Shown: one piece after another, positions 1 to 64,000 of the stretch
How the letters are laid out: each line of letters begins with the position of its first letter
Numbering within the stretch: position 1 is the first letter of the stretch
Assembly: GCF_016916835.1 (NCBI RefSeq)
Contig: NZ_JAFFIX010000023.1
Location: 1-64,000 of the forward strand
Length of the DNA: 64,000 nucleotides
Direction: 5' to 3'
Origin: Actinacidiphila bryophytorum
Lineage (GTDB): Bacteria > Actinomycetota > Actinomycetes > Streptomycetales > Streptomycetaceae
Notes under the pieces: generated by a model
What the model saw: the letters and a program-made list of their open reading frames with translations, nothing else
Told to the model about the DNA's origin: nothing
The model's database searches: none
Translations under genes and position numbers: made by a program

Positions 1-111
1 CCACCGGCCGGAAGGTGCAAGCCCACCGCAAGGGGCTGGACCTGAAGGGGCTGGGGGAACTGCGAGACCGGCCCACCACCGGCCGGAAGGTGCGAGCTCA
101 CCGCAAGGGGC
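1..111. repeat. 75-bp tandem direct repeat, intergenic repeat family
   Basis: Two 36-base copies (1-36 and 76-111) differ at two positions and are offset by 75 bases. Between them lies the GGGGAACTGCG-type core that also recurs at 7605-8050 and 53885-54135. No gene is visible in 1-187. A TAAGAT hexamer at 165-170 could be a -10 element for the next gene, but no matching -35 is clear. The repeat block probably continues left of the window. Confidence 0.6.
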
Positions 112-187
112 AGTCACCCGGGAGCGGGGGAACCCTCGGCGGGGGAGAACTCACCGGGGGAACGTAAGATCAAGGTCGAACAGTGGC

Positions 188-1450
188 GTGAGTGCGAGGG
201 AGCCGAGGCGGATGGACCGGATGGACGACGCCCCGGCGTACCCCGTGGGACTGCGGCTGCGCGGCCGCCGCGTCGTGGTGATCGGCGGCGGCCAGGTGGC
301 GCAGCGCCGCCTCCCGGCGCTGCTGACGGCCGGCGCGGACATCGTCGTGGTGTCGCCGCAGGCGACCGCGTCGGTCGAGGCGATGGCTGCCGCGGGCGAA
401 GTGCGCTGGGAGCGCCGGGCGTACCGCCCGGGCGACCTGGCCGAGGCCTGGTACGCCCTGGTCGCGTCGACCGACCCGGCCGCGAACGCCGCGGCCTCCG
501 CGGAGGCGGAGGAGCGCCGCGTGTGGTGCGTCCGCAGCGACGACGCCGACGCGGCGACCGCGTGGACGCCGGCCACCGGCCGCACGGAAGGCGTCACCGT
601 GGCGGTGCTGACCGGCCGTGACCCGCGCCGCTCGGCGGCGGTGCGGGACGCGGTCGTCGAGGGCCTGCGGGACGGCAGCCTGGTGGCGCCGCGGCACCGC
701 GAGCGGACCGCGGGCGTCGCGCTGGTCGGCGGCGGCCCGGGCGACCCGGACCTGATCACCGTGCGCGGGCGCCGCCTGCTGGCGGAGGCGGACGTGGTGA
801 TCGCCGACCGCCTCGGCCCGCGCGACCTGCTGGACGAACTGCCCCCGCACGTCGAGGTGATCGACGCGGCGAAGATCCCGTACGGGCGGGCGATGGCCCA
901 GGAGGCCATCAACGCGGCGCTGATCGAGCACGCCAAGGCCGGCAAGGCCGTGGTGCGGCTCAAGGGCGGTGACCCGTACGTCTTCGGCCGCGGTATGGAG
1001 GAGGCGGAGGCGCTGGCGGCTGAGGGCATCGCGGTGACCGTGGTGCCGGGCATCTCCAGTTCGATCAGTGTGCCGGGCGCGGCCGGCATCCCGGTCACGC
1101 ACCGGGGCGTCGCCCACGAGTTCACCGTGGTGAGCGGGCACGTGGCGCCGGACGACGCGCGTTCGCTGGTGGACTGGGCCGCGCTGGCCCGGATGCGCGG
1201 CACCCTCGTGCTGCTGATGGCCGTGGAGCGGATCGGCGCCATCGCCGACACCCTGATCGCGGGCGGCCGCCCGGCCGGCACCCCGGTCGCGGTGGTCCAG
1301 GAGGGCACCACGGCGGCCCAGCGCCGGGTGGACGCGACCTTGTCGTCGGTGGCGCGCGTGGTCGCGGAGGAGGGTGTGCGCCCGCCGGCCGTCGTGGTCG
1401 TCGGCGACGTGGTGACGGTGGGGCGTACGGCCGGTCCGTCCCGTGGCTGA
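188..1450 (+). CDS. cysG: Uroporphyrinogen-III C-methyltransferase / siroheme synthase (CysG type)
   Basis: A fused siroheme enzyme of about 420 residues. The N-terminal part (roughly 20-165) is a precorrin-2 dehydrogenase/ferrochelatase-like domain opening with a VVVIGGGQVAQRR nucleotide-binding strand. The C-terminal part (from about 176) is the SAM-dependent uroporphyrinogen-III methyltransferase, with VGGGPGDPDLIT and LKGGDPYVFGRG. It makes precorrin-2 and then siroheme for sulfite and nitrite reductases, in the cytoplasm. The GTG at 188 is used here; ATG at 212 and 224 are in frame and equally possible. The stop overlaps the next gene by eight bases, so the two are probably co-transcribed. 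Confidence 0.92.
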   Translation: MSAREPRRMDRMDDAPAYPVGLRLRGRRVVVIGGGQVAQRRLPALLTAGADIVVVSPQATASVEAMAAAGEVRWERRAYRPGDLAEAWYALVASTDPAANAAASAEAEERRVWCVRSDDADAATAWTPATGRTEGVTVAVLTGRDPRRSAAVRDAVVEGLRDGSLVAPRHRERTAGVALVGGGPGDPDLITVRGRRLLAEADVVIADRLGPRDLLDELPPHVEVIDAAKIPYGRAMAQEAINAALIEHAKAGKAVVRLKGGDPYVFGRGMEEAEALAAEGIAVTVVPGISSSISVPGAAGIPVTHRGVAHEFTVVSGHVAPDDARSLVDWAALARMRGTLVLLMAVERIGAIADTLIAGGRPAGTPVAVVQEGTTAAQRRVDATLSSVARVVAEEGVRPPAVVVVGDVVTVGRTAGPSRG

Positions 1451-2255
1451 GCCGGTCGAGGTCGGCGACCCGGACGACCCGCGGCTGCACGACTACACCG
1501 CGCTCACCGACGTGGAGCTGCGGCGCCGCCGCGAGCCCGCGGAGGGCCTCTTCATCGCGGAGGGCCAGAAGGTCGTCAGGCGTGCGCTGCGGGCCGGATA
1601 CGGGATGCGCTCGATGCTGCTCACCGCGAAGTGGGTGGACGCGCTGCGGGACGTGATCGAGGAGGTGCCCGCGCCGGTGTACGTCGTCAGCGACGAACTG
1701 GCCGAGCGCGTCACCGGCTACCACGTGCACCGCGGGGCGCTCGCCGCGATGCAGCGCAAGGTGCTGCCGGACGCCGCGGACGTCCTGGCCGGCGCCCGCC
1801 GGGTGGTGGTCATGGAGGCGGTCAACGACCACACCAACATCGGGGCGATCTTCCGCAGCGCCGCCGCGCTCGGCATGGACGCGGTCCTGCTGTCGCCGGA
1901 CTGCGCCGACCCGCTCTACCGGCGCTCGGTGAAGGTCTCGATGGGCGCGGTCTTCTCGGTGCCCTACGCCCGGCTCGACGCCTGGCCGCGGGACCTGTAC
2001 GGCACGGTCAAGGAGGCAGGTTTCCGGCTGCTGGCACTCACCCCCGCCGCGGAGGCCACCGCCCTGCCGGACCTGGCCGCGCACGAACTCCCGCGGCTGG
2101 CACTGCTGCTTGGCGCGGAAGGCCCCGGCCTGAGCCACAAGGCGCTCGCCGCCGCCGACACCCTGGTCCGCATCCCGATGTCGCACGACATCGACTCGCT
2201 GAACGTGGGCGCGGCGGCAGCGGTCGCCTTCTACGCGGTCGCCGCGGCGTCCTAG
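1443..2255 (+). CDS. TrmH/SpoU-family RNA 2'-O-methyltransferase
   Basis: A 270-residue SPOUT methyltransferase. An N-terminal RNA-binding part (about 1-105, with FIAEGQKVVRRALRAG) is followed by the knotted SAM-binding domain. Motif 1 is NDHTNIGAIFRSAAALG, motif 2 LLLGAEGPGLS, and motif 3 near the end SLNVGAAAAVAFYA. It methylates a ribose 2'-OH in rRNA or tRNA; the exact target cannot be read from sequence. The GTG start at 1443 lies inside the end of cysG, suggesting translational coupling. The 3' end overlaps the convergent WXG100 gene by four bases. Confidence 0.88.
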   Translation: MAEPVEVGDPDDPRLHDYTALTDVELRRRREPAEGLFIAEGQKVVRRALRAGYGMRSMLLTAKWVDALRDVIEEVPAPVYVVSDELAERVTGYHVHRGALAAMQRKVLPDAADVLAGARRVVVMEAVNDHTNIGAIFRSAAALGMDAVLLSPDCADPLYRRSVKVSMGAVFSVPYARLDAWPRDLYGTVKEAGFRLLALTPAAEATALPDLAAHELPRLALLLGAEGPGLSHKALAAADTLVRIPMSHDIDSLNVGAAAAVAFYAVAAAS

Positions 2256-2566
2256 CCCATCCGCCCCGAGAGCAGCCGGCGCTCCAGGTCGGCCTCGCTC
2301 TGGGTGACCTCCTTGTCGTGGCCGGCCAGTTCACGGCGCACGTAGGCGGCGAACTCGTTGGCCTGCTTGGTGATGTCGCCGGCCGCGCCGGACAGGTCGC
2401 TCGCCCAGGTGCGGGCGGTCGGCCCGCACCACACGTCGCCCTTGCCGCCGGCCATCCGGGTGTCGGCGTCCTTCAACGCGCCGGCCACGTTGGCCAGTTC
2501 GCGCTGAACGTCGTTGTTCAGCTGATTGAGGGCCGCCCACATGGGACTTGGCACCTTGTCAGCCAT
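2252..2566 (-). CDS. WXG100-family (ESAT-6-like) small protein
   Basis: About 104 residues, mostly helical: helix, a W-C-G turn (positions 47-49 counting from the upstream ATG), helix, then YVRRE, which fits the YxxxD/E type VII secretion signal. Two adjacent ATGs occur at 2569 and 2566. The GGAGG ribosome site is two bases before the first and five before the second, so 2566 is preferred. It is the last gene of a leftward operon after a lipoprotein and a 585-residue protein. No ESX ATPase or membrane genes lie nearby, so secretion is inferred from motifs only. Confidence 0.7.
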   Translation of the reverse strand: MADKVPSPMWAALNQLNNDVQRELANVAGALKDADTRMAGGKGDVWCGPTARTWASDLSGAAGDITKQANEFAAYVRRELAGHDKEVTQSEADLERRLLSGRMG

Positions 2567-2582
2567 CATGTCCTCCCGTATG

Positions 2583-3224
2583 TCACTGCGATTGTCCTGG
2601 CGTGGTGGGGAAGCCGGTCGGCACCGGCCGCGGCGAGGCCGCCGTCGGCCGGTAGCTGTCCCGGCTGCTCCCGTTGCGGTACGCGGCGAGCAGCTGCGGC
2701 TGCGCCTTGCCGAACGTCCGGCATCCGCTGAGCACGTCGAGGTAGCCGGCGCCGGGCTCGCCGCCGGACCGGTCGTGCAGGGTGAGCCGCAGCGTCACCG
2801 CACCCTGGTGCGCCGCCCAGCCGTGCAGCGGCTCCCGCTGCGGGTCGGGCATCGACGCCTCGGGGATGTCCACCGGTGTGAAGGTCCAGCCCTGCGGCCC
2901 CAGCGCGCCCTGGACCTCGGCGAGCAGCTGGGCCATCGTCACCGAGCCGTCCCGCGGCTGCAGGTAGTCCTCGATGCCGTACCTGACCGCGCCCTTGCCG
3001 TCCGGTTCGCTGTCGGCGCACCTGGTGAAGGCGCCCCGCCCGTCGGGTGTGTCGAGCGTGGCGGGCAGCGCGGGGCGCACCGTCCAGTACGTCGTCGCGA
3101 CCGCGACCCGCAGCTGCTTGGCCTTCGCGGTGCCGTCGGCCGCACTCGACCCGCCGCCGCAGCCCGCCGCCAGCGCGGCGCAGGCGAGCAGCGCGAGCGC
3201 CGGCAGCGGCCTGCGGAAGGTCAT
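2583..3224 (-). CDS. Secreted lipoprotein of unknown function
   Basis: 213 residues. The N-terminus is a lipoprotein signal: basic MTFRR, a hydrophobic Leu/Ala stretch, and lipobox LAAGC, so Cys22 would be lipidated and the protein anchored outside the membrane. The mature part has no domain I recognise; it contains several Trp and two Cys (in FTRCADSEP and LSGCRTF) that could form a disulfide. It starts two bases after the stop of the upstream 585-residue gene and ends 16 bases before the WXG100 gene, so the three act as one operon. Confidence 0.78.
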   Translation of the reverse strand: MTFRRPLPALALLACAALAAGCGGGSSAADGTAKAKQLRVAVATTYWTVRPALPATLDTPDGRGAFTRCADSEPDGKGAVRYGIEDYLQPRDGSVTMAQLLAEVQGALGPQGWTFTPVDIPEASMPDPQREPLHGWAAHQGAVTLRLTLHDRSGGEPGAGYLDVLSGCRTFGKAQPQLLAAYRNGSSRDSYRPTAASPRPVPTGFPTTPGQSQ

Positions 3225-3226
3225 GG

Positions 3227-4984
3227 TCAGTGGACTCCCGTCATCGAACCGAGCCGGCCCAGGTCGCGGTTGAGGAAGGCCTTGTCCAGCGCGTTGGCGA
3301 CCGCCGGGTCCTTCAACCACTGGTTGTACGCCTCCTTCTGGCCTGCGGTGGCGTTCTCGACCAGGTGCCCGTCGTCGGTCAGGAAGGGCTTGCCGCCGGA
3401 GTAGATCTGGGCGTACTGCTGCGGATTGCCCAGGTTGTGGTTCTTCATGTAGCTCTGGTGTGCCGCCTCGCTCCAGTCGTCCCGCCAGGTCGCGGTCGAG
3501 GGCGGGTCGCCCATCTGGTCGGCGCTGATCTTCACGATGTGGGTGCTGAAGAGGTTCAGCACGTCCTTGATGGCCGCCTTGGAGACCGTCTTGACGACCG
3601 CGCCCGGGTCGAAGGCGATGTCGACACCGGTGCCCAACACCGTGCTGAGCTGCGAGGCGACGGTGCTCTGCCAGGTGTTGGCCTCCTTGCTGCCCTTGTC
3701 CTTCATCTCCTGGTAGACCTTGGTCGCCTCGAAGCCGAAGGTGCCCTCGATCAGGCCCGCCGCGTTCTGCATCGCCGGGTTGTCCGGGTCGCTGTCGGCG
3801 ACGCTGTTGGCCATGTCCTTGCTGAACGCCAGGAGTTCGGCCGTCGCGTTGGGATTCTGCATCGACTCGTGGATGAAGCCCTCCCATGCGGAGTTGGGCA
3901 CCGACACGTGCCCGGGACCGAGGTCGACGGGGAAGGGGTCGGTCAGCGACGCCTTCACGTCGTCCCCGTAGAAGACGATGACGTCGGCGAAGACCTGCTG
4001 CATCTCCGGGTGGGTGTGGTTGTCGTGGCTGGAGTAGTACGTCACCAGCTTCGTGGTGTTGTCCGCGGCGAGTTTCGGGTCGGCGCCCGGGCCGCCGATC
4101 ATGCCCGCCTCCAGGACCGCGGCGAAGTCCTTCACGTACGGGTTCACCAGGCCGCCGGTGTGCTCGGAGTTCGCCTTCATGAACTCCGGCAGGTACTCGA
4201 TGTTGTCGTGCACGAACTGCGTGGCGGCCTTCGGGTCGGCGGCGAGCGCCTTCCACACCTCGTCGGAGTACATCGTGTTGCCCGGCGCGAGGCACTGGTC
4301 GGCCAGGTTGGTCAGCACGTCGGCGGGGAAGACCGCCTTGTTCACCAGCCCGGAGAGCAGCGACAGCGGCTCGTTGCCGTCCCTGTCCTTGAAGTCGACG
4401 CCCGCGCGCATCGCGTTGGCGACGAAGTTGGCGAGCGCCGCACGGCCGAGATCCGGGTGGTCGAAATCCAGTGCCGCGGAATTGTGCAGCAACTCCGTCA
4501 GCTGGTACTGCCCGAGTTCGGTCGCCGACGCTTTCGCGTAGTCCGGGTCGTACTGGTTGGCCTGGATCAGCTTGAGATAGTCCTGCAGGCTGATCTTGCC
4601 GTCCTTGAACTTCTTCGCGTCGTCCTGCCCGGCCTTGGCCGCCGCCTCGGACGTCGGGAAATTCCCCAGGTCGTTCGCACCCGCACCGACCATGCCGCTG
4701 CCCTGGCCGAAGTCGCCCTGCTCCTTGGCCTCGTTGGCGGCCAGGCTCTGCCGGCGCCGCAGCATCGGCAACTGGCCCTGCGCCCACGAGAAGTGCCGGT
4801 TGATGGTGCTCAGCCTGCTGGTGTCGAGGCCGATCCTGTTGGCCTGCCCCATCCACCCGTTGACCTGCGGTGCCGCGCTCCCGTTTCCGTCGTAACCGGT
4901 TTTGTTCTTCATCGAGTTGATTAGGTCCCAGAGCTTTTGCGGATCTATGCCGCTGAAGTCTCCGCCCCCGTCTGGTCTTCCCAC
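3227..4984 (-). CDS. Large hypothetical protein, first gene of WXG100 operon
   Basis: 585 residues, no signal peptide and no clear membrane segment. The first 90 residues look helical with conserved-looking Trp (KLWDLIN, FSWAQGQ), like the N-terminal helical regions of actinomycete proteins linked to WXG100 partners. The rest is mixed with repeated short helices; I see no enzyme or toxin motif. The GTG at 4984 has GAGGGA six bases upstream; an ATG two bases earlier is out of frame. The coupling to a lipoprotein and a WXG100 protein suggests a cell-surface or type VII-related role, but this is inference. It resembles the Streptomyces DUF6571-type proteins as I remember them. Confidence 0.6.
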   Translation of the reverse strand: MGRPDGGGDFSGIDPQKLWDLINSMKNKTGYDGNGSAAPQVNGWMGQANRIGLDTSRLSTINRHFSWAQGQLPMLRRRQSLAANEAKEQGDFGQGSGMVGAGANDLGNFPTSEAAAKAGQDDAKKFKDGKISLQDYLKLIQANQYDPDYAKASATELGQYQLTELLHNSAALDFDHPDLGRAALANFVANAMRAGVDFKDRDGNEPLSLLSGLVNKAVFPADVLTNLADQCLAPGNTMYSDEVWKALAADPKAATQFVHDNIEYLPEFMKANSEHTGGLVNPYVKDFAAVLEAGMIGGPGADPKLAADNTTKLVTYYSSHDNHTHPEMQQVFADVIVFYGDDVKASLTDPFPVDLGPGHVSVPNSAWEGFIHESMQNPNATAELLAFSKDMANSVADSDPDNPAMQNAAGLIEGTFGFEATKVYQEMKDKGSKEANTWQSTVASQLSTVLGTGVDIAFDPGAVVKTVSKAAIKDVLNLFSTHIVKISADQMGDPPSTATWRDDWSEAAHQSYMKNHNLGNPQQYAQIYSGGKPFLTDDGHLVENATAGQKEAYNQWLKDPAVANALDKAFLNRDLGRLGSMTGVH

Positions 4985-5153
4985 ATCAATCCCTCAGTTG
5001 TCGGCAGGCCGATTCCGGCCATCGTCTGTGGAGATGGCGAACATCCTCCCAAGGCGGGGCCGACGGCGTCCACCGTTCGGACGCCGTTGGGACCGCCTTG
5101 GGACACGGTCGGGACCTGCGGGAAACGACCCGCCGACACTCAACTGCCGCTCC

Positions 5154-6290
5154 TCACCCCGCGGCAGGCAGCCCCACGAGCCCGGCGAGCGCCGCACGGT
5201 GCCGCCCCGCGGTGCCCAGCGCGATCTCGTCGGCCTTGGCCCGCTTGAGATACAGGTGCAGCGGATGCTCCCACGTCATGCCGATACCGCCGTGCAGCTG
5301 CACCGCCTCCTCGGCGGCCCGCACCGCGACGGGGGAGACGTACGCCTGCGCCACGGCCACCGCCAGCGCCGCCTCCGCCGGGTCGTACGGCGACGCGGCC
5401 AGCACACCGGCCGCGTTGCGCGCCGCCGCCCTCGCCGAGACCACGTCGAGCCACACATCCGCCAACCGGTGCTTGAGGGCCTGGAAGGACCCCACCACCC
5501 GGCCGAACTGCCGCCGCTCGCCCAGGTATTCGACCGTCCCGTCCAGGCACCACTGCGCCACGCCCACCTGCTCCGAGGCCAGCAGCCCCGCACCGGTCAG
5601 CAGCGCCCGCTCCAGGGCGGCCGCCGCCGCGTCCCCGCCGGCCAGCAGCCGCCCCCGCGCCCCGTCCAACCGCAGATCGGCCAGCGGGCGCGTCAGGTCG
5701 AAGGACACAGGCCGGCCCACCACCGCCTCCGCCGCCGCCACCTCGTACAGACCGGGACCCTGCGGGCCGAGCGCGGGCACCACCAGCACCCCGGCGGTCA
5801 GCGCGTCCGCCACGCTGGTCACCGCGCCCGTCAGTCGCCCGCCGGCGTCCGCACGTACAGCCGACGGGAAAGTGCCCCCGGGCGCCGCCGACAGCGGGAC
5901 CGCGAGCGCCGCCGTCACCTCGCCCGCCGCGAGCCGGCCGAGCAGGGCGGCCGTCGCCGCCTCCGCGGTGCCACAGCCCAGCAGCGCCGTGGTCGCCAGC
6001 ACCGCACTGCCCAGGAAGGGCACGGGGGCCACCGCGCCGCCCAGCTCCTCCAGCACCACGGCCGCCTCCCGGGCCGACGCGCCCTGGCCGCCCAGCTTCT
6101 CCGGCACCAGCAGCCCGGCAAGGCCCAGCTCCCCGGCCAGCACCCGCCACAGTGCCGGGTCGTACGGCTCGGCCGTCTCGATACGGCCCAGCACCGCGGC
6201 GGGGCCGCACCGGTCGGCCAGCACCGCGCGGACCGCGGCGCGCAGGTCGTCCTCGACGTCGGAGTAGAGGAGATCGGGAACAGTGCTCAT
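5154..6290 (-). CDS. Acyl-CoA dehydrogenase, second subunit of a pair
   Basis: 378 residues with the acyl-CoA dehydrogenase fold: helical N-domain, central beta domain, and a C-terminal helical bundle with RRQFGRVVGSFQALKHRLAD and HGGIGMTWEHPLHLYLKRA. It lacks the strong SEPGAGSD flavin/substrate loop seen in its partner, which fits the heteromeric FadE pairs of actinobacteria where two unequal subunits share one active site. The ATG at 6290 overlaps the stop of the upstream dehydrogenase by four bases, so both are translated together. Substrate unknown; steroid or branched acyl-CoA is possible given the upstream operator. Confidence 0.85.
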   Translation of the reverse strand: MSTVPDLLYSDVEDDLRAAVRAVLADRCGPAAVLGRIETAEPYDPALWRVLAGELGLAGLLVPEKLGGQGASAREAAVVLEELGGAVAPVPFLGSAVLATTALLGCGTAEAATAALLGRLAAGEVTAALAVPLSAAPGGTFPSAVRADAGGRLTGAVTSVADALTAGVLVVPALGPQGPGLYEVAAAEAVVGRPVSFDLTRPLADLRLDGARGRLLAGGDAAAAALERALLTGAGLLASEQVGVAQWCLDGTVEYLGERRQFGRVVGSFQALKHRLADVWLDVVSARAAARNAAGVLAASPYDPAEAALAVAVAQAYVSPVAVRAAEEAVQLHGGIGMTWEHPLHLYLKRAKADEIALGTAGRHRAALAGLVGLPAAG

Positions 6291-7465
6291 CGGGGGAGGT
6301 CCTTCCAGGCGGCGTCCTTGTCGTTCCGCGGTTCCGCGGGCAGCCCGAGCACCCGTTCCGCCACGATGTTGCGCAGGATCTCGGACGTACCGCCCTCGAT
6401 CGAGTTGCCCTTCGCCCGTAGATAGCGGTAGCCGGCGTCGCGCCCGTAGAAGTCCACACTGCGCGGGCGGACCATCGTCCAGTCCCCGTACCGCAGCCCC
6501 TGCTCGCCGAGCAGCTCCAGCTCCAGGCCGCTGAGCTGCTGGTTGAGCCGGGCCAGCGACAGCTTCAGACCCGAGCCCTCGGGACCCGGCGTGCCCGCGG
6601 CCATCTGCTGGCGGACCCGCTCCGCCGTCAGCCGCGCCACCTCGGAGTCCACCCACAGCCGCAGCAGCCGGTCGTGCAGCTCCGGCGTCCGCAGCTCGGG
6701 CCGCTCCCGCCAGGTCGCGGCGACCGGCCCGACCATGCCGCTCTCCCGCGGTACGGACGCGCCGCCGCCGATCGCGACCCGCTCGTTCATCAGCGTCGCC
6801 TGCGCCACCCGCCAGCCGTCGCCCACCTCGCCCAGCCGGTGCGCGTCCGGAATCCTGACCCCGGTCAGGAACACCTCGTTGAACTCCGCCTCACCGGTGA
6901 TCTGCCGCAGCGGCCGCACCTCGACACCGGGGTCGGTCATGTCGCACACGAAGTAGGTGATCCCGCGGTGTTTGGGCACGTCGGGGTCGGTGCGGGCGAT
7001 CAGGATCGCCCAGCGGGCGGTGTGCGCGCTCGACGTCCACACCTTCTGGCCGTCCACGACCCACTCGTCCCCGTCGCGCACCGCCCGGGTGCGCAGCCCC
7101 GCCAGGTCCGAGCCGGCACCCGGCTCGCTGAAGAGCTGGCACCACACCTCCTCGCCGGTCCACAGCGGCCGCAGGAAGCGGGCCTTCTGCTCGGGGGTGC
7201 CGTACGCCAGGATCGTCGGCGCCGCCATCCCGAGGCCGATGCCGATGCGGCGGGGGTCGTTGCCGGGCGCCCCCGCCGCGGCCAGCTCCGCGTCCACGGC
7301 CGCCTGCTCGGATCTGGGGGCGCCCAGCCCGCCGAGCCCTACGGGGTAGTGCACCCACGCCAGGCCCGCGTCGAAGCGCGCCCGCAGAAACTCTCCCGGC
7401 TCCGTGGTCGCCGGGTCCCACCCGGCCAGCAGCTCCCGGACGGCCGCCCGCACCCGCTCCTCCAT
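6287..7465 (-). CDS. Acyl-CoA dehydrogenase, first subunit of a pair
   Basis: 392 residues. It has the canonical loop FSEPGAGSDLAG near residue 130, KVWTSSAHTARWAI, and the C-terminal YLRAKGNSIEGGTSEILRN stretch that sits over FAD and marks an active member. It introduces an alpha,beta double bond into an acyl-CoA, passing electrons to ETF. The ATG at 7465 is chosen because family homology begins there; longer in-frame extensions run into repeat DNA. A palindrome matching the KstR2 operator lies 24 bases before the start. The gene leads a two-gene operon with no regulator beside it. Confidence 0.88.
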   Translation of the reverse strand: MEERVRAAVRELLAGWDPATTEPGEFLRARFDAGLAWVHYPVGLGGLGAPRSEQAAVDAELAAAGAPGNDPRRIGIGLGMAAPTILAYGTPEQKARFLRPLWTGEEVWCQLFSEPGAGSDLAGLRTRAVRDGDEWVVDGQKVWTSSAHTARWAILIARTDPDVPKHRGITYFVCDMTDPGVEVRPLRQITGEAEFNEVFLTGVRIPDAHRLGEVGDGWRVAQATLMNERVAIGGGASVPRESGMVGPVAATWRERPELRTPELHDRLLRLWVDSEVARLTAERVRQQMAAGTPGPEGSGLKLSLARLNQQLSGLELELLGEQGLRYGDWTMVRPRSVDFYGRDAGYRYLRAKGNSIEGGTSEILRNIVAERVLGLPAEPRNDKDAAWKDLPR

Positions 7466-7488
7466 ACCCGCACCTTCCGTCGCCCCTA

Positions 7489-7502
7489 AGCAAGCGCTTG
7501 TT
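7489..7502. promoter_or_regulatory. TetR/KstR2-type operator palindrome
   Basis: AGCAAGCGCTTGTT fits the KstR2 consensus AnCAAGnnCTTGnT at every fixed position, with the CAAGCGCTTG core a perfect palindrome. It is 24-37 bases upstream of the first acyl-CoA dehydrogenase, where a repressor would block transcription. KstR2 controls late steroid-ring genes, including fadE genes, in mycobacteria and rhodococci. Other TetR regulators may read similar palindromes, so only the site, not the protein, is supported. Confidence 0.55.
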
Positions 7503-7604
7503 AACCTACCTCGCCACCCCCGGGGGTGACCATCCCCCCGGGGCGCGTCGCGCCACGCCCTGCCCCTTGCGGCGGGCGGTCGGCTTGCCCCCGGCGGTGG
7601 GTTG

Positions 7605-8050
7605 GTCTCGCAGTTCCCCGAGCCCCTGGGCGGGTGCCACTTGCTGTGGCGTTGCTTCCTTCCCGCTCCTCGGGCTGGGCGCGCAGTTCCCCGCGCCCCT
7701 GAAAAACGCTCACCCTCCTCCGCAAAGGGCGCCGCCTGAAAGCGCCACCCCTGCGAGAGAGGGCAACCCTCAGGGGTGCGGGGAACTGCGCGCCCAGCCA
7801 CCCGCGTACCGGAAGAAGGCAACGCCACAGCAGGTGGCACCCACCCCAGGGGCGCGGGGAACTGCGTGACCAATCACCCACCCACCGAAAGGTGCGAGCC
7901 CACCCCAAGTGGCACCCATCTGGGGGCGCGGGGAACTGCGCGACCGGCCACAGCGCACCGGAAGAGGGCAACGCCACAGAAGGTGGCACCCGCCTGGGCG
8001 CGGGGTACCGCGCGACCGGCCCACCGCCGGGGAAAGGCGACCGCCCGCCG
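7605..8050. repeat. Array of intergenic repeats with long palindrome
   Basis: The 608-base gap 7466-8073 holds no credible gene. It is built from units of 60-75 bases carrying GCGCAGTTCCCCGCGCCCC (or its complement) and a CCACTTGCTGTGGCGTTGC-like segment. Units left of about 7702 run in one direction and those right of 7770 in the other. At the junction, 7673-7702 pairs with 7770-7799 at 29 of 30 positions around a 67-base loop. The same units recur at 53885-54135 and, partly, at 1-111. Confidence 0.75.
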
Positions 8051-8073
8051 CAAGGGGCACCGCCGGGGAGGGG

Positions 8074-9336
<1,263 letters not shown>

Positions 9337-9473
9337 GTCCGTTCCCCTACCTCCGGTGGGCGAGTACCCCACTGCTGCTTCCGGTGCCTGCACCGACGGC
9401 CGGGTCGGCCGCCCACAGCTTACGGACTCAAGTCCCGCTGCGCGGTGAAGGCCCGCAGGCGGCGGGCCGTGAA

Positions 9474-9496
9474 TTGTCAGTGCCCGGTGGGATCCT
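9474..9496 (+). promoter_or_regulatory. PafBC/RecA-NDp-like promoter candidate
   Basis: TTGTCAGTG at 9474-9482, eight bases, then GATCCT. The DNA-damage promoter consensus of actinobacteria is TTGTCRGTG-N8-TAnnnT. The nine-base upstream element is exact and the spacing correct, but the -10 has G in place of the first T. It would start transcription near 9503, ahead of the gene at 9584. Confidence 0.45.
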
Positions 9497-9583
9497 GGAC
9501 ATGTGGCGAGGGGTCCGTCCGACGGGCCGTCACTACCGCGCCCCGATCCGCCAACGGTCCGTCTGCCAAAGGGGAATGACGCC

Positions 9584-9850
9584 GTGAAAGGTGATCGAGT
9601 GGAAATAGTCGTCGACGCGGGGGACACCACCCGCACCTATGAGGTGATCGCCACCCGGGCCGGCCGCCGGGTCGAGACGGCCGTGCGCCGGGGGGTGGTG
9701 GAAGTGAGTGAAGTCACCCGCAGCGGCACCGTCGTGCGCACCGCCCGCTTCATGGCCACCCGGGTGCTCGCCCTGGTCGAGCAGCCCGTCCCGCGGGACG
9801 ACGAGCAGGCCGGACGGCCCCCCGCGTCCCAGGCGGCATCTCAGGGATGA
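9584..9850 (+). CDS. Small conserved-looking hypothetical protein
   Basis: 88 residues with no membrane segment. The first 60 residues read as a small beta-rich domain (VEIVVDAGDTTRTYEVIATRA, then VVEVSEVTRSGTVVRTARFMA), followed by a polar, probably disordered tail. GTG 9584 is chosen because AAAGGGG lies about nine bases upstream. I do not recognise the family. It is transcribed away from the kinase gene, and a DNA-damage-type promoter candidate lies about 90 bases before it. Confidence 0.6.
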   Translation: MKGDRVEIVVDAGDTTRTYEVIATRAGRRVETAVRRGVVEVSEVTRSGTVVRTARFMATRVLALVEQPVPRDDEQAGRPPASQAASQG

Positions 9851-9981
9851 CCCTGGCGCCCCGGGCGGCGGCGTCCACCCAGGGGAGTATCCGGAAGGGC
9901 TCCTGTCATCCCCCGGGAGGCCTGCAAAGGGGTACCAGGGCCTGACGACCGGGGGCGGCGGCCCACCTAGTGTTGAGATCA

Positions 9982-10027
9982 AGCGGCGGGCGGAGCACTC
10001 GTCCCCCGAGGTCAAGCGCCCGCCGCT
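9982..10027 (+). other. GC-rich stem-loop upstream of small membrane protein gene
   Basis: AGCGGCGGGCG at 9982-9992 pairs perfectly with CGCCCGCCGCT at 10017-10027, with a 24-base loop. There is no T-run, so it is a poor terminator. It ends 59 bases before the ATG at 10087 and could be a leader structure or a protein site. Confidence 0.4.
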
Positions 10028-10086
10028 GCCAAAACTGCACATTGCGACCGACCACACAGCAGACCTCAGGACCTCAGGGAGAGGCA

Positions 10087-10278
10087 ATGGCGAGCATGGC
10101 GGACACGGTGACCCGCACCGTACGAGCCGTGCGCGGCGGGCGGCGGACCAGCACCCGGCATCCGCTGGTGGCGGCGGCCATGGTGCTGCCGCTGGCCGCA
10201 CTGCTCGCCTACGCCTTCGGAGGGGTGGATGCGGTGGTCACACAAGCGTCGTCCGTGGCCGGCCTGATGGGGCGCTGA
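10087..10278 (+). CDS. Small single-pass membrane protein
   Basis: 63 residues: a basic N-terminus (TRTVRAVRGGRRTSTRHP) followed by one membrane helix of about 20 residues (LVAAAMVLPLAALLAYAFGG) and a short polar tail. Positive-inside predicts the N-terminus in the cytoplasm. ATG 10087 is preceded by GGGAGAGG at good distance. No family is recognised. Gaps on both sides (236 and 184 bases) suggest it is transcribed alone. Confidence 0.6.
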   Translation: MASMADTVTRTVRAVRGGRRTSTRHPLVAAAMVLPLAALLAYAFGGVDAVVTQASSVAGLMGR

Positions 10279-10366
10279 GAAGCGCGCCAGGCCTGGAAGA
10301 GCGGTCCGGGCCAGGGACTCACCGGTAGAACCCCGTGGGGACGGGGGTACGGCGGACGACTGCGTT

Positions 10367-10394
10367 TGCCCGGGTGTCATCCGATACCCGGGCA
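10367..10394 (+). terminator. Stem-loop, possible terminator
   Basis: TGCCCGGGT at 10367-10375 pairs with ACCCGGGCA at 10386-10394 around a ten-base loop. It lies 88 bases after the small membrane protein gene and before the phosphotransferase gene. No T-run follows, as is common in high-GC terminators. Confidence 0.4.
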
Positions 10395-10462
10395 TTGCGC
10401 TGTCCGGACCCCGTACGCCCGCTGGAAGAGCCGGGCAGCCGCGGGGATGCTTCACTGGCCTG

Positions 10463-11548
10463 ATGACGACCACGGGGGAGCAGACCGGCACCCAGGCGGG
10501 CGGCGCGCTGCGTGCCGTCCCGCAGACCGCACGGCGTACGGCACGGCCGCCCGCCGACGACGCCCTGGTCACCGCACTGGCCACGGCAGCCGCCGCGGCG
10601 GCCCGGCGCAGCCTGGGCGGCGACCGGCAGGAGCGGGTGGCCGACCCGGCGGCACCCACCGTGCCCGCGGCCACCACCGTTCTGGCCGACCGGCCCGACG
10701 GCACCGTCGTACGGGTCGGCGCCGTCGTCGCCAAGGCCCACGCGCCCGGCACCGACGCCGCCGCCCTCGCGGTACGGATCGCGGTCGCCGCACACCCGCT
10801 CCTGCGCGGCATCCTGCTGGCCCCGCTGCCCGCCGCGGCCGGCCATGCCGACACCTCGGCCGTACCGGGCCGCCCGGTCACCGCCTGGCCCTACGGCGTC
10901 CCCGTCGACCGCCACGACCCCGCCGCCGCGCCCTGGGCCGAGGCGGCCGTCCTGCTCGCCCGGCTGCACACCGTGCCGCAGGGCGCGCTGCCTGGCCCGC
11001 TGCCGCCGATGCGCGGCCCCGCCAAGGCCGCACTGGCCGTCGCCCGGCTGCGCGGCGTCGCCGACTCGGCCGCTGCCCGCACCGTCCGCAGGGCGTGGCG
11101 CCGGCTGCCCGCCTGGGCCAGGGACGAGGCGCCCTATCCCGGCCCCGCCCCGGCCGCGCTCTGCCACGGCGACCTCCACCTGGGCCAGCTGGTCCGGCAC
11201 CCAGCACGCGACGGCGACTGGCTGCTGATCGACGTGGACGACCTCGGCACCGGCCCCGCCGCCTGGGACCTGGCACGCCCCGCCATGTGGTTCGCGGCGG
11301 GCCTGCTCGCCCCCGAGGCCTGGGCGCGCTTCCTCGCCGCCTACCGCGCCGCCGGCGGCCCCGCCGTCCCGGAGACCGGCGACCCCTGGGCCCAACTCGA
11401 CGTCCCCGCCCGCGCCCTGGCCGTCCAGACCGCCGCGATCGGCGTGGCGAAGGCGGCCAGGGACGGCCGCGACCTGGACGAGGCGGAGTCCGAACTCGTG
11501 GCCACCTGTGCCCGTATCGCCCAACTAGAGCCAACCTCTAGGCGCTGA
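10463..11548 (+). CDS. Aminoglycoside phosphotransferase-like (APH) family kinase
   Basis: 361 residues. The C-terminal half has the kinase-like catalytic signature HGDLHLGQLV (near 235), then IDVDDLGTGPAAWDLARP with the metal-binding Asp, as in APH, choline kinase and homoserine kinase II relatives. The N-terminal half is Ala-rich and poorly conserved. It phosphorylates a small molecule or sugar in the cytoplasm; the substrate cannot be told, and a resistance role is not implied. ATG 10463 has no strong ribosome site. The stop lies next to the IS200/IS605-type element, whose end may have altered the last residues. Confidence 0.8.
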   Translation: MTTTGEQTGTQAGGALRAVPQTARRTARPPADDALVTALATAAAAAARRSLGGDRQERVADPAAPTVPAATTVLADRPDGTVVRVGAVVAKAHAPGTDAAALAVRIAVAAHPLLRGILLAPLPAAAGHADTSAVPGRPVTAWPYGVPVDRHDPAAAPWAEAAVLLARLHTVPQGALPGPLPPMRGPAKAALAVARLRGVADSAAARTVRRAWRRLPAWARDEAPYPGPAPAALCHGDLHLGQLVRHPARDGDWLLIDVDDLGTGPAAWDLARPAMWFAAGLLAPEAWARFLAAYRAAGGPAVPETGDPWAQLDVPARALAVQTAAIGVAKAARDGRDLDEAESELVATCARIAQLEPTSRR

Positions 11549-11645
11549 AGACCCGGGCTTGTGCATTCGGCTCCTCAGGCTTTGTCGCGCTCCCGACTGC
11601 CCCCTACGACGGGGCGGTCACGGGTCGCATCCACCGTTTGCGGGC

Positions 11646-12804
11646 TCAGCCCTCTTGCGGTGCGGGTCCGTTGGCGAGAACCCACGCCGAGCGTGCACGG
11701 TTGCGCACGTTGACCCCGGCGACGAAGTCGGCAGGACCAGCGAGCCCGCACCGACGACAGCAGAAGGTGTCCCGGTCGGGACGGTTGTTCCTCCCAGATG
11801 TGCCCGCACCGTGGGCACATCTGGGAGGTGTACGCCGCATCCACCTTGATCACCGGGACTCCGGCACGCTCGGCCTTGTACGTGATGTACCGGTCGAGCT
11901 GGAAGGGCCACGAGGACAGTGCAGCCCGCTGGTCGCGGCAAGGCCGTACCCGGTCCCGGATACCCCGGAGCTCCTCCAGGGCGATCCCTCGACCGGTGCG
12001 TTTCGCGACGGCTACACAGTCTTTACTGATCTTGTGATTGATGTGCGCGGCATGCCGCGCCTCCCGTTTCGCCCTCCGCTTCAACCGTCGGGTCGCACTT
12101 TGTGTCCGTTTCGCCTGAAGTTCAGCCTTCTTGTGCGCCTGCCACCGGCGGTAGCGGGCCAGTCTGCGGCCTGAGTAATTGTGGCCGTCCGACGTCGTGG
12201 CCAGGTTGACGATGCCTCGGTCTACTCCGATCCAGTCCACCGGATCAGCGTTCAGCGGCTCGGCCGGGACCTCGCACACGGCAGCCAGGAACCATTTCCC
12301 GGCTCGGAACACAAGATCACTTTCACCGCTCCGGAACTTGGCCAGGGTGCTCAGTTGCTCGGTCGCTCCGGTGAACCGCACATGCTTCAACCGACCCGCG
12401 ACCGTCCAGATGCTCACCGTTCCCGCGCTGTGCTGCCACGACAGAATCCGGTCGTCGAACGGTTGCGCTGCATGCCTCCGAAACGCGATCGGCTTGCCTG
12501 CCGCCCTTTGCCTGCGTGACGACCCCGGAGCGCCCAGCAGACCGGCGGCGACACTGCCCCGCAGCGTCGCGTAGGCGTCCACGACCTTCTTCACCGTCCG
12601 CACGGCCGCCTGTGCTCCCAGGCCGAACTCGCCCCTCAACCGGCCGTAGACGACCTTCTGTAGATCGTTGCGGGACGTCACGCCCCCGTTGAAGGCGACC
12701 TCAGAGACTGCGTTCGCCGCCTGGTTCACCGTGCGCAGGGTCGCCGCCAAAGCCACCGCCTCATCCGGCGACGGCAGCAACCTCACCTGCACCACGACCT
12801 TCAT
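11646..12804 (-). pseudogene. tnpB: Frameshifted TnpB (RNA-guided nuclease family)
   Basis: From ATG 12804 the frame gives about 340 good TnpB residues: RuvC-I in WIGVDRGIVNLATTSDG, RuvC-II in GIALEELRGIR, and the first zinc pair CPRCGH. After that the frame runs into junk to 11575. The expected continuation, RPDRDTFCCRRCGLAG then ADFVAGVNVRNRA with the RuvC-III Asp, is in another frame ending at 11646. The break is at 11780-11828, at a 16-bp palindrome. Without the second zinc pair and RuvC-III the product cannot cut DNA. A sequencing error or programmed shift is possible but the palindrome argues for a real mutation. A GTG at 12810 is an alternative start. Confidence 0.82.
11790..11828. repeat. 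16-bp perfect palindrome at the tnpB frameshift
   Basis: 11790-11805 is the exact reverse complement of 11813-11828, with a seven-base centre. On the coding strand the upstream arm encodes the normal TSQMCP zinc-finger residues. The downstream arm stands where family members normally have other residues, and the reading frame is lost there. Confidence 0.8.
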
Positions 12805-12914
12805 GCCCACAACGTAGACGCAACCACTGACAAAGCGCCCTCACCTGCGAACGATCCGGCTTCTCTGCGGGAGGTACGGTGAACTCCTCTGCCAACGCGA
12901 GGAGATGAGGCGAG

Positions 12915-13217
12915 ATGGTCTGCCCCAAGTGTCACGGCCACATGCAGACGTACAACCGCAGTGGTGTCCAGATCGAGCAGTGCGGCAACTGCCGCGGCAT
13001 CTTCCTCGACTACGGCGAGCTTGAGGCGCTGACCCAGCTCGAAGGGCAGTGGAACCAGCCGGCACCGCCGCCGCAGGCCTATCCCGCGCCGCACGTCCAG
13101 CCCGGCTACCCGCAGCCGCCGGCGCCCGCCTGGGGTGCCCCCCAGTACGGACACGGCCACGGGCACGGCCACAAGCACCACAAGCACGGCTTCGGGCACA
13201 TGCTCTTCTCGTCCTGA
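12915..13217 (+). CDS. TFIIB-type zinc-ribbon protein with His-rich tail
   Basis: 100 residues. The first 45 form a zf-TFIIB domain: CPKC at 3-6 and CGNC about 20 residues later, followed by GIFLDYGELEAL. The middle is Pro/Gln-rich and the end (about 80-95) is a His/Gly run of the HGHGHGHK type, so the tail may also bind metal. Such proteins are common in bacteria with no settled function. ATG 12915 is preceded by GAGGAG. It is followed by a strong terminator, so it is probably transcribed alone. Confidence 0.8.
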   Translation: MVCPKCHGHMQTYNRSGVQIEQCGNCRGIFLDYGELEALTQLEGQWNQPAPPPQAYPAPHVQPGYPQPPAPAWGAPQYGHGHGHGHKHHKHGFGHMLFSS

Positions 13218-13235
13218 CGCGGCGGCCGGCAACGG

Positions 13236-13269
13236 CCGAGGGCCGGAAGCGGATGCTTCCGGCCCTCGG
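13236..13269 (+). terminator. Terminator after zinc-ribbon gene
   Basis: A 15-bp perfect stem (13236-13250 with 13255-13269) and GGAT loop, 19 bases after the stop. It lies between two convergent units, this gene and the leftward tRNA operon, and may stop both. Confidence 0.75.
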
Positions 13270-13284
13270 GTCGTGTGCTGTGCG

Positions 13285-13356
13285 TGGACGATACTGGGAT
13301 TGAACCAGTGACCTCTTCCGTGTCAGGGAAGCGCTCTCCCGCTGAGCTAATCGTCC
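13285..13356 (-). tRNA. tRNA-Val (GAC), copy 1
   Basis: 72 bases, cloverleaf complete: acceptor GGACGAT/ATCGTCC with A discriminator, D-arm TTAGCTCAGCGGGAGAGC, anticodon loop CTGACAC with GAC, and T-loop TTCAATC. No CCA is encoded. It reads GUC and GUU. This is the last of five tRNAs in a leftward operon. Confidence 0.97.
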
Positions 13357-13384
13357 TCGTGCGGCGCCGTGCGCCGGTGGTGCG

Positions 13385-13456
13385 TGCGCGATACTGGGAT
13401 TGAACCAGTGACCTCTTCCGTGTCAGGGAAGCGCTCTCCCGCTGAGCTAATCGCGC
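13385..13456 (-). tRNA. tRNA-Val (GAC), copy 2
   Basis: 72 bases. Identical to the other two Val(GAC) copies except in the acceptor stem, GCGCGAT/ATCGCGC, where two base pairs are changed on both strands. Anticodon GAC. Confidence 0.97.
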
Positions 13457-13493
13457 GGGTGTCCTGCTCGGACGCGGACCCGGTGGGGTCCAG

Positions 13494-13565
13494 TGGACGA
13501 TACTGGGATTGAACCAGTGACCTCTTCCGTGTCAGGGAAGCGCTCTCCCGCTGAGCTAATCGTCC
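13494..13565 (-). tRNA. tRNA-Val (GAC), copy 3
   Basis: 72 bases with acceptor GGACGAT/ATCGTCC, same sequence as copy 1. Anticodon loop CTGACAC, anticodon GAC. Four bases downstream (on its strand, upstream) of tRNA-Cys. Confidence 0.97.
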
Positions 13566-13566
13566 T

Positions 13567-13640
13567 TGGAGGTGGAGACGGGATTTGAACCCGTGTAGAC
13601 GGCTTTGCAGGCCGTTGCCTCGCCTCTCGGCCACTCCACC
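13567..13640 (-). tRNA. tRNA-Cys (GCA)
   Basis: 71 bases plus an encoded CCA (13567-13569). Acceptor GGTGGAG/CTCCACC, U discriminator, anticodon loop CTGCAAA giving GCA. The encoded CCA is unlike the neighbouring Val and Gly genes, which rely on CCA addition. Confidence 0.96.
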
Positions 13641-13672
13641 AACACAGCGGGGGAGGATGATCCCCCACATCG

Positions 13673-13745
13673 AGCGGACGACGAGATTCGAACTCGCGAC
13701 CCTCACCTTGGCAAGGTGATGCTCTACCAACTGAGCCACGTCCGC
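13673..13745 (-). tRNA. tRNA-Gly (GCC)
   Basis: 73 bases. Acceptor GCGGACG/CGTCCGC, D-arm GTGGCTCAGTTGGTAGAGC, anticodon loop TTGCCAA giving GCC. First gene of the Gly-Cys-Val-Val-Val operon. Confidence 0.97.
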
Positions 13746-13782
13746 ACGTCCCCCGGCTCGAACTCCCGGGGCGACGGGTTGA

Positions 13783-13810
13783 ACTCTAGCGGATTCCCGG
13801 GCCAGCTCAA
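13783..13810 (-). promoter_or_regulatory. Vegetative promoter of the tRNA operon
   Basis: Read leftward: -35 TTGAGC (13805-13810), 16 bases, -10 TAGAGT (13783-13788). The start would be near 13776, about 30 bases before tRNA-Gly. Matches the housekeeping sigma (HrdB) pattern. Confidence 0.65.
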
Positions 13811-13891
13811 AAACCGGTTTCCGCAGCGTGCCGGGCCAATGACGGGGAGTTGGCGTGCCGGGTGCCGGCGCACCCCCGTGACCTGGCCCGC

Positions 13892-14072
13892 CTAGGCCGT
13901 GTTTTGGAAGTAGCGCCGTCCGCCCACAGGGCGGGCCCCGCGGCGTCTGGTGCGTGCGATCGCAAGGCGGAGGGTCGTCCTCGTAGTGGGCCTACTCGGA
14001 CGACTCCGACAACGCAGCGAGTGTGCGTGCCAGGCGTCGCGGGGCAGGCGGGACTTCCACAACACGGCCTAG
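13892..14072. mobile_element. MITE with IS5-type inverted ends
   Basis: 181 bases bounded by 20-base inverted repeats, 13892-13911 and 14053-14072, matching at 19 of 20. Each end carries CTAG, fitting a YTAR target duplication of the IS427/IS5 group, followed by GGCCGTGTT. Inside is a hairpin (13974-14004) and a 10-base palindrome TGCGATCGCA; no coding frame is credible. The right end is 39 bases before pabB, so it probably replaced or carries that gene's promoter. Bases 13746-13891 otherwise hold only the tRNA promoter and some plain sequence. Confidence 0.7.
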
Positions 14073-14111
14073 ACTCGGCATCCGCCCGCTCCAGTCCTCC
14101 AGGGAAACACC

Positions 14112-15194
14112 GTGCGCGATCTCGCCCCCATGGCCCGTTTCGGCGGTCTTGTCGCCTCCGACCTGCGGGATGTCACCGCGGACCCGGCCGCGCTCGATTC
14201 CGCGGGCTTCTGGGCGGTCGCGGTGGACTTCGAGGGCCGCACCGTCTGCGCCCGCTTCGGCGACGTACGCCCCGACCCGCACGACCCGGCCGCCACCGGT
14301 GCGCGCGCGGCCCGCTGGCACGGCCCGGACCGTACGGCCTGGACCAGCTCGATGGACCGGCAGGCCTACGAGGACGGCGTCCGTACGATCAGGGAGCGCA
14401 TCGCGGCCGGCGACGTCTACCAGGTCAACCTCTGCCGGGTGCTCGGCGCACCGCTGCCCGCAGGCCCGCACCAGGGCCGCGGCCCCGACATCGACGCGCT
14501 CGGCGCGGTCCTCGCCCTCGGCAATCCCGCGCCCTACGCAGGAACGATCCGCCTTCCCGGCCACGGCGTCGAGATCGCCACCGCCTCGCCCGAACTCTTC
14601 CTCAGCCGCGACGGCCGCACCGTCGAGTCCCGCCCCATCAAGGGCACCGCACGCACGGCCGACAGCTTCCTGCCCAAGGACGACGCCGAGAACATCATGA
14701 TCGTCGACCTGGTGCGCAACGACCTCGGCCGGGTCTGCACCAGCGGCTCGGTCACGGTGCCGGCACTGTGCGCGGTCGAACCGCACCCCGGCCTGGTCCA
14801 CCTGGTCTCCACCGTCCGCGGGGAGCTGCGCACCGGCGCCGGCTGGCCGGAGCTGCTCGCCGCGACCTTCCCGCCCGGCTCGGTCACCGGCGCACCCAAG
14901 TCCAGCGCCCTGCGCATCATCGGCGAACTGGAGACCGCGCCCCGCGGCCCGTACTGCGGAGGCATCGGCTGGGTCGACGCCGACCGCGGCACCGGCGCAC
15001 TGGCCGTCGGCATCCGCACCTTCTGGATCGACCGCGGCACCGCGGGACACCCCGAACTGCGGTTCGGCACCGGCGCCGGCATCACCTGGGGATCCGACCC
15101 GGCGGGTGAATGGGCGGAGACGGAGCTCAAGGCCGAGCGGCTGCTGGCGGTAGCGTCGGAAGTACACGAGGCAAGGGGAAGGACACTGCGGTGA
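14112..15194 (+). CDS. pabB: Aminodeoxychorismate synthase component I
   Basis: 360 residues of the chorismate-binding family without a fused amidotransferase domain. Motifs: YQVNLCRVL, SRPIKGTARTAD with the catalytic Lys, MIVDLVRNDLGRV, and PPGSVTGAPKSSALRIIGELE near 260-280. It converts chorismate and ammonia to 4-amino-4-deoxychorismate for folate; the glutaminase PabA is not in the window. The short N-terminus and PIKGTA motif fit PabB better than anthranilate synthase. GTG 14112 follows the MITE. The last four bases overlap the lyase gene, completing the pathway to 4-aminobenzoate. Confidence 0.88.
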   Translation: MRDLAPMARFGGLVASDLRDVTADPAALDSAGFWAVAVDFEGRTVCARFGDVRPDPHDPAATGARAARWHGPDRTAWTSSMDRQAYEDGVRTIRERIAAGDVYQVNLCRVLGAPLPAGPHQGRGPDIDALGAVLALGNPAPYAGTIRLPGHGVEIATASPELFLSRDGRTVESRPIKGTARTADSFLPKDDAENIMIVDLVRNDLGRVCTSGSVTVPALCAVEPHPGLVHLVSTVRGELRTGAGWPELLAATFPPGSVTGAPKSSALRIIGELETAPRGPYCGGIGWVDADRGTGALAVGIRTFWIDRGTAGHPELRFGTGAGITWGSDPAGEWAETELKAERLLAVASEVHEARGRTLR

Positions 15195-16012
15195 AGATCT
15201 GGGTGGACGGCGGACTGCGGGACACCGCGGACGCCACCGTGTCGGTGCTGGACCACGGGCTGACCGTCGGCGACGGCGTCTTCGAGACGCTGAAGGCCAC
15301 GCAAGGGCAGGCCTTCGCCCTGACCCGGCACCTCAGGCGGCTGGCCCGCTCCGCCCGCGGGCTCGGCCTGCCCGAGCCCGACCAGGACGAGGTCGCGCGC
15401 GCCTGCCAGGCCGTGCTCGACGCCAACCCCATGCCGCACGGCCGGCTCCGCATCACCTACACCGGCGGCATCTCCCCGCTCGGCTCCGACCGCGGCGAGG
15501 CCGGCGCCACGCTGGTCGTCGCGCTCGGCACCGCCACCCCGCCCCCCGGCCCCAGCGCCGTCGTCACCGTGCCCTGGACCCGCAACGAGCGCGGCGCCCT
15601 GTCCGGCCTGAAGACCACCTCCTACGGCGAGAACGTCGTGGCACTGGCCCGCGCCCGCGAACAGGGCGCCACCGAGGCGATCTTCGCCAACACCACGGGA
15701 CGCCTGTGCGAGGGCACCGGCTCCAACGTCTTCGTCGTCCTGGACGGCCGGCTGCTCACCCCGCCGCTGTCCTCGGGCTGCCTGGCAGGCATCACCCGCG
15801 AACTGGTCGTGGAATGGGCCGGGGCCGAGGAGGAGGACCTGCCCTACGAGGCGCTGTACGAGGCCGAGGAGGTCTTCGTCACCTCCTCGCTGCGGGACGT
15901 ACAGGCCGTCGACCGCGTGGACGACCGCGAGCTGCCCGGCGCCCCCGGGCCGGTCACCGCCAAGGCCATGGAGATCTTCGCCGAGCGCGCCGCCGCCGAT
16001 CCGAACCCGTAG
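15191..16012 (+). CDS. pabC: 4-amino-4-deoxychorismate lyase (class IV aminotransferase fold)
   Basis: 273 residues, PLP enzyme. VSVLDHGLTVGDGVFETLK near 20-38 is the class IV opening signature; the Schiff-base Lys is in GLKTTSYGENVVAL, and EGTGSNVFVV lies past it. It releases pyruvate from aminodeoxychorismate to give 4-aminobenzoate. The GTG start overlaps the pabB stop as GTGA, which argues for this lyase over a branched-chain or D-amino acid aminotransferase. The stop is followed by 53 bases and a GNAT gene. Confidence 0.85.
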   Translation: MKIWVDGGLRDTADATVSVLDHGLTVGDGVFETLKATQGQAFALTRHLRRLARSARGLGLPEPDQDEVARACQAVLDANPMPHGRLRITYTGGISPLGSDRGEAGATLVVALGTATPPPGPSAVVTVPWTRNERGALSGLKTTSYGENVVALARAREQGATEAIFANTTGRLCEGTGSNVFVVLDGRLLTPPLSSGCLAGITRELVVEWAGAEEEDLPYEALYEAEEVFVTSSLRDVQAVDRVDDRELPGAPGPVTAKAMEIFAERAAADPNP

Positions 16013-16065
16013 CCGTACGGCCACGGGACCGTACACTCGACGGCACTGCGGAGGGGGTGCGACCG

Positions 16066-16428
16066 GTGACGACAACCCTGAGACCGGCGGGACCCGAACG
16101 CCGCGAGCCCGGCGGTGCCCGGACCCGGGACTACACGGTCTGCGTCAACGGACGCCCTGTCGGCAGCGTACGCATCGGCGCCGCGGCCGACCGCGGCCCC
16201 GGCCGGATCGACGCGCTCGCCGTCGACGAGCAGGACCGGCGGCGCGGCCGCGGCACCGTCGCCGCGCTCGCCGCCGAGGAAGTGCTGCGGCAGTGGGGCT
16301 GCACCCGGGTGCTGGTGTCGGTGCCCGACGAGGCCGAGTACGCGCTGCGGATGGCGGCCGCGCTCGGCTACACCGAGACCGCCCCGGCCGCGGACGGGGT
16401 CCACCACTTCGAGAAGCCCCTCGCCTGA
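16066..16428 (+). CDS. GNAT-family N-acetyltransferase, short
   Basis: 120 residues. The acetyl-CoA pyrophosphate loop is DEQDRRRGRGTVAALA preceded by strand RIDALAVDE, and the end has the usual beta-alpha-beta ALRMAAALGYTETAPA, then HHFEKPL. Substrate unknown. GTG 16066 has GAGGGGG eight bases upstream; GTG 16057 is in frame but would overlap that ribosome site. A TACACT at about 16031 may be the -10. The stop codon lies inside a 19-bp terminator stem shared with the convergent gene. Confidence 0.78.
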   Translation: MTTTLRPAGPERREPGGARTRDYTVCVNGRPVGSVRIGAAADRGPGRIDALAVDEQDRRRGRGTVAALAAEEVLRQWGCTRVLVSVPDEAEYALRMAAALGYTETAPAADGVHHFEKPLA

Positions 16429-16462
16429 GGGGGTGCCACATGCTGTGGCACCCCCTCAGGCG
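16422..16462. terminator. Bidirectional terminator spanning both stop codons
   Basis: 19-bp perfect stem (16422-16440 with 16444-16462), three-base loop. It includes the TGA of the GNAT gene (16426-16428) and the TGA of the convergent DsbA-like gene (16456-16458), so both coding ends are part of the hairpin. Confidence 0.85.
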
Positions 16463-16968
16463 AGGAGTTCGTCTGTCAGGGACTCGATCCTGGCGCGCAG
16501 GCCGGCTTGGGACTGGCCGCCGTCGAGGCGGTGGCCGGCGATGACGTACGTGGGGGTGCCGGTCACCCCGATGGCCTTGCCTTCGGCAAGGTCCGCGTCG
16601 ACGACGAGAAGGTGCCGCCCGTCGATGAGGGCGGTGTCGAACTCCTCCGCGTCGAGCCCGAGTTCGCGGGCGATCTCGACGAGCAGCGGCTCACCCGCGG
16701 CGCCCAGCTCCTCCGCGCGGGCGAGAACGGCCTCCGCGTACTCCCAGCCGCGGCCCTGCGCGTACGCCTCCTCGTAGGCCTGCGCCGCCGCGAGGGCGTG
16801 CGCGTGCTTGGGGAGCGGGAAGTGCCGCAGCTGGATGTCGAGGGCCTCGCCGTACCGCTCGCGAAGCGCCCGCAGGTCGCCGAGGGCGGTACGGCAGTCG
16901 GGGCACTGCAGCTCGCACCAGACGTCGAGGACGGCGCGCGGGCCGGCCGGGGGAGGGGGAAGATCCAT
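16456..16968 (-). CDS. DsbA/FrnE-like thioredoxin-fold oxidoreductase
   Basis: 170 residues. VLDVWCELQCPDCRTALGDL near 12-30 is the thioredoxin-fold start with CPDC as the redox pair; a helical insert follows and VTGTPTYVIAGHRLDG near 140 carries the cis-Pro loop. No signal peptide, so it is a cytoplasmic DsbA-type or disulfide-handling protein. ATG 16968 has a purine-rich GGGGGAAG ribosome site. Convergent with the GNAT gene; sole gene of its unit. Confidence 0.82.
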   Translation of the reverse strand: MDLPPPPAGPRAVLDVWCELQCPDCRTALGDLRALRERYGEALDIQLRHFPLPKHAHALAAAQAYEEAYAQGRGWEYAEAVLARAEELGAAGEPLLVEIARELGLDAEEFDTALIDGRHLLVVDADLAEGKAIGVTGTPTYVIAGHRLDGGQSQAGLRARIESLTDELLA

Positions 16969-17092
16969 GCGGCCAGTCTCCCACTCGGGGAGGAGGCACC
17001 CCCGATATCCCCCTGAACCTGGGCGCAGGACGTGGCCCGGAGGGCCGCCTCGGGGGCACGATGGAGGCAGGCCGACCGACGGGAGCCGCAGG

Positions 17093-17542
17093 ATGCTGAC
17101 CACGACGCTATGTGCCGCGCTGTCCGCGGGCGGCCTGGCCATCGCGATGCTGACCGCCTACCGGCGGCGCTTCCTGGCGGCCACCAGGATCGCCGCGGTG
17201 TCCCTGGTGCCGGTCGGGCTGGCGATGGCCGGCCTGGTCACGCTGGGCAGGAAGGTGGGCACCGCCACCGGGCACTGGGCGGCCGACCTGGTGTTCAAGC
17301 CGACCGTGTGGATGGGCTTCGGCGTGCTGGCCGTCGCCGCGATGCTCTACGGGATCACCCGGCTGATCTCGGCCCGGCTGCCGGAGGGCGGGGGCCGCGC
17401 ACCGGCGGCGGTGCCGGGCGCGTCCAGTCCGGCGATACCGTCGGGGCGCCCGGCGGCGGCAGGCCGCCGCAGGGGCGGTTCCGACAGCGGCCTGTCGGAC
17501 TTCGCGGACGTCGAGGAGATCCTCAAGCGCCGCGGCATCTGA
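17093..17542 (+). CDS. Three-helix membrane protein of unknown function
   Basis: 149 residues. Three hydrophobic helices: about 1-20 (LTTTLCAALSAGGLAIAML), 30-50 (IAAVSLVPVGLAMAGLVTLG) and 72-90 (MGFGVLAVAAMLYGITRLI). A Gly/Pro/Arg-rich cytoplasmic tail ends with DFADVEEILKRRGI, a short helical motif seen at the end of several actinomycete membrane proteins. ATG 17093 has GGGAG upstream. I do not recognise a function. Confidence 0.72.
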   Translation: MLTTTLCAALSAGGLAIAMLTAYRRRFLAATRIAAVSLVPVGLAMAGLVTLGRKVGTATGHWAADLVFKPTVWMGFGVLAVAAMLYGITRLISARLPEGGGRAPAAVPGASSPAIPSGRPAAAGRRRGGSDSGLSDFADVEEILKRRGI

Positions 17543-17659
17543 CCCGCCCCGCCCACCCGCTGTCCACGGACCGGACGCCTGCTGCCCGCATGGTGGAAGA
17601 TCCCTTGGGAGTCCGCGTGTTGGGCCACGGGCGCTCCCGCGCTGCGCGAAGATCATCGT

Positions 17660-17944
17660 GTGCTGTCCACCACCGGCGACCGCGTCGCCGCTGAGCGGCG
17701 AGACCGTGCCGTCCCGACCGCCTCCGACGTCCTTCCCGCTCCCCGCACCGCACCCGGCGCCGCAGGGCCGCTGGAGCCGCAGGAGCCGCCGGAAGGGCTT
17801 CGCCCCCCTGCCGTGGCCGCAGCGCCCGCCGACGAGCCGCAGGGCTGCCTCTACGCCCTCTCGCAGCCGCCGCTGATGCTCTTCCTGCTGGTGATCGGCG
17901 GCCTGCTCGGCCTCGGCGCCGCGTACGACCTGATCTTCCTCTGA
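17660..17944 (+). CDS. Small C-terminal-anchored membrane protein
   Basis: 94 residues. The first 65 are Pro/Ala-rich and probably disordered, then one membrane helix PPLMLFLLVIGGLLGLGAAY at the end. The GTG start (17660) has no good ribosome site, so the start is uncertain. Downstream of the three-helix protein by 117 bases; no family recognised. Confidence 0.55.
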   Translation: MLSTTGDRVAAERRDRAVPTASDVLPAPRTAPGAAGPLEPQEPPEGLRPPAVAAAPADEPQGCLYALSQPPLMLFLLVIGGLLGLGAAYDLIFL

Positions 17945-17983
17945 CCCGGCCGCCCGGTCACACGAGGCCTCAGGCGTCAGGCC

Positions 17984-18565
17984 TCAGGACGCGGCGGCCT
18001 CGTCGCCGCCCTCGCCCGCCTCCCGGCGCCTGGCCCGGTAGGCGGCCACGTGCAGCCGGTTGCCGCAGGTGCGGCTGTCGCAGTAGCGGCGGGAGCGGTT
18101 GCGCGAGAGGTCCACGAAGGCGTGCCGGCAGTCGGGCGCGTCGCAGCGCCGCAGCCGCTCCCGCTCGCCCGCCGTGATCAGGAAGGCCAGCGCCATCCCG
18201 CAGTCGGCGGCCAGGTGGTCGGACAGCGACGCGCCGGGCGCGAAGTAGTGCACGTGCCAGTCGTAGCCGTCGTGGTCGGTGAGCCGGGGCGTGGTGCCGG
18301 CCTCGGCGATCATCGCGTTGAGCATGGTGGCTGCGGTGGCGTCGTCGGTGGTGGCGAAGACCTCGGTGAAGCGGCCGCGCACCGACTGGACGGCGGTGAT
18401 GTCGCCCCGGTCCAGGCGGCCGATCTCGCTGACCTTGTTGCGCTCCACGAAGGCGCGCAGGTCCGCGACCTCGGCCAGCGCCTCGTGGCCGGCGATCGAG
18501 GGTGCGGTGTTGATCAGGTCGACCACGCTGTCGAGCGCGCACCTGGTGTCATGGTTGATCAGCAC
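17984..18565 (-). CDS. CGNR zinc-finger (ABATE-domain) putative regulator
   Basis: 193 residues. The N-terminal 140 form the ABATE domain (DLRAFVERN, WHVHYFAPGASLSDHLAADC). The C-terminal 45 form the CGNR zinc finger: CDAPDC, then RRYCDSRTCGNRLHVAAYRARRR. The pair occurs in presumed transcription regulators, often under stress control. GTG 18565 has GGGAG six bases upstream. A leftward -10 TAGAGT at 18609-18614 would place the start near 18602. Unlinked to its neighbours. Confidence 0.85.
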   Translation of the reverse strand: MLINHDTRCALDSVVDLINTAPSIAGHEALAEVADLRAFVERNKVSEIGRLDRGDITAVQSVRGRFTEVFATTDDATAATMLNAMIAEAGTTPRLTDHDGYDWHVHYFAPGASLSDHLAADCGMALAFLITAGERERLRRCDAPDCRHAFVDLSRNRSRRYCDSRTCGNRLHVAAYRARRREAGEGGDEAAAS

Positions 18566-18622
18566 GGAACGCTCCCTGCCGGCGTCGTCGAGCGGCTGCG
18601 TTCCGGTGACTCTAGCGCGCGG

Positions 18623-18664
18623 GAGCCGCCGCCGTGGGGGTGCGGGTCCCACGGGCGGCGGCTC
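18623..18664 (-). terminator. Terminator downstream of ssgB
   Basis: A stem of 16 and 17 bases with one bulged base, GAGCCGCCGCCGTGGG against its complement, about 100 bases past the ssgB stop. It sits directly before the -10 of the CGNR gene, isolating the two units. Confidence 0.6.
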
Positions 18665-18765
18665 TCGTTCCTGCGGTGTCAGGCGGCCGGGCGCTGCCCT
18701 GCGCCGCCTTGGGTGTCCGGGCTGTCCCCCCGAGTAGGACGGCCGCGGACGGTCGGTGACCGGTC

Positions 18766-19179
18766 TCAGCTCTCCGCGAGGATGTGGGACAGCTCGGTGT
18801 CGAGGTCGAAGTGGCGGTGCTCGGTGCCCGGCGGTACCGCGGCGTCCGTCCGCTTGAGGAAGGACTCCAGGGCACGTGCCGGGGCTTCGAGCAGGGCTTC
18901 GCCCTCGGGGGAGCTGAGGGCGATGCACACGACGCCCTGGCCGTGGCTGCGGGACGGCCAGACTCTGACGTCTCCGGTGCCGGTGGGCCGGTGCAGACCC
19001 TCGGCGAGCAGGTCGCGGGCGAACACCCATTCGACCGTCTCTTCGGCTCCGGTGTGGAAGGTGGCGTGCACGGCATACGGATCGGCCGTGTCGTACCGCA
19101 AGCCCGCGGGTACAGGCAGTGAGGATTCGCTCGACACAACGAGGCGCAGGTGCAGCTCGCAGCTGACCGTGGTGTTCAT
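18766..19179 (-). CDS. ssgB: Sporulation-specific cell division regulator SsgB
   Basis: 137 residues, the length and sequence I remember for the near-invariant Streptomyces SsgB: start MNTTVSCELHLRLVV, centre FARDLLAEGLHRPTGTGDVRVWP, end RHFDLDTELSHILAES. SsgB with SsgA positions FtsZ rings in aerial hyphae before sporulation septation. It marks the host as a morphologically complex streptomycete. ATG 19179 is fixed by family start; the ribosome site (GAAAGG) is weak and rather far. It faces away from the PGPGW protein across 191 bases with no promoter I can name with confidence. Confidence 0.95.
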   Translation of the reverse strand: MNTTVSCELHLRLVVSSESSLPVPAGLRYDTADPYAVHATFHTGAEETVEWVFARDLLAEGLHRPTGTGDVRVWPSRSHGQGVVCIALSSPEGEALLEAPARALESFLKRTDAAVPPGTEHRHFDLDTELSHILAES

Positions 19180-19370
19180 AAGCGCCAGGGCCTTTCGCTC
19201 AGTGTGCGCTCGGGGATTCGCACGTCGGCGAAATCGACATGCCACCTGCGAGGACGTTGTAAACCCCTCTGAGAAGTTTGTGAGGGTTCTCGTACCTCGT
19301 ACGGACTAGTCACGAGAAGGGCGGAACGCCCATTTCGGTGATCGCCCCGGCGTCCGGTACGTTGGCATAT

Positions 19371-19784
19371 ATGACCGCGGAGAGTGACGAGATGACCAGA
19401 GTCGTGGCCAGAGATTCACGGCTCGGCTCGCGAGCCCCCGCCTTCGTGCAGCGATCACGCCCGCTGCACGCGATCTGGCGTGCCGGGATCTTCGTGGTCG
19501 GCCTCGCGGTGATCGCCGGCGGGGTGATCCTGCTGCCGCTGCCCGGACCCGGCTGGCTGATCATCTTCGGCGGCATGGCGATCTGGGGCACCGAGTTCGT
19601 CTGGGCGCAGAAGGTGCTGCGCTGGACCCGCCGCAAGGTCACCGAGGCCGCCAGGGCCGCCGCCGACCCCCGGGTCAGGCGGCGCAACCTGGTCATCGGG
19701 TCGGTGGCCGTGGCCGCGCTGGCGGGCCTGGCGATCTGGTACGTGCTGAGCTTCGGCTTCACCCTGCCCTGGCGGCTGGGCTGA
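19371..19784 (+). CDS. TIGR02611/PGPGW-type small membrane protein
   Basis: 137 residues. Two membrane helices around LPLPGPGWLIIFGGMAIWG (PGPGW motif near residue 60) and a third near the C-terminus (AVAALAGLAIWYVLSFGF), with a basic stretch between (RWTRRKVTEAAR). Family known, function not. ATG 19371 is taken; ATG 19392 is an in-frame alternative with GAG-rich sequence before it. Followed 64 bases later by tRNA-Val. Confidence 0.8.
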   Translation: MTAESDEMTRVVARDSRLGSRAPAFVQRSRPLHAIWRAGIFVVGLAVIAGGVILLPLPGPGWLIIFGGMAIWGTEFVWAQKVLRWTRRKVTEAARAAADPRVRRRNLVIGSVAVAALAGLAIWYVLSFGFTLPWRLG

Positions 19785-19848
19785 TCTTGCCGCGCACCGG
19801 GACTGGTCCAGGGGCCTGCCCCGGTACGGTAAAGTGGTGCGCACGCCG

Positions 19849-19920
19849 GGGCGATTAGCTCAGCGGGAGAGCACTTCGTTCACACCGAAGGGGTCACTGG
19901 TTCGATCCCAGTATCGCCCA
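19849..19920 (+). tRNA. tRNA-Val (CAC), copy 1
   Basis: 72 bases: acceptor GGGCGAT/ATCGCCC, A discriminator, anticodon loop TTCACAC giving CAC, T-loop TTCGATC. A TAAAGT at 19830-19835 is a likely -10. Identical to the copy at 20518. Confidence 0.97.
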
Positions 19921-19926
19921 CCCGGA

Positions 19927-19976
19927 CCGAGGGTCCCGGAGGCCGTGCAGACAGCCTCCGGGACCCTCGGCGTTTT
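19927..19976 (+). terminator. Terminator of tRNA-Val copy 1
   Basis: 17-bp perfect stem (19927-19943 with 19954-19970), ten-base loop, followed by CGTTTT. Seven bases after the tRNA. Confidence 0.85.
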
Positions 19977-20014
19977 CCGCCGCGCCCGCCGGCCGCTCGC
20001 GCACACTGGGGCGT

Positions 20015-20479
20015 ATGGACTGGAGTCACTACCGATTCCGCAGCACCTGGCGGCTGGCCGCGCCGCCCGACACGGTCTACCGGGTGCTGGAGCGCCCGGA
20101 CTTGTACCCCCTGTGGTGGCCGCAGATCCGCGAGGTGCGGCAGACCGGCGAGACCACCGGAGTGCTCCGCTTCCGCTCCGTCCTGCCCTACGACCTGGTG
20201 GTCACCGCCCGCTCCACCCGGCAGGACCCCGAGCGCCGGATCCTCGAAGTCGCCATGGCCGGCGACCTGGAGGGCTGGGTCCGCTGGACCGTCACCGCCG
20301 ACGGCCCCGGCACCCGGCTGCTGTTCGAGCAGGACGTGGTCGTCCGCAAACCGCTGATGCGGGTGCTCGCCGTCCCGGGCCGGCCGCTGTTCACCGCCAA
20401 CCACGCCCTGATGATGCGCCGCGGCCGTACCGGCCTGCTGGCCCGCCTCGCCGCAGAAGGGCGCGGCGATGTCGTTTGA
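20015..20479 (+). CDS. SRPBCC / polyketide-cyclase-fold protein
   Basis: 154 residues of the START/Bet v1-like fold: FRSTWRLAAPPDTVYRVLERPDLYPLWWPQIREV at the start, then beta strands with VRWTVTADGPGTRLLFEQDVVV and a C-terminal helix. Such proteins bind a lipid or aromatic ligand; the ligand is unknown. ATG 20015. It is enclosed by two identical tRNA-Val genes, and its last codons contain the -35 of the second. Confidence 0.82.
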   Translation: MDWSHYRFRSTWRLAAPPDTVYRVLERPDLYPLWWPQIREVRQTGETTGVLRFRSVLPYDLVVTARSTRQDPERRILEVAMAGDLEGWVRWTVTADGPGTRLLFEQDVVVRKPLMRVLAVPGRPLFTANHALMMRRGRTGLLARLAAEGRGDVV

Positions 20480-20505
20480 ACGCCGGGCGCGTTCGCCTGT
20501 AAGGT
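20476..20505 (+). promoter_or_regulatory. Promoter of tRNA-Val copy 2
   Basis: -35 TTGAAC (20476-20481), 18 bases, -10 TAAGGT (20500-20505), start near 20512, six bases before the tRNA. The -35 overlaps the stop of the SRPBCC gene. Confidence 0.6.
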
Positions 20506-20517
20506 TCCACTCGTCCC

Positions 20518-20589
20518 GGGCGATTAGCTCAGCGGGAGAGCACTTCGTTCACACCGAAGGGGTCACTGGTTCGATCCCAGTATCGCCCA
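20518..20589 (+). tRNA. tRNA-Val (CAC), copy 2
   Basis: 72 bases identical to the copy at 19849-19920, anticodon CAC, reads GUG. Has its own promoter and terminator. Confidence 0.97.
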
Positions 20590-20598
20590 CCAGCACGA

Positions 20599-20645
20599 GG
20601 CGGGGCCGGTCCGCGACAGCGCGGACCGGCCCCGCCTATTTCCTT
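20599..20645 (+). terminator. Terminator of tRNA-Val copy 2
   Basis: 17-bp perfect stem (20599-20615 with 20620-20636), ACAG loop, followed by TATTTCCTT. Confidence 0.85.
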
Positions 20646-20734
20646 GCGTCCGGCTCCGTCCGGCTCGGCGGGGTTTTCCACAGGCTCGGCGGCGGGCTTC
20701 GCGGGGAGAGCTTCCGGCTCGGTACGATTCAGCG

Positions 20735-20756
20735 GTGCGGCGAGCGCTCGCCGCAC
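20735..20756. promoter_or_regulatory. 22-base perfect palindrome in the thrS leader
   Basis: GTGCGGCGAGC followed directly by its complement, 33 bases before the thrS start. A TACGAT at 20723-20728 just upstream may be the -10, which would put the palindrome at the transcription start or in the first leader bases. No T-box elements are seen. Confidence 0.45.
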
Positions 20757-20788
20757 GGCCCCGTACGACCTCAGTCAGGAGCAGACCG

Positions 20789-22771
20789 GTGTCAGACCTC
20801 CGTGTGATCATCAAACGCGATTCCGCCGAACCGGAAGAGCGGACGGTCACGACGGGCACGACCGCGGCCGAGCTGTTCCAGGGCGAGCGGTCGGTGGTCG
20901 CCGCCCGGGTCGGCGGCGAGCTGAAGGACCTCGCCTACGCCGTGGCCGACGGCGAGGAGGTCGAGCCGGTCGACATCACCAGCGAGGACGGGCTGAACAT
21001 CCTGCGGCACTCCACCGCGCACGTCATGGCGCAGGCGGTGCAGGAGCTGTTCCCCGAGGCCAAGTTGGGCATCGGCCCGCCGGTCAGGGACGGCTTCTAC
21101 TACGACTTCGACGTCGACAAGCCCTTCCACCCCGATGACCTCAAGGCCATCGAGAAGAAGATGCAGGAGATCCAGAAGCGCGGCCAGCGCTTCTCCCGCC
21201 GCGTCGTCACCGACGAGCAGGCCCGCGAGGAACTGGCCGGCGAGCCGTACAAGCTGGAGCTGATCGGCCTCAAGGGCTCCTCGGCCACCAGCGACGACGG
21301 CGCCGACGTCGAGGTCGGCGCGGGCGAGCTGACGATCTACGACAACCTGGACGCCAAGACCGGCGAGCTGTGCTGGAAGGACCTGTGCCGCGGCCCGCAC
21401 CTGCCGAGCACGCGCAACATCCCGGCGTTCAAGCTGATGCGCAATGCCGCGGCCTACTGGCGCGGCAGCGAGAAGAACCCGATGCTGCAGCGGATCTACG
21501 GCACCGCGTGGCCCACCAAGGAAGAACTGAAGGCGCATCTGGACTTCCTCGAGGAGGCCGCCAAGCGCGACCACCGCAAGCTCGGCACCGAGCTGGACCT
21601 CTTCTCCATCCCCGAGCAGATCGGCTCGGGCCTGGCCGTCTTCCACCCCAAGGGCGGCATCGTCCGCCGGGTGATGGAGGACTACTCGCGCCGCCGGCAC
21701 GAGGAGGAGGGGTACGACTTCGTCTACACCCCGCACGCCACCAAGGGCACCCTCTTCGAGATCTCCGGCCACCTGGACTGGTACGCCGACGGCATGTACC
21801 CGCCCATGCAGCTCGACGAGGGCACGGACTACTACCTCAAGCCCATGAACTGCCCGATGCACAACCTGGTCTTCGACGCGCGCGGCCGCTCCTACCGCGA
21901 ACTGCCGCTGCGGCTCTTCGAGTTCGGCACGGTCTACCGCTACGAGAAGTCCGGCGTCGTGCACGGCCTGACCCGCGCCCGCGGCTTCACCCAGGACGAC
22001 GCGCACATCTACTGCACCAAGGAGCAGATGGCCGACGAGCTGGACTCGACGCTGACCTTCGTGCTCAACCTCCTGCGGGACTACGGGCTCACCGACTTCT
22101 ACCTGGAGCTGTCCACCAAGGACGAGAACAAGTACGTCGGCTCCGACGAGGTGTGGGAGGAGGCGACCGACACGCTGCGCAAGGTCGCCGAGAAGCAGGG
22201 CCTGCCGCTGGTGCCCGACCCGGGCGGCGCCGCCTTCTACGGGCCGAAGATCTCCGTCCAGACCAAGGACGCGATCGGCCGCAGCTGGCAGATGTCCACC
22301 GTGCAGCTGGACTTCAACCTGCCCGAGCGCTTCGACCTGCAGTACACCGCTCCTGACGGCTCCCGGCAGCGGCCCGTCATGATCCACCGGGCGCTCTTCG
22401 GCTCGATCGAGCGCTTCTTCGCGGTCCTGCTGGAGCACTATGCCGGCGCCTTCCCGGCGTGGCTGGCCCCGGTCCAGGCGGTCGGCATCCCGGTCGGCGA
22501 CGCGCATGTGCCGTACCTGCAGGAGTTCGCGGGCGAGGCCAAGCGCAAGGGGCTGCGGGTCGAGGTGGACGCGTCCTCCGACCGGATGCAGAAGAAGATC
22601 AGGACGTGGCAGAAGCAGAAGGTCCCGTTCATGATCATCGTCGGCGACGAGGACATGACCAACGGCACGGTCTCCTTCCGCTACCGCGACGGCTCGCAGG
22701 AGAACGGCATCCCGCGTGACCAGGCACTGGCCAAGCTCGTTGATGTGGTCGAGCGTCGCGTGCAGGTTTGA
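20789..22771 (+). CDS. thrS: Threonyl-tRNA synthetase
   Basis: 660 residues, usual length. Order: TGS domain (1-65), editing domain with [11 protein letters not shown] near 72 and the CxxxH of [10 protein letters not shown], class II core with motif 2 region [26 protein letters not shown], motif 3 [14 protein letters not shown], and the anticodon domain (from about 555). It charges tRNA-Thr and clears mischarged Ser. GTG 20789 ([11 protein letters not shown]) has CAGGAG upstream; the upstream ATG-like frame at 20735 runs through the palindrome and is rejected. Confidence 0.97.
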
Positions 22772-22772
22772 C

Positions 22773-22862
22773 TCGCTCCCCGCGTGAGCGGGGGTGTGCC
22801 GGCCCCTGAGAAGTACGTCGGGTCGGACGACGCCTGCTCCCCGCGCAAGCGGGGGTAGCCCC
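22773..22862 (+). CRISPR. Two-repeat CRISPR-like remnant, type I-E repeat pattern
   Basis: Two 29-base units (22773-22801, 22834-22862) share TCCCCGCG-NN-AGCGGGGGT and line up with the E. coli I-E repeat at the CCCCGCG/AGCGGGG stem and, in the first, at the final CCG. Start-to-start distance is 61 and the spacer is exactly 32 bases (22802-22833), the I-E geometry. There is no leader (the first repeat begins two bases after the thrS stop) and no cas gene in the window. Both hairpins could equally act as a thrS terminator. Confidence 0.5.
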
Positions 22863-22868
22863 CGGGTC

Positions 22869-23531
22869 TCAGCGGCCCGGGGGCAGTTCGCCCTCGCGGG
22901 CGAAGGCCTGGTAGAGCCAGGAGGAGAAGGAGCCGGTCACGGCGCCCAGCAGGGCCAGGCCCATCAGCATCAGGAAGGCCGCGATCACCCTGCCCCAGAA
23001 GGTCACCGGGGTGACGTCGCCGTAGCCGACCGTGGTGAGCGTCTCGCAGGTCCACCACACCGAGTCGCCGAACGTGCGGATCGTCGCACCGGGGGCGTAC
23101 CGCTCCTGCTGGTAGACCGCCAGCGCACCGGAGAAGCCGAGCAGCACCGCCGACATGCCCGCGTAGGAGATCACCCGGCCGTACAGGCTCAGCCGCGGCT
23201 GCTCGTGGCGGCGCTGCATCACCTGGTAGATGTGCACGGCCCGCAGCGGTCGCAGCAGCGGCAGGATCAGCACGACCGTGTCGAGCAGGTGGTGGGCGAC
23301 GTAGCGCGGCCCGAAGCGGTGGCCGCTGAGCCGCAGCCGCACCAGGTAGTCCACGGCGAAGCACGCCCACACCGCGTCGATCAACGCCAGCAGCGCCGTG
23401 TGTGCGGCCTGCGGCCAGCCGGTGGCCAGCACATGGGCCGCGTAGGCGCCGAGAAAGAGCAGCGACAGGAGGAACAGCGGGACCTCGCTGCGGTTCTCCC
23501 AGCGGGCCAGCCGGCTGTCGTCGTCGTCCAT
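22869..23531 (-). CDS. Voltage-gated-like potassium channel
   Basis: 220 residues. Four to six hydrophobic segments; the pore loop TCETLTTVGYGDVTPVTFWGR near 165-185 holds the TVGYGD selectivity filter, followed by the inner helix VIAAFLMLMGLALLGAVTGSF. An S4-like RLRLSGHRFGPR and LLRPLRAVHIYQVMQRR precede. The C-terminal tail is short, with no RCK domain. It conducts K+ across the membrane. ATG 23531. Stop close to the CRISPR-like repeats. Confidence 0.9.
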   Translation of the reverse strand: MDDDDSRLARWENRSEVPLFLLSLLFLGAYAAHVLATGWPQAAHTALLALIDAVWACFAVDYLVRLRLSGHRFGPRYVAHHLLDTVVLILPLLRPLRAVHIYQVMQRRHEQPRLSLYGRVISYAGMSAVLLGFSGALAVYQQERYAPGATIRTFGDSVWWTCETLTTVGYGDVTPVTFWGRVIAAFLMLMGLALLGAVTGSFSSWLYQAFAREGELPPGR

Positions 23532-23609
23532 CCGGCCAGGATCCCGTCACGGGTGCGGTGGCAGGCCCGGCGACACGCGTGGCGGGGGCGAAGTCCTATG
23601 CTGACCGTC

Positions 23610-24155
23610 ATGACGAGTGAGCCGCAGCAGGGGCAGGGAGCGGGGGTACCGGACGCGTTCCAGCGGCTGTGGACCCCGCACCGGATGGCGTACATCCAGG
23701 GGGAGAACAAGCCCACCGGTCCGGGTGCCGGCGACGGCTGCCCCTTCTGTGCGATCCCCGCGGAGTCCGACGAGGACGGCCTGGTCATCAGCCGCGGCGA
23801 GCACGTCTACGCGGTGCTGAACCTCTACCCGTACAACAGCGGGCACCTGATGGTGGTGCCGTACCGCCATGTCGCGGACTACACGGACCTGGACGCGGCG
23901 GAGACGGTGGAGCTGGCGGAGTTCACCAAGCGGGCGATGACGGCGCTGCGGACCGCGTCGGCGGCGCAGGGCTTCAACATCGGCATGAACCAGGGCGGTG
24001 TGGCCGGTGCGGGCATCGCGGCGCATCTGCACCAGCACGTGGTGCCGCGCTGGGGCGGCGACGTCAACTTCATGCCGGTGGTCGGCCAGACCAAGGTGCT
24101 GCCGCAACTGCTGGCGGACACCCGCAAGATGCTGGCCGACGCCTGGCCGCGCTGA
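23610..24155 (+). CDS. HIT-family hydrolase/nucleotidyltransferase
   Basis: 181 residues. CPFC near 45, HVYAVLNLYPYNSGHLMVVPYRHV, and the histidine triad HLHQHVV near 140, as in Ap4A phosphorylase-like HIT proteins that cut nucleotide phosphate bonds. Two ATGs, 23598 and 23610, are in frame. TATGCT at 23597-23602 looks like a -10 that would start the mRNA at about 23609-23610, so a leaderless start at 23610 is preferred. In this region the gene is known to precede the PIM lipid genes. Confidence 0.85.
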   Translation: MTSEPQQGQGAGVPDAFQRLWTPHRMAYIQGENKPTGPGAGDGCPFCAIPAESDEDGLVISRGEHVYAVLNLYPYNSGHLMVVPYRHVADYTDLDAAETVELAEFTKRAMTALRTASAAQGFNIGMNQGGVAGAGIAAHLHQHVVPRWGGDVNFMPVVGQTKVLPQLLADTRKMLADAWPR

Positions 24156-24199
24156 CGGGGTGACCGCGCGAGGTCAGGCGTGGGCGTCGGCCGCGGGGC

Positions 24200-25903
24200 T
24201 CATGCGTCGTAGGCGTCGGCCTTTTTGGGCTCCACGCCCTGCACCAGACCGCTGAGGACCATCGAGCGGTTGGTGAAGTGCGAGGTGTCCACGCCGTTCT
24301 CGGTCATCACCTGGATCGCGGCGGAGTGCACCGCCCGCAGCACGGGGGTGGCCGCGCGCAGCGCGTCGTCGGCCATGAAGCGGTGCTGCCACGGCTTCTC
24401 GACCCAGGTGTGCCGCAGCCCGAAGGGCTCGGGCAGCGTCAGGGTGCCGCCGAAGTAGTCCAGGATCGGCGGGAACCAGGTCAGCGGCGCCCGGGCGGCG
24501 AGCCTGACGACCTCGCCCGAGTCGATCAGCGGCAGCTGGACGGTCTTGGTCTCCCAGAACTTGACCGGCTTGCTGACCTTCTTCTCCTTGTCCGGCGGCC
24601 CGTCGGTGAACAGCGAGTTGATCGGGCCGAGCGCGTGCGCGGTGACGTCGACCCGCAGGGTGTGGGCGAGGACGGTGACCGTGACCAGCAGGGTGATGAC
24701 GAGGTTGCCGTCCCACAGGGTGAACTGGATGCCCAGGTAGTGGCGGTTGCCCTTGCCGAACTGCTGGGTGTTGCAGATCCGCTGGATCTCGAAGTCCTTG
24801 ACGGAGAAGGAGTCGACCTCGGGTCCTGTGGGGCGGGCGATCTTCTTGGCGCCCTCTCCTATCGGGGCGACGACCCAGTGGCGTATGGACGGCTTGGGGA
24901 AGCCGCCGGTGTGCAGCGGGCCGCGCTCCAGCATGCGCAGCTTGTCGTGGATCGCGCGGATCACGTCCCAGCTGCGGAAGGGGTTGATGTCGGTGACGCC
25001 TTCCGCCGGGATCAGCTCCTCGGCCATGTGCCAGCTGCCCCAGCGGCTGCCCATGCCCAGTATTCCCTTGGGGCCGGCGTAGAAGACGACGTTGCTGCCC
25101 TGCTCGGCGGACAGCTTCGCCAGTGACTGGCGCAGCCTTTCCGCGCGGACCTGGTTGGGGTTGCGGGGGACCGCCTCGGGGATCTTGGCGCCGACGGCGG
25201 TGCCGGCCACCAGGCCGCTCCACCGGTCGCGCAGGTCCTTCGCGGTGCGCTCGCAGATCCGCTTGGCCCAGAACCAGCCGATGACCGGGGCGATCATCAT
25301 CACCCGGAAGTACTGGTGCCAGAAGCCGGAGAAGGGCGGTTTGATCGCCAGCAGCACCGCCAGGGCGACCGCGACCGCCAGGACGGCGCCGCCGAGCGCA
25401 CCGTAGCGGTTGCCGCCCGCCTTGAGGGTGGCGAGCGACCTGCGCAGCTGGAAGGCGCCGAGCCAGAGCAGCACACCGGGCAGGAAGAGCAGTCCGAAGA
25501 CGCCCATGACGATGGTCAGCCGGGCGTCGCGCTCCTGCCGGATGCGGTTGGCGGCCAGGCAGTGCTCGACGACGGTCTGCGGTTCGATGCCGAAGGACTG
25601 CACCAGCTCCTTGCGGGCGGCGCCGAGCATGCGGACCTGGACGGCGCGTGCGAAGGCCTCGCCGAGGTTCGGTTCGAACAGCGAGAGCCGGGGGGCCTTG
25701 ACGGAGGCGGCGTCGTTGATGTCGACCAGCGCCTTGACCGGCGAGTCCCGATACGCGGCAGAGGCGAGCGCCTGGGTGGCGCCGGTCTCGCCGTCGGTGC
25801 CCGTCAGCGGGATCTGCGCCCCCGGGCTGAAATCGAACCCGTCCGTCACCGAAGCCCCCAGTCCGCCGATACGCCCGCCACCACGCGGCTCCGACCAGCC
25901 CAT
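24200..25903 (-). CDS. Large multi-span membrane protein of unknown function
   Basis: 567 residues. An N-terminal cytoplasmic segment (1-130) is followed by membrane helices near 130-155 (LTIVMGVFGLLFLPGVLLWLG), 170-192, and 200-218 (VMMIAPVIGWFWAK), then a long soluble part with one more hydrophobic stretch near 405-420. No enzyme motif is apparent. ATG 25903 has AGGGGGA upstream and suits the start. Convergent with the HIT gene; unlinked to the EF-G-like gene downstream of 26064. Confidence 0.7.
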   Translation of the reverse strand: MGWSEPRGGGRIGGLGASVTDGFDFSPGAQIPLTGTDGETGATQALASAAYRDSPVKALVDINDAASVKAPRLSLFEPNLGEAFARAVQVRMLGAARKELVQSFGIEPQTVVEHCLAANRIRQERDARLTIVMGVFGLLFLPGVLLWLGAFQLRRSLATLKAGGNRYGALGGAVLAVAVALAVLLAIKPPFSGFWHQYFRVMMIAPVIGWFWAKRICERTAKDLRDRWSGLVAGTAVGAKIPEAVPRNPNQVRAERLRQSLAKLSAEQGSNVVFYAGPKGILGMGSRWGSWHMAEELIPAEGVTDINPFRSWDVIRAIHDKLRMLERGPLHTGGFPKPSIRHWVVAPIGEGAKKIARPTGPEVDSFSVKDFEIQRICNTQQFGKGNRHYLGIQFTLWDGNLVITLLVTVTVLAHTLRVDVTAHALGPINSLFTDGPPDKEKKVSKPVKFWETKTVQLPLIDSGEVVRLAARAPLTWFPPILDYFGGTLTLPEPFGLRHTWVEKPWQHRFMADDALRAATPVLRAVHSAAIQVMTENGVDTSHFTNRSMVLSGLVQGVEPKKADAYDA

Positions 25904-26063
25904 TCCCCCTGGGGGTGCGGGTCACACTTTCGGAGCAGTCACCAGATTAGCGGCGCAGCGGCCCGCGGTGTTCCCGCGAGCCGCCGAACGGCCCGTCAAC
26001 TGCCGTGCGGGGGGCGGCGGATCGTGCACCCGCGCCGTCCCGCACGGCAGACGTCAGGACCGG

Positions 26064-28286
26064 TCACCCGGCCCGCTCCGCCTCCTCCTGCTGCCGCATC
26101 TTCGCCGCCAGCGCGGCCGGCATCGGCTCGTGCCGGGCGTAGTGCCGGCTGAACCGCCCGGTGCCGTGCGACAGGGACCGCAGGTCGACGGCGTAGCGCC
26201 CGATCTCGATCTCGGGGACGTCGGCGCGCACCAGGGTGCGCCCGGGTCCTGCGGGTTCTGTGCCCAGCACCCGGCCGCGCCGCCCGGACAGGTCGCTCAT
26301 CACCGGGCCGACGTAGGCGTCGGGCACCTGCACCCCCACCTCGGCGACCGGTTCCAGCAGGTGGATGCGGCAGGCCGCGGCGGCCTCCCGCAGCGCGAGG
26401 GCGCCCGCGGTCTGGAAGGCGGCGTCGGAGGAGTCGACCGAGTGCGCCTTGCCGTCGGACAGGGTGACCCTGATGTCGACCACGGGGAAGCCGAGCACCA
26501 CCCCGCGGGCGGCCTGGGCGCGTACGCCCTTCTCCACCGACGGGATGAACTGCCGCGGCACCGCGCCGCCGATCACCTTGTCGACGAACTCGATGCCGGA
26601 TCCGACCGGCAGCGGCTCGACCTCGATGTCGCAGATCGCGAACTGCCCGTGCCCGCCGGACTGCTTGACGTGCCGGCCGCGAGCGGTGGCGGCCTCGCCG
26701 AAGGTCTCGCGCAGCGACACCTTGTACGGGACCGCGTCGACCTGCACCCCGTAGCGGGTGCGCAGCCGCTCCAGGGCCACGTCGGCGTGCGCCTCGCCCA
26801 GGCACCACAGCACGACCTGCCGGGTGGCCGGGTTCTGCTCCAGGCGCATCGTGGGGTCCTCGGCGACCAGCCGGGACAGGCCCTGGGACAGCTTGTCCTC
26901 GTCGGCCTTGCTGTGCGCCTCGATGGCGACGGGCAGCAGCGGGTCGGGCATCCGCCAGGGCTCCATCAGCAGCGGGCGGTCCTTGCCGGACAGGGTGTCG
27001 CCGGTCTCGGCACGGGACAGCTTCGCCACGCACACCAGGTCGCCCGCCGCCGCGGACGGCACGGGGCGCTGGTGCTTGCCGAACGGCGAGGACAGGGCGC
27101 CGACCCGCTCGTCGACGTCGTGGTCCTCGTGCCCGCGGTCCTCCATGCCGTGCCCCGAGACGTGCACCGTCTCGTCGGGGCGCAGGGTGCCGGAGAAGAC
27201 CCGCACCAGGCTGATCCGGCCCACGTACGGGTCGGAGGACGTCTTCACGACCTCCGCGGCCAGCGGCCCCTCCGGGTCGCAGGACAGCGTGGTGCGCCCG
27301 CCGTCCAGGGTGGTGACCGGCGGCACCGCGCGTTCCAGGGGCGTGGGGAAGCCGCCGGTGATCAGTTCGAGCAGCTCCACCGTGCCGATGCCCTGCCGGG
27401 CGCCGTCGGCGGCGGGGGCCGCGGCCACCACCGGGTGGAAGCTGCCGCGGGCGACGGCCCGCTCCAGGTCGGTGACCAGGGTGTCGACGTCGATGTCCGC
27501 ACCGCCGAGGTAGCGGTCCATGAGCGTCTCGTCCTCGCTCTCGGCGATGATCCCCTCGATGAGCCGGTTGCGCGCCTCGGTGAGCCGCGGCAGCAGCCCG
27601 GCGTCCGGGTCGTGTTCGACGCGCTCGCCGGAGGAGTAGTCGTACACCCGCTGGGTGAGCAGCCCGGCCAGGCCCGTCACGGGCGCGTGCCCGTCGGGTC
27701 CCTCGGGGCCGTGCACCGGCAGGTACAGCGGCAGCACCGCGTCGGGGTCGTCGCCGCCCAGCTCGCGGGCGAACTGGGCCGCGGTCTCCTCGAAGCCGGC
27801 CCGCGCCGACTCCAGGTGCGTGACGACCACCGCCCGCGGCATGCCGACGGCGGCGCACTCGTCCCACACGATGCGGGTCGGGCCGCCGATGCCCTCGCCG
27901 TCCTGCGCGGCCGAGACCACGAAGAGGGCCGCGTCGGCCGCCCGCAGGCCGGCCCGCAGCTCCCCGACGAAGTCGGCGTACCCGGGGGTGTCCAGCACGT
28001 TGACCTTGATGCCGTCCCACTCGACCGGCACCAGCGACAGCTGGACCGAGCGCTGCTGGCGCTGTTCGATCTCGTCGTGGTCGGAGACCGAGCCGCCGTC
28101 CTCGACCCGGCCGGCCCTGTTCACCGCGCCGGTGGTCAGCGCGAGCGCCTCCACCAGTGTCGTCTTCCCTGCTCCGCTGTGGCCGACCAGCACCACATTG
28201 CGCACCTTCTCGGGGCGGTCGGCCGCCGGTGCCCTTCCGGCGGCCCCTGGTTGTCCGTCTCTCCTGTCGGCTGCACCCACGTGCAC
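26064..28286 (-). CDS. EF-G-like translational GTPase (EF-G2 type)
   Basis: 740 residues with all five EF-G domains. G1 GHSGAGKTT and G3 DTPGYADFVGE are normal. The G2 site where EF-G has RGITI reads RSVQL, and the G4 site where NKxD is expected reads THLE. Domain IV has GRHVKQSGGHGQFA and domain V the usual C-terminal fold. It is a paralogue, not the housekeeping EF-G; mycobacterial EF-G2 is reported to bind GTP without ribosome-stimulated hydrolysis. GTG 28286 has GGGAGG five bases upstream; the 135 residues before it in frame are not conserved-looking. Confidence 0.85.
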   Translation of the reverse strand: MHVGAADRRDGQPGAAGRAPAADRPEKVRNVVLVGHSGAGKTTLVEALALTTGAVNRAGRVEDGGSVSDHDEIEQRQQRSVQLSLVPVEWDGIKVNVLDTPGYADFVGELRAGLRAADAALFVVSAAQDGEGIGGPTRIVWDECAAVGMPRAVVVTHLESARAGFEETAAQFARELGGDDPDAVLPLYLPVHGPEGPDGHAPVTGLAGLLTQRVYDYSSGERVEHDPDAGLLPRLTEARNRLIEGIIAESEDETLMDRYLGGADIDVDTLVTDLERAVARGSFHPVVAAAPAADGARQGIGTVELLELITGGFPTPLERAVPPVTTLDGGRTTLSCDPEGPLAAEVVKTSSDPYVGRISLVRVFSGTLRPDETVHVSGHGMEDRGHEDHDVDERVGALSSPFGKHQRPVPSAAAGDLVCVAKLSRAETGDTLSGKDRPLLMEPWRMPDPLLPVAIEAHSKADEDKLSQGLSRLVAEDPTMRLEQNPATRQVVLWCLGEAHADVALERLRTRYGVQVDAVPYKVSLRETFGEAATARGRHVKQSGGHGQFAICDIEVEPLPVGSGIEFVDKVIGGAVPRQFIPSVEKGVRAQAARGVVLGFPVVDIRVTLSDGKAHSVDSSDAAFQTAGALALREAAAACRIHLLEPVAEVGVQVPDAYVGPVMSDLSGRRGRVLGTEPAGPGRTLVRADVPEIEIGRYAVDLRSLSHGTGRFSRHYARHEPMPAALAAKMRQQEEAERAG

Positions 28287-28602
28287 TCGCCTCCCGGGTC
28301 CTGCCCGCATGGGGTCCGCGCCCTCGTCGGGGGCGCGCGCCAGGGACGCCACGGGAGACCGCGTACAGGCGAGGCGGCCTCGACGACGCCCGCGGTCTTT
28401 CGACCTTCCCACGACGGTCAGGTCGCGTCCATACGTCGTACGGGTGCCGGCCTGCTCGGTCTGCTGTCGGTCTGCTGTTCGGGGGGCGGCGGCGGCCCCG
28501 GCGGTGCCTGCCGCAACCGCCCGGCGGCGGCTGGCTACGATGGGCCATCCGGTGGCGGCCCCGAGCCGCCGCGACCACATCCTCCGACCCGTCGGGAAGG
28601 CC
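28287..28602. other. Divergent spacer between EF-G-like gene and pgsA
   Basis: 316 bases with no credible gene. It holds a perfect tandem copy of an 11-mer, CGGTCTGCTGT (28457-28467 and 28468-28478), and a TACGAT at 28536-28541 that may be the -10 for pgsA, though no good -35 is found. Confidence 0.4.
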
Positions 28603-29265
28603 ATGCTGAACAAGTACGCGCGTGCGTTCTTCACGCGTGTTCTCACGCCGTTCGCCGCATTTCTCCTGCGCAAGGGGGTCAGCCCCGACACGGTGACCCT
28701 GATCGGTACCGCGGGAGTGATGGCAGGTGCGCTGGTCTTCTACCCCAGGGGCGAGTTCTTCTGGGGCACCGTCGTCATCACCCTGTTCGTCTTCTCCGAC
28801 CTTGTCGACGGCAACATGGCACGGCAGGCCGGCGTCTCCAGCCGCTGGGGCGCCTTCCTCGACTCCACCCTCGACCGGGTCGCCGACGCGGGGATCTTCG
28901 GCGGCCTTGCCATGTGGTACGCGGGCAAGGGCGACAACCTGCCGCTGTGCGCGGTGGCCATCTTCTGCCTGGCCAGCGGCCAGGTCGTGTCGTACACCAA
29001 GGCGCGCGGCGAGGCCATCGGGCTGCCGGTGAACGTCAACGGGCTGGTCGAGCGGGCCGAGCGGCTGGTGGTCACCCTGGTGCTGTGCGGCTTCTCCGGC
29101 CTGCACAAGTTCGGTGTGCCCGGCATCCAGTACCTGCTGCCGATCGCGCTGTGGGCGGTCGCCGCGGGCAGCCTGGTCACCCTGATCCAGCGGGTGGTGA
29201 CCGTGCGCCGGGAGTCCGCAGAGGCGGACGCGGCGGCGCTGGCCGAGCACGGGAGCGGTGCGTGA
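28603..29265 (+). CDS. pgsA: CDP-alcohol phosphatidyltransferase, probable phosphatidylinositol phosphate synthase
   Basis: 220 residues, about six membrane helices. The signature DLVDGNMARQAGVSSRWGAFLDSTLDR fits D-x2-D-G-x2-A-R-x8-G-x3-D-x3-D; these Asp bind the metals. It joins CDP-diacylglycerol with inositol phosphate in the membrane. Being first in an operon with a PIM acyltransferase and pimA, it is assigned as PIP synthase and not phosphatidylglycerophosphate synthase. ATG 28603 is the usual family start (MLNKYARAFFTRV). The stop overlaps the next GTG. Confidence 0.9.
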   Translation: MLNKYARAFFTRVLTPFAAFLLRKGVSPDTVTLIGTAGVMAGALVFYPRGEFFWGTVVITLFVFSDLVDGNMARQAGVSSRWGAFLDSTLDRVADAGIFGGLAMWYAGKGDNLPLCAVAIFCLASGQVVSYTKARGEAIGLPVNVNGLVERAERLVVTLVLCGFSGLHKFGVPGIQYLLPIALWAVAAGSLVTLIQRVVTVRRESAEADAAALAEHGSGA

Positions 29266-30254
29266 GCGGCGCCGACGCCTCGGGGGAGGGCGCCCCCTCC
29301 CGGGCCGCCAGGCTGCGCGGGAGCATGATCGACGGCCTGTACGGGGCCGGCTGGGGCGCGGTCAAGCTCCTGCCGGAACCGGCGGCCCGCGCACTCGGCC
29401 GTACCGTCGCGGACGCGGCCTGGCGGCGGCGCGGCAAGGGTGTGCTGCGCCTGGAGTCCAACCTGGCCCGCGTGGTCCCGGACGCCGGCCCGGAGCGGCT
29501 GCGCGAGCTGTCCAGGGCCGGCATGCGCTCCTACCTGCGCTACTGGATGGAGTCCTTCCGGCTGCCGGCGTGGAGCAAGGACCGGGTGCGGGGCGGCTTC
29601 GCCCCGGCCGACGTGCACTACCTGACCGGCGGCCTCGCCGCGGGCCGCGGCGTGATCCTGGCGCTGCCGCACATGGCCAACTGGGACCTGGCCGGCGCCT
29701 GGGTCACCACCAAGCTGGAGACGCCCTTCGCGACCGTCGCGGAGCGCCTCAAGCCCGAGACGCTCTACGACCGCTTCGTCGCCTACCGCGAGGGCCTGGG
29801 CATGGAGGTGCTGCCGCACACCGGCGGCAGCGCCTTCGGCACCCTGGCCCGGCGGCTGCGCGACGGCGGCCTGGTCTGCCTGGTCGCCGACCGCGACCTG
29901 TCCTCCTCCGGTGTCGAGGTCGACTTCTTCGGCGAGAAGACCCGGATGCCCGCGGGACCCGCGCTGCTGGCCCAGCAGACCGGGGCGCTGCTGCTGCCGG
30001 TGACCCTGTGGTACGACGACTCGCCGGTGATGCAGGGCAGGGTGCACCCGCCGGTCGCGGTGCCCGACAGCGGCGACCGCCCCTACCGCACCGCCGTGAT
30101 GACCCAGGCGCTGGCCGACGCGTACGCCTCGGGCATCGCCGAGCACCCCGAGGACTGGCACATGCTGCAGCGGCTCTGGCTGGCCGACCTGGAACCGCGG
30201 GCGGGTGCCGCACCCGCGGCGGCCGCGGGCAGCGGCGGAACGGGGACGGCGTGA
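29262..30254 (+). CDS. Phosphatidylinositol mannoside acyltransferase (LpxL/HtrB family)
   Basis: 330 residues. The acyltransferase H-x4-D site is HMANWD near 133, followed by ERLKPETLYDRFVAYREGLGMEVLP and FFGEKTRMPAGPALLA. It acylates the mannose of PIM on the cytoplasmic face, corresponding to PatA of mycobacteria. GTG 29262 overlaps the pgsA stop and its own stop overlaps pimA, so the three are translationally coupled. Confidence 0.88.
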   Translation: MSGADASGEGAPSRAARLRGSMIDGLYGAGWGAVKLLPEPAARALGRTVADAAWRRRGKGVLRLESNLARVVPDAGPERLRELSRAGMRSYLRYWMESFRLPAWSKDRVRGGFAPADVHYLTGGLAAGRGVILALPHMANWDLAGAWVTTKLETPFATVAERLKPETLYDRFVAYREGLGMEVLPHTGGSAFGTLARRLRDGGLVCLVADRDLSSSGVEVDFFGEKTRMPAGPALLAQQTGALLLPVTLWYDDSPVMQGRVHPPVAVPDSGDRPYRTAVMTQALADAYASGIAEHPEDWHMLQRLWLADLEPRAGAAPAAAAGSGGTGTA

Positions 30255-31411
30255 GGATCGGGATCGTCTGCCCGTACTCCTGGGACGTCCCCGGCGGCGT
30301 CCAGTTCCACATCAGGGACCTCGCCGAGCACCTGACCGGGCTCGGCCACCACGTCTCGGTGCTCGCACCCGCGGACGACGAGACACCGCTGCCGCCCTAC
30401 GTGGTCTCGGCGGGCCGCGCGGTCCCCGTGCCCTACAACGGCTCGGTGGCCCGGCTGAACTTCGGCTTCCTGTCCGCGGCCCGGGTCAGGCGCTGGTTGC
30501 ACGACGGCGGCTTCGACGTCGTCCACATCCACGAGCCGACCTCGCCGTCGCTGGGCCTGCTGGCCTGCTGGGCCGCGCAGGGGCCGCTGGTGGCCACCTT
30601 CCACACCTCCAACCCGCGCTCGCGGGCGATGATCGCCGCCTACCCGATCCTGCAGCCCGCGCTGGAGAAGATCAGCGCGCGCATCGCGGTCAGCGAGTAC
30701 GCCCGGCGCACCCTGGTCGAGCACCTGGGCGGCGACGCCGTCGTCATCCCCAACGGGGTCGACGTGGACTTCTTCGCCCGCGCGGAGCCGCGCAAGGAGT
30801 GGCAGGGCGACACCATCGGCTTCATGGGCCGCATCGACGAGCCGCGCAAGGGCCTGCCGGTGCTGATGCGGGCGCTGCCGGCGATCCTCGCCGAGCGCCC
30901 GCAGACCCGGCTGCTGGTCGCGGGCCGCGGCGACGCGGAGGAGGCGGTGGCGACACTGCCCGAGCAGATGCGCTCCCGGGTGGAGTTCCTCGGCATGGTC
31001 AGCGACGAGGACAAGGCCAGGCTGCTGCGCAGCGTCGACGTGTACGTGGCGCCCAACACCGGCGGCGAGTCCTTCGGCATCATCCTGGTCGAGGCGATGT
31101 CGGCCGGCGCCGCGGTGCTGGCCAGCGACCTCGACGCCTTCGCGCAGGTCCTCGCGCAGGGCGAGGCGGGCGAGCTGTTCGCCAACGAGGACGCCGACGC
31201 GCTGGCCGCCGCCGCCCTGCGGCTGCTGGCCGACCCCGCGCGGCGCACCGCGCTCAGCGACCGGGGCAGGGCGCATGTGCGGCGCTTCGACTGGTCCTCG
31301 GTCGGCGCGGACATCCTGTCGGTCTACGAGACCGTCGCCGACGGCGCCGCGCACGTCGCCACCGACGAACGCACCCGGCTGCGCGGCTTCTTCGGCCCCG
31401 CACGCCGGTAG
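30251..31411 (+). CDS. pimA: GDP-mannose:phosphatidylinositol alpha-mannosyltransferase
   Basis: 386 residues, GT4 (GT-B fold) glycosyltransferase. N-terminal VRIGIVCPYSWDVPGGVQFHIRDLAEHL, acceptor loop VHIHEPTSPSLGLLA, and the C-terminal donor site FMGRIDEPRKGLPVL through PNTGGESFGIILVEAMSAGAAVLASD. It adds the first mannose to phosphatidylinositol. GTG 30251 overlaps the acyltransferase stop as GTGA. Operon position confirms the role. Confidence 0.93.
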   Translation: MRIGIVCPYSWDVPGGVQFHIRDLAEHLTGLGHHVSVLAPADDETPLPPYVVSAGRAVPVPYNGSVARLNFGFLSAARVRRWLHDGGFDVVHIHEPTSPSLGLLACWAAQGPLVATFHTSNPRSRAMIAAYPILQPALEKISARIAVSEYARRTLVEHLGGDAVVIPNGVDVDFFARAEPRKEWQGDTIGFMGRIDEPRKGLPVLMRALPAILAERPQTRLLVAGRGDAEEAVATLPEQMRSRVEFLGMVSDEDKARLLRSVDVYVAPNTGGESFGIILVEAMSAGAAVLASDLDAFAQVLAQGEAGELFANEDADALAAAALRLLADPARRTALSDRGRAHVRRFDWSSVGADILSVYETVADGAAHVATDERTRLRGFFGPARR

Positions 31412-31422
31412 CCTTGCCGCCC

Positions 31423-31974
31423 GTGACCACCACCATCATCTGGATCGCGGTGGCGCTCGTCGCTGTCGGCCTGTACCTGAGCTGGACCGCGGGGCGCCTT
31501 GACCGGCTGCACGCCCGTATCGACGCGGCCCGCGCCGCCCTGGACGCGCAGCTGCTGCGCCGGGCCTCGGTCGCCCAGGAGCTGGCGACCGCGGGGGTGC
31601 TCGACCCGGCCGCGTCCATCGTGCTGTACGAGTCCGCGCACGCCGCCCGGCAGGCCGAGCCCGAGCAGCGGGAGGTCGCGGAGAGCGAGCTGAGCCAGGC
31701 GTTGCGCGCGGTCTTCCCCGACCCCGAGGCGGTCGGCGAGGTCAGCGGCGCGCCCGGCGGCACCGAGGCGATCGGCGAGCTGACCCAGGCGGTGCGGCGG
31801 GTCCCGATGGCCAGGCGCTTCCACAACGACGCGGTCCGCGCCGCCCGTGCGGTGCGCGAGCACCGGGTGGTGCGCTGGCTGCGGCTGGCCGGGCACGCGC
31901 CCTTCCCGCTGGCCTTCGAGATGGACGACGAGCCGCCGCAGCCGCTGACCACGGAGGGCGCGGGCGCCCGCTGA
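31423..31974 (+). CDS. LemA-like membrane protein
   Basis: 183 residues. One N-terminal membrane helix ([18 protein letters not shown]), then a long helical part. [31 protein letters not shown] resembles the first helix of LemA, and [25 protein letters not shown] its FYNDAV helix. Function of LemA proteins is not settled. GTG 31423 is 11 bases after pimA, so it is the fourth gene of the operon. LemA assignment is moderate. Confidence 0.6.
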
Positions 31975-32119
31975 GCGGCGCCGGGAACCGGTGGCGGGGC
32001 CGGGGAGCCACCTGCGGCGAATTGGCCCTTTTCCGCCGCCGCCCGGCACGGGGACCATGGCAGTGGCCCTGGTGGTAGACCGGGGCGACAACCGCCGTTT
32101 CCCAGCGAGTGAGGTCACC

Positions 32120-33031
32120 GTGTCCACCACACCGTCCACCGCCAGCAGCCCCGAGACCGGCACCGCACGCGTCAAGCGCGGCATGGCCGAGCAGCTCAAG
32201 GGCGGCGTGATCATGGACGTCGTCACCCCGGAGCAGGCCAGGATCGCCGAGGACGCGGGAGCCGTCGCCGTCATGGCGCTGGAGCGCGTGCCCGCCGACA
32301 TCCGCAAGCACGGCGGCGTGGCCCGGATGTCCGACCCCGACATGATCGACGGCATCATCGCCGCCGTGTCCATCCCCGTCATGGCCAAGTCCAGGATCGG
32401 CCACGTCGTCGAGGCCCAGGTGCTGCAGGCGCTCGGCGTGGACTACATCGACGAGTCCGAGGTGCTGACCCCGGCCGACGAGGTCAACCACTCCGACAAG
32501 TGGGCCTTCACCACCCCCTTCGTGTGCGGCGCCACCAACCTGGGCGAGGCGCTGCGCCGGATCGCCGAGGGCGCGGCCATGATCCGCTCCAAGGGCGAGG
32601 CCGGCACCGGCAACGTCGTGGAGGCGGTCCGCCACCTGCGCCAGATCAAGGGCGAGATCGCCCGCCTCAAGGGCCTGGACAACAACGAGCTGTACGCGGC
32701 CGCCAAGGAGCTGCGCGCCCCCTACGAGCTGGTCAGGGAGGTCGCCGAGCTGGGCAAGCTGCCCGTCGTGCTGTTCTCCGCCGGCGGTGTGGCCACCCCC
32801 GCGGACGCGGCCCTGATGCGGCAGCTCGGCGCCGAGGGCGTCTTCGTCGGCTCGGGCATCTTCAAGTCCGGCGACCCGGCCAAGCGTGCCGCGGCCATCG
32901 TGCGCGCCACCACCTTCTTCGACGACCCGAAGGTCATCGCGGACGCCTCCCGGAACCTGGGCGAGGCGATGGTCGGCATCAACATCGACACCCTCCCGGA
33001 GTCCGAGCACTACGCCAACCGCGGCTGGTAG
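32120..33031 (+). CDS. pdxS: Pyridoxal 5'-phosphate synthase, lyase subunit PdxS
   Basis: 303 residues, TIM barrel. [46 protein letters not shown] with catalytic Lys, [13 protein letters not shown] and [12 protein letters not shown] are PdxS hallmarks. It makes PLP from ribose 5-phosphate, glyceraldehyde 3-phosphate and ammonia supplied by PdxT. GTG 32120 is chosen since the family homology begins 20 residues later; in-frame upstream codons have no support. pdxT follows after six bases. Confidence 0.97.
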
Positions 33032-33037
33032 TCACCG

Positions 33038-33628
33038 ATGAGCCGTCCCACCATCGGCGTGCTCGCCCTGCAGGGCGACGTACGCGAACACCTCACGGCG
33101 CTGGCCGCGGCGGACGCCGCGGCCGCCCCGGTCCGCCGTCCCGAGGAGCTGGCCGGGCTCGACGGCCTGGTCATACCCGGCGGCGAGTCCACCACCATCT
33201 CCAAGCTGGCGGTGCTCTTCGGGGTGATGGAGCCGCTGCGCGCGGCGATACGCGGCGGGCTGCCGGTCTACGGCAGCTGCGCCGGGCTGATCATGCTCGC
33301 CGACAAGATCCTCGACCCGCGCAGCGGCCAGGAGACCTTCGGCGGCATCGACATGATCGTCCGCCGCAACGCCTTCGGGCGGCAGAACGAGTCCTTCGAG
33401 GCGTCCGTCGAGGTCGCGGGCGTCGAGGGCGGCCCGGTCGAGGGCGTCTTCATCAGGGCGCCCTGGGTGGAGTCGGTCGGGGCGCAGGCCCAGGTGCTGG
33501 CCGAGTACGGCGGCCACATCGTCGCGGTGCGGCAGGGCAACGCCATGGCGACGTCCTTCCACCCGGAGCTGACCGGCGACCACCGGGTGCATGAACTCTT
33601 CGTGGCGGCCGTGCGCGCCGCGGGCTGA
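33038..33628 (+). CDS. pdxT: Pyridoxal 5'-phosphate synthase, glutaminase subunit PdxT
   Basis: 196 residues, class I amidotransferase. IGVLALQGDVREHL opens the fold; GGESTT, nucleophile Cys in YGSCAGLIML near 85, and His/Glu in SFHPELTGDHRVH complete the triad. It feeds ammonia from glutamine to PdxS. Six bases after pdxS. Confidence 0.97.
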   Translation: MSRPTIGVLALQGDVREHLTALAAADAAAAPVRRPEELAGLDGLVIPGGESTTISKLAVLFGVMEPLRAAIRGGLPVYGSCAGLIMLADKILDPRSGQETFGGIDMIVRRNAFGRQNESFEASVEVAGVEGGPVEGVFIRAPWVESVGAQAQVLAEYGGHIVAVRQGNAMATSFHPELTGDHRVHELFVAAVRAAG

Positions 33629-33710
33629 TCGGATCCCGGTAGGATCGTGGCGCGACGAAGAACACGCGACGTGGAACAGCAGCAACGGGTGACGCGAAGG
33701 AGACTGTCGG

Positions 33711-34463
33711 ATGTCCGGCCACTCTAAATGGGCTACGACGAAGCACAAGAAGGCCGTGATCGATGCCAAGCGCGGCAAGCTCTTCGCGAAGCTGATCAAG
33801 AACATCGAGGTCGCGGCCAGGACCGGCGGTGCCGACCCGGACGGCAACCCGACCCTTTTCGACGCCATCCAGAAGGCGAAGAAGAGCTCGGTCCCGAACA
33901 AGAACATCGACAGCGCGGTCAAGCGCGGTGCCGGCCTTGAGGCGGGCGGCGCCGACTACCAGACGATCATGTACGAGGGCTACGGACCCAACGGGGTCGC
34001 GGTCCTCATCGAGTGCCTGACCGACAACCGCAACCGCGCCGCCTCCGACGTCCGCGTCGCGATGACCCGCAACGGCGGCTCGATGGCCGACCCGGGCTCG
34101 GTGTCGTACCTGTTCAACCGCAAGGGCGTGGTGATCGTCCCCAAGGGCGAGCTGGGCGAGGACGACGTGCTCGGTGCGGTGCTCGACGCCGGCGCCGAGG
34201 AGGTCAACGACCTCGGCGAGTCCTTCGAGGTCATCAGCGAGGCCACCGACCTGGTGCCGGTGCGCAAGGCGCTGCAGGAGGCGGGCATCGACTACGACTC
34301 CGCCGACGCCAACTTCCTGCCGACCATGCAGGTCGAGCTGGACGAGGACGGCGCCCGCAAGATCTTCAAGCTCATCGACGCGCTGGAGGACAGCGACGAC
34401 GTGCAGAACGTCTTCGCCAACTTCGACGTCTCCGACGAGGTCATGGAGAAGGTCGACGCCTGA
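33711..34463 (+). CDS. yebC: YebC/PmpR-family protein (transcription regulator or translation factor)
   Basis: 250 residues. Starts [23 protein letters not shown], the YebC signature, with acidic domains 2 and 3 and VEVMEKVD-like end. YebC proteins bind DNA near ruvC in some bacteria and resolve ribosome stalls at prolines in others. ATG 33711 has AAGGAG upstream; TAGGAT at 33640-33645 is a likely -10. A strong terminator separates it from ruvC here. Confidence 0.95.
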
Positions 34464-34483
34464 CGGTCGGTCAACTCGCCTTC

Positions 34484-34526
34484 ACGAGGGCGGGCCGGCG
34501 GGACACCCCGCCGCGCCCGCCCTCGT
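34484..34526 (+). terminator. Terminator between yebC and ruvC
   Basis: Outer stem ACGAGGGCGGGC with its complement and inner CGGCGGG/CCCGCCG around ACAC. Its last base is the first T of the damage-type promoter of ruvC. Confidence 0.75.
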
Positions 34527-34548
34527 TGTCGGTGCGAACCGATAGCCT
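34526..34548 (+). promoter_or_regulatory. PafBC-type (RecA-NDp) DNA-damage promoter of ruvC
   Basis: TTGTCGGTG (34526-34534), eight bases, TAGCCT (34543-34548). This fits TTGTCRGTG-N8-TAnnnT exactly, the promoter class activated by PafBC after DNA damage in actinobacteria. Start would be near 34555, about 35 bases before the ruvC GTG. SOS LexA boxes are not seen here. Confidence 0.75.
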
Positions 34549-34589
34549 GCGGGAACGGGTGGACGACTCTGCGAGGAAGGGGGCGCGCG

Positions 34590-35192
34590 GTGCGGGTGCT
34601 GGGCGTGGACCCGGGGCTGACCCGGTGCGGGATCGGCGTGGTGGACGGCAGCGCGGGGCGCCGGCTGGCGATGGCCGGCGTCGGCGTCGTCAGGACCCCG
34701 GCCGACGCGCCGATCGGCGAGCGGCTGGTGCTGATCGAGCAGGGCATCGAGGCCTGGCTCGACGAGCACCGGCCCGAGGCCGTCGCCGTCGAACGGGTCT
34801 TCAGCCAGCACAATGTGCGCACCGTGATGGGCACCGCACAGGCCAGCGCCGTCGCCATCCTGTGCGCCTCCCGCCGCGGCCTGCCCGTCCACCTGCACAC
34901 CCCCAGCGAGGTCAAGGCCGCCGTCACCGGCAGCGGCCGGGCCGACAAGGCCCAGGTCGGCGCCATGGTGACCCGGCTGCTGCGGCTGGACGCGCCGCCC
35001 AAGCCCGCGGACGCCGCCGACGCCCTGGCCCTGGCCATCTGCCACATCTGGCGGGGACCCGCCACCGACCGGCTGCGGCAGGCCGCCGCAGCCCAGAGCG
35101 CGGCGGCGGCACGTACCGCACCTGCCGCCAGGACCGGCGCGGCCCGTGCCGCCCGCAGCGCCACCGCAAGCAACCGGGAGTCCGCCTCGTGA
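34590..35192 (+). CDS. ruvC: Crossover junction endodeoxyribonuclease RuvC
   Basis: 200 residues. [17 protein letters not shown] carries the first catalytic Asp, [10 protein letters not shown] the Glu, and [12 protein letters not shown] the later Asp. It cuts Holliday junctions made and moved by RuvAB. The last 40 residues are an Ala/Thr-rich tail longer than in E. coli. GTG 34590 has GAGGAAGGGG upstream. Stop overlaps ruvA by four bases. Confidence 0.96.
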
Positions 35193-35797
35193 TCGCCTTC
35201 GTCAGCGGCCAGGTCGCCGCACTCGCCCCCGACACCGCCGTCATCGAGGTCGGCGGGGTCGGCATGGCCGTGCAGTGTGCGCCGGGCACCCTCGCCGCCC
35301 TGCGCGTCGGCCGGCCCGCCCGGCTGTCCACCTCCCTGGTGGTCAGGGAGGACTCGCTGACCCTGTACGGCTTCGCCGACGACGACGAGCGGCAGGTGTT
35401 CGAGCTGCTGCAGACGGTGAGCGGTGTCGGCCCGCGGCTGGCCCAGACGATGCTGGCCGTGCACTCGCCCGACGCGCTGCGGGCCGCGGTGTCCGCGGGC
35501 GACGAGAAGGCGCTGACCGCGGTGCCCGGCATCGGCAAGAAGGGGGCGCAGCGGCTGCTGCTGGAGTTGAAGGACCGGCTGGGCGCACCGCTGGGCGGTA
35601 CGCCCGCCGCCACCGGCGCCCCGGCCGCCGCGTCCTGGCGCGAGCAGCTGCATGCCGCACTGCTGGGCCTGGGCTATGCCGCCCGCGAGGCGGACGAGGC
35701 GGTCGCCGCCGTCACCCCGCAGGCCGAGGCGGCGGCCGAGCCGAACGTCGGCGCGCTGCTGCGCAGCGCCCTGCAGTCGCTCAACAGGACCCGCTGA
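35189..35797 (+). CDS. ruvA: Holliday junction DNA helicase subunit RuvA
   Basis: 202 residues. Domain I ([26 protein letters not shown]), helix-hairpin-helix pair with [17 protein letters not shown] and [23 protein letters not shown], a short linker, and domain III ([16 protein letters not shown]) that contacts RuvB. GTG 35189 overlaps the ruvC stop. Forms the junction-binding tetramer. Confidence 0.96.
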
Positions 35798-35883
35798 CCC
35801 CCGCAGACCCTGGGGCGTAACGACAGACGACCGCCACCCGCCACCGACCGCCACCCACCCGCCGCTGACCCGAGAGACCTGCC

Positions 35884-36966
35884 ATGAACTGGGACGACGC
35901 CGCACAAGCCGCACCCGACCGCCTGCTCGGGGCCGCGGCGGACAGCGACGACCAGGCGGTCGAGGCCGCACTGCGGCCCAGGGACCTCGGCGAGTTCGTC
36001 GGCCAGGAGCGGGTCCGCGAACAGCTCGGCCTTGTCCTGCAGGCCGCCCGCCAGCGCGGCGGCACCGCCGACCATGTGCTGCTCTCCGGCGCGCCCGGGC
36101 TGGGCAAGACGACCCTGTCGATGATCATCGCGGCCGAGATGGGCGTGCCGATCCGGATCACCTCGGGGCCGGCCATCCAGCACGCGGGCGACCTGGCCGC
36201 GATCCTGTCCTCGCTCGCCGAGGGCGAGGTCCTCTTCCTCGACGAGATCCACCGGATGTCCCGGCCGGCCGAGGAGATGCTGTACATGGCCATGGAGGAC
36301 TTCCGGGTCGACGTGGTGGTGGGCAAGGGGCCCGGCGCCACCGCCATCCCGCTGGAGCTGCCGCCCTTCACCCTGGTCGGCGCCACCACCAGGGCCGGGC
36401 TGCTGCCGCCGCCGCTGCGGGACCGCTTCGGCTTCACCGGGCACATGGAGTTCTACGCCCCGGCGGAACTGGAAAGGGTGATCCACCGCTCGGCCGGCCT
36501 GCTGGACGTGAGCGTCGACGCGGGAGGGGCCGCGGAGATCGCCGGGCGCTCCCGCGGCACCCCCAGGATCGCGAACCGGCTGCTGCGCAGGGTGCGGGAC
36601 TATGCGCAGGTCAGAGCGGACGGGCTGGTCACCAGGGAGACCGCGGCGAAGGCCCTGGAGGTCTACGAGGTGGACGCCCGCGGCCTGGACCGGCTGGACC
36701 GCGCGGTACTGCGGGCTCTTCTGACACTTTTTGGCGGTGGTCCTGTGGGTTTGTCCACACTTGCCGTCGCAGTGGGGGAGGAGCGTGAGACTGTGGAGGA
36801 GGTCGCCGAGCCGTTCCTGGTACGGGAAGGACTGCTGGCCCGCACCCCCAGGGGTCGGGTGGCGACCGCCGCGGCATGGACGCACCTGGGCCTGGTGGCC
36901 CCGCAGCACAGCGGGGGCACAGGTTCGGGGACAGGACCGGGACAGACCGGGCTGTTCGGTCCGTGA
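35884..36966 (+). CDS. ruvB: Holliday junction branch migration ATPase RuvB
   Basis: 360 residues. Walker [10 protein letters not shown] near 70, Walker [10 protein letters not shown], sensor 1 VGATTRAG, arginine finger region [13 protein letters not shown], and a winged helix end. It drives branch migration with RuvA. ATG 35884, 86 bases after ruvA; the gap has two GACCGCCACCC copies but no clear promoter. Confidence 0.96.
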
Positions 36967-37123
36967 CGCGGACGGACTCGTCCGTTCAGGAACCTCGGTG
37001 CCATGCTTGGCGTTGTTCCAGCGGCGAGCCAGCGCTTAGACTCCGCCGACGCCCTTCCTTTGGATCGGCACTCACATCCCGAAACCAGGCCAGCCCGTTG
37101 GCCGTGCGAAGGAACGCCCCACC

Positions 37124-37603
37124 GTGAATCCCCTGATCCTCATCTTCATCGTCCTCATCGGCGGCATGCTGCTCATGACCAGGTCGGCCAAGAACAAGCA
37201 GCGCCAGGCCCTGGAGATGCGCAACAAGATGGAGCCCGGCACCGGCATCCGCACCATCGGCGGCATGTACGCCGTGGTGAAGGAGGTCAACGAGGAGACG
37301 GTGCTGCTGGAGCTCACGGACGGCGTCCACGCGCACTTCACCAAGGGCGCCATCTCCACCGTCCTGTCCGAGCAGGAGTTCAACCGGATCGTGCACGGCA
37401 TCGAGCCGGAGGACGAGGACGACGCCGGGACCGCGGAGGACGCGGACCAGGCGGCCGGGACCGGCGAGGACACCGCCGACGCGGGCACCGGGGAGACCGC
37501 GGCGGCGGACGACGACGCTCAGGAGCCGGATGAGGACCGTGTGGAGCTGAAGAAGGCGGCCGAGGACGGGTCGGAGCTGGGCAGTTCCGGTTCGGCCAAG
37601 TAA
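37124..37603 (+). CDS. yajC: Preprotein translocase subunit YajC
   Basis: 159 residues. One N-terminal membrane helix (NPLILIFIVLIGGMLLM), then MRNKMEPGTGIRTIGGMYAVVKEV and the compact YajC domain up to about 88; the rest is an acidic tail rich in Glu, Asp and Ala, longer than in most bacteria. YajC binds SecDF at the translocon. GTG 37124. Upstream of secD by 78 bases. Confidence 0.92.
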   Translation: MNPLILIFIVLIGGMLLMTRSAKNKQRQALEMRNKMEPGTGIRTIGGMYAVVKEVNEETVLLELTDGVHAHFTKGAISTVLSEQEFNRIVHGIEPEDEDDAGTAEDADQAAGTGEDTADAGTGETAAADDDAQEPDEDRVELKKAAEDGSELGSSGSAK

Positions 37604-37681
37604 AGGGTCCGGTTCGAGCAACACTCGTCACCGCCCGTGAGCGCGCAGGCTCCGGGCGGTAGGACAGGGAGAATCAAGAAG

Positions 37682-39469
37682 GTGGCAGCAGCCAAGAAGG
37701 GCCGCAGGTCCTCGGGGAGTCAGGGATACCCCGGGCGCGCTCTGGCCGTGATCCTCATCGCGCTGGTGGCGATGACCGGAGGCATGTTTCTCTCCGGGGA
37801 CACCACACCCCGGCTGGGCATCGACCTGGCGGGCGGTGTCAGTATCACGCTGACCGCCAAGCCCAACCAGGGCAGCGCGGTGACCAAGGCGAACATGAAC
37901 ACCGCGGTCAACATCATCAGCAACCGGGTCAACGGCCTCGGCGTGTCAGAGGCGGAGGTGCAGACCGAGGGATCGAAGAACATCATCGTCAACATCCCCA
38001 AGGGCACCAACGCCGAGCAGGCGCAGAAGCAGGTCGGCACCACGGCGCAGCTGTTCTTCCGCCAGGTGCTCGCCGTCGACAACGGTGTTCCCGCGGCCAC
38101 CCCGACGCCGACCCCCTCGGGCAGCGCCACCCCGTCCGGCACTCCCTCCGGCACCCCGTCGTCCACGCCCACCGGCACGGCGACGCCGAAGTCCACCGCC
38201 ACACCCACGGGCTCCGCCACCTCCACCGTGCAGAACCGCCCCGTCTCCGGTGCGCTGGCCTCCGGTGTGAACAAGGCGCCCACCCCGCTGCCGACGACCC
38301 CGCCGGCCACCGACCCGAACGCGACGAACCCGAGCACCTCGTCGGGCGACCTGTCGGTCCCGGCGGACCTGCAGGCGAAGTTCACCGCGCTGGACTGCTC
38401 CAACGACAAGCAGCGCAACGCGATCACCGACGGCTCCGCGCAGGACAAGGGCAAGAAGGTCATCGCCTGCGGGCAGGAGGGCGGCATCTGGCAGAAGTAC
38501 GTGCTCGGCCCCTCCCTGATCGACGGCAAGCGCGTCTCGGGCGCCAACGCCGCCTTCGACACCCAGCAGGGCAACGGCTGGGTCGTCAACCTGAACTTCG
38601 ACTCCAGCGGCGCCGGCCAGTTCACCAAGGTCACCGGTGACCTCTCCAGCCAGGCCGAGCCGAACAACCGCTTCGCGATCGACCTGGACGGCGTGGTCCA
38701 GTCCGCGCCTTCCGTGCACAGCGCACTGACCGGTGGCAGCGCCCAGATCTCCGGCGGCTTCAAGCAGAACGAGGCCGAGGACCTGGCCAACGTGCTGAAG
38801 TACGGCTCACTGCCGCTGGCCTTCGAGCCCTCCGAGACCACCACGGTCTCGGCCGCGCTCGGTGGCGAGCAGCTGCGCGGCGGCCTGATCGCCGGCGCCG
38901 TCGGCCTCGCCCTGGTCGTCGCCTACATGTTCGCCTACTACCGCGGACTGAGCTTCGTGGCCATCGCGAGCCTCATGACGTCGGCGGCGCTGACGTACAC
39001 GATCATGTGCCTGCTCGGCCGGGCCATCGGCTTCGCGCTGAACCTGCCGGCTGTCGCCGGTGCCATCGTGGCCATCGGTATCACCGCCGACTCCTTCATC
39101 GTGTTCTTCGAACGCATCAGGGACGAGCTGCGTGAGGGCAGATCGCTGCAGCCCGCGGTGGCGCGCGGCTGGCCGCGTGCCCGGCGCACCATCCTGGTGT
39201 CGGACTTCGTGTCCTTCCTGGCCGCGGCGGTCCTCTACGTGGTCACCGTCGGCAAGGTCCGCGGCTTCGCCTTCACGCTGGGTCTGACGACCGTGCTCGA
39301 CGTCGCGGTGGTCTTCCTGTTCACCATGCCGCTGATGACGATCCTGGCGCGCCGGAAGTTCTTCGCCCAGGGGCACAAGTGGTCCGGCCTGGACCCGAAG
39401 AGCCTCGGGGTCAAGGCGCCGCTGCGCCGCGTCCGCCGTACCCACAGCACCGAGACGAAGGAAGCCTGA
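37682..39469 (+). CDS. secD: Protein translocase subunit SecD
   Basis: 595 residues, six membrane helices. LGIDLAGGVSITL after the first helix, the large outer P1 domain, FAIDLDGVVQSAP, and the C-terminal bundle with ITADSFIVFFERIRDE. It uses proton flow to pull exported proteins outward. GTG 37682 has AGGGAGA eight bases upstream; GTG 37637 is in frame but gives a 15-residue non-conserved extension. A Thr/Pro/Ser insert of about 55 residues (38090-38250) lies in the outer domain. Stop overlaps the secF ATG by one base. Confidence 0.95.
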   Translation: MAAAKKGRRSSGSQGYPGRALAVILIALVAMTGGMFLSGDTTPRLGIDLAGGVSITLTAKPNQGSAVTKANMNTAVNIISNRVNGLGVSEAEVQTEGSKNIIVNIPKGTNAEQAQKQVGTTAQLFFRQVLAVDNGVPAATPTPTPSGSATPSGTPSGTPSSTPTGTATPKSTATPTGSATSTVQNRPVSGALASGVNKAPTPLPTTPPATDPNATNPSTSSGDLSVPADLQAKFTALDCSNDKQRNAITDGSAQDKGKKVIACGQEGGIWQKYVLGPSLIDGKRVSGANAAFDTQQGNGWVVNLNFDSSGAGQFTKVTGDLSSQAEPNNRFAIDLDGVVQSAPSVHSALTGGSAQISGGFKQNEAEDLANVLKYGSLPLAFEPSETTTVSAALGGEQLRGGLIAGAVGLALVVAYMFAYYRGLSFVAIASLMTSAALTYTIMCLLGRAIGFALNLPAVAGAIVAIGITADSFIVFFERIRDELREGRSLQPAVARGWPRARRTILVSDFVSFLAAAVLYVVTVGKVRGFAFTLGLTTVLDVAVVFLFTMPLMTILARRKFFAQGHKWSGLDPKSLGVKAPLRRVRRTHSTETKEA

Positions 39470-40647
39470 TGTCCAAGCTCGGCACTCTCGGTCACCGGCT
39501 GCACCGTGGCGAGGTCAGTTACGACTTCGTGGGCAAGCGCAAGCTCTGGTACGGGGTCTCGATCCTGATCACGCTGGCCGCGATCATCGGCCTCGCCGTG
39601 AACGGCCTCAAGCTCGGTATCGAGTTCTCCGGCGGCGCGGTCTTCACCACGCCCAAGACCTCGGTCTCGGTCTCGCAGGCGCAGGACAAGATCTCCGGTG
39701 ACACCGCGGGCCACCACGCCACGATCCAGAAGCTCGGCACCGGTGGGCTGCGCATCCAGGTCAGCGACATCGACACCGCGACCTCCAAGCAGGTCCAGCA
39801 GAAGATCAGCGCGGACCTGAACATCCCCTCGAAGGACATCAACGCGGAGATCGTCGGCCCCAGCTGGGGCAAGGAGATCTCCAAGAAGGCCCTGCAGGGT
39901 CTGATCATCTTCCTGGTGCTGGTGGTCATCTACCTGGCCATCGCCTTCGAGTGGCGAATGGCGGTGGCGGCGCTGGTCGCGCTGCTGCACGACATCACGA
40001 TCACCACCGGCGTCTACGCGATCGTCGGCTTCGAGGTCTCGCCGGGTACGGTGATCGGTCTGCTCACGATCCTCGGTTACTCCCTCTACGACACCGTCGT
40101 CGTTTTCGACGGTCTCAAGGAAGCGACCAGGGGCATCACCAAGCAGAACCAGAAGACGTTCAGCGACGTCGCCAACCGCAGCCTGAACGGCACCCTGGTC
40201 CGGTCGATCAACACCACCGTGGTGGCGCTGCTGCCGGTCGCCGCGCTGCTGTTCATCGGCGGCGGCATCCTCGGCGCCGGTGTCCTCAACGACATCGCGC
40301 TCGCGCTGTTCGTCGGCCTCACCGCCGGTGCGTACTCCTCGATCTTCATCGCCACCCCGATCGTGGCGGACCTCAAGGAGCGCGAGCCGCAGATGCAGGC
40401 CCTGCGCAAGCGGGTGCTGGCCAAGCGGGCCTCGGACGCGCAGAAGGCCAAGGAGGCCGAGGCGCGCGGCGAGGACCCGGAGGCGGCGGACGACGACGCC
40501 GACCCGCAGGACGGCGAGGAGGCCACCGCGTCGGCGGCGGCCGGTGTGGTCGCCCCGCGCGGCCAGGGCGCCGCGCGCAGCTCACGCACCCAGCCCGGCA
40601 GCCGCGGACGCGGCGGCCGGAGCCGTCCCTCCGGCAAGCGGCGCTGA
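39469..40647 (+). CDS. secF: Protein translocase subunit SecF
   Basis: 392 residues. SYDFVGKRKLWYGVSIL, GLKLGIEFSGGAVF, then TIL GYSLYDTVVVFDGLKE in the fourth helix and a final bundle LLPVAALLFIGGGILG. The last 75 residues form a charged, then basic Arg/Ser/Gly tail in the cytoplasm. Works with SecD. ATG 39469 shares its A with the secD TGA. Confidence 0.95.
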   Translation: MSKLGTLGHRLHRGEVSYDFVGKRKLWYGVSILITLAAIIGLAVNGLKLGIEFSGGAVFTTPKTSVSVSQAQDKISGDTAGHHATIQKLGTGGLRIQVSDIDTATSKQVQQKISADLNIPSKDINAEIVGPSWGKEISKKALQGLIIFLVLVVIYLAIAFEWRMAVAALVALLHDITITTGVYAIVGFEVSPGTVIGLLTILGYSLYDTVVVFDGLKEATRGITKQNQKTFSDVANRSLNGTLVRSINTTVVALLPVAALLFIGGGILGAGVLNDIALALFVGLTAGAYSSIFIATPIVADLKEREPQMQALRKRVLAKRASDAQKAKEAEARGEDPEAADDDADPQDGEEATASAAAGVVAPRGQGAARSSRTQPGSRGRGGRSRPSGKRR

Positions 40648-40673
40648 GCCGCAGCAGGAAACCGGTGGTCACC

Positions 40674-40710
40674 CACGGGCCGCCCGGCCGTCACGGCCGG
40701 GCGGCCCGTG
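40674..40710 (+). terminator. Terminator after secF
   Basis: 17-bp perfect stem (40674-40690 with 40694-40710), TCA loop, 27 bases after the stop. Confidence 0.85.
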
Positions 40711-40742
40711 CGTTGCGCCGGGGGCACAATGCGGGGGAGACG

Positions 40743-40820
40743 CCGATCAGGAACGCCGCTCAGCGACGATGACCAGGACCGCCGATCAGCGACGATGATC
40801 GGGAACGCCGCTCAGGAAGC
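40743..40820 (+). repeat. Short direct repeats upstream of apt
   Basis: GCCGATCAG, TCAGCGACGATGA and GGAACGCCGCTCAG each occur twice, making two imperfect units of about 39 bases just before apt. They create several in-frame ATGs that extend the apt frame falsely. Confidence 0.55.
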
Positions 40821-40836
40821 CGAGGAAGACACCGCG

Positions 40837-41397
40837 ATGACCACCACGCCGACCGCGTCCGCCGAACTGCGCGAGCTGCTGCTCGCCCACATCAGGGACG
40901 TACCGGACTACCCGGAGCCCGGGGTGATGTTCAAGGACATCACTCCCCTGCTGGCGGACGCCGCGGCCTTCGGCGCCCTGGTGGAGGCGCTGGCCCAGCT
41001 GTGCACGCGGCACGGCGCCACCAAGGTCGTCGGCCTCGAAGCCCGCGGCTTCATCCTGGCCGCCCCGGCCGCCGCCCGCGCGGGCCTGGGCTTCGTGCCC
41101 GTGCGCAAGGCCGGCAAGCTGCCCGGGGACACCCACGGGCAGGCCTACCAGCTGGAGTACGGCACCGCGGAGATCGAGGTGCACACCGACGCCTTCGACC
41201 CCGAGGACCGGGTGCTGGTGATCGACGACGTGCTGGCCACCGGTGGCACCGCGGAAGCCAGCCTGGAGCTGATCCGCCGCTCCGGCGCCCGGCTCGCCGG
41301 CCTGGCGGTGCTGATGGAGCTGACCTTCCTCGGCGGCCGTGAGCGGCTGCTCCCGGCCCTGGGAGACGCCCCACTGGACGCCCTGGTCACCATCTGA
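40837..41397 (+). CDS. apt: Adenine phosphoribosyltransferase
   Basis: 186 residues. PGVMFKDITPLLAD near 28, KVVGLEARGFILAAPAA, and the PRPP loop RVLVIDDVLATGGTAEAS near 130. Salvages adenine to AMP. ATG 40837 begins MTTTPTASAELRELL; longer frames come from the repeats before it. Placement before relA is the usual actinobacterial order. Confidence 0.95.
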   Translation: MTTTPTASAELRELLLAHIRDVPDYPEPGVMFKDITPLLADAAAFGALVEALAQLCTRHGATKVVGLEARGFILAAPAAARAGLGFVPVRKAGKLPGDTHGQAYQLEYGTAEIEVHTDAFDPEDRVLVIDDVLATGGTAEASLELIRRSGARLAGLAVLMELTFLGGRERLLPALGDAPLDALVTI

Positions 41398-41402
41398 CCC
41401 GC

Positions 41403-41442
41403 GGGCGCCCCTGGGGCCGCCCAGGCCGCCCCAGGGGCGCCC
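41403..41442 (+). terminator. Terminator after apt
   Basis: 15-bp perfect stem (41403-41417 with 41428-41442), five bases after the stop. Separates apt from relA. Confidence 0.75.
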
Positions 41443-41553
41443 GGCGCCGTACGACGGCACGCGGGCGCCGCGGGGGGCGCCCGAGGGCTCCGCGCGCCCC
41501 GGTGTCGCCGCAGGTCGATACCATGGGATTTCGACCCCGCGTGAGGAGTGCAC

Positions 41554-44013
<2,460 letters not shown>

Positions 44014-44046
44014 AAAGGCCCCGGTACGGGTGTACCGGGGCCTTTC
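44014..44046. terminator. Terminator after relA, likely bidirectional
   Basis: 14-bp stem AAAGGCCCCGGTAC with its complement, GGGT loop, ending in CCTTTCC. Lies between convergent relA and the DUF349 gene. Confidence 0.85.
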
Positions 44047-44069
44047 CGCGCAGCTGAGCGGGACAGGGG

Positions 44070-45299
44070 CTAGCCGCCGAACTCCTGCAGGCCCTTGAGC
44101 GCCTGGTCGAGCAGCGCCTGGCGGCCTTCCAGCTCGGCCGTGAGCTTGTCGGCCTTCGCCGTGTTGCCCGCGGCGCGTGCCGCGTCGACCTGGGTGCGCA
44201 GCTTGTCCACCGCGGCCTGCAGCTGACCGGTCAGCCCCGCGGCCCTGGCCCGCACCTCGGGGTTGGTGCGCCGCCACTCGGCCTCCTCGGAGTCCGCCAG
44301 CGCCCGCTCCACGGTGTGCATCCGGGCCTCGATACGCGGCCGGGCGTCCCGCGGCACATGGCCGATGGCCTCCCAGCGCTCGTTGATGCCGCGGAAGGCG
44401 GCCCGCGCCGCCTTCAGGTCGGTCACCGGCAGCAGCTTCTCGGCCTCCACGACCAGCTGCTCCTTGGCCGCGAGGTTGTCGCGCTGCTCGCCGTCCCGCT
44501 CGGCGAAGACCTCGGCGCGGGCGGCGAAGAAGACGTCCTGGGCTCCGCGGAAACGATTCCACAGATCGTCCTCGGCCTCGCGCTGCGCGCGCCCGGCCGC
44601 CTTCCACTCCGTCATCAGTTCCCGGTAGCGGGCCGCGGTCGGCCCCCAGTCGGTGGAGTCCGACAGCGCCTGCGCCTCGGCGACCAGCTTCTCCTTGGCC
44701 CGCCGCGCCTCCTCGCGCTGTGCGTCGAGCGAGGCGAAGTGCGCCTTGCGGCGCTTGGAGAACACCGAACGGGCGTGGCTGAAGCGGTGCCACAGCTCGT
44801 CATCGGCCTTGCGGTCAAGACGCGGCAGGCCCTTCCAGGTGTCCACCAGCGCCCGCAGCCGCTCACCCGCGGTGCGCCACTGCTCGCTCTCCGCCAACTG
44901 CTCGGCCTCGGCCACCAGTTGCTCCTTGGCGGCCTTGGCCTCCTCGCTCTGCTTGGCCCTGGCCGCCCGGCGCTCCTCGCGGCGCGAGTCCACCAGCGCG
45001 ACCAGTGCGTCCAGCCGGGCGCCGAGCGCCGCGAGATCGCCCACCGCATGGGCCTCGGTCACCGAGGTCCGCAGGTGCTCGATAGCGGCCAGCGCGTCCT
45101 TCGGGGCGAGGTCGGTGGTCTGCACCCGCCGTTCCAGGAGGCCGATCTCCACGACGAGCCCCTCGTACTTGCGCTCGAAGTAGGCCAGCGCCTCCGCGGG
45201 GGAGCCCGCCTGCCACGAACCGACCTCCTTCTCCCCGTCGGCCGTACGCACGTACACGGTCCCCGTCTCATCGACGCGGCCCCACGGGTCGCTGCTCAC
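44070..45299 (-). CDS. DUF349-repeat coiled-coil protein
   Basis: 409 residues. After a small N-terminal domain (SSDPWGRVDETGTVYVR) come three or four DUF349 repeats, each near 70 residues with the W-x4-L and DDELWHRFSHARSVFSKRR or DDLWNRFRGAQDVFFAAR pattern. Mostly helical and charged. Members are linked to stringent response in some bacteria, and it faces relA here, but function is unknown. GTG 45299 has GGAGGAG upstream; the longer frame is rejected. Confidence 0.85.
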   Translation of the reverse strand: MSSDPWGRVDETGTVYVRTADGEKEVGSWQAGSPAEALAYFERKYEGLVVEIGLLERRVQTTDLAPKDALAAIEHLRTSVTEAHAVGDLAALGARLDALVALVDSRREERRAARAKQSEEAKAAKEQLVAEAEQLAESEQWRTAGERLRALVDTWKGLPRLDRKADDELWHRFSHARSVFSKRRKAHFASLDAQREEARRAKEKLVAEAQALSDSTDWGPTAARYRELMTEWKAAGRAQREAEDDLWNRFRGAQDVFFAARAEVFAERDGEQRDNLAAKEQLVVEAEKLLPVTDLKAARAAFRGINERWEAIGHVPRDARPRIEARMHTVERALADSEEAEWRRTNPEVRARAAGLTGQLQAAVDKLRTQVDAARAAGNTAKADKLTAELEGRQALLDQALKGLQEFGG

Positions 45300-45398
45300 A
45301 GCGCCTCCTCCACGTGATGCCCTGCCGGCCGGGCGGCTGGCAGGCATCGTCCACAGTGTCTCTCCGGCCGGGCTGTGCGCACTGGCCGGTCCAACGCC

Positions 45399-45428
45399 AA
45401 CATAGGCGACCATCGCCCCGGCTGTCCG
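45399..45428 (-). promoter_or_regulatory. Promoter candidate for the DUF349 gene
   Basis: Leftward -35 CGGACA (45423-45428), 18 bases, -10 TATGTT (45399-45404). Start near 45392, giving a leader of about 93 bases. Confidence 0.4.
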
Positions 45429-45446
45429 CATCCGATGCGGGGCGAA

Positions 45447-46292
45447 TCAGGATTTGGTGACGGTCGCCTTGTTGATCACGGCGGTGGCGTTCGGAGCGCC
45501 GTCGCCCTGCCCGCCGCTGTTCTCACCCGCGGCGGCGATCTTGTTCAGCACCTTGAGGCCGTCCGCGCTCATCGTGCCGAACGGAGTGTAGTTGGGCTGC
45601 AGCGGACTGTCCTTGTAGACCAGAAAGAACTGGCTGCCGCCGGTGTTGGGACCGCTGTTGGCCATCGCGACGGTGCCGGCCGGGTAGGTCACCATGCCCT
45701 GCGCGTCGGCCTTGCCGAAGGCGGTCAGGTTCTCGTCCGGGAGCTTGTAGCCGGGGCCGCCGCTGCCGGACGCCGTCGGGTCGCCGCACTGCAGCACGAA
45801 GATGCCCGCGGTGGTGAGCCGGTGGCAGCGCGTGTGGTCGAAGAAGCCCTTGTCGGCGAGGAACTTGAAGGAGTTCACCGTCGCCGGCGCCTTGGCCGCG
45901 TCCAGCGAGATCGGGATGTCGCCGCACGTCGTGCTGATCGTGAAGGTGTACTTGGCGCTCTTGTCGATCGACATCGCCGGCGCGGTCTTCCACGTCGCCG
46001 TGGTCGGGTCGCCCGCGGCGGGCTTCTCGCACGGGTCGGGCACCTTGCTCGCCGCGGTGGTGGGCGCGGTCGCGCTCGGGGTGGCGCCCGCCGCGTCGTC
46101 CTTCTTCTTGCTGCTGCCGTCGAAGGCGCCCGCCGCCCACGCGGTGCCGCCGCCGGCGACCACGACCGCCAGGACCCCGGCCACCGCCGCGTTGCGCCGC
46201 CGCGACTTGCGGTGGTGATCCACCCTGCGCGCCTGCTGCCGCTCGAACTTCTCCCGGGCGAGCTGCCGCCGCCGCTGATCCTTGGTGACCAC
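45447..46292 (-). CDS. Cyclophilin-type peptidyl-prolyl isomerase, membrane anchored
   Basis: 281 residues. A basic N-terminus (1-35), one membrane helix (AAVAGVLAVVVAGGGTAWAAG), a Ser/Thr/Ala linker, then the cyclophilin domain from about 110: FFDHTRCHRLTTAGIFVLQCGDP, MANSGPNTGGSQFFLVY and NYTPFGTM. It speeds prolyl isomerisation of exported proteins at the outer face. GTG 46292 gives MVTKDQRRRQLAREK, the usual start. Confidence 0.9.
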   Translation of the reverse strand: MVTKDQRRRQLAREKFERQQARRVDHHRKSRRRNAAVAGVLAVVVAGGGTAWAAGAFDGSSKKKDDAAGATPSATAPTTAASKVPDPCEKPAAGDPTTATWKTAPAMSIDKSAKYTFTISTTCGDIPISLDAAKAPATVNSFKFLADKGFFDHTRCHRLTTAGIFVLQCGDPTASGSGGPGYKLPDENLTAFGKADAQGMVTYPAGTVAMANSGPNTGGSQFFLVYKDSPLQPNYTPFGTMSADGLKVLNKIAAAGENSGGQGDGAPNATAVINKATVTKS

Positions 46293-46584
46293 TTCGCCGT
46301 CTCCCGGTCGCTCGTGTCGTCTGCCGTCTGATGCGTCTGGTGCGGTGTTTCCATCGCCCCGTGGCGTATTGTGCCGCAGGCCGTGTGAGCTGTGCGTTTA
46401 CTGTGTAGCCGCGATGCCGTCCCGCGTCGCGGCACGTGTGTGCGCAAATCTTGACGTCCTGCGGCGGGTCCAGTCCAGTCCGCCGGCCGGCCGATGCGCG
46501 CCCGATACGTGTTCGCGACCGCGATGTGCTCGCCGGTAGGCTCGTGAACTGCCGACACCGCTCGCGGACGACAGAAGGACGAAC

Positions 46585-47298
46585 GTGCTCATTGCCGGGT
46601 TCCCCGCCGGGGCCTGGGGGACCAACTGCTACGTGGTCGCCCCCGCCGCCGGTGAGGAGTGCGTCATCATCGACCCGGGCCACCTCGCGACCCAGGGCGT
46701 CGAGGACATGCTCGCCAAGCACCGCCTCAAGCCGGTCGCCGTCATCCTCAGCCACGGCCACATCGACCATGTCGCCTCGGTGGTCCCGGTGTGCGGCGCG
46801 CACGACGTGCCCGCCTGGATCCACCCCGAGGACCGCTACATGCTCACCGACCCCGAGAAGGCGCTGGGCCGCAGCGTCGGGCAGCAGCTGCTGGGCGAGC
46901 TGACCGTCGGCGAACCCGACGACGTGCGGGAGCTGGCCGACGGCGGTGCCCTGGCGCTGGCCGGCATGGAGTTCACCGTCGCGCACGCCCCCGGCCATAC
47001 CAGGGGGTCGGTGACCTACCGGCTGCCGGAGTCCGCGGACATCCCGTCCGTGCTGTTCTCCGGCGACCTGCTGTTCGCCGGCTCCGTCGGACGCACCGAC
47101 ATGCCCGGCGGCTCCACGGCCGAGCTGTACGAGTCGCTGGCCCGCGTGTGCCTGCCGCTCGACGACTCCACCGTGGTGCTGTCGGGGCACGGCCCCCAGA
47201 CGACCATCGGCCGCGAGCGCGCCGCCAACCCCTATCTGGCAGAGGCGGCCCGCGGCTCAGGAGCCCCGCACCCGGCGGCTCCGCGACGAGGATTGTGA
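46585..47298 (+). CDS. Metallo-beta-lactamase-fold hydrolase (glyoxalase II-like)
   Basis: 237 residues. The metal motif HGHIDH is near 68, later [24 protein letters not shown] and LSGHGPQTT supply remaining ligands. Typical of hydroxyacylglutathione-hydrolase-like enzymes; actinomycetes lack glutathione, so the thiol ester substrate is probably another (mycothiol is possible). GTG 46585 has GAAGGAC upstream. The stop overlaps the hisS GTG. Confidence 0.85.
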
Positions 47299-48572
47299 CG
47301 ACTGCTGACGTGAGCACGTTCCAGGCCCCCAAGGGCACCTACGACCTGCTGCCGCCCGACTCCGCCGTGTACCTCGCGGTGCGCGAGGCGATCGCGGCAC
47401 CGGCCCGCCGCGCGGGCTACGGATACGTCGAGACCCCGGGTTTCGAGTCCGTCGAGCTGTTCTCCCGCGGCGTCGGGGAGTCGACCGACATCGTGACCAA
47501 GGAGATGTACACCCTCACCACCAAGGGCGGCGACCAGCTCGCGCTGCGCCCCGAGGGCACCGCCTCGGTGCTGCGCGCCGCGCTCGAAGCCAACCTGCAC
47601 AAGGCGGGCAACCTGCCGGTCAAGCTCTGGTACTCGGGCTCGTACTACCGCTACGAGCGCCCGCAGGCCGGCCGCTACCGGCACTTCTCGCAGGTCGGCG
47701 CCGAGGCGATCGGCACCGAGGACCCGATGCTCGACGCCGAGCTGGTCATCCTGGCCGACGAGGCGTACCGCTCGCTGGGCCTGCGCGGCCACCGGGTGCT
47801 GCTGAACTCGCTCGGCGACCGCGAGTGCCGCCCGGCCTACCGCAGCGCCCTGCAGGACTTCCTGCGCGGCCTGGACCTCGACGAGGACACCCGGCGCCGC
47901 ATCGAGATCAACCCGCTGCGGGTGCTGGACGACAAGCGCGAGTCGGTGCAGCGTCAACTCGACGCCGCGCCGCTCATCTCCGATCACCTGTGCGAGACCT
48001 GCAAGGCCTACCACGAGCAGGTGCGCGAGCTGCTGACCGCGGCGGGGGTGGCGTACGAGGAGGACCCGCGGCTGGTGCGCGGCCTGGACTACTACACCCG
48101 CACCACCTTCGAGTTCGTCCACGACGGGCTCGGCTCGCAGTCCGCGATCGGCGGCGGCGGGCGCTACGACGGCCTCTCGGAGATGATCGGCGGCCCGTCG
48201 CTGCCGTCGGTGGGCTGGGCGGTCGGCGTCGACCGCACGGTGCTGGCGCTGCGCGCGGAGGGCGTCGACCTGGCACTTCCCGCCGCCACCGACGTCTACG
48301 CGGTGCCGCTCGGCGAGGACGCGCGGCGGGCGCTGTTCACCGCGGTCACCGAGCTGCGCAGGGCCGGGGTCGCGGCGGACTTCGCCTACGGCGGCAAGGG
48401 GATGAAGAACGCGATGAAGTCCGCGAACCGCTCCGGCGCCCGCTTCGCGCTGGTGGCGGGCGACCGGGACCTTGCCGAGGGCGTCGTCCAGCTCAAGGAC
48501 CTGGAAAGCGGCGAGCAGGCCCCGGTCGCGCTCGACGCGGTCGTGGCGGCCGTCAAGGAGCGGATGGCCTGA
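47295..48572 (+). CDS. hisS: Histidyl-tRNA synthetase
   Basis: 425 residues, class [17 protein letters not shown] at the start, motif 2 [31 protein letters not shown] and [12 protein letters not shown] for His binding, motif 3 [11 protein letters not shown], then the anticodon domain. GTG 47295 overlaps the upstream stop with GACGAGG just before it; GTG 47310 (MSTFQAPKG) is a plausible alternative but lacks a ribosome site. Confidence 0.96.
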
Positions 48573-48587
48573 ACCGCTCGTCCGTGT

Positions 48588-48628
48588 ACCAGGGCCGTTC
48601 AGTCTTACTCCAACCTGACGGCCCTGGT
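48588..48628 (+). terminator. Terminator after hisS
   Basis: ACCAGGGCCGTTCAG pairs with CTGACGGCCCTGGT with one bulge, 12-base loop, 16 bases after the stop. Confidence 0.7.
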
Positions 48629-48674
48629 GCACAATGAGGGGTGCCCGCCCCCACGGACCTAGAGATCGGCCATC

Positions 48675-49334
48675 ATGACGACTTCCGCCCTGGACGAGAC
48701 GCGAACGGACGGCGAGAGCGAGCAGCGCCCGGCCGCCGACGGCATCGCGGCGGGCAAGCCCTTCACCTGGCTGCTGCTGATCAGTGGCGCTCTCGGCCTG
48801 CTCGCGTCCTTCGTGATCACCGATGACAAGTTCCGGCTGCTCCAGGCGAAGCTCGACGGCAAGACGCTGCACCTGTCGTGCAGCCTCAACCCGGTCATCT
48901 CCTGCGGCGACGTCATGCAGAGCGACCAGGCGCACGTCTTCGGCTTCCAGAACCCGATCATCGGCCTGGCCGCCTTCCCGGTGCTGATGACGCTGGCGAT
49001 GGGCATGTTCGCCGGCGCCCGCTACAAGCCGTGGTTCTGGTACGGCCTGCAGGCCGGCGGCCTGTTCGGTGTGTGCTTCGTCTCCTGGCTGCAGTACCAG
49101 ACGATCTACAACATCAACGCGGTGTGCCTGTGGTGCTGCCTGGCCTGGGTCGTCACCATCGCGACGTTCTGGTACACGGCGGTGCACAACATCAAGCACG
49201 GCCTGATCAAGGTCCCGGCCAAGGCCCGCGCGCTGGTGCTGGAGTTCCACTGGGTCGTGCCGGTGCTCTGGTACGGCGTGATCGCGATGCTGATCCTGGT
49301 GCACTTCTGGTACTACTGGAAGACGGTCATCTGA
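48675..49334 (+). CDS. Vitamin K epoxide reductase (VKOR) family protein
   Basis: 219 residues, five membrane helices. The outer loop has CSLNPVISCGDVM with the shuttle Cys pair and the membrane site NAVCLWCCLAW with CxxC. It reoxidises a DsbA-like partner in disulfide formation outside the membrane and passes electrons to menaquinone. The last helix (VVPVLWYGVIAMLILVHFWYYW) is typical. ATG 48675. The partner oxidase is not in the window. Confidence 0.92.
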   Translation: MTTSALDETRTDGESEQRPAADGIAAGKPFTWLLLISGALGLLASFVITDDKFRLLQAKLDGKTLHLSCSLNPVISCGDVMQSDQAHVFGFQNPIIGLAAFPVLMTLAMGMFAGARYKPWFWYGLQAGGLFGVCFVSWLQYQTIYNINAVCLWCCLAWVVTIATFWYTAVHNIKHGLIKVPAKARALVLEFHWVVPVLWYGVIAMLILVHFWYYWKTVI

Positions 49335-49415
49335 CCTCGGTCGCATCGCCGTCCGACCGCTCTGCGACCGCGTACCGGCCGCCCCCGGGCACACCCCGGC
49401 GGGCGGCCGACGTGT

Positions 49416-49438
49416 GTGTCGTACCGGTGATTTACGCT
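49416..49438 (+). promoter_or_regulatory. Weak PafBC-like promoter candidate of rarA
   Basis: GTGTCGTAC, eight bases, TACGCT. Spacing and the TAnnnT -10 fit the damage promoter, and TGTCG matches the upstream core, but four of nine upstream bases differ. Start would be about 49445-49446, the rarA GTG itself, implying a leaderless mRNA. Confidence 0.3.
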
Positions 49439-49445
49439 GCAAGAC

Positions 49446-50801
49446 GTGGAGCCAGACCTTTTCACCGCCGCCGCCGAGGACCTCAGGGAGCGCGACCCCG
49501 GGGCCAGCCCGCTCGCCGTACGGATGCGCCCGCGCGTCCTGGACGAGGTCGTCGGGCAGCAGCACCTGCTGCGGCCCGGATCGCCGCTGCGGCGGCTGGT
49601 GGGGGAGAGCGGCGGGGGACCCGCGGGACCGTCCTCGGTGATCCTGTGGGGGCCGCCCGGCACCGGCAAGACCACGCTGGCGTATGTGGTGAGCAAGGCC
49701 ACCAACAAGCGCTTCGTGGAGCTGTCGGCGATCACCGCGGGCGTCAAGGAGGTCCGCACGGTCATCGAGAGCGCCAAGCGCCAGTCCGGCGGCTTCCAGC
49801 GCGAGACCGTGCTCTTCCTGGACGAGATCCACCGCTTCAGCAAGGCGCAGCAGGACTCGCTGCTGCCCGCCGTGGAGAACCGCTGGGTCACGCTGATCGC
49901 GGCCACCACGGAGAACCCCTACTTCTCGGTCATCTCCCCACTGCTGTCCCGCTCGCTGCTGCTGACCCTCGAACCGCTCACCGACGCCGACCTGCGCGGG
50001 GTGCTGCACCGCGCCCTGGAGGCCGAGCGCGGCCTCGCGGGTGCGGTGAGCCTGCCCGAGGACGCCGAGGCGCATCTGCTGCGGGTCGCGGGCGGCGACG
50101 CGCGGCGGGCGCTGACCGCGCTGGAGGCCGGGGCGGGCTCGGCCCTGGCCAAGGGCGAGGACACCGTGACGCTGGCCACTCTGGAAGAGGCCGTCGACCG
50201 GGCCGCGGTCACCTACGACCGGGACGGCGACCAGCACTACGACGTGGCGAGCGCCCTGATCAAGTCGATCCGCGGCTCCGACGTGGACGCGGCGCTGCAC
50301 TACCTGGCCCGGATGATCGAGGCGGGCGAGGACCCGCGCTTCATCGCCCGGCGGCTGATGATCTCCGCGAGCGAGGACATCGGGCTCGCCGACTCCACCG
50401 CCCTGCCCACCGCGGTCGCCGCCGCCCAGGCGGTCGCCATGATCGGCTTCCCCGAGGCGTCGCTGATCCTCTCGCACGCCACGATCGCCCTGGCCCTGGC
50501 CCCGAAGTCCAACGCCGCCACCACCGCGATCGGGGCCGCGCTCGCCGACGTGAGGGCGGGCAAGGCGGGACCGGTGCCGATGCACCTGCGGGACGGCCAC
50601 TACAAGGGCGCGGCCAAGCTCGGCCACGCGCAGGGCTACGTCTACCCGCACGACGTGCCGGGCGCGGTCGCGGCCCAGCAGTACCTGCCCGAGGAGCTGT
50701 CCGGCCGGCGCTACTACGAGCCGACCCGCTACGGGGCCGAGGGGCGCTACGCCGACGTCCTGGAGTGGGTGCGCGAGCGGCTGGCGGGCCGCACCGAGTA
50801 G
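49446..50801 (+). CDS. rarA: Replication-associated recombination ATPase RarA (MgsA)
   Basis: 451 residues, clamp-loader-like AAA+. [34 protein letters not shown], Walker [13 protein letters not shown] near 70, Walker [16 protein letters not shown], sensor [11 protein letters not shown], and the C-terminal [14 protein letters not shown] and [10 protein letters not shown]. It acts at stalled forks. GTG 49446 has no ribosome site, consistent with a leaderless start. Confidence 0.94.
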
Positions 50802-50817
50802 CCGCGGGGCCGGGGCC

Positions 50818-50843
50818 GGAATGACCGGGGCGGCGGACGGGTT
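50818..50843 (+). promoter_or_regulatory. Sigma-R-type promoter upstream of rpsD
   Basis: GGAAT (50818-50822), exactly 18 bases, GTT (50841-50843). This is the thiol-oxidative-stress SigR consensus of Streptomyces. Transcription would begin near 50850 and give a 190-base leader containing the DtxR-type palindrome. Confidence 0.55.
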
Positions 50844-51001
50844 ACCCTCGAACAGAGTGCGTGCGCTCCGCGGCCGTCGGCCGGCGGGGCGTTTCGTCTG
50901 CTTCGGGACGCGGCTGACCGTGCGCCGACTGCTCAGGCCCCCTCGCGGGGCGGAGGCGGCGGGTACGGGGTTCCCGGGTCGATCCACGCGCACTCCTCAG
51001 T

Positions 51002-51020
51002 TAAGGTAAGCCTTACCTAA
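51002..51020. promoter_or_regulatory. DtxR/IdeR/DmdR-type iron box before rpsD
   Basis: TAAGGTAAGCCTTACCTAA fits the 19-base iron-box consensus TWAGGTWAGSCTWACCTWA at every position. It ends 23 bases before the rpsD GTG; the GGAGG ribosome site (51029-51033) is nine bases beyond it. The sequence is AT-rich against a very GC-rich background. In Streptomyces the reader would be DmdR1. Its first half also resembles a -10 (TAAGGT). Confidence 0.6.
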
Positions 51021-51043
51021 TTCGATCCGGAGGTTCGACGCAC

Positions 51044-51658
51044 GTGAATCAGTCGCGTCCCAAGGTCAAGAAGTCCAGGGCGCTGGGCATCGCGCTCACC
51101 CCGAAGGCGGTCAAGTACTTCGAGGCACGCCCCTACCCGCCGGGTGAGCACGGTCGCGGTCGCAAGCAGAACAGCGACTACAAGACCCGCCTGCTGGAGA
51201 AGCAGCGGCTGCGTGCGCAGTACGACATCAGCGAGCGGCAGATGCAGCGCGCCTACGACCGCGCCAAGAAGGTCGCGGGCCTGCGCACCGGCGAGGCCCT
51301 GATCATCGAGCTGGAGCGCCGCCTCGACGCCCTCGTGCTGCGCTCGGGCCTGGCCCGCACCATCTACCAGTCCCGGCAGATGGTCGTGCACGGCCACATC
51401 GAGGTCAACGGCCGCAAGGTCGACAAGCCGTCCTTCCGGGTCAGCCCGGACGACGTCGTCCAGGTCAGGGAGCGCTCCCGGGAGAAGACCCCCTTCCTGG
51501 TCGCCCGCGAGGGCGGCTGGGCCGGCGAGGGCGAGGCCCCCCGCTACCTGCAGATCAACCTGCAGCAGCTGGCCTTCCGCCTCGACCGCGACCCCAACCG
51601 CAAGGAGATCCCGGTGATCTGCGACGAGCAGCTCGTCGTGGAGTACTACGCCCGCTGA
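51044..51658 (+). CDS. rpsD: 30S ribosomal protein S4
   Basis: 204 residues. NQSRPKVKKSRALGIALTPK at the start, EARPYPPGEHGRGRKQNSDYKTRLLEKQRLR, and the S4 RNA-binding domain with LDALVLRSGLARTIYQSRQMVVHGHIEVNG. The N-terminus has no Cys, so it is the zinc-free form. It nucleates 30S assembly. Here it stands alone, away from the rpsM-rpsK-rpoA cluster. GTG 51044 has GGAGG upstream. The leader carries a SigR-type promoter and an iron-box palindrome. Confidence 0.97.
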   Translation: MNQSRPKVKKSRALGIALTPKAVKYFEARPYPPGEHGRGRKQNSDYKTRLLEKQRLRAQYDISERQMQRAYDRAKKVAGLRTGEALIIELERRLDALVLRSGLARTIYQSRQMVVHGHIEVNGRKVDKPSFRVSPDDVVQVRERSREKTPFLVAREGGWAGEGEAPRYLQINLQQLAFRLDRDPNRKEIPVICDEQLVVEYYAR

Positions 51659-51676
51659 GCGCAGGCCGCCGCACCC

Positions 51677-53830
51677 TCAGCCCGCCGCCTCAGGAGAGGC
51701 GGCGGGCTCGTGCGTGCGCGCCGCGGGCGTCCGCGGCGCCCCCCGCACCTCGCCCCGCAGCGGTGTACGCGGCCGGTTCAGCACCCGGTGCGCCGCCGCG
51801 TCCAGGCCCAGCAGGGCGCCCTCGCCCAGCGCCGCCGCATAGGCCGCGTCCCCCAGCGCGGAGCGCACCCGCTGCTCGCACACCGCGTGCGGAGCGTTGA
51901 AGTACCGCGAGCCGAACAGCCGCAGGCCCACCGACTCCCACAGCCGCCCCGCCGCACCCTGCAGCACCGCCGCCTCGTACGGCGCCCCCTCGCCCTCGGT
52001 GATCAGCGCCAGCAGCTCCAGCGCCAGCACCGCGCCCACCAGGTCGTCGAAGGCGTGGTCGATGGCCAGCGACTCCTCGGTGAGCCGCCTGGCCCGCTCC
52101 GGCTCACCCGCGAGCCAGGCCGCGTACCCCAGCACGTACAGCGCGTACGCCAGCGTCCAGCGCTCACCGTGGTCCCGGCAGATGTCCCTGACCTCCTCGG
52201 CCAGCCGCACCGCCTGCTCCACGTCGCCCTGGAAGGCCACCGACATCGCCAACTCGACCTGCGCCATCAGCACGTTGCTGTTCAGCTCGCCGATCGAGCG
52301 GTAGCGCAGCAGCGCGTCGTCGATGAACCGCTCGGCACGCGGCATGTCGTCCGAGACCAGCGCCAGACAGCCCAGGCGGTGCAGCGCATACGCCTCCGCC
52401 ACCGCGTTGCCCGCCGCCCGCGCCTCGTCCCTGCACTCCTGCAGCACCGCCAGCGCCGCCGCCGAGTCGCCCTGGAGCAGGGCGACATAGCCGAACACCC
52501 ACATCACCTTCGCGCGGGCCTCCGAGTGCTCCGCCGGCACCTCCAGCGCGCGCCCCAGCCAGTGCCTGCCCTCCGCCAGCCGCCCGCAGCCCACCCAGCA
52601 GAACCACAGGGTGCCCGCCAGGTACTGCCCCACCGCCGGGTCCTCGGCCGGCTCGCCCGGCATCCCGTCCAGGCTGAACTCCAGCGCCAGCCGCAGGTTC
52701 GGCAGGTCCGCGGCCACCCGGGCCGCGACCTCCGCCTGCCGCGGGCTGAACCAGTCCAGCTCGCACCAGGTGGCGAGGCCCAGGTACCAGTCCCGGTGCC
52801 GGCGCCTGACCCTGGCCTCCTCGCCCAGCCTGGCCAGCCACCCGGCGCCGTACTCGCGGACGCTGTCCAGCATCCGGTAGCGGGCCGGACCGCCCTCGTC
52901 GTCCTCCTGCCGGCTCAGCACCGACTGGGCGACCAGCGCCGCTACTCCCTCGACCACCTCGGCCTCGGCGATACCGCTGCCCGCACACACGTACTCGACC
53001 GCCTCCAGGTCGAAACGCCCCGCGAACACCGACAGCCGCGCCCACAGCAGGCGTTCCGCCGGGCTGCACAGCTCGTGGCTCCAGCCGATCGCGGTACGCA
53101 GCGCCCGGTGCCTGGCCGGCGCGCTCGGGTCGCCGCCGGTCAGCAGCCGGAAGCGGTCGTCGAGCCGCTCAAGCACCTGCTCCACCGACAGCGCGCGCAG
53201 CCGCACCGCGGCCAGCTCCAGTGCCAGCGGGAGGCCGTCGAGCCGTGAGCACAGCTCGGTGACCGCGGCCGAATTCGCCGCCGTCACCGCGAAACCCGGC
53301 AGCACCGCCGCCGCCCGCTCGGCGAACAGCTGCACTGCCTCCGAGGCCACCGGCAGCGGTTCAAGCGGCAGCAGCAGCTCGCCGGTGATGCCCAGCGGGC
53401 GCCGGCCGACGGCCAGCACCCGCAGCCCCGGCGCCCGGCGCAGCAGGTCCGCGACCAGCGCGGCACACGGCTCCGCCAGCCGGTCGAACCCGTCGAGCAC
53501 CAGCAGCAGTTCGCGGTCGGCCAGGTGCTCCGCCAGGGCCTCGCGGGGCACCCTGGTGGTGTGGTCGGGCAGCCGCAGCGCCTCCGCGACGGTGTGCTCC
53601 ACCAGATCCGCGCCGCGCAGACCGGTCAGCTCGACGAGCCAGACGCCGTCGCGGAAACGGTCCTGCACGCGGGACGCGGCCTGCAACGCCAGCCGGCTCT
53701 TGCCGACCCCGCCCGCGCCGGTGACCGTCGCCAGCCGTGATCCGGTCACCATCGCGCTCAACCGGTCGAGTTCCGGCGCCCTGCCGACAAATCCCGTCAG
53801 CTCGGACGGGAGGTTACCCGCAGTCTCCAT
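51677..53830 (-). CDS. STAND (NB-ARC) ATPase with TPR-like repeats, no DNA-binding domain
   Basis: 717 residues. LPSELTGFVGRAPELDRL leads into Walker A TGAGGVGKSRLAL near 38, Walker B LLLVLDGFDRL and GLPLALELAAVRL, then an ARC/winged-helix part and TPR-like helices from about 370 to 650. This is the architecture of AfsR/LuxR-type regulators, but there is no N-terminal SARP region and no C-terminal LuxR helix-turn-helix; the tail is Pro/Arg/Ala-rich. It may act as a signalling switch through partners. ATG 53830. Its stop lies in a terminator stem. Confidence 0.85.
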   Translation of the reverse strand: METAGNLPSELTGFVGRAPELDRLSAMVTGSRLATVTGAGGVGKSRLALQAASRVQDRFRDGVWLVELTGLRGADLVEHTVAEALRLPDHTTRVPREALAEHLADRELLLVLDGFDRLAEPCAALVADLLRRAPGLRVLAVGRRPLGITGELLLPLEPLPVASEAVQLFAERAAAVLPGFAVTAANSAAVTELCSRLDGLPLALELAAVRLRALSVEQVLERLDDRFRLLTGGDPSAPARHRALRTAIGWSHELCSPAERLLWARLSVFAGRFDLEAVEYVCAGSGIAEAEVVEGVAALVAQSVLSRQEDDEGGPARYRMLDSVREYGAGWLARLGEEARVRRRHRDWYLGLATWCELDWFSPRQAEVAARVAADLPNLRLALEFSLDGMPGEPAEDPAVGQYLAGTLWFCWVGCGRLAEGRHWLGRALEVPAEHSEARAKVMWVFGYVALLQGDSAAALAVLQECRDEARAAGNAVAEAYALHRLGCLALVSDDMPRAERFIDDALLRYRSIGELNSNVLMAQVELAMSVAFQGDVEQAVRLAEEVRDICRDHGERWTLAYALYVLGYAAWLAGEPERARRLTEESLAIDHAFDDLVGAVLALELLALITEGEGAPYEAAVLQGAAGRLWESVGLRLFGSRYFNAPHAVCEQRVRSALGDAAYAAALGEGALLGLDAAAHRVLNRPRTPLRGEVRGAPRTPAARTHEPAASPEAAG
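51679..51708. terminator. Bidirectional terminator between rpsD and STAND gene
   Basis: 12-bp stem AGCCCGCCGCCT with its complement, CAGGAG loop. It begins in the stop codon of the leftward gene, so the hairpin is mostly coding DNA. Confidence 0.75.
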
Positions 53831-53884
53831 GATGCACGGAGCGTACTTGAACGCTAGCGCTACGTACAGCGGCGCATCAGGGGC

Positions 53885-54135
53885 TGCGACTTGCCGTGGC
53901 GTGGCGTCTTCCCCCGGTGGTGGGCTTGTCTCGCAGTTCCCCGAGCCCCTTCCGTGATTGCCACTTGCTGTGGCGTTGCTTTCCTTCGGTGCACCGTGAT
54001 GGGGCGCGCAGTTCCCCGCGCCCCTGAAAAACGCTCACCCTCTTCCGAGAGGGCAACCATCAGGGGCGCGGGGAACTGCGCGCCCAGCCCTCACGGGCAG
54101 GAGGACGCCACGCCACGGCGAGTGGCACCCCGGAA
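53885..54135. repeat. Intergenic repeat block with perfect 26-bp inverted repeat
   Basis: The 381-base gap 53831-54211 holds no gene. Units like those at 7605-8050 run in opposite directions around a centre: 54002-54027 and 54060-54085 are perfect reverse complements of 26 bases. Their 32-base loop contains a second hairpin, CCCTCT-TCCG-AGAGGG. Outside this pair the TTGCCGTGGCG-type segments also recur inverted. Confidence 0.8.
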
Positions 54136-54211
54136 TGCGGTACGGGCAGAACGTCGTGGCGCGATAGGCTCGGGGATCAACCGACCTGGTGACGAGAGGG
54201 AGCGCGGCAAA

Positions 54212-54643
54212 GTGTCCGGTGGAGAAGTGGCCGGCGTGGCCGGCCTCGTCGTCGCGGTGTCCTGGGCAGTCCTCGTAGGCTTCCTCGCCGTCGCGCTCGC
54301 GCGCCTGGCGAGTACGCTGCGCCGCACCACCGAGCTGGTCGCCGGCATCACCGAGCAGGCCGTACCGCTGCTCGGCGAGGCCTCGGACGCGCTGCGCTCG
54401 GCGCACACCCAGCTCGACCGGGTCGACACGATCACCGCGGACGTGGCCGAGGTGACCGCGAACGCCTCCGCGCTGTCCTCCACCGTCGCCAGCACCTTCG
54501 GCGGCCCGCTGGTGAAGGTCGCCGCCTTCGGCTACGGGGTGCGGCGCGCGGTCGGGCTGCAGGCCGGCGGCGCCGGCAAGGTGCTGCCCGGGCAGCCGCC
54601 CGCCGCCCGACGCGGCCGCCGCCGCAACCGCTCGAAGGACTGA
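54212..54643 (+). CDS. DUF948 membrane protein
   Basis: 143 residues. One N-terminal membrane helix ([22 protein letters not shown]), then a long amphipathic coiled-coil-like helix ([41 protein letters not shown]), and a basic tail. DUF948 proteins are membrane-tethered and uncharacterised. GTG 54212 has GAGAGGGAG upstream. Starts the alaS operon; six bases before the next gene. Confidence 0.82.
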
Positions 54644-54649
54644 GGCCCC

Positions 54650-54982
54650 ATGTTCCGCCGTCTGTTCTGGTTCCTGACCGGTGCCGCCACCGGCGTGTGG
54701 GCCACCACCAAGGTCAACCGCGCGCTGCGCAGGCTCAGCCCCGACAGCCTCGCCGCGACCGCGGCGGACCGGGCGCTGGAGACCGGCGCCCGGCTGCGCA
54801 CCTTCGCCCACGACGTCAGGGCGGGCATGGCGCAGCGCGAAGGGGAACTGCACGACGCCCTCGGGCTCACCGGCGCCGACCGCGGCGACCGCCGCCCCGC
54901 CCCGCGGGAACCGGACAACGAACTCCCGGCACCGCGCCGGGGTATCGCCTACAACGCGTACGACCGGAAGGACGAACACTGA
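54650..54982 (+). CDS. DUF6167-like small protein
   Basis: 110 residues. [31 protein letters not shown] gives a short hydrophobic start, then a helical part with [18 protein letters not shown] and a Pro-rich end. In actinomycetes this protein usually stands between DUF948 and alaS. Function unknown. Its TGA shares one base with the alaS ATG. Confidence 0.72.
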
Positions 54983-57651
54983 TGGAGTCGGCAGAAATCC
55001 GCCGCCGCTGGCTGCGCTTCTTCGAGGAGCGCGGACACACCGTTGTGCCGTCGGCGTCCCTCATCGCCGACGACCCGACGCTGCTGCTGGTCCCGGCGGG
55101 CATGGTCCCGTTCAAGCCGTACTTCCTCGGCGAGGTCAAGCCGCCCTTCCGGCGCGCCACCAGCGTGCAGAAGTGCGTCCGCACCCCGGACATCGAAGAG
55201 GTCGGCAAGACCACCAGGCACGGCACGTTCTTCCAGATGTGCGGCAACTTCTCCTTCGGCGACTACTTCAAGGAAGGCGCCATCCGCTACGCCTGGGAGC
55301 TGCTCACCACGCCCCAGGACCAGGGCGGTTACGGCCTGGAGCCGGAGAAGCTGTGGATCACCGTCTACGAGCAGGACGACGAGGCCGAGCAGATCTGGCG
55401 TGACGTGATCGGCGTGCCCGAGGAGCGCATCCAGCGGCTCGGCATGGGCCCCAACTTCTGGTCGATGGGCGTGCCGGGACCGTGCGGCCCCTGCTCGGAG
55501 ATCAACTACGACCGCGGCCCGGAGTTCGGCGCCGAGGGCGGCCCCGCCGTCAACGACGAGCGCTACGTGGAGATCTGGAACCTGGTCTTCATGCAGTACG
55601 AGCGCGGCGCAGGCCAGGGCAAGGACGACTTCCCGATCCTCGGCGACCTGCCCGCCCAGAACATCGACACGGGCCTGGGCCTGGAACGCCTCGCGATGAT
55701 CCTGCAGGGCGTGCAGAACATGTACGAGACCGACACCCTGCGGGTCGTCATCGACAAGGCCACCGAGCTGACCGGCGTCCAATACGGCCAGGGCAAGGAC
55801 ACCGACGTGGCCCTGCGGGTCGTCGCCGACCACATGCGCACCTCGATGATGCTTATCGGCGACGGCGTCACCCCCGGCAACGAGGGCCGCGGCTACGTGC
55901 TGCGCCGCATCATGCGCCGCGCCATCCGCAACATGCGGCTGCTGGGCGCCCACGACGCGGTCGCCGCCGAGCTGATCGACGTGGTGCTCACCACCATGGG
56001 CGAGCAGTACCCGGAGCTGCTGACCGACCGCAAGCGGATCGAGACCGTCGCGCTGGCCGAGGAGGCCGCCTTCCTCAAGACGCTGCGGGCCGGCACCAAC
56101 ATCCTCGACACCGCCGTCACCGAGACCAAGCAGGCCGGCGGCAGCGTGCTGTCCGGCGACCAGGCCTTCCTGCTGCACGACACGTGGGGCTTCCCGATCG
56201 ACCTCACCCTGGAGATGGCCTCGGAGCAGGGCCTGTCGGTGGACGAGGACGGCTTCCGGCGGCTGATGAAGGAGCAGCGGGACCGCGCCAAGGCCGACGC
56301 CCGCGCCAAGAAGACCGGCCACGCCGACCTGTCCGCCTACCGCGAGGTCGCCGACCGCTCCGGCAGCACCCTGTTCACCGGCTACACCGACGACCACAAC
56401 GAGGCCACCGTCGTCGGCCTGCTGGTCGACGGCCTGCCCGCGCCTGCCGCCACCGAGGGCGACGAGGTCGAGGTCGTCCTCGACCGCACCCCCTTCTACG
56501 CCGAGGGCGGCGGCCAGCTCGCCGACACCGGCAGGATCAGGGTCGAGGGCGGCGCCGTCGTCGAGGTCCGCGACGTCCAGCAGCCGGTGCCCGGCGTCAG
56601 CGTGCACAAGGGCGTCGTCCAGGTCGGCGAGATCGCCGTGGGCTCCGCCGTGCTCGCCCAGATCGACCTGGTCAGGCGGCGGGCCATCGCCCGCGCCCAC
56701 AGCGCCACCCACCTGACCCACCAGGCGCTGCGCGACGCCCTCGGCCCCACCGCCGCCCAGGCCGGCTCGGAGAACTCACCCGGCCGCTTCCGCTTCGACT
56801 TCGGCTCGCCCGCCGCCGTGCCCGGCAGCGTGCTGACCGACGTCGAGCAGAAGATCAACGAGGTGCTGGCCCGCGAACTCGACGTCACCGCCGAGGTGCT
56901 GCCCATCGCCGAGGCCAAACGGCAGGGCGCCATCGCCGAGTTCGGCGAGAAGTACGGCGAGCACGTGCGGGTCGTCACCATCGGCGACTTCTCCAAGGAG
57001 CTGTGCGGCGGCACCCACGTCCACAACACCGCCCAGCTCGGCCTGGTCAAGCTGCTCGGCGAGTCCTCGATCGGCTCCGGCGTGCGCCGCGTCGAGGCCC
57101 TGGTCGGCGTGGACGCGTACAACTTCCTGGCCCGCGAGCACACCGTCGTCGCCCAGCTGACCGACCTGGTCAAGGGCCGGCCCGAGGAACTGCCGGAGAA
57201 GATCTCCGGCATGCTCGCCAGGCTCAAGGACGCCGAGAAGGAGATCGAGCGCTTCCGCGCCGAGAAGGTGCTGCAGGCAGCTGCGGGGCTCGCCCAGTCC
57301 GCAGCGGACGTCAAGGGCGTCGCCCTGGTCACCGGTTCCGTGCCCGAGGGCACCGGGGCCGACGACCTGCGCCGGCTGGTGCTCGACGTACGGCAGCGCA
57401 TCACCGGCGGCCGGCCCGCCGTCGTGGCGCTGTTCACGGTCGCCGGCGGCCGCCCGCTGACCGTGGTCGCCACCAACGAGGCCGCGCGCGAGCGCGGCAT
57501 CAAGGCCGGCGAGCTGGTGCGTACCGCCGCCAAGGCCCTCGGCGGCGGCGGTGGCGGCAAGGACGACGTCGCCCAGGGCGGCGGCCAGAACCCGGCCGCC
57601 GTCCAGGACGCCGTCGAGGCCGTGCAGCGCCTCGTGGCAGAGAAGGCCTGA
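54982..57651 (+). CDS. alaS: Alanyl-tRNA synthetase
   Basis: 889 residues. Class II core with [18 protein letters not shown] and [13 protein letters not shown]; editing domain (about 560-720) with [13 protein letters not shown] and CGGTHVHNT zinc ligands; a coiled coil and C-Ala domain, ending with [15 protein letters not shown]. It charges tRNA-Ala and removes Ser or Gly. ATG 54982 overlaps the previous stop. ruvX follows by two bases. Confidence 0.97.
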
Positions 57652-57653
57652 GC

Positions 57654-58175
57654 GTGAGCGACCCGGCAGCGGCGGAAGGCGGCGGCACCGAGCCCGGCGG
57701 CAGGCCCGCGATGCGGCGCGGCCGGCGGCTCGGCGTCGATGTCGGGGACGCCAGGATCGGGGTCGCCTCCTGCGACCCCGACGGCATCCTGGCGACTCCC
57801 GTCGAGACGGTGCCGGGCCGTGACGTCCCGGCGGCGCTGCGCCGGCTCGCCGCGATCGTCGCCGAGTACGAGCCGATCGAGGTCGTCGTCGGCCTTCCCC
57901 GCTCGCTGAACGGCACCGAGGGGCCTGCGGCGGCCAAGGTGCGGGGCTTCGCGCGAAGTGTGGCGAAAATCATCACACCGGTGCCGGTGCGCCTCGTGGA
58001 CGAGCGGATGACCACCGTGACGGCCGCACAGGGCCTGCGGGCTTCGGGTGTGAAGGCGAAGAAGGGACGCTCCGTAGTCGACCAGGCTGCGGCGGTCATC
58101 ATTCTGCAGACCGCACTGGAGACCGAACGGGTGTCGGGTAAAGCTCCCGGAGAGAGCGTCCAATCCTCCATCTGA
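57654..58175 (+). CDS. ruvX: Holliday junction resolvase-like YqgF/RuvX
   Basis: 173 residues, RNase H fold. GVDVGDARIGVASCD with first Asp, VVGLPRSLNGTEGPAA, RLVDERMTT, and SVVDQAAAVIILQ with the last Asp. Acts on 16S rRNA 5' processing or DNA junctions. GTG 57654 gives a 20-residue Gly-rich start before the fold. Two bases after alaS, so co-translated. Confidence 0.93.
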   Translation: MSDPAAAEGGGTEPGGRPAMRRGRRLGVDVGDARIGVASCDPDGILATPVETVPGRDVPAALRRLAAIVAEYEPIEVVVGLPRSLNGTEGPAAAKVRGFARSVAKIITPVPVRLVDERMTTVTAAQGLRASGVKAKKGRSVVDQAAAVIILQTALETERVSGKAPGESVQSSI

Positions 58176-58204
58176 TCGCGATACGGTAACGTTCCGCGCG
58201 ACAC

Positions 58205-58226
58205 GGCGGCGCCTTCTGGCGCCGCC
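58205..58226 (+). terminator. Short hairpin between ruvX and mltG
   Basis: Nine-base stem GGCGGCGCC with its complement, TTCT loop, followed by CGTTT. A second 8-bp hairpin (58237-58259) lies just before the mltG ribosome site. It may weaken but not end transcription. Confidence 0.45.
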
Positions 58227-58276
58227 CGTTTCGCAAGGTCGGCAGGCCCGATGCCGACCGCGTACCAAGGGGACCG

Positions 58277-60112
58277 ATGACTGACTATGGCCGGGGCTCC
58301 GGCTCCGAACCGTGGCACCCGGACGACCCGCTGTTCGGCGACGCGTACGACCGGGGCCAGGGCTACCAGCAGCCCCAGCAGCCGCAGCCGCCGCAGGGAG
58401 GCGAGTGGCAGGACCCGTACGCCACAGGTCAGCATCAGCAGCAGTACCAGCAGCAATATCCACAGCAGTACCCGCAGCAGCAGTACCCGCAGCAGGGCAC
58501 CGGCCAGTACCCCCAGCAGCCGCCGCCGCAGCAGCAGTACCCGATGCAGCACCCGCAGCAGAGCGGCTACGACGGCTACGACACCGGGTCGCACCAGACG
58601 TACGACACGGGGTCGCACCCCACCGGCGGCTACGGCACCCAGGACCCGTACGGCGGCCGCCCGCAGCAGCAGGACCCCTACGGCGGCCAGCAGCAGCCCG
58701 GCTACTACGGCCAGGGCACCGGCCAGTACCCCCAGCAGCAGCCGCAGCCGCAGGAGCAGTACCGCCAGCAGCCCCAGCAGCCCGGCGCCGGCATGCAGCA
58801 GCAGCCGCCCCAAGGCGCCCAGCCGGGCCAGCCAGGACCCGGCCAGGCCCGCCTCCAGCAGCCGGCACCCGGCGCCCGCCCGCAGGAGCCCGCAGCCCGG
58901 CCGCTGCGCGGCGCCCCCGCCGGCACCGGCGACTGGAACACCGACGACGACTCCGACCCGCGCGAGCACGCCTTCTTCGCCGACCGCGACCGCGACGACG
59001 ACGATGACGACGACCTCCCGACGGGCAACGAGAGCGGCGGCCGCCGCTCCGGCAAGAGCCAGCCCAAGAGCGGCAAGAAGCGCCGCAGCGGCTGCGCCTG
59101 CCTGACCGTGCTGCTCGTCCTCGGCGGCGGCCTCGCCGGCGGCGTCTACTACGGCTACGGCGTCTACCAGGACCACTTCGGCCCCGCCCCCGACTACTCG
59201 GGCAACGGCACCCCCTCGGTCCAGGTCGAGATCCCCAAGGGCTCGACCCTGACCACGATGGGCAACCTCCTCAAGAACGCCGGCGTGGTCAAGAGCGTCG
59301 ACGCCTTCACCGAAGCGGCCCGCAAGAACCCCAAGGGCCAGACCATCCAGGCCGGCGTCTACGTCCTGAACAAGAACATGTCGGCGGCGGCGGCCGTCAC
59401 GATGATGCTCGACCCGAAGTCGCAGAGCGCGCTGATCATCCCCGAGGGGTGGCGGGCGACCCGGATATACAGCGAGATCGACGCCAAGCTCGGTCTGAAG
59501 ACCGGCACGACCGCCCAGCAGATCAAGGGCGTCAACCTCGGCCTGCCCGCCTGGGCCAAGGGCAACGTCGAGGGCTTCCTCTTCCCCGCCAAGTACAGCG
59601 TGGGCAAGGGCATGAAGCCGGTCGACGTCGTCAAGCAGATGGTCAACCAGGCCAAGGCCGAGTACACCGAGGACAACCTGGAGACCGCCGCCAAGAGCGT
59701 CGGCAAGACCCCGCTGGAGATCATCGAGATCGCCAGCCTCGTCCAGGCGGAGGCGCAGGCACCCGGCGACTTCGGCAAGGTCTCCCGGGTCGTCTACAAC
59801 CGGCTCGACCAGAACATGAAGCTGGAGTTCGACTCGACCATCAACTACGCGATGGGCCGGTCGACCCTCAACACCAGCAACAAGGACATCCACTTCAAGT
59901 CGCCGTACAACACCTACGACAACAAGGGCCTGCCGCCCGGGCCGATCGACAGCCCCGGGCACGACGCCATCAAGGCGGCGCTCAACCCGACCGAGGGCAA
60001 CTGGCTGTACTTCGTCACGGTCAAACCCGGCGACACCCGCTTCACCAACAGCTACTCCGTGCACCAGAAGAACGTGGCGGACTTCAACGCCTACCAGAAG
60101 GCCCACGGATGA
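58277..60112 (+). CDS. mltG: Endolytic murein transglycosylase MltG
   Basis: 611 residues. A cytoplasmic tail of about 270 residues, very rich in Gln, Pro, Gly and Tyr (58360-58900), then acidic and basic patches, one membrane helix (CACLTVLLVLGGGLAGGVYYGYG) near 275-297, a LysM-like part, and the YceG domain. Catalytic Glu is in SLVQAEAQAPGDFGKVSRVVYNRL near 495; NTYDNKGLPPGPID follows. It cuts new glycan strands at the membrane. ATG 58277. Stop overlaps aroE. Confidence 0.93.
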   Translation: MTDYGRGSGSEPWHPDDPLFGDAYDRGQGYQQPQQPQPPQGGEWQDPYATGQHQQQYQQQYPQQYPQQQYPQQGTGQYPQQPPPQQQYPMQHPQQSGYDGYDTGSHQTYDTGSHPTGGYGTQDPYGGRPQQQDPYGGQQQPGYYGQGTGQYPQQQPQPQEQYRQQPQQPGAGMQQQPPQGAQPGQPGPGQARLQQPAPGARPQEPAARPLRGAPAGTGDWNTDDDSDPREHAFFADRDRDDDDDDDLPTGNESGGRRSGKSQPKSGKKRRSGCACLTVLLVLGGGLAGGVYYGYGVYQDHFGPAPDYSGNGTPSVQVEIPKGSTLTTMGNLLKNAGVVKSVDAFTEAARKNPKGQTIQAGVYVLNKNMSAAAAVTMMLDPKSQSALIIPEGWRATRIYSEIDAKLGLKTGTTAQQIKGVNLGLPAWAKGNVEGFLFPAKYSVGKGMKPVDVVKQMVNQAKAEYTEDNLETAAKSVGKTPLEIIEIASLVQAEAQAPGDFGKVSRVVYNRLDQNMKLEFDSTINYAMGRSTLNTSNKDIHFKSPYNTYDNKGLPPGPIDSPGHDAIKAALNPTEGNWLYFVTVKPGDTRFTNSYSVHQKNVADFNAYQKAHG

Positions 60113-60939
60113 CCGCCGGTCGCAGGGCCGCCGTCCTCGGCTCGCCCATCGCGCACTCGCTGTCCCCGGTCCTGCACCGGGCCGCGTACGCCGCCATGGG
60201 CCTGGCCGACTGGCGCTACGACCGCTTCGAGGTCGACGAGGAGGCCCTGCCCGGCTTCCTCGACGGCCTCGACCCGGCCGAGTGGGCGGGGCTGTCGCTG
60301 ACCATGCCGCTCAAGCGCGCGGTGATCCCGCTGCTGGACAGCGTCAGCGACACCGCCGCCTCCGTGGAGGCCGTCAACACCGTCGTCCTCGGCCCCGACG
60401 GCCGCCGCAGCGGCGACAACACCGACATCCCCGGCATGCTCGCCGCCCTGCGCGAACGCGGCGTCACCTCGGTGCCGTCGGCGGCGATCCTCGGCGCCGG
60501 CGCCACCGCGTCCTCCGCGCTGGCCGCACTCGCCCGCATCTGCACCGGCGAGGTCACCGCGTACGTCCGCGGCCCGGCCCGCGCCGCGCAGATGCAGCAG
60601 TGGGGGACCCGGCTCGGCGTGACCGTACGCACCGCCGACTGGGACGACGCGGCCAAGGCGCTGGGCGAGCCGCTGGTCGTCGCGACCACCCCGGCGGGCG
60701 CCACCGACCACCTGGCCGCCGCGGTCCCCGACCACCCCGGCACCCTCTTCGACGTCCTCTACCACCCGTGGCCGACCGCGCTGGCCGCCGCCTGGACCCA
60801 CCGCGCCGCCCCCGTCGTCAGCGGCCTCGACCTGCTGGTCCACCAGGCCGTCCTCCAGGTCGAACAGCACACCGGCCGCACCCCCGCCCCCCTGGCCGCC
60901 ATGCGCACCGCAGGCGAGGCCGCACTCGGCACACGCTGA
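60109..60939 (+). CDS. aroE: Shikimate dehydrogenase
   Basis: 276 residues. [28 protein letters not shown] with catalytic Lys, and GDNTDIPG with Asp form the substrate site; [15 protein letters not shown] is the NADP loop. SLSP replaces the usual SKSP. Reduces 3-dehydroshikimate. ATG 60109 overlaps the mltG stop. 109 bases then separate it from aroC. Confidence 0.93.
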
Positions 60940-61048
60940 CCGCAGGCCCCCCGCGAGGCGTCCCGCACGCTGGACGGGGGTCCTGGCCGTCAGGGGAAAC
61001 GTGGGAGGATCGGGGCGAGAGACGGCAGGCGTTTTCGAGGGAGCACCG

Positions 61049-64000
<2,952 letters not shown>

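Follow-up and report, generated by a model that had tools for sequence, protein, structure and literature searches.

Why should two CRISPR repeats around a single spacer stand directly behind thrS in Actinacidiphila bryophytorum, and where does that spacer come from? We followed the locus in the window (the whole analysed stretch of 64,000 nt, the start of contig NZ_JAFFIX010000023.1), in the whole assembly and in thrS genes throughout the Streptomycetaceae. The initial annotation, made from the letters of the sequence, had considered a relic array, a solo array served by distant Cas proteins and repeats reused as terminators.

A single type I-E unit behind thrS

Two 29-nt repeats of type I-E character around a 32-nt spacer just behind thrS, as first annotated, were confirmed at 22773-22862 (Table 1). 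Repeat 1 starts two bases past the thrS stop, the repeats follow each other at a spacing of 61, and their 21-nt core is 90% identical between the copies. The unit combines repeats of about 29 nt, a CCCCGC/GCGGGG stem and a 32-nt spacer; ordinary I-E arrays of the family have the repeat consensus GTGCTCCCCGCGCCCGCGGGGATGGTCCC and 32-nt spacers in 479 of 512 cases, and because repeat and spacer agree with these arrays we regard the unit as of I-E type and not a product of chance. Rfam returned one CRISPR direct-repeat match, on the minus strand and with a score under the gathering threshold. In the 8.05-Mb genome (G000, 96 contigs, completeness listed as 100), a search with CCCCGCGNNNGCGGGG gave nine rows, GCTCCCCGCGNNNGCGGGGG without mismatch occurred in these two repeats only, and the two-repeat unit pattern had a single match; the suggested comparison with other I-E repeats of the genome thus yielded no further exact copy of the repeat core. 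Neither Cse1 nor Cas1 was found in the 96 contigs, so that the copy in A. bryophytorum is probably dormant. The description as I-E-like, leaderless and solo is therefore borne out, and a relic array is the likely state in this genome.

Scans of 22500-23000 for terminators and promoters found nothing, and no T-run terminator was detected. The array-less relative L022 (G004) reads TGACGCGACGGCCGCCCCCGGGTCTC behind thrS and retains the separate GC-rich hairpin, which is perhaps where thrS transcription ends. A potassium-channel-like gene (Ion_trans_2; 22869-23531, minus strand) converges on thrS and runs with its 3' end into the hairpin downstream of the array.

Table 1. Positions of thrS, its target site and the adjoining CRISPR unit in the window.
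Feature	Position	Strand	Remarks
thrS, threonyl-tRNA synthetase	20789..22771	+	Pfam tRNA-synt_2b, HGTP_anticodon, tRNA_SAD; near-identical relatives; start codon inferred
AAG PAM beside thrS target	22118..22120	+	kept in own thrS
Target in own thrS	22121..22152	+	22/32 against the spacer
Recoded seed	22124..22129	+	GAGAAC here, CCGGAG in nearest relatives; Pro-Glu to Glu-Asn
thrS stop codon	22769-22771	+	
Repeat 1, TCGCTCCCCGCGTGAGCGGGGGTGTGCCG	22773-22801	+	stem-loop and 5' handle of the guide
Spacer, GCCCCTGAGAAGTACGTCGGGTCGGACGACGC	22802-22833	+	32 nt, thrS-derived
Repeat 2, CTGCTCCCCGCGCAAGCGGGGGTAGCCCC	22834-22862	+	stem kept; 3' end degenerate, like other units
Separate GC-rich hairpin	22858-22884	+	overlaps last bases of repeat 2

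Origin of the spacer and its target in thrS

The spacer was compared with phage and plasmid sequences, as the initial annotation had proposed, and its source proved to be thrS instead. With a 40-base query (22798-22837) the best phage match had an E value of 0.2 and the best plasmid match one of 0.04, the latter being itself a Tsukamurella thrS gene; both origins were rejected. When 35 genomes from the genus were searched, the spacer region matched thrS of four relatives (G005, G030, G002, G027). Against thrS of G005 (L033) it agrees in 29 of 32 ungapped positions (mismatches 2, 6 and 30) directly after AAG, a protospacer beside an AAN PAM as in type I-E systems, AAN being the PAM reported for the I-E system of S. 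avermitilis, which is also reported to be active (PMC12231136).

The match to the adjoining thrS is poorer, 22 of 32 with four seed mismatches, and compared with its own flanks the spacer only modestly beats shuffles (P 0.016). Own thrS has 58 differences from the nearest relative, L022, over the last 1400 bases, and the only 6-base window there with at least four of them is the target seed. Seed-like changes also occur beside no array (relative L019 reads Asp-Glu-Glu at this place), GA stands at seed positions 4-5 in 21 of 204 thrS genes, three being hosts of arrays, and at seed position 2 the spacer mismatches each of the eight best relatives among the matches listed.

Recurrence of the unit in Streptomycetaceae

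We searched 394 Streptomycetaceae genomes for a thrS end followed by an I-E stem. The pattern matched 37 genomes and its reversed control none, and 28 of the 30 pattern loci retrieved were thrS. To the pattern loci we added 30 loci from the genus, the matches listed in a scan of named genomes and another 120 thrS regions, which gave 206 distinct thrS loci. Because these were partly gathered by the hairpin pattern, the sample is enriched for arrays and its counts are no prevalences; the 119 pool loci gathered apart from the pattern genomes already taken contain one host.

A first hairpin with at least 10 of 12 stem bases was present at 76 of the 206 loci and a second repeat, scoring at least 9, at 43. 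When a mean match to the thrS pool of at least 20/32 was taken to mark a thrS-derived spacer (the best of 200 shuffles per spacer gave 19 to 23), 31 of the 206 loci carried one, directed at 11 sites on both strands. The second repeat is present in 29 of these 31 hosts (L052 is without it, L102 ends with the contig), and 29 of the 43 two-repeat loci pass the spacer threshold. The targets, on either strand, lie 69 to 1392 nt upstream of the gene end; the start of the array is within about 20 nt of that end. At 10 of the 11 sites AAN is the most frequent PAM in the pool; at site -69 it is GAG, with AAG in 33. Locus L051 was read 3 nt off site -177, which brings the raw output to 12 sites, and was dropped from positional tests. 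The thrS pool leaves out L041, L045, L069, L072, L115, L120, L130, L138 and L141, of which L120 (29/32, PAM CGT) and L130 (spacer of L065 type) would otherwise count as hosts; L140 and L164 belong to the 206 set and were too short for the 204-gene pool.

The arrays have a patchy distribution over a thrS tree of 205 rows, with 30 changes for presence and 18 for target site, and a solo hairpin behind thrS was recorded 31 times in the tree sample. Loci such as L049/L043 (G029), L055, L062 and L074, among others, show a solo I-E-like hairpin just behind thrS with neither spacer nor second repeat, which looks as recombination between two repeats would leave it. The initial annotation had reasoned that a CRISPR array would be refuted by a genome free of other such repeats together with both hairpins and the spacer conserved behind thrS in relatives: the genome does hold no other such repeats and repeats do recur behind thrS, but the spacers differ.

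Ordinary arrays were rejected as the source of the thrS spacers. From 20 cas-region loci, 16 of which yielded spacers, 512 spacers were compared with every third thrS gene of the pool, and none exceeded the reversed control (maximum 24 versus 25), whereas thrS-linked spacers score 24-31 against thrS.

Several further units behind thrS deserve description. Five of them (L076, L136, L164, L200, L232) share one spacer, TTCATACCGGTTGTCGGACACACGAAGGTGC in L076. It fits thrS sites at 19/32 at most, gave no match among phage and plasmid records, and occurs at a single place in each of three host genomes. At L057/L346 (G200) two repeats with intact stems stand behind thrS, around a spacer that matches neither thrS nor the flanks above chance. 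Locus L050 (G184) has a unit with the -177 spacer behind a thrS that shares just 74% identity with its closest counterpart in the pool; the genome's best thrS score is far under most of the family (E 8.5e-195), which suggests a replaced gene.

A Cascade footprint in the spacers of single-guide units

Cascade ignores every sixth position of its target. Measured against the thrS pool, spacer drift was 0.32-0.45 at every-sixth (6n) positions and 0.00-0.15 at 6n+3, in the same direction at 6 of 6 plus-strand sites (p 0.031); on the minus strand a 6n excess appeared in 7 of 7 hosts at five sites, three only marginally. Against their own targets the spacers mismatch at 84 of 150 6n positions versus 161 of 807 elsewhere; for own targets of minus-strand sites the rates at 6n and 6n+3 were equal (0.49 each). 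The third-position wobble phase of the targets, on both strands, was discounted as evidence, since GC-rich coding sequence with an AAN PAM should produce it anyway.

Furthermore, the thrS-matching units conserve the 5' handle of repeat 1 (mean 1.32 bits, n=33), which is degenerate in repeat 2 (0.46 bits) and lost in solo hairpins (0.39 bits), although terminal repeats of ordinary arrays can also be degenerate, so that the handle pattern alone proves little. As judged from these alignments, the units appear to keep what one crRNA needs.

Escape of the linked allele

In 30 hosts (L051 omitted) the match of own thrS was set against that of its 20 closest thrS genes with no array at the same site. 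At non-6n positions, those read by Cascade, own thrS is the worse match in 28 of 30 (mean +1.87, p 9e-6; over the 11 sites p 0.007), whereas at every-sixth positions own thrS and relatives do not differ (p 0.52). Two hosts at -1392 have an own thrS slightly better matched than the relatives at read positions. The AAN PAM is lost in 9 of 30 hosts versus 1.85 expected (P 7e-8 by host), namely in 6/6 at -504, 2/2 at -1392 and 1/3 at -1206; with sites as the unit of counting, a majority of hosts lack it at 2 of 11, which falls short of significance (P 0.15).

The seed comprises positions 1-5 and 7-8 (PMC5904413). By a target rule of our own, which asks for AAN, zero seed mismatches and at most five non-6n mismatches, own thrS qualifies in 1 of 31 hosts versus 14.3 expected from other thrS genes; no pool gene qualifies for the A. 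bryophytorum spacer, given its seed mismatch at position 2, and few do for some other spacers. Judged by these comparisons, the linked thrS copy is altered so that the guide would miss it.

Lone units beside other genes

From 160 genomes that gave no Cse1 match (80 for each of two patterns), 23 single-unit loci away from thrS were tested with about 1.5 kb per side, and the spacer matched a neighbouring gene in 8 of them (L341, L349, L350, L355, L362, L364, L367, L373). Shuffle P was at most 0.002 (500 shuffles) in seven, and L373 scored above all 200 of its shuffles; L342 (shuffle P 0.016) was scored as non-matching and L360 was left out. By Pfam the matched genes include hisS (L341), class-II DAHP synthase (L355), cobN (L349; CobN), a DUF3817 gene (L350) and a UbiA gene (L367); the gene at L364, AAA/SMC_N by Pfam, was taken for recN, and that at L373 presumably is ffh, to judge by a motif that we take to be typical of it. 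The eight units mismatch at 28 of 40 sixth positions versus 38 of 216 elsewhere (p 1e-10), and their PAMs are CGG, CGG, CGA, GCC, ATG and three times AAG.

At the hisS site the array-bearing genome has CGG versus AAN in 28 of 29 relatives, loci taken from the best 30 of 65 matching genomes (L400 was omitted, its best match being the array itself). The remaining relative, L402, has the same CGG and target and no unit behind hisS. The window's own hisS (47313-48107) lies about 25 kb from thrS; the relative G019 has a similar unit, and none was seen behind hisS here.

Cas genes in carrier genomes

Cse1 is present in 177 of the 394 Streptomycetaceae genomes, and carriers are not enriched for it: it occurs in 15 of 37 genomes with the hairpin and 7 of 16 with a thrS-derived spacer; G193 and G123 are examples of carriers that have it. 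This fits cas genes that come and go, and it fits relics too. The open frames with Cse1 matches in the family form two size classes, each with many members, at about 500-750 and about 1500-1750 codons; these may be different I-E variants.

Discussion

We propose that a one-guide I-E cassette tied to a recoded thrS probably works like a cleave-and-rescue (poison-antidote) element or a barrier of allele incompatibility. Read-through from thrS would yield one crRNA with the handle of repeat 1, the spacer and the stem of repeat 2. This crRNA would fit the common thrS allele of other streptomycetes, with an AAN PAM and a near-full match, and spare the linked allele, in which PAM, seed or other bases read by Cascade are changed. 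In a recipient with a resident I-E Cascade-Cas3, the incoming cassette would have the sensitive resident thrS cut and would supply the immune copy, and in a carrier cell entering DNA with a sensitive thrS would be cut. The proposal takes from sequence comparison the thrS origin, the PAM, the single-guide anatomy, the escape of the linked allele and the repeated finding of such units, for 11 sites in thrS and next to other genes; to these it adds that the guide would be transcribed, that other alleles would be cut and cells killed, and that the unit would spread to a selfish or a barrier benefit. It gives no account of how the units arise beside their genes.

Synthetic cleave-and-rescue elements, which link a guide against an essential gene to a recoded copy, are engineered, whereas the thrS unit is natural and bacterial, would draw its nuclease from another locus and may kill. 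With ordinary Streptomyces I-E arrays it shares the 29-nt repeat with the same stem, the 32-nt spacer and the AAN PAM; unlike them it has one spacer, no leader that we could see and no cas genes, stands beside the gene it fits and has a linked target that escapes. Among the mainly open-access papers covered, the titles and abstract openings listed contained no such gene-linked guide unit, and the word thrS is absent from the excerpt of a review of actinomycete CRISPR (PMC12231136). The nearest published case appears to be the hisS-matching spacer of Pelobacter carbinolicus, likewise an I-E-type spacer against an own aminoacyl-tRNA synthetase gene (PMC2923632). That spacer is described as matching perfectly and as lying at the trailer end of an array that has 111 spacers and is accompanied by cas genes (PMC2923632), whereas the thrS spacer belongs to a single unit beside its gene and its target site is changed. 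Archaeal guides against chromosomal genes of other organisms are comparable, but are spacers of archaeal arrays in general, and the thrS unit is alone and linked to the matching gene (PMC3285040). Mini-CRISPR arrays borne by viruses also have one spacer and no cas genes of their own; they differ in being viral, in targeting competitor viruses and in having no linked immune target (PMC8616872). Guides of I-F3 systems for attachment sites resemble the thrS units in addressing conserved genes with tolerance of wobble changes, but are part of a transposon, while the thrS units vary in the distance from target to array (PMC11406308).

The unit could instead be a barrier of benefit to the host, the guide being kept for destroying kin DNA with a foreign allele and not for its own spread. 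The same sequence evidence speaks for this as for the cleave-and-rescue reading, and archaea have been described whose spacers match genes on the chromosomes of other archaea (PMC3285040). Tight linkage to one targeted gene and the patchy distribution on the thrS tree (30 changes) are explained no less well by a self-linked element, and we consider a pure host barrier unlikely, if still a serious candidate.

Also unlikely, in our estimate, is a functionless scar of autoimmunity, in which Cas1-Cas2 once inserted a piece of thrS into a repeat-like hairpin behind that gene and the host survived by target change or loss of cas genes. Self-targeting is known to end in such escape or in loss of function (PMC8616872), the A. 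bryophytorum genome is without Cse1 and Cas1, and many relatives have a solo hairpin behind thrS. Left unexplained by a scar are thrS spacers that lie beside thrS and not in the ordinary arrays examined (0 of 512), their recurrence at 11 sites, and read positions that are conserved in comparison with 6n positions.

Autoregulation, in which a crRNA-guided Cascade would pair partially with its own gene and tune thrS without cutting, has 12 of the 31 hosts in its favour: these have kept AAN with no more than one mismatch in the seed (7 at -177, 2 at -1206, 2 at -1086, 1 at -69), so that own thrS could still be bound. Binding by E. coli Cascade needs just the PAM and about five seed bases, and PAM-distal mismatches stop interference and not binding (PMC5904413). 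Against this stand the worse fit of own thrS than of relatives at read positions in 28 of 30 hosts, the PAM loss in nine of 30, a thrS in A. bryophytorum that keeps the PAM with four seed mismatches and so does not keep PAM and seed together, and the lack of Cse1 enrichment in carriers. In these alignments the guide fits the common allele of thrS, an essential gene, better than the linked one, which argues against simple autoregulation in most hosts and makes it, for us, distinctly improbable.

If thrS were the attachment gene of a CRISPR-associated Tn7-like transposon and the spacer its homing guide, this would be in keeping with I-F3 guides, which target conserved genes and tolerate wobble changes (PMC11406308), and with the report of I-E systems with tnsB and tnsC in Streptomycetaceae (PMC12231136). 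Such a guide calls for a fixed distance from target to insertion, whereas targets lie 69-1392 nt from the gene end on both strands and the array starts within some 20 nt of it, and we give this explanation very little credence. The terminator function considered in the initial annotation fails almost entirely: stable stem-loops do stand right behind the stop codon, but no T run follows the stem as in an intrinsic terminator, a separate GC hairpin lies downstream and is present in the array-less L022 too, and the origin of the spacer would be left unexplained.

As autoregulation and scar fit poorly, we propose the cleave-and-rescue-like pair of guide and immune allele. Self-matching spacers are usually taken for accidents; here guide and escaped target adjoin repeatedly, and the mismatch pattern has the shape of Cascade. 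More tentatively, it is possible that streptomycetes carry natural CRISPR poison-antidote alleles, in which a one-guide I-E unit linked to a housekeeping gene (thrS, hisS, class-II DAHP synthase, cobN and others) would cut the alleles of other strains and spare its own recoded one; such alleles would replace those of other strains by means of those strains' Cas machinery and would amount to natural cleave-and-rescue drives in recombining bacteria. If the function holds, pairs of guide and recoded gene would have evolved in bacteria before engineers made them, CRISPR would make alleles incompatible or drive them in conjugating soil bacteria, and natural sequences would show how resistance to such guides evolves, through PAM loss, recoding of the seed and silent changes.
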